13,155 nt of DNA from a bacterium (GTDB lineage Bacteria; UBP6; JAFGXH01), in NCBI GenBank assembly GCA_027064085.1, contig JAMOQH010000072.1:1-13155 (forward strand), read 5' to 3'. Positions 1-13,155 of this stretch are shown here, one piece after another. The translations under genes were made by a program, and so were the position numbers. Under the pieces are notes generated by a model. It was not told the origin of the DNA, ran no database searches, and worked only from the letters and a program-made list of their open reading frames with translations. Numbering within the stretch: the first letter of the stretch is position 1; every line of letters begins with the position of its first letter.

Positions 1-1437
1 AATATTTGCTTCGATATTTAAAGGAATATGCAAGTCAATTTCTGTTTTAAATGTACATTTCCCTGTAGATTCATCTCTATCACCACAAATAATAGGAGAT
101 ATTTCTTGTTCTCCCACATCACCTTTTACAATTGTATTTTCATATTTGAATCTAAAATCTTTGTTTGCATCTAATAATCTTTGTGAAAATGAAGCATGAT
201 TAAAGAATAATGTATAATTTTCAGAAGTTGGATTTGATTGAGCCATAAATTCAAAGTTGTCATTTTCATCTTCAGCTCTATCTTTGAGGTCTTTATTGTT
301 TTTCCATGAGGTGAGCCAACTGTCTTGATTCCATAATTGAGCAATTATAACTCTTGTTTTAACATCTCCACCTTGATTAAGCATATTGGTAATTTTATAT
401 TGGTTACGGTCTTCATTAATATTGGTTGGATGAATTAAAGTAAATTTGGATTCATAAGTCCAGGATACAGCATTTATCTCACTAGTTGCATTATTTAAAC
501 TATTTGCAATACTGTTCCATGCAGTTTCTCCATCGGTGAATAGTGATATTTTATTTCCTTTGAAAAATGGAGTGGAAGTTGGAGCAAACCATTTGTGAGC
601 AACACCAATATAAAAAATATTATGCCAATTTGGAATCATTTCATTAGGTTCTTCTTTTAAGTAAACATAAGTATGTTTTGTAACAGGGTAGTCATCATTG
701 TTATCTAAATTTATAAGAGAAACACTCTCTTCATTTATTCCATTTTCTTGGTTTTCACCAGAATAATGAAATTTAAACTCAAGTGGAAAATAATCTTCGG
801 AAGTTATAGTTAATATATAGTCTCCTGCTTCAAGTAAATTATAGTCAAAGTTAAAGCTGTCTATATCTATATCTTCATTACCTCTTTTTAATATTACTGT
901 AAAATTGTCAAAATTTAGTGGTCGCCCCCATTGATCAATTATTTTTAATGTCAATTTACTACCCATAAAAACGGAGCATAAGGCACCATCATAACCTGTT
1001 TCACAATTACATATAGCGGTTCCTGATTCATCACTACAATTCCCATGCTCTCCACAATCTAAACCAGCTGTTTCACATGTTCTTTTACAAATTTGATTGT
1101 TATCATTATCTTGATAGCCTTCATCACATGAATCACATTGTGAACCTTTGTAGCCATTTGGGCATTTACAAGTGGCTTTATTATTTTCGACTTGGCATTT
1201 TCCAGTACCACAATCAATTCCAATACAAGAATTTCCATTTTCTTCACAAGTTAAACCTGTTTTGTGAAATCCTTCGTTGCAAATACATGTTGCTTTTTCA
1301 TTAATAATCTTACAAATACCATTACCACCACAATCAACATTATTACAGGTTACTTTTGTTCTTTGAGGAGTAGAACCATTATTGCATGAAACAATAAAAA
1401 AACTGAATGCTATTAATATATAATAAATAAATTTCAT
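1..1437 (-). CDS. EGF-repeat lipoprotein with phospholipase D-like domain (3' end beyond window)
   Basis: The 479 visible codons run open off the left edge, so the C-terminus is missing. The protein begins with a lipoprotein signal peptide whose lipobox IVSC gives Cys18 as the lipidated residue. Residues 31-155 hold about three EGF-like modules, recognisable by VDCGGNGIC, IDCGTGKC and LDCGEHGNC. Residues 160-260 look like a beta-rich domain. From about 292 the sequence resembles the N-terminal half of a phospholipase D fold: GETAWNSIANSLNNATSEI followed by VSW, then GGDVKTRVIIAQLW. The catalytic HxKxxxxD motifs would lie just beyond the window, so activity cannot be confirmed. An AGGAG ribosome site lies 5 nt before the ATG and overlaps the stop codon of the upstream lipin-like gene, so both are probably made from one mRNA. 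The lipoprotein and EGF parts are clear; the phospholipase D call is moderately sure. Confidence 0.68.
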   Translation of the reverse strand, partial: MKFIYYILIAFSFFIVSCNNGSTPQRTKVTCNNVDCGGNGICKIINEKATCICNEGFHKTGLTCEENGNSCIGIDCGTGKCQVENNKATCKCPNGYKGSQCDSCDEGYQDNDNNQICKRTCETAGLDCGEHGNCSDESGTAICNCETGYDGALCSVFMGSKLTLKIIDQWGRPLNFDNFTVILKRGNEDIDIDSFNFDYNLLEAGDYILTITSEDYFPLEFKFHYSGENQENGINEESVSLINLDNNDDYPVTKHTYVYLKEEPNEMIPNWHNIFYIGVAHKWFAPTSTPFFKGNKISLFTDGETAWNSIANSLNNATSEINAVSWTYESKFTLIHPTNINEDRNQYKITNMLNQGGDVKTRVIIAQLWNQDSWLTSWKNNKDLKDRAEDENDNFEFMAQSNPTSENYTLFFNHASFSQRLLDANKDFRFKYENTIVKGDVGEQEISPIICGDRDESTGKCTFKTEIDLHIPLNIEANI

Positions 1438-1448
1438 ATTTACTCCTA
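1438..1448 (-). promoter_or_regulatory. Ribosome site overlapping the upstream stop codon
   Basis: On the minus strand the sequence AAATAGGAGTAAATATG places the TAG stop of the lipin-like gene inside the AGGAG ribosome site of the phospholipase D-like gene. Only 8 nt separate the two coding regions. This favours translational coupling and a fixed ratio of the two proteins. The junction between the thioredoxin-like gene and glyA has almost the same layout. Confidence 0.7.
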
Positions 1449-3041
1449 TTTAGGTAATTTAGTTAAATGTAGTGGGTAATCTTCTACAGGAGTAGAACAG
1501 TCTTTTCCTGCATTTTCGCCAATTATAAATATTCGGTTACAATCAGTTCCTATGTATTTATATGCTGAAATATCAGTAAGAGCATTACCATAGGTATAAC
1601 TAAATTTAACACCTTTGTTTGTGAGGGATTCCAGATAACCTTTTTTGTATGTTTCTGCATCAAAATTACCGTTGGGGATTGCTCCTTCATAAGCATGCAT
1701 TAAACCGAGAGGAAACCCTTTTTCTACAAGCCATACATAAGACATTTCTGTAAGCCAATATGGTCTTGCTGTTACATATATAATTTCATAACCTCTTTGG
1801 TAATAATAATTTGCTATTTCGGGGGCTCCAGGGTACATTTCCATATCTCGACTACCATCCCACAGACTAGTAACATAAGTAAGTGTAACTTGACTATCAT
1901 CTGTGGTTAATGTTCCATCCATATCAAAAACTACCATTTTTAATTGTTCATTGTTTGGTTTTACTCTTATGTACATATTTGTACTAATTCCGTCTTTTTT
2001 CATGTATAGTTTTATAAGATGTAAGCCAATAGGTAATTTTTGTTCCATAGGAATATTATAGTTTATCATTCCTCCTTTGCTTTCTGTTGCACAAAAATCA
2101 TCTGCATCATATTTACTCTGATCATTATCGCATGTTGTAGTGTCTCCAATATATTTCCAATGTGGTGTTTCATCGGTATATGACCATATATAAATGGAAA
2201 CTTCTTCATTTTGACGGTTTTTTCTAAAATCTCCATATTCAAAATTACCCATAATAAATTGAGATTCATTATCATTAAAAATCATATCATAACCATTATA
2301 ATGAGGATTATGACTATCATCAAAGCCGTTTCCGTGTTCCAAATTCAAATTGTGAAAAGCAATTGCTTCTTCTTGATTTTCTTCTCCATCTATGTAAGTT
2401 TTAAATAATGGTAAAATAGGTCTTCTACACATACCATTTACAAGAACATGGTTATTATCGCATTCACAATGGAAATCTGTTGCTGAGTCTGAAATACAGG
2501 TTGTTTCTCCTAGGCCACAGTTAACTTTATAGCAAGGATTTACACATTGGTTGCTTTCTTCAAAATAACCTTCTTCAAAGCTACAGTTTGCTACACAATT
2601 AAAATTATCTGCACTTGTTCCTTGACATATTAAACCAATTCCACAATCAATGTTTTCACAAGGATTTATGCAATTATTATTTTCATCTGCAAAGGTTCCT
2701 ATTTCGCAATCTGGAGCCTCACACTTTACTTCTGTTTCACTGACTACAACACAAGTTCCATCACCACAGTCAATATTTTCACATGGTTCTTTACATGAGT
2801 TAGTTATTTCGTTATATACTTTAGGCATAATACAAGTTGGTTTAGTGCATTCATATTTTACAGCACTAATGGCTTTGCATTCTCCTTCACCACAATCAAT
2901 GTCTTCACAAGGATTAATGCAGTTTCCTGATTCGTGATAAAAACTGCCATTAGGACATTCTATATTTGTTTGACTTGTGTTATCACCACAAGAGAACATA
3001 GCAAAAATAATTGCTATAATAAAAATTGAAAAAAATTTCAT
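1446..3041 (-). CDS. Cysteine-rich lipoprotein with C-terminal lipin/LNS2-like HAD phosphatase domain
   Basis: This 531-residue protein starts with a lipoprotein signal peptide (MFSC, Cys18; the lipobox is slightly off consensus). Residues 28-205 contain four cysteine modules built on the theme NPCENIDCG. Residues 210-365 form a beta-rich, possibly Ig-like linker. Residues 368-510 form a HAD phosphatase domain: DMDGT (373-377, nucleophile Asp373, acid/base Asp375), YVTARP (422-427, motif II Thr424), a lysine pair at 466-467 suited to motif III, and YGNALTD (484-490, acidic motif IV). The spacing, the GYEIIYVTARP stretch and the GNALTDISAY stretch resemble the LNS2 domain of lipins and Nir2/RdgB, which in lipins removes phosphate from phosphatidate. 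A surface acid-phosphatase role is the main alternative. It is the first gene after its promoter and leads into the phospholipase D-like gene. HAD fold is near certain; the lipin-type substrate is inferred. Confidence 0.78.
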   Translation of the reverse strand: MKFFSIFIIAIIFAMFSCGDNTSQTNIECPNGSFYHESGNCINPCEDIDCGEGECKAISAVKYECTKPTCIMPKVYNEITNSCKEPCENIDCGDGTCVVVSETEVKCEAPDCEIGTFADENNNCINPCENIDCGIGLICQGTSADNFNCVANCSFEEGYFEESNQCVNPCYKVNCGLGETTCISDSATDFHCECDNNHVLVNGMCRRPILPLFKTYIDGEENQEEAIAFHNLNLEHGNGFDDSHNPHYNGYDMIFNDNESQFIMGNFEYGDFRKNRQNEEVSIYIWSYTDETPHWKYIGDTTTCDNDQSKYDADDFCATESKGGMINYNIPMEQKLPIGLHLIKLYMKKDGISTNMYIRVKPNNEQLKMVVFDMDGTLTTDDSQVTLTYVTSLWDGSRDMEMYPGAPEIANYYYQRGYEIIYVTARPYWLTEMSYVWLVEKGFPLGLMHAYEGAIPNGNFDAETYKKGYLESLTNKGVKFSYTYGNALTDISAYKYIGTDCNRIFIIGENAGKDCSTPVEDYPLHLTKLPK

Positions 3042-3066
3042 TTATACCTCAAAAATATACATCATT

Positions 3067-3095
3067 ATTATAATCGGAATTATAATAAAATTCAA
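3067..3095 (-). promoter_or_regulatory. Sigma-70-type promoter for the lipin-like/phospholipase D-like pair
   Basis: On the minus strand a TTGAAT -35 box (3090..3095) and a perfect TATAAT -10 box (3067..3072) are separated by 17 nt. Transcription would start about 20 nt upstream of the ATG, and a GAGGT ribosome site (3046..3050) lies 4 nt before it. The -10 region sits in the dyad ATTATAAT-CGGA-ATTATAAT (3067..3086), which may be an operator or just AT-rich chance. Confidence 0.6.
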
Positions 3096-3223
3096 TCTTT
3101 TCCATTAAATTTTAGAAATTCTTTATGAATTATCTTATTTTTTCCAAAAATATCTAAAAGATATAATGATTTTAAAAAAACTATAACTCTTTGTAATATG
3201 GTAATCATTATTTATGAGCTTAT

Positions 3224-3298
3224 ATGAAAAGGTTTATGTTAAGTTTAGCTATTTTATTATTAATAACTCAATTTCTTTATGGAGATAAAAATAACTAA
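3224..3298 (+). pseudogene. Remnant of a small secreted protein: signal peptide only
   Basis: A 24-codon reading frame encodes MKRFMLSLAILLLITQFLYG followed by DKNN and a stop. Sixteen of its first 20 residues match the signal peptide of the protein at 4958..5197, and similarity extends a little upstream of the ATG. A signal peptide that ends at once is unlikely to be functional. This is best read as the decayed 5' end of a duplicated gene. It lies in the 274-nt gap between two lipoprotein genes, which otherwise holds only the promoter of the lipin-like gene. A tiny exported peptide cannot be ruled out. Confidence 0.6.
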
Positions 3299-3315
3299 TA
3301 GTTGTTTACTAACAT

Positions 3316-4803
3316 TTAGTCTGTTATAGGAATACAAATACTTGATAGGTTATCATTTTTTCTTTTATATCCCGTTTTACAAATGCACATGTATTCAGTT
3401 TCACTAAGTTTTCTACATGTTGCAAAACTAGAATCTCCACAAACAGTATTTACAGTACTGTCATTATTGTAACAAGGGCTTGGATATATTGCGTCATTGC
3501 ATTTTGGACCATCATTTACTTTACCATTACTACAAAAACATTCTGGAGCTACTTCTTGTCCACTACCGCCACCAGTAGTTGAAACATGACAAACTCCTGA
3601 TGAGTTTGTACATTCTGACATATTCTCACAAGGGGTAGTGCAAGTGATATTATCAATATCATGTTCATCACATATTTTATCATTTTCTAAATTACAAGTA
3701 TCGCTTATTACCCAATTATTTCCATTGCAATTTTCAACTTTTGTGTAGTCATCACTACATCTTTTTATTCCATAGTCTTCACTATTACAAGTATTTATAG
3801 GGTTACAAGGATTAGTTTCGGTTGTTGGGTTTGAATCTGCTGTTTGATAACCTTGTACACAGGTACAATCATTGCTAGCTTCTACCGGTATAGAATGAGG
3901 TGGACAATATAGTTGTGGTGCGGCTGGTTCACACACAAAAGTAGTTACATTGCATATTTCGTCTGTTTCACATGCTGTTACTCTCCATGTATTGCCTGTT
4001 GTATTACATTCTTCAACGGATTTACCATCAGCAGAACATCTTTTCTCTCCTACTGTACAAGTAGTTGCTGTATTAGCTTCGCATTTATTATCTATGGGGG
4101 CATTATTAAAAATATTACAATAGTAGTTATCTCCAAATTTTTTGTTATTATGGCAATTTTCATCGGTTAAACATTCTACACAAGGAGAAGTAATATTCTC
4201 ATCTACATGTATATAACCTTCATTACATACACATTCATAATCTGTATCATTTAGTACTTTGCAGGTAGCATTATCGCAATAAATATCTTGGCAAGTATTT
4301 ATTGTTATTTCAACACATTCTCCGTTACCGTTTTTAGGTTCATATCCCGCTTCACATATACAAGAGTAAGAGGAATCTCCACCTCCCATAGCATCAGGAG
4401 CACATATTTCATGTTTATCTGTATTACAACCATTTCCATTATTGCATTCAGAAATACATTCTCCTTCATTACATGTTTCATTTTCTGCACAATCAGATTT
4501 TTGTTTACAACTTGCTTCGCAAACTTTATCTTTATTACAGTATTTATCATTAGGGCAGTCTGATTTAATGTTACAAGTATTATCTCTACAATAATGTATT
4601 ACTATATCGCAGTATTCTGTATTTGTACAATTTGAATCTTTATCACATTGCTTAATATCTTTTTTGAGAATACAGTGATTAGATTCACAAATAGTATCGC
4701 TAGGGCATTGAGTATCATTTTGACATTCTATTTGATCTAAATTTAGGTTAGAACAAGAAACATAGAATATAGCTAAAAACAAAACGAATAAAATCTTAAA
4801 CAT
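3316..4803 (-). CDS. Cysteine-rich surface lipoprotein with dickkopf-like and EGF-like repeats
   Basis: This 495-residue protein has a lipoprotein signal peptide (YVSC, Cys17) and about 60 cysteines, roughly 12 percent of residues. Residues 27-120 hold four short tandem modules spaced like CQNDTQCPSDTICESNHC, similar to dickkopf-like repeats in myxobacterial-type surface proteins. Residues 120-240 are EGF-like (CICEAGYEP, CVCNEGYIH). Residues 249-291 and 339-392 repeat the pattern C-x-RC-SxD-x-VExCN-xx-W-xxxxC. Two further EGF-like modules end the protein. No catalytic domain is visible, so the likely role is a surface adhesion or binding stalk. The ATG follows a perfect AGGAGG at 4 nt, which fixes the start. 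The gene has its own promoter. Export and the lipid anchor are well supported; the ligand is unknown. The many cysteines imply disulfide formation outside the cytoplasm. Confidence 0.8.
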   Translation of the reverse strand: MFKILFVLFLAIFYVSCSNLNLDQIECQNDTQCPSDTICESNHCILKKDIKQCDKDSNCTNTEYCDIVIHYCRDNTCNIKSDCPNDKYCNKDKVCEASCKQKSDCAENETCNEGECISECNNGNGCNTDKHEICAPDAMGGGDSSYSCICEAGYEPKNGNGECVEITINTCQDIYCDNATCKVLNDTDYECVCNEGYIHVDENITSPCVECLTDENCHNNKKFGDNYYCNIFNNAPIDNKCEANTATTCTVGEKRCSADGKSVEECNTTGNTWRVTACETDEICNVTTFVCEPAAPQLYCPPHSIPVEASNDCTCVQGYQTADSNPTTETNPCNPINTCNSEDYGIKRCSDDYTKVENCNGNNWVISDTCNLENDKICDEHDIDNITCTTPCENMSECTNSSGVCHVSTTGGGSGQEVAPECFCSNGKVNDGPKCNDAIYPSPCYNNDSTVNTVCGDSSFATCRKLSETEYMCICKTGYKRKNDNLSSICIPITD

Positions 4804-4829
4804 GTAGCCTCCTAAATTTTTATAAATAA

Positions 4830-4858
4830 ATTATACTATAAATATGATTATTAATCAA
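4830..4858 (-). promoter_or_regulatory. Promoter of the cysteine-rich lipoprotein gene
   Basis: On the minus strand TTGATT (4853..4858) and TATAAT (4830..4835) are separated by 17 nt. The predicted transcript starts about 20 nt before the ATG at 4803 and contains the AGGAGG ribosome site (4808..4813). It is divergent to the promoter at 4905..4932 within the same 154-nt gap. Confidence 0.6.
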
Positions 4859-4904
4859 TATTTACGACAGAAATTTATTCATGAAAAAAACAAAATTTTA
4901 TAAT

Positions 4905-4932
4905 TTGCAAAAAAGATATAATTATTTATAAT
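4905..4932 (+). promoter_or_regulatory. Promoter for the truncated secreted-protein gene and HAD hydrolase
   Basis: TTGCAA (4905..4910) and TATAAT (4927..4932) are separated by 16 nt on the plus strand. A GGAG ribosome site (4950..4953) lies 4 nt before the ATG at 4958. No separate promoter is evident for the HAD gene, so this one probably drives both. The region is very AT-rich, so chance matches are possible. Confidence 0.45.
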
Positions 4933-4957
4933 AGTTCTATAGTTATTTTGGAGTATT

Positions 4958-5197
4958 ATGAAACGGTTTATATTATATGTAGCAATTTTATTATTAACTA
5001 CTCAGTTTTTGTATGGAGAGAATAAAGATATAAAAACTATAAGAAAGTGGTTTAAAGAAATTAATCAAAAATCAAATCCTAATGAAATTAAATTTTCAAT
5101 GCTAGTAATTAATGATGACCAATATTCTACAGAAGGTGGAAGAATTACAGTATTTTTATCTAAAAAGAAATATAATGAAAAATTTTTATATATCTGA
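4958..5197 (+). pseudogene. Truncated small secreted protein (5' part only)
   Basis: The frame encodes 79 residues with a Sec signal peptide (MKRFILYVAILLLTTQFLYG, likely cleaved after Gly20) and a short mature part containing YSTEGGRITVFL. I recall STEGGEI-type motifs near the start of longer secreted proteins of roughly 150 residues, but cannot confirm this here. After FLSKKK the sequence becomes the start of the HAD gene in another frame, so the rest of the domain appears to be lost. The promoter and ribosome site are intact, and the frame overlaps the next gene by 23 nt, so it may now act mainly as a translated leader. The same 5' end occurs as a remnant at 3224..3298. A genuine short protein remains possible. 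Confidence 0.5.
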
Positions 5198-6035
5198 TTT
5201 AGATAAAACACTATTGAACAATGATGCTAAACTTTCTTTAAACTCAAAAGAAAAAATTGAATTAATATTAAAAAATAATATAGGCTTTACCGTTGCAACT
5301 GCTAGGTCTTATAACTCTGTGAAACAGATATTTAAAGGAATAAATTTAGAATATCCAATTATTGAATTAAATGGTACTATGTTAACTGATTTTAAAACGG
5401 AAAAACATCATAGTATTAACGATATTGACTATAAAATAATAAAAAATATTACTGATTATGCTAAAACTTTATCTTTGTATCCATTTTATACTATTATTGA
5501 TATGAAAAATGATGAAATCTGTAATTTATATCCTCCTGCAGTTATAAATAAAGGAAGTCAATGGTTTATTGATGATAGAGAAATTAATCATGACTCAAGA
5601 TTAGTCAAAAATGCAGTTGATTTAGAAAATCTTAAAAATAAAAACTTTTTATCTATGACTTTTATTTATCATTACGATGAAGTTTTTAAATTAAAAGAAT
5701 ATATTGAAGCTTCTGGTTTTATTAATGAAATTAGTATTGATTTTTTTGATAATCCATACTCTAAAGAATGGCAATGGTTAACTATTTTAAGTAATAAATC
5801 CCAAAAAGGAATTGCAGTAAATAAGCTCAAAAGTGTTTTAGAATTAGAAGATTATGAAATTATTGCCTTTGGTGATAATTTAAATGATTATAGCATGTTT
5901 GAAGTTGCTGATAGAGCTTATGCTGTTAAAAATGCCAAAGATGAACTTAAAAAAATTGCAACAAAAGTAATAGGATATAATCATGAAAATTCTGTTTTGG
6001 ATTTTATATTAAAAGAAAATAATATAGATTTTTGA
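5175..6035 (+). CDS. Cof-type HAD hydrolase (sugar phosphatase-like)
   Basis: This 286-residue protein has all four HAD motifs: DLDKT (nucleophile Asp8, acid/base Asp10), VATARS (Thr42), SQKG (Lys211) and GDNLNDYSMF (Asp234, Asp238). The C2-type cap between motifs II and III and the overall length fit the Cof/YidA family. These cytoplasmic magnesium-dependent phosphatases act on sugar phosphates, flavin nucleotides or pyridoxal phosphate; the substrate cannot be read from sequence. Upstream in-frame ATGs from 5112 exist, but the family N-terminus (MKNFYISDLDKT) starts at 5175, so I chose that ATG. Its ribosome site is weak, and translation may depend on the overlapping upstream frame. It is the only intact plus-strand gene and is convergent with the glycyl radical enzyme gene; the 81-nt gap between them shows no clear terminator. 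Confidence 0.85.
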   Translation: MKNFYISDLDKTLLNNDAKLSLNSKEKIELILKNNIGFTVATARSYNSVKQIFKGINLEYPIIELNGTMLTDFKTEKHHSINDIDYKIIKNITDYAKTLSLYPFYTIIDMKNDEICNLYPPAVINKGSQWFIDDREINHDSRLVKNAVDLENLKNKNFLSMTFIYHYDEVFKLKEYIEASGFINEISIDFFDNPYSKEWQWLTILSNKSQKGIAVNKLKSVLELEDYEIIAFGDNLNDYSMFEVADRAYAVKNAKDELKKIATKVIGYNHENSVLDFILKENNIDF

Positions 6036-6116
6036 TAGTAAATTTATATATTATGTTAAATAAATAAATCTTATTGTTTTAAATTTTTGTTATAAAGTTT
6101 GGAGTGAAATAATTTT

Positions 6117-9100
6117 TTATAAATAACAACTTCTGTTAATAATAGCCAACTTTAATTCATCTGAAATATTATTAAAATATGAACAATATCCTGCAACTCT
6201 TACCATTAAATACTTGTGCTTTTCAGGGTTGTTATATGCATCAACTAAAATATCTCTATTTATAACATTTGGTTGAAACTGCATTCCACCTTTTTTGAAA
6301 TATGTAGTAATTAAACCTGATAAATTACTTACTCCGTTTTCATTTTGAAATAAGCCTGAATCAATGGTAAAAGTAACGGTTGTTCCATTTGGTGCATAAT
6401 TTGTAAAGTCTAAACTTGCTACAGAATTTAAACTAGACATTAAATCAAGAACTTCTTTTCCATAATGAGGAGCTACTGAATTGGCTAGAGGGGTTCCTTT
6501 AAGGCGTCCTGATGGAAGGGCAGGGGTTCTTAGTCCATAAATAATGTTTACATTGAGAGCATAATATCCTGCTGTATAAATTCCATTTCTAGGGCTATTT
6601 TTAACTGATTTTAAAGAATTTGTAAAAATTTCCATAGTTTTGTTTACCCATTTTTTAGGGTTATCACTAATGTCATCTCCTAGTTTAGGCACCTTGAGTA
6701 ATTCCTTTCTTATAGCTTGATTAAATTCTCCTTTAAAATTATTATCAATCGCTTTGACAATTTCTTCAATTGTATAAAGTTTTTTATTAAAAACTACTTC
6801 ATTAATTGCATTTAAAGAATCTCCTACATCTGTAACTCCAACACCTTGAATCCCAGAACTGTTTATTTTTGCTCCACCTTCAATTACATCCTTTCCTGTT
6901 TTTACACAGTTTTCATAAAGAGATGAAGTTAAAGGAGTATGGAAGCCTTTTTTAAGTTCTTTTTCTATTTTTTGATGGTCTTTTAATATAGAATTAGTTA
7001 AGTTGTTTAAGCGATTTTGAAATCTTTCTAATAATTCATTCATATTTTTGGGATAATTGTAAGAAATATTAGCTTTTCTTTTTAAGTTAAATTTATTCAA
7101 TAATAGAGTGGGTATTTTTTTATTACTTCTCCAGTTGCTATATTTATTTAATATAGACTTAGAAAATTTATTATTCAATTTACCTAAGTTGTATTCAATA
7201 GCTTTATTTGTAATTTTTTCAATATCTGCTAATAAACCAATATTCCATAAATCATCGTTTTGCCCCTTTAAAGCTTGTAAAAAGGGTAGGGCTAAATTAA
7301 CATTTGCACAATCAGTATTACCAAAATGGTCATTTGATGCATTTGGTTCCACACAACCCACAATAGCATAATTTCTTGAATCTTTAATGCTTGTTTGAGG
7401 ATAGTGTTTTTGTAATGTTTTGATATAGATATCATCATTGTAAAGAGCAGGCATAGGAGCTCCATTTATGTAAACTTCTGCTATTCTATCAGTAAACTTT
7501 TTTGGGCTATTTTGATTAATTCTTGCCGTCATATTTACTGCAAGGGGTTGAAGTTCACATATATCAAGAAGCATATAGGATATTTCGTTTGTTGCATTAT
7601 TTCCATTTTTATCTATTCCTCCAAAAGTAAGACTTTGGTCTGTTGATTGGGTTTCAAAAAGTCTTCCTAAGCTTAAGTAAGTATCTCCATCATTTACCAA
7701 AATAGCTTCATCCATTTTTAATACAAACAATGCCAAAAGTTCTTTGGCTTTTTTATAAGTAATGATACCATTTTCCTTATCTTTAAGATAATAAGGATAT
7801 AAAATTTGATCTATTCTTCCAAAAGAAACAGCATTTTCAAATGATTCCATAGAAAGAGCTATTTGTAAAAACATCATAGATTGCAGTGCTTCATAGAATG
7901 TTCTAGCTGGATTTTTAGGGACAAATTTACAAATTTTAGCCATTTTTTCTAGTTCTTGTTTTCTTTCAGGATTAGTTTCATTTAAAGCCTTTTCATATAA
8001 TTCATCAGAATATCTTTCTGCAAAATTTCCTAATGCTTTTAAAGAAATAATTGCAGCTTTATAAAAATCTTTTTTATCTTTATTTGTTTTCATCTCGTTT
8101 TCTATCTCTTTAATAATCCCTATTGTTCCAAGTTTAAGAATTCGTTCATGATTTACTACAAAATGTACTATTGCTGCCAAGTTATTATTAAATCCTGCAC
8201 TTAAATCAGATGCACGAGATAACATAGTTATAAGATCTTTAATTCCTGGAGTTGCTTTTCTTATTAGAGAATGTTTAAACCAAAATGGAAAAATTTCTGT
8301 ATAAAAGGTGAGTTTATCTTTTTTTGAAATTTTAAAGGGAATAGGTTTTTGTTTATCTATTTGATGCATTATTGATGCTAACATAATACCATAATGTTCT
8401 TCCCAAACTTGTCCGCCAACTCTTTTGGAAGTAAAATTTCCAACAAGTAATTCATCAGGATAAATATTAATGCTTTTATTTTTTAATACATAGGCAAGTC
8501 TTTCAGCTCTATGAATAGTTGTTGCTTTATTAAATCCATTTTTTTTGTAATATTGTGTTTTTAATTTTGAGCTTTCTATACATAAGTGGTAGTCACTTTC
8601 TCTTATTGTGTTTTGAATTTTATAAACACGGTTAGTAAAAATTGCTTTTTTAGGTGATGGATTTAAATTTTCATTTAGAGCAGAAATTCCAAATAATTTA
8701 AATTGTTTAACAGATTTTAAAAGAGCTTTAAGGCTTTCTTCTGGAGTAATATTTAAATGTTTTTGCTCAATTCCTAAATCACTAGCCTTTTTTTCATACA
8801 TATTGTGATATTTTAATAATTCAATAGAGTTATAATTAATAGATTTTAAAAAATTAGCAGTTGCTTTAATTGTACTGTTCATATCATTAATATTTGGTAT
8901 TATAACCATTCTAAATTGAATATTTGCCTTCAAATTTAATAAGATTTTAATGTTTTTATTAATTAATGTAGTATTTTGTTTAGTATATTTTTTATGAAAT
9001 CTTTCATTACCAACAATTTTTAAATCAAGTAAGAATAAATCAATATATGGGGCAAGTTTTTCAATATTTTTTGAAGGAACATGAAGAGCTGTTTCTACTG

Positions 9101-9515
9101 CAATATGTATATCGTGTTTTTTTAGCACTTTAATTAGAGTAATTAAACTATCAGGGTCTTGCAATAATGGGTCACCACCACTTAAAGTAACTCCACCATC
9201 TGTTTTGGTAAAATAATCTTTATCTTTCAATACAATATTTACTATATTTGAAACAGAAAACTTATTATTTGCTTCTGTAGATATAGATTTTCCTTCTGGG
9301 TTTTGACACCATAAGCAATTTAATGCACAACCTTGAAAAAAAATTGTTGTACGAATTCCAGGACCATCATGTACACATGACCTTTGAATATCCCATACTT
9401 TTAAGCTTTTTACTTTTTTATCTGTGTTATTAGAGACTTCTTGTTCTTGGTGTAGAATTACAGTCTTGTTATAGTGAATTTTCTTTTTTCTATTATTAGT
9501 GTTTAATACTTCCAT
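6117..9515 (-). CDS. Fused glycyl radical enzyme activase and glycyl radical enzyme (GCVEP type)
   Basis: Residue numbers use the ATG at 9515 (1132 residues). After a basic 40-residue extension, residues 41-285 are a radical SAM activase: VHDGPGIRTT, the cluster motif CALNCLWC (Cys63, Cys67, Cys70) and LSGGDPLLQ. It lacks the ferredoxin-like cysteine insert common in activases of eliminase-type enzymes. From about 292 to the end is a complete glycyl radical enzyme of about 840 residues: PDELLVGN, AVSFGRIDQ, the active site GCVEP (thiyl Cys721, Glu723) and the radical loop VRVAGY (Gly1109). Cys-x-Glu marks the eliminase/dehydratase branch (choline, diol, glycerol, isethionate and hydroxyproline enzymes) rather than pyruvate formate-lyase, which has Cys-Cys. 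The substrate is not recognisable and no partner enzymes or microcompartment genes adjoin it. It is presumably cytoplasmic and oxygen-sensitive. A single polypeptide carrying both parts is unusual. Confidence 0.88.
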   Translation of the reverse strand: MEVLNTNNRKKKIHYNKTVILHQEQEVSNNTDKKVKSLKVWDIQRSCVHDGPGIRTTIFFQGCALNCLWCQNPEGKSISTEANNKFSVSNIVNIVLKDKDYFTKTDGGVTLSGGDPLLQDPDSLITLIKVLKKHDIHIAVETALHVPSKNIEKLAPYIDLFLLDLKIVGNERFHKKYTKQNTTLINKNIKILLNLKANIQFRMVIIPNINDMNSTIKATANFLKSINYNSIELLKYHNMYEKKASDLGIEQKHLNITPEESLKALLKSVKQFKLFGISALNENLNPSPKKAIFTNRVYKIQNTIRESDYHLCIESSKLKTQYYKKNGFNKATTIHRAERLAYVLKNKSINIYPDELLVGNFTSKRVGGQVWEEHYGIMLASIMHQIDKQKPIPFKISKKDKLTFYTEIFPFWFKHSLIRKATPGIKDLITMLSRASDLSAGFNNNLAAIVHFVVNHERILKLGTIGIIKEIENEMKTNKDKKDFYKAAIISLKALGNFAERYSDELYEKALNETNPERKQELEKMAKICKFVPKNPARTFYEALQSMMFLQIALSMESFENAVSFGRIDQILYPYYLKDKENGIITYKKAKELLALFVLKMDEAILVNDGDTYLSLGRLFETQSTDQSLTFGGIDKNGNNATNEISYMLLDICELQPLAVNMTARINQNSPKKFTDRIAEVYINGAPMPALYNDDIYIKTLQKHYPQTSIKDSRNYAIVGCVEPNASNDHFGNTDCANVNLALPFLQALKGQNDDLWNIGLLADIEKITNKAIEYNLGKLNNKFSKSILNKYSNWRSNKKIPTLLLNKFNLKRKANISYNYPKNMNELLERFQNRLNNLTNSILKDHQKIEKELKKGFHTPLTSSLYENCVKTGKDVIEGGAKINSSGIQGVGVTDVGDSLNAINEVVFNKKLYTIEEIVKAIDNNFKGEFNQAIRKELLKVPKLGDDISDNPKKWVNKTMEIFTNSLKSVKNSPRNGIYTAGYYALNVNIIYGLRTPALPSGRLKGTPLANSVAPHYGKEVLDLMSSLNSVASLDFTNYAPNGTTVTFTIDSGLFQNENGVSNLSGLITTYFKKGGMQFQPNVINRDILVDAYNNPEKHKYLMVRVAGYCSYFNNISDELKLAIINRSCYL

Positions 9516-9521
9516 CATGAA

Positions 9522-9527
9522 CTCCTT
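9522..9527 (-). promoter_or_regulatory. Ribosome site that sets the start of the fused radical enzyme
   Basis: AAGGAG lies 3 nt before the ATG at 9518 and 6 nt before the adjacent ATG at 9515. The open frame extends to a TTG at 9533, but that codon lies upstream of the ribosome site and would be a poor start. Spacing favours 9515, with 9518 a close second. Confidence 0.7.
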
Positions 9528-9543
9528 AGTCAATTATATCATT

Positions 9544-9572
9544 ACTATAACTCAAAAGGACGGACTTGTCAA
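9544..9572 (-). promoter_or_regulatory. Near-consensus promoter of the fused radical enzyme gene
   Basis: On the minus strand a perfect TTGACA (9567..9572) is followed after exactly 17 nt by TATAGT (9544..9549). This is the strongest promoter match in the window and implies a 5' leader of about 20 nt. It shows the gene is transcribed apart from the upstream envelope-protein operon. Confidence 0.75.
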
Positions 9573-9577
9573 TCCCG
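9561..9577. promoter_or_regulatory. Possible operator dyad over the -35 box
   Basis: The 17-nt sequence CGGACTTGTCAATCCCG has dyad symmetry of the form CGG-N3-TTG-N-CAA-N3-CCG. It is centred on the -35 box of the radical enzyme promoter. A repressor bound here would block RNA polymerase. I do not recognise the regulator, and the symmetry is imperfect at two pairs. Confidence 0.35.
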
Positions 9578-9593
9578 TTTCTGTTTTTTTATG

Positions 9594-9642
9594 AAATATT
9601 TGCCATTTCAACCAAACAAAGTTTGTTTTACATGGAATATTT
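9594..9642. repeat. Imperfect inverted repeat between envelope-protein and radical-enzyme genes
   Basis: The arms AAATATTTGCCAT (9594..9606) and ATGGAATATTT (9632..9642) pair with a 2-nt bulge. Between them the nested palindrome AAACAAA-G-TTTGTTT (9614..9628) can also pair. Its position downstream of the 9708..11228 gene would suit a terminator or mRNA-end structure, but no U-tract follows on the minus strand and GC content is low. The rest of the 9528..9707 gap holds the radical enzyme promoter and otherwise featureless AT-rich sequence. Confidence 0.35.
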
Positions 9643-9707
9643 AACTAATAAATTATTTAAATATTATTATATTGTATGGAATTAGTTTTTAAAAGGGGAT
9701 GCTATTT

Positions 9708-11228
9708 TTAGTTACCGGCAGGAATACATACTCCATCGCCATAATCTTTGTATCCAGATTTACAAACACAAGAACCATTTCCTGCTCGTCTATAACCTTT
9801 ACTGCTTGGACAAACACATCGACCTTTCCATTCTACTTGTGGACGAGGGCATTTATTTAAGCAGTTTCCCCAATAGCTTATTAGTCTGCATTTTTGGCAA
9901 GTTCCAGACTTTTTAGAAGAATATCCTTTTAGGCATGTGCATTTTTTATACTTGTTTGACCAAGATTGATTTACTCCAGCACAAACACATCTATTGTTTC
10001 GTGACACTTTTCCCGCTGAGCAAATACATTTTCCATTTGAAAAAGTTCCACCTGATAATTCACAAGTTCTTTTATTGTTTTTTTCAATATCCTGGTTTAA
10101 ATTTTCCTTTTCTTTTTGTAATCTTTCCTTTTCTTTTTCTGCTTGTTCTTTTTGTTTTTTTAGTTCTTCAAGCTGTTTTTTTAACTCTTCGGTTTCTTCT
10201 GAAGATGATGTATTTTTAATTTGTTCTTCAATTTTCTTTTTTTCACTTTCCATATTGTTTAGATTTTCTTCAAGACCTTTATTTTCTGATTCTAATTTCT
10301 CTTTATCATTTTCAAGCTTTTTCTTTTCAAATGCTAAACTAGCTTTTTCTGCTTCAAGAGCTTTATTTTTTAAACTTAATCCTTCATTTTCTTCTTGTAG
10401 GTTTCCATATTTTCCGTCTAGTTCGTTATATTTTCCACCTAATTCATCATATTTTCCACCAAGTTGTCCTAATTTACCAGATAAACATTTTCTACTTGCT
10501 CTTTCTCTTTTGGCAACTTCAAAATTATAAATAAAAGTTATACCCCAACTATAATCCCAATTTAGAATTGGTTTTATTGTAAAGCCAGGTGCAAAATATG
10601 TTGAAAAACTAATTGCAGAATTTCTTATTGGAATTGTAAAACCAAGAGGGAAACCTATGCTCATTTTTAGGCTTCTACCATCATCATCTAATTGTGTTCC
10701 TAAAATAAATTTAGTACCATAATCAATATCAAATGATATTACAGAATTTTGATATGGTCTATATTTATGGTTAACACCTAATGATGCTAGAAAGTTTTTA
10801 TTAAAGTCAACTCCGATAATAGATTCCATACTTATGTTAAATGGAAGCCAAAATCTAAAATCAAAACCATTAGGGGTACCAACAATTAATGCCGTATCAA
10901 GAGTGTATGGTTTTGCATAATTTATTGCACAAGTTCTTTTAAAGTTTTCAGCAATAGTTTCTTTAATTTCTTTTCCTACTGATTTTGCAATAGATTTAGC
11001 CGCTTCTTTTTTGGCTGTTTTGGTAACAACATTTTTGGTTTTAGGATGAGACACCGGAGGCACCGCCTTAGTAGGATGAGGCACCGCCTTAGTAGGATGA
11101 GGCACCGCCTCATCCTTACTCTGCACTGCCTTGTTTTTGCTATTTGTTGTTACTTTATTATTACTTACTTCTTGTGCAAATAACATATTTGCACTTAGTA
11201 AAAATAATAGTATTAATATAAACTTCAT
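9708..11228 (-). CDS. Envelope protein: beta-barrel, coiled coil and cysteine-rich tail
   Basis: This 506-residue protein has a Sec signal peptide (likely cleaved after Ala18). Residues 37-61 are a low-complexity repeat (HPTKAVP units) and 68-98 are Lys/Ala-rich. Residues 105-238 alternate polar and hydrophobic or aromatic residues in strand-length stretches with turn motifs, as in a small outer-membrane beta-barrel. Residues 251-277 repeat GKYDELG-like heptads and lead into a highly charged coiled coil (about 278-386). Residues 388-506 hold about 17 cysteines in EGF-like spacing (CICSAG, CVCPSS, CVCKSGY). The barrel probably anchors the protein while the coiled coil projects the cysteine-rich head or spans the periplasm. 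It starts 3 nt after glyA, with GGAG inside the end of glyA, so it is the last gene of that operon. I do not recognise a named family. Antisense frames here are shadows of the Lys/Glu-rich coiled coil. Confidence 0.75.
   Translation of the reverse strand: MKFILILLFLLSANMLFAQEVSNNKVTTNSKNKAVQSKDEAVPHPTKAVPHPTKAVPPVSHPKTKNVVTKTAKKEAAKSIAKSVGKEIKETIAENFKRTCAINYAKPYTLDTALIVGTPNGFDFRFWLPFNISMESIIGVDFNKNFLASLGVNHKYRPYQNSVISFDIDYGTKFILGTQLDDDGRSLKMSIGFPLGFTIPIRNSAISFSTYFAPGFTIKPILNWDYSWGITFIYNFEVAKRERASRKCLSGKLGQLGGKYDELGGKYNELDGKYGNLQEENEGLSLKNKALEAEKASLAFEKKKLENDKEKLESENKGLEENLNNMESEKKKIEEQIKNTSSSEETEELKKQLEELKKQKEQAEKEKERLQKEKENLNQDIEKNNKRTCELSGGTFSNGKCICSAGKVSRNNRCVCAGVNQSWSNKYKKCTCLKGYSSKKSGTCQKCRLISYWGNCLNKCPRPQVEWKGRCVCPSSKGYRRAGNGSCVCKSGYKDYGDGVCIPAGN
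11046..11120 (-). repeat. In-frame palindromic and tandem repeat within the envelope protein gene
   Basis: Two exact 21-nt copies of GCACCGCCTTAGTAGGATGAG (11060..11080 and 11081..11101) and a partial third are translated as HPTKAVP units (the protein starts SKDEAVPHPTKAVP). The end of the array forms a perfect 10-bp stem, AGGATGAGGC / GCCTCATCCT, with a 3-nt loop (11094..11116). It is far richer in GC than its surroundings and resembles the repeats at 13024..13155. Confidence 0.75.
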
Positions 11229-11231
11229 ATT

Positions 11232-12467
11232 TTAATTCTCCAAATTAAATTTTAATGAAAAATCTTTAACTTCATTGGCAATTTTAGTTAATTTTGTTTC
11301 ATTATTGATGTTTTGAGAAACTAAGTTAATCCATTTAGCAATTTCTTTCATTTCAGTTTCTTTCATTCCTTTTGTTGTAACTGCTGGAGTTCCTATTCTG
11401 ATTCCAGATGGATCCATAGGAGATCTTTTATCAAAAGGAACCGAGTTTGCGTTTGTTACAATATGAACTTTATTAAGAGCAACAGAGAGCTCTTTACCAC
11501 TTATGTTTTTATTTGTTAAATCTATAAGAATTAAGTGATTATCTGTTCCATTTGTTACTAAATTAAAACCATGATTTATTAATTCTTCTGATAATACTTT
11601 TGCATTTTTAACTATTTGTTGAGCATATAATTTAAAACTATCTTGAGATGCTTCTTTTAATGCAACTGCAATTGCTGCAGTTGTGTGATTATGTGGTCCA
11701 CCTTGAAGGCCTGGGAATATACCTTTGTTTACTTTTCTTACAAAACCTTTAGCCATTAATGCCATTCCGCCTCTTGGCCCCCTTAAGGTTTTATGAGTAG
11801 TGGTTGTTACTACATGAGAATGAGGAACTGGGCTAGGGTGAACTCCACCTGCTACTAATCCTGCAATATGAGCCATATCTGAAAGTAAGTATGCACCAAC
11901 TTCATCTGCTATTTCTCTAAATTTAGCAAAATCTATAAACCTTGGATATGCAGAACTTCCTGCAATAATTAATTTAGGCTTTTCTTTTAATGCTAAATCC
12001 CTAATCATATCATAATCAAGCATGCTTGTTTCTGGATTCAGTTCATACTGAACAGAATCATAATAAATACCACTTGCACTTACTTTCCAGCCATGAGTCA
12101 AATGTCCTCCATGAGGAAGAGCCATTCCCATAATTTTATCATTTGGTTTTAATAAACCAAGCATTACGCCTAAATTAGCAGGAGCACCAGAAAGTGCTTG
12201 AACATTAGCTCCATAAGAGCCAAATAATGATTTTGCTCTGTCTATTGCAATTTGCTCTATTAAATCAATATTTTCTTGACCTTCATAGTATCTCTTACGG
12301 GGATAGCCTTCTGAGTACTTGTTGGTTAAAATTGAACCAGTGGCTTCTCTAACTGCTTTAGACACATAATTTTCAGATGGGATTAACCTTATGGAATATT
12401 TTTCTCTTTCTTCTTCAAGAGCAATTAATTCAGCGATTTCCTTGTCAAAATTTAATAAATTATTCAT
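11232..12467 (-). CDS. glyA: Serine hydroxymethyltransferase
   Basis: This cytoplasmic, pyridoxal phosphate-dependent enzyme interconverts serine plus tetrahydrofolate with glycine plus methylene-tetrahydrofolate and is the main source of one-carbon units. The 411 residues match the usual bacterial length and cover the whole fold. Visible landmarks are IPSEN (29-33), YSEGYPRKRYYEG (51-63; many homologues have GYPGKRYYGG), SDMAHIAG (196-203), the cofactor lysine Lys226 in TTTTHKTLRGPRGG, the GLQGGPHNH loop and SGIRIGTPAVTTKG near the C-terminus. The ATG has an AGAGGA site that overlaps the stop codon of the upstream thioredoxin-like gene, 7 nt away, and the next gene begins 3 nt downstream. 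No riboswitch could fit in these gaps; any control must lie upstream of the window's right edge. Identification is very secure. Confidence 0.98.
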   Translation of the reverse strand: MNNLLNFDKEIAELIALEEEREKYSIRLIPSENYVSKAVREATGSILTNKYSEGYPRKRYYEGQENIDLIEQIAIDRAKSLFGSYGANVQALSGAPANLGVMLGLLKPNDKIMGMALPHGGHLTHGWKVSASGIYYDSVQYELNPETSMLDYDMIRDLALKEKPKLIIAGSSAYPRFIDFAKFREIADEVGAYLLSDMAHIAGLVAGGVHPSPVPHSHVVTTTTHKTLRGPRGGMALMAKGFVRKVNKGIFPGLQGGPHNHTTAAIAVALKEASQDSFKLYAQQIVKNAKVLSEELINHGFNLVTNGTDNHLILIDLTNKNISGKELSVALNKVHIVTNANSVPFDKRSPMDPSGIRIGTPAVTTKGMKETEMKEIAKWINLVSQNINNETKLTKIANEVKDFSLKFNLEN

Positions 12468-12477
12468 TTTTCCTCTA
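12468..12477 (-). promoter_or_regulatory. glyA ribosome site overlapping the upstream stop codon
   Basis: The minus-strand sequence AAATAGAGGAAAAATG embeds the TAG stop of the thioredoxin-like gene in the glyA ribosome site. This suggests translational coupling, with the same arrangement as at 1438..1448. Confidence 0.65.
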
Positions 12478-13155
12478 TTTTAATAAATTAACGATATCAT
12501 TTTCTAGTTTTGCTTCGTTACTATCATAACCTATAGTTGCTTTTAAAATTTTTCCATTACCATTAACTAGAAACATAGTTGGAAAATTTTCAATACTATA
12601 TCTTCTTGAGATAATATTATAACTATCTTTTAAAATAGGAAACTCTAAAGCATTGTCTTTAATAAATTCTTTTACTTCTACGATTTCGTCTTTATCTTTA
12701 TCAGTATTTACTGCAACTATTATTAATCCCTTATTTTTATATTTTTTGTACAGTTTATTTAAGAAAGGTAATTCCTTTTTACATGGTTTGCAATAGTTTG
12801 CGTAAAAAGTAAGTATCAATAATTTTTTCTTTTTATTAGAGTCTGTTCCAACATAATTAGCAATATCAAGCATGTTTACTTTAGCTATTTTATTATTATA
12901 TACTAATGCTCTAAATTCTATTATGGACTTTCCTGCAAGAGGGTGCTTATGGGATAAATGTGATGTTACTTTTTTAGTATCTTCTTTTTTAGCCATTTTA
13001 TCTTTTTTGTCTTGATTTTGCTTGTCTTTTGGATGAGTCAACGCCTCGTCCTTACGCTTATCTTCGTCTTTTGGACGAGTCAACGCCTCGTCCTTACTGC
13101 GCTTATCTTGGTCTTTTGGACGAGTCAACGCCTTGTCCTTACTGCGCTTATCTTG
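12475..13155 (-). CDS. TlpA/ResA-like thioredoxin-fold protein (5' end beyond window)
   Basis: The frame is open to the right edge, giving 226 visible residues. The first ATG-like codon in it is a TTG inside a repeat, so the true start and any signal peptide or lipobox lie outside the window. The first 45 residues are charged tandem repeats (QDKRSKDEALTRPKD). From about residue 80 comes a thioredoxin fold of the TlpA/ResA type: FYANYCKPCKKELP with redox pair Cys122 and Cys125, then GLIIVAVNTDKD, and the cis-proline segment NFPTMFLVNGNGK. Such proteins are usually membrane-anchored outside the cytoplasm and reduce or exchange disulfides. It leads the visible operon, followed at 7 nt by glyA. 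Its shared repeat with the exported protein at 9708..11228 supports an extracytoplasmic location, but that is inference. Confidence 0.82.
   Translation of the reverse strand, partial: QDKRSKDKALTRPKDQDKRSKDEALTRPKDEDKRKDEALTHPKDKQNQDKKDKMAKKEDTKKVTSHLSHKHPLAGKSIIEFRALVYNNKIAKVNMLDIANYVGTDSNKKKKLLILTFYANYCKPCKKELPFLNKLYKKYKNKGLIIVAVNTDKDKDEIVEVKEFIKDNALEFPILKDSYNIISRRYSIENFPTMFLVNGNGKILKATIGYDSNEAKLENDIVNLLK
13024..13155 (-). repeat. Translated 45-nt tandem repeat with internal palindromes
   Basis: Units at 13111..13155, 13066..13110 and 13024..13065 (45, 45 and 42 nt) encode QDKRSKDKALTRPKD, QDKRSKDEALTRPKD and EDKRKDEALTHPKD. Each contains a palindrome GGAYGAG-N7-CTYGTCC, perfect in the middle unit (13073..13093). 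The array continues off the right edge. Unit lengths stay multiples of three, so the frame is kept. Confidence 0.85.

Follow-up and report, generated by a model that had tools for sequence, protein, structure and literature searches.

A single-chain glycyl radical enzyme carrying its own predicted activase, with fused relatives in anaerobic bacteria

A complete radical SAM activase and a complete glycyl radical enzyme (GRE) are encoded as a single polypeptide in the stretch of DNA analysed here (13,155 nucleotides, referred to as the window). The fusion is real and no assembly artefact, and it is apparently an undescribed design, shared by two dozen or more other anaerobes. The protein is best explained as a self-contained GRE, able to install its own radical and to carry out a 1,2-elimination on a small polar substrate; this reading is assigned a probability of roughly two in three. 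On the evidence of the sequences self-activation is likely, while the predicted elimination is the less certain part of the explanation, because the Glu, Asp and His residues concerned are also found in GREs with other reactions. The fold, the type of chemistry and the principle of activation appear to be those of known GREs, and the union of activase and GRE in a single chain would be the new element. In the open-access literature searched, no description of a naturally occurring activase-GRE fusion was found, which is weak evidence of novelty.

Activase and GRE proteins normally bind only briefly, and for this reason it is hard to see in which way the activase reaches the buried glycine, and whether it has to leave again. 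A natural fusion provides a covalent and stoichiometric activation complex for structural work and single-turnover EPR, and possibly a one-gene module for the engineering of radical enzymes. Moreover, the fusion marks a clade of GREs, found in syntrophic and other anaerobes, whose active site is uncharacterised.

Gene structure and sequence features

The original prediction had described a single uninterrupted frame with a complete radical SAM activase and a complete GRE in which the motifs GCVEP and RVAGY are intact, and this description holds. The frame 6117-9515 on the minus strand encodes a single protein of 1132 aa from the ATG at 9515, and the Pfam domains follow each other in the order Fer4_12/Radical_SAM, PFL-like and Gly_radical, all of them well over the curated cut-offs. 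Cys721 had been numbered correctly, and the glycyl residue is Gly1109; the minus-strand orientation had gone unmentioned in the prediction. Upstream, the frame stays open as far as a TTG at 9533; the positions of an AAGGAG and a TTGACA-17-TATAGT sequence favour the ATG at 9515 or at 9518 as the putative start over this TTG. The features are listed below; fractions refer to the at least 27 distinct full-length fusions that were found, the window included, with 25 assigned to clade A, the type of the window protein, and two to clade B.

9544-9572, minus strand: promoter-like TTGACA-17-TATAGT just upstream of the fused gene (11/12; consensus match only)
9522-9527, minus strand: Shine-Dalgarno-like AAGGAG, 6 bases before the ATG at 9515 (sequence)
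6117-9515, minus strand: fused activase-GRE gene, 1132 aa (open frame, Pfam domains, 26 full-length fused relatives)
8673-9410, minus strand: predicted activase domain, residues 36-281, radical SAM, PFL-AE type without ferredoxin insert (Pfam PF04055; structural match PFL-AE 3cb8)
9306-9329, minus strand: [4Fe-4S] motif CX3CX2C, residues 63-70, with C63, C67 and C70 (invariant in 27/27)
8634-8672, minus strand: activase-GRE linker, residues 282-294 (alignable in 27/27; pLDDT above 80; no ATG behind a ribosome site)
6120-8633, minus strand: predicted GRE domain, residues 295-1132, structural match from 287 (PF02901 and PF01228; structural match 1r8w)
8163-8165, minus strand: His451, equivalent to glycerol dehydratase His164 (alignment; invariant in 27/27)
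7830-7835, minus strand: Asn561-Ala562, at the positions of glycerol dehydratase His281-Ser282 (invariant in 27/27)
7683-7697, minus strand: VNDGD loop, residues 607-611, within a 4-residue insertion of clade A (alignments)
7638-7640, minus strand: Asp626, at the position of glycerol dehydratase Tyr339 (invariant in 25/25 of clade A; Gly in clade B)
7344-7358, minus strand: GCVEP, residues 720-724, with putative thiyl Cys721 and Glu723 (invariant in 27/27)
7311-7313, minus strand: Asp735, equivalent to glycerol dehydratase Asp447 (alignment; invariant in 27/27)
6186-6200, minus strand: RVAGY, residues 1106-1110, with putative radical site Gly1109 (Gly invariant in 27/27)

The GRE half combines the characteristics of the GRE superfamily, namely PF02901 together with PF01228, the barrel, the active-site Cys and a C-terminal RVxGY. 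Its best NCBIfam is TIGR01774 (formate C-acetyltransferase/glycerol dehydratase) with 506.7 bits, under the cut-off of 678.2, and against the equivalogs for HypD, CutC, HpfG/HpsG, indoleacetate and hydroxyphenylacetate decarboxylase and PFL it reaches about one third of the respective cut-off or less. The earlier statement that the chemistry is unknown thus stands in so far as no characterised GRE can be assigned, but the chemistry is narrowed by the invariant Cys/Glu/Asp/His set of dehydratases and lyases. The activase half, with its CX3CX2C motif, passes TIGR02494 (GRE activating enzymes) with 198.9 bits at a cut-off of 174.35 and scores 149.9 bits against TIGR02493 (pyruvate formate-lyase 1 activating protein, PFLA), below the cut-off of 231.75. 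The insert of the ferredoxin-domain type of activase, which follows the SAM motif and contains additional Cys clusters, was not found in clade A; it is present in clade B and in the activases of most unfused relatives.

Cys63, Cys67 and Cys70, the SAM-site Asp and Lys, His451, Cys721, Glu723, Asp735 and Gly1109 are present in all 27 fusions, with catalytic roles that are presumably those of the aligned residues in PflA and glycerol dehydratase. The SAM motif GGE is changed to GGD in 10 of the 25 clade A members, the window included, and the equivalent of PflA His202 is altered in two members (kept in 23/25 of clade A). In both halves dN was several-fold below dS where dS was measurable; dS was saturated for several pairs, and the junction of 16 codons is too short to be judged.

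Fused relatives and the junction

Relatives were gathered by a profile (alignment) search of species-representative genomes followed by whole-genome searches, and duplicates were removed. Genome contigs searched with a single protein as query gave no match, and the alignment query succeeded. The search for other fused proteins that had been proposed at the outset yielded at least 26 further full-length fusions with the same junction. The clade A matches of the profile search were listed at 52-64% identity, and their frames clear of contig ends have a length of 1091-1138 aa and contain both halves. According to the whole-genome searches the hosts include Syntrophaceae (15/51 genomes of a single family), several Bacillota and further bacteria, two Bacillota genomes having two copies of the fusion each. 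No unfused clade A member was among the matches found, since all matches with E below 1e-100 were either fused or truncated where a contig ended; in the 5′ fragments L120 and L121 the activase runs into the GRE up to the point where the contig stops. The original reservation that the halves might always be separate in relatives has thereby lost its ground, every full-length clade A member found being fused.

The junction has a conserved length and is alignable across all 27 fusions. An in-frame ATG near the junction occurs in one of the 27, and one with a ribosome site in none of them; the predicted RNA fold at the junction is nothing unusual (z -1.44). A search of viral sequences returned one partial GRE. 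Plasmid matches were discarded as fusions, because their appearance resulted from joined BLAST pieces and the four records that were opened (H1, H2, H18 and H25) contain separate genes.

Predicted structure

The whole chain of the window protein was modelled with AlphaFold2 using an alignment of 73 sequences from the fetched loci, and the model has a mean pLDDT of 90.6 and a pTM of 0.91. Residues 36-281 match PFL-AE (3cb8) with Z 30.3 and an rmsd of 1.9 over 241, and residues 287-1132 match glycerol dehydratase (1r8w) with Z 47.9 and an rmsd of 2.2 over 765. The best structural matches of the GRE half are glycerol and propanediol dehydratases, PFL and benzylsuccinate synthase being clearly more distant. 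By our own estimate from the definition of pTM, random placement of the activase would leave about one quarter of the chain badly scored and give a pTM near 0.7; compared with this value, the 0.91 of the model suggests that the activase has a definite, fixed placement on the GRE.

Phylogeny and origin

Both the GRE tree and the activase tree give clade A full support and place it in one wider group, to which clade B and unfused pairs of Pseudomonadota, Myxococcota and other bacteria also belong. In the unfused relatives L042, L049 and L051 the activase gene is located directly upstream of the GRE gene, with a spacing of 1 nt in L042 and an overlap in L051, and the fusion of such an adjacent gene pair is the simplest and a plausible origin. 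For a single origin of clades A and B an AU p of 0.28 was obtained, which means that it is neither rejected nor demonstrated.

Searches of 27 other genomes from the window's phylum found neither the fused protein nor, with the same query, any PFL-type GRE. The contig itself belongs to the window's lineage, because another genome of this family holds a 57% homologue of the gene at 1446-3041. Taken together, this membership and the absence from the 27 genomes suggest that the fused gene was acquired horizontally. When the window's genome was queried with the fused protein, no other PFL-type GRE was found (class III ribonucleotide reductase is invisible to this query), so that the activase would be without another PFL-type client in this genome.

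Gene neighbourhoods

The neighbourhoods of the fusions were compared, and no enzyme is common to the family, in agreement with the original observation that no obvious pathway partner adjoins the fused gene; the gene apparently forms a unit by itself. In 10 Syntrophaceae genomes a FadR-type regulator is located directly upstream of the fusion, and four Bacillota fusions have glycoside-pentoside-hexuronide transporters nearby; together these are a hint at a sugar- or acid-derived substrate. Two other candidates were dismissed. A link to a one-carbon substrate, via SHMT in the window, MetH/MTHFR in L112 and a corrinoid methyltransferase in L116, is inconsistent and concerns single members, and the HAD phosphatase adjoining the fused gene as a guide to the substrate is absent beside other fusions.

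Some further genes were recorded. The HAD phosphatase of the window is of the Cof-type HAD-IIB (5112-6035, plus strand) and is transcribed convergently to the fused gene; in E. coli, ybiW likewise adjoins a HAD phosphatase. Positions 1-4803 (minus strand) encode three predicted lipoproteins that contain Cys-rich EGF-like repeats; that of 1446-3041 has a C-terminal LNS2/acid-phosphatase-like HAD domain. A coiled-coil protein with repeated KAVPHPT units (9708-11228, minus strand) and a TlpA/ResA-like thioredoxin with repeated KDQDKRSKDEALTRP units at the N-terminus (12475-13155, minus strand) are located on the other side. In L116 (5944-11035, minus strand) genes for a corrinoid protein, a RACo-type reactivase, a UroD-type methyltransferase and a GH92 enzyme follow downstream of the fusion on the same strand.

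Proposed mechanism and alternative explanations

In the proposed mechanism a [4Fe-4S] cluster on Cys63, Cys67 and Cys70 would be reduced by a low-potential flavodoxin or ferredoxin and SAM would be cleaved, after which the 5′-deoxyadenosyl radical would abstract hydrogen from Gly1109 of the same polypeptide or of the dimer partner. The radical would then move from Gly1109 to Cys721, and the thiyl, with help from Glu723, Asp735 and His451, would start a 1,2-elimination of the dehydration or lyase type on a small polar substrate. The fusion would set the ratio of activator to enzyme at 1:1 and make the gene a stand-alone cassette. A small polar substrate other than glycerol is proposed because the Cys/Glu/Asp/His set is kept but His281, Ser282 and Tyr339 of the glycerol dehydratase pocket are replaced; the putative pocket residues Asn561, Ala562 and Asp626 are clade-specific and differ from those of the characterised GREs compared. 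The more far-reaching proposal, with the odds somewhat against it, is that the activase stays docked on its own GRE (in cis or within the dimer) and both loads and reloads it at 1:1, and that these proteins are a widespread, hitherto unrecognised class with a new substrate specificity set by the Asn-Ala/Asp pocket.

It is unlikely, albeit to be taken seriously, that the fusion is without mechanistic meaning and that the activase works between molecules or the chain is cut post-translationally into two ordinary proteins. Several fusion-bearing genomes also have ordinary GRE-activase pairs, and the gene pairs of close unfused relatives abut or overlap, so that the fusion was perhaps a small step; however, all clade A members found across phyla are fused with a junction of conserved length, and the model sets both domains confidently against each other. 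The chance is similarly minor that the GRE half is not an eliminase and instead cleaves or forms C-C bonds or catalyses a decarboxylation. Such a reaction would fit the scores far under the cut-offs of all characterised dehydratase equivalogs and the pocket residues unlike those of glycerol dehydratase, whereas the invariant GCVEP, the invariant equivalents of His164 and Asp447 and the ranking of the structural matches, with glycerol and propanediol dehydratases in front of PFL and benzylsuccinate synthase, argue for elimination.

A degenerate activase half with a structural role only, next to a separate activase that acts on the GRE, is very improbable: the ferredoxin insert seen in most activases of this GRE branch is missing and GGE is replaced by GGD in 10/25, but E. 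coli PflA, an active enzyme, is likewise without this insert, the Cys triad is invariant, as are Asp and Lys of the SAM site, 23/25 retain the His, and dN/dS is low, as in the GRE half. Finally, although the window consists of a single MAG contig, the sequencing or assembly error merging two genes that had been envisaged earlier has next to no probability, a frame error at 8640-8680 being untenable because 26 full-length proteins from other genomes have the same junction.

Comparison with known systems

As a candidate self-activating eliminase, the window protein shares its predicted fold over the whole GRE half with the B12-independent glycerol dehydratase of Clostridium butyricum (1r8w) and GRE propanediol dehydratases (5i2a, 9rco) at Z about 48 and about 30% identity. 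Cys433, Glu435, Asp447 and His164 of glycerol dehydratase correspond to C721, E723, D735 and H451, and the glycyl site is shared as well, whereas the pocket residues His281, Ser282 and Tyr339 are Asn561, Ala562 and Asp626 in the window protein. Unlike these dehydratases, the window protein has the VNDGD loop, a longer insert after GCVEP and the fused activase. E. coli PflA (3cb8) and the window activase are alike in the radical SAM fold, the CX3CX2C motif and the absence of a ferredoxin insert, but PflA is a separate protein with 25-28% identity to the window activase, and in the activase tree the window half is placed beside the activases of its own GRE branch and apart from PflA.

The two clade B fusions, L038 from a marine Proteobacteria MAG and L103 from a Thermoanaerobaculia MAG, have the same domain order and have kept the catalytic residues; in contrast to clade A they retain the ferredoxin insert, have Gly at the position of Asp626 and are without the VNDGD loop. 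The frame of L103 comprises 1489 aa, of which about 390 residues (1886-3067, plus strand) upstream of the activase are probably a non-coding stretch left open by the GC-rich DNA. In the same wider clade, an uncharacterised GRE-activase pair is found on plasmids of Moraxella osloensis (L023:4941-9499) and Acinetobacter towneri (L024:4941-10325), adjoining a beta-propeller protein and near Tn3 transposases. The GRE of this pair has about 35% identity to the GRE half of the window protein and is encoded first, followed by a separate gene for an activase with ferredoxin insert, whereas in the window both functions are united in one gene.
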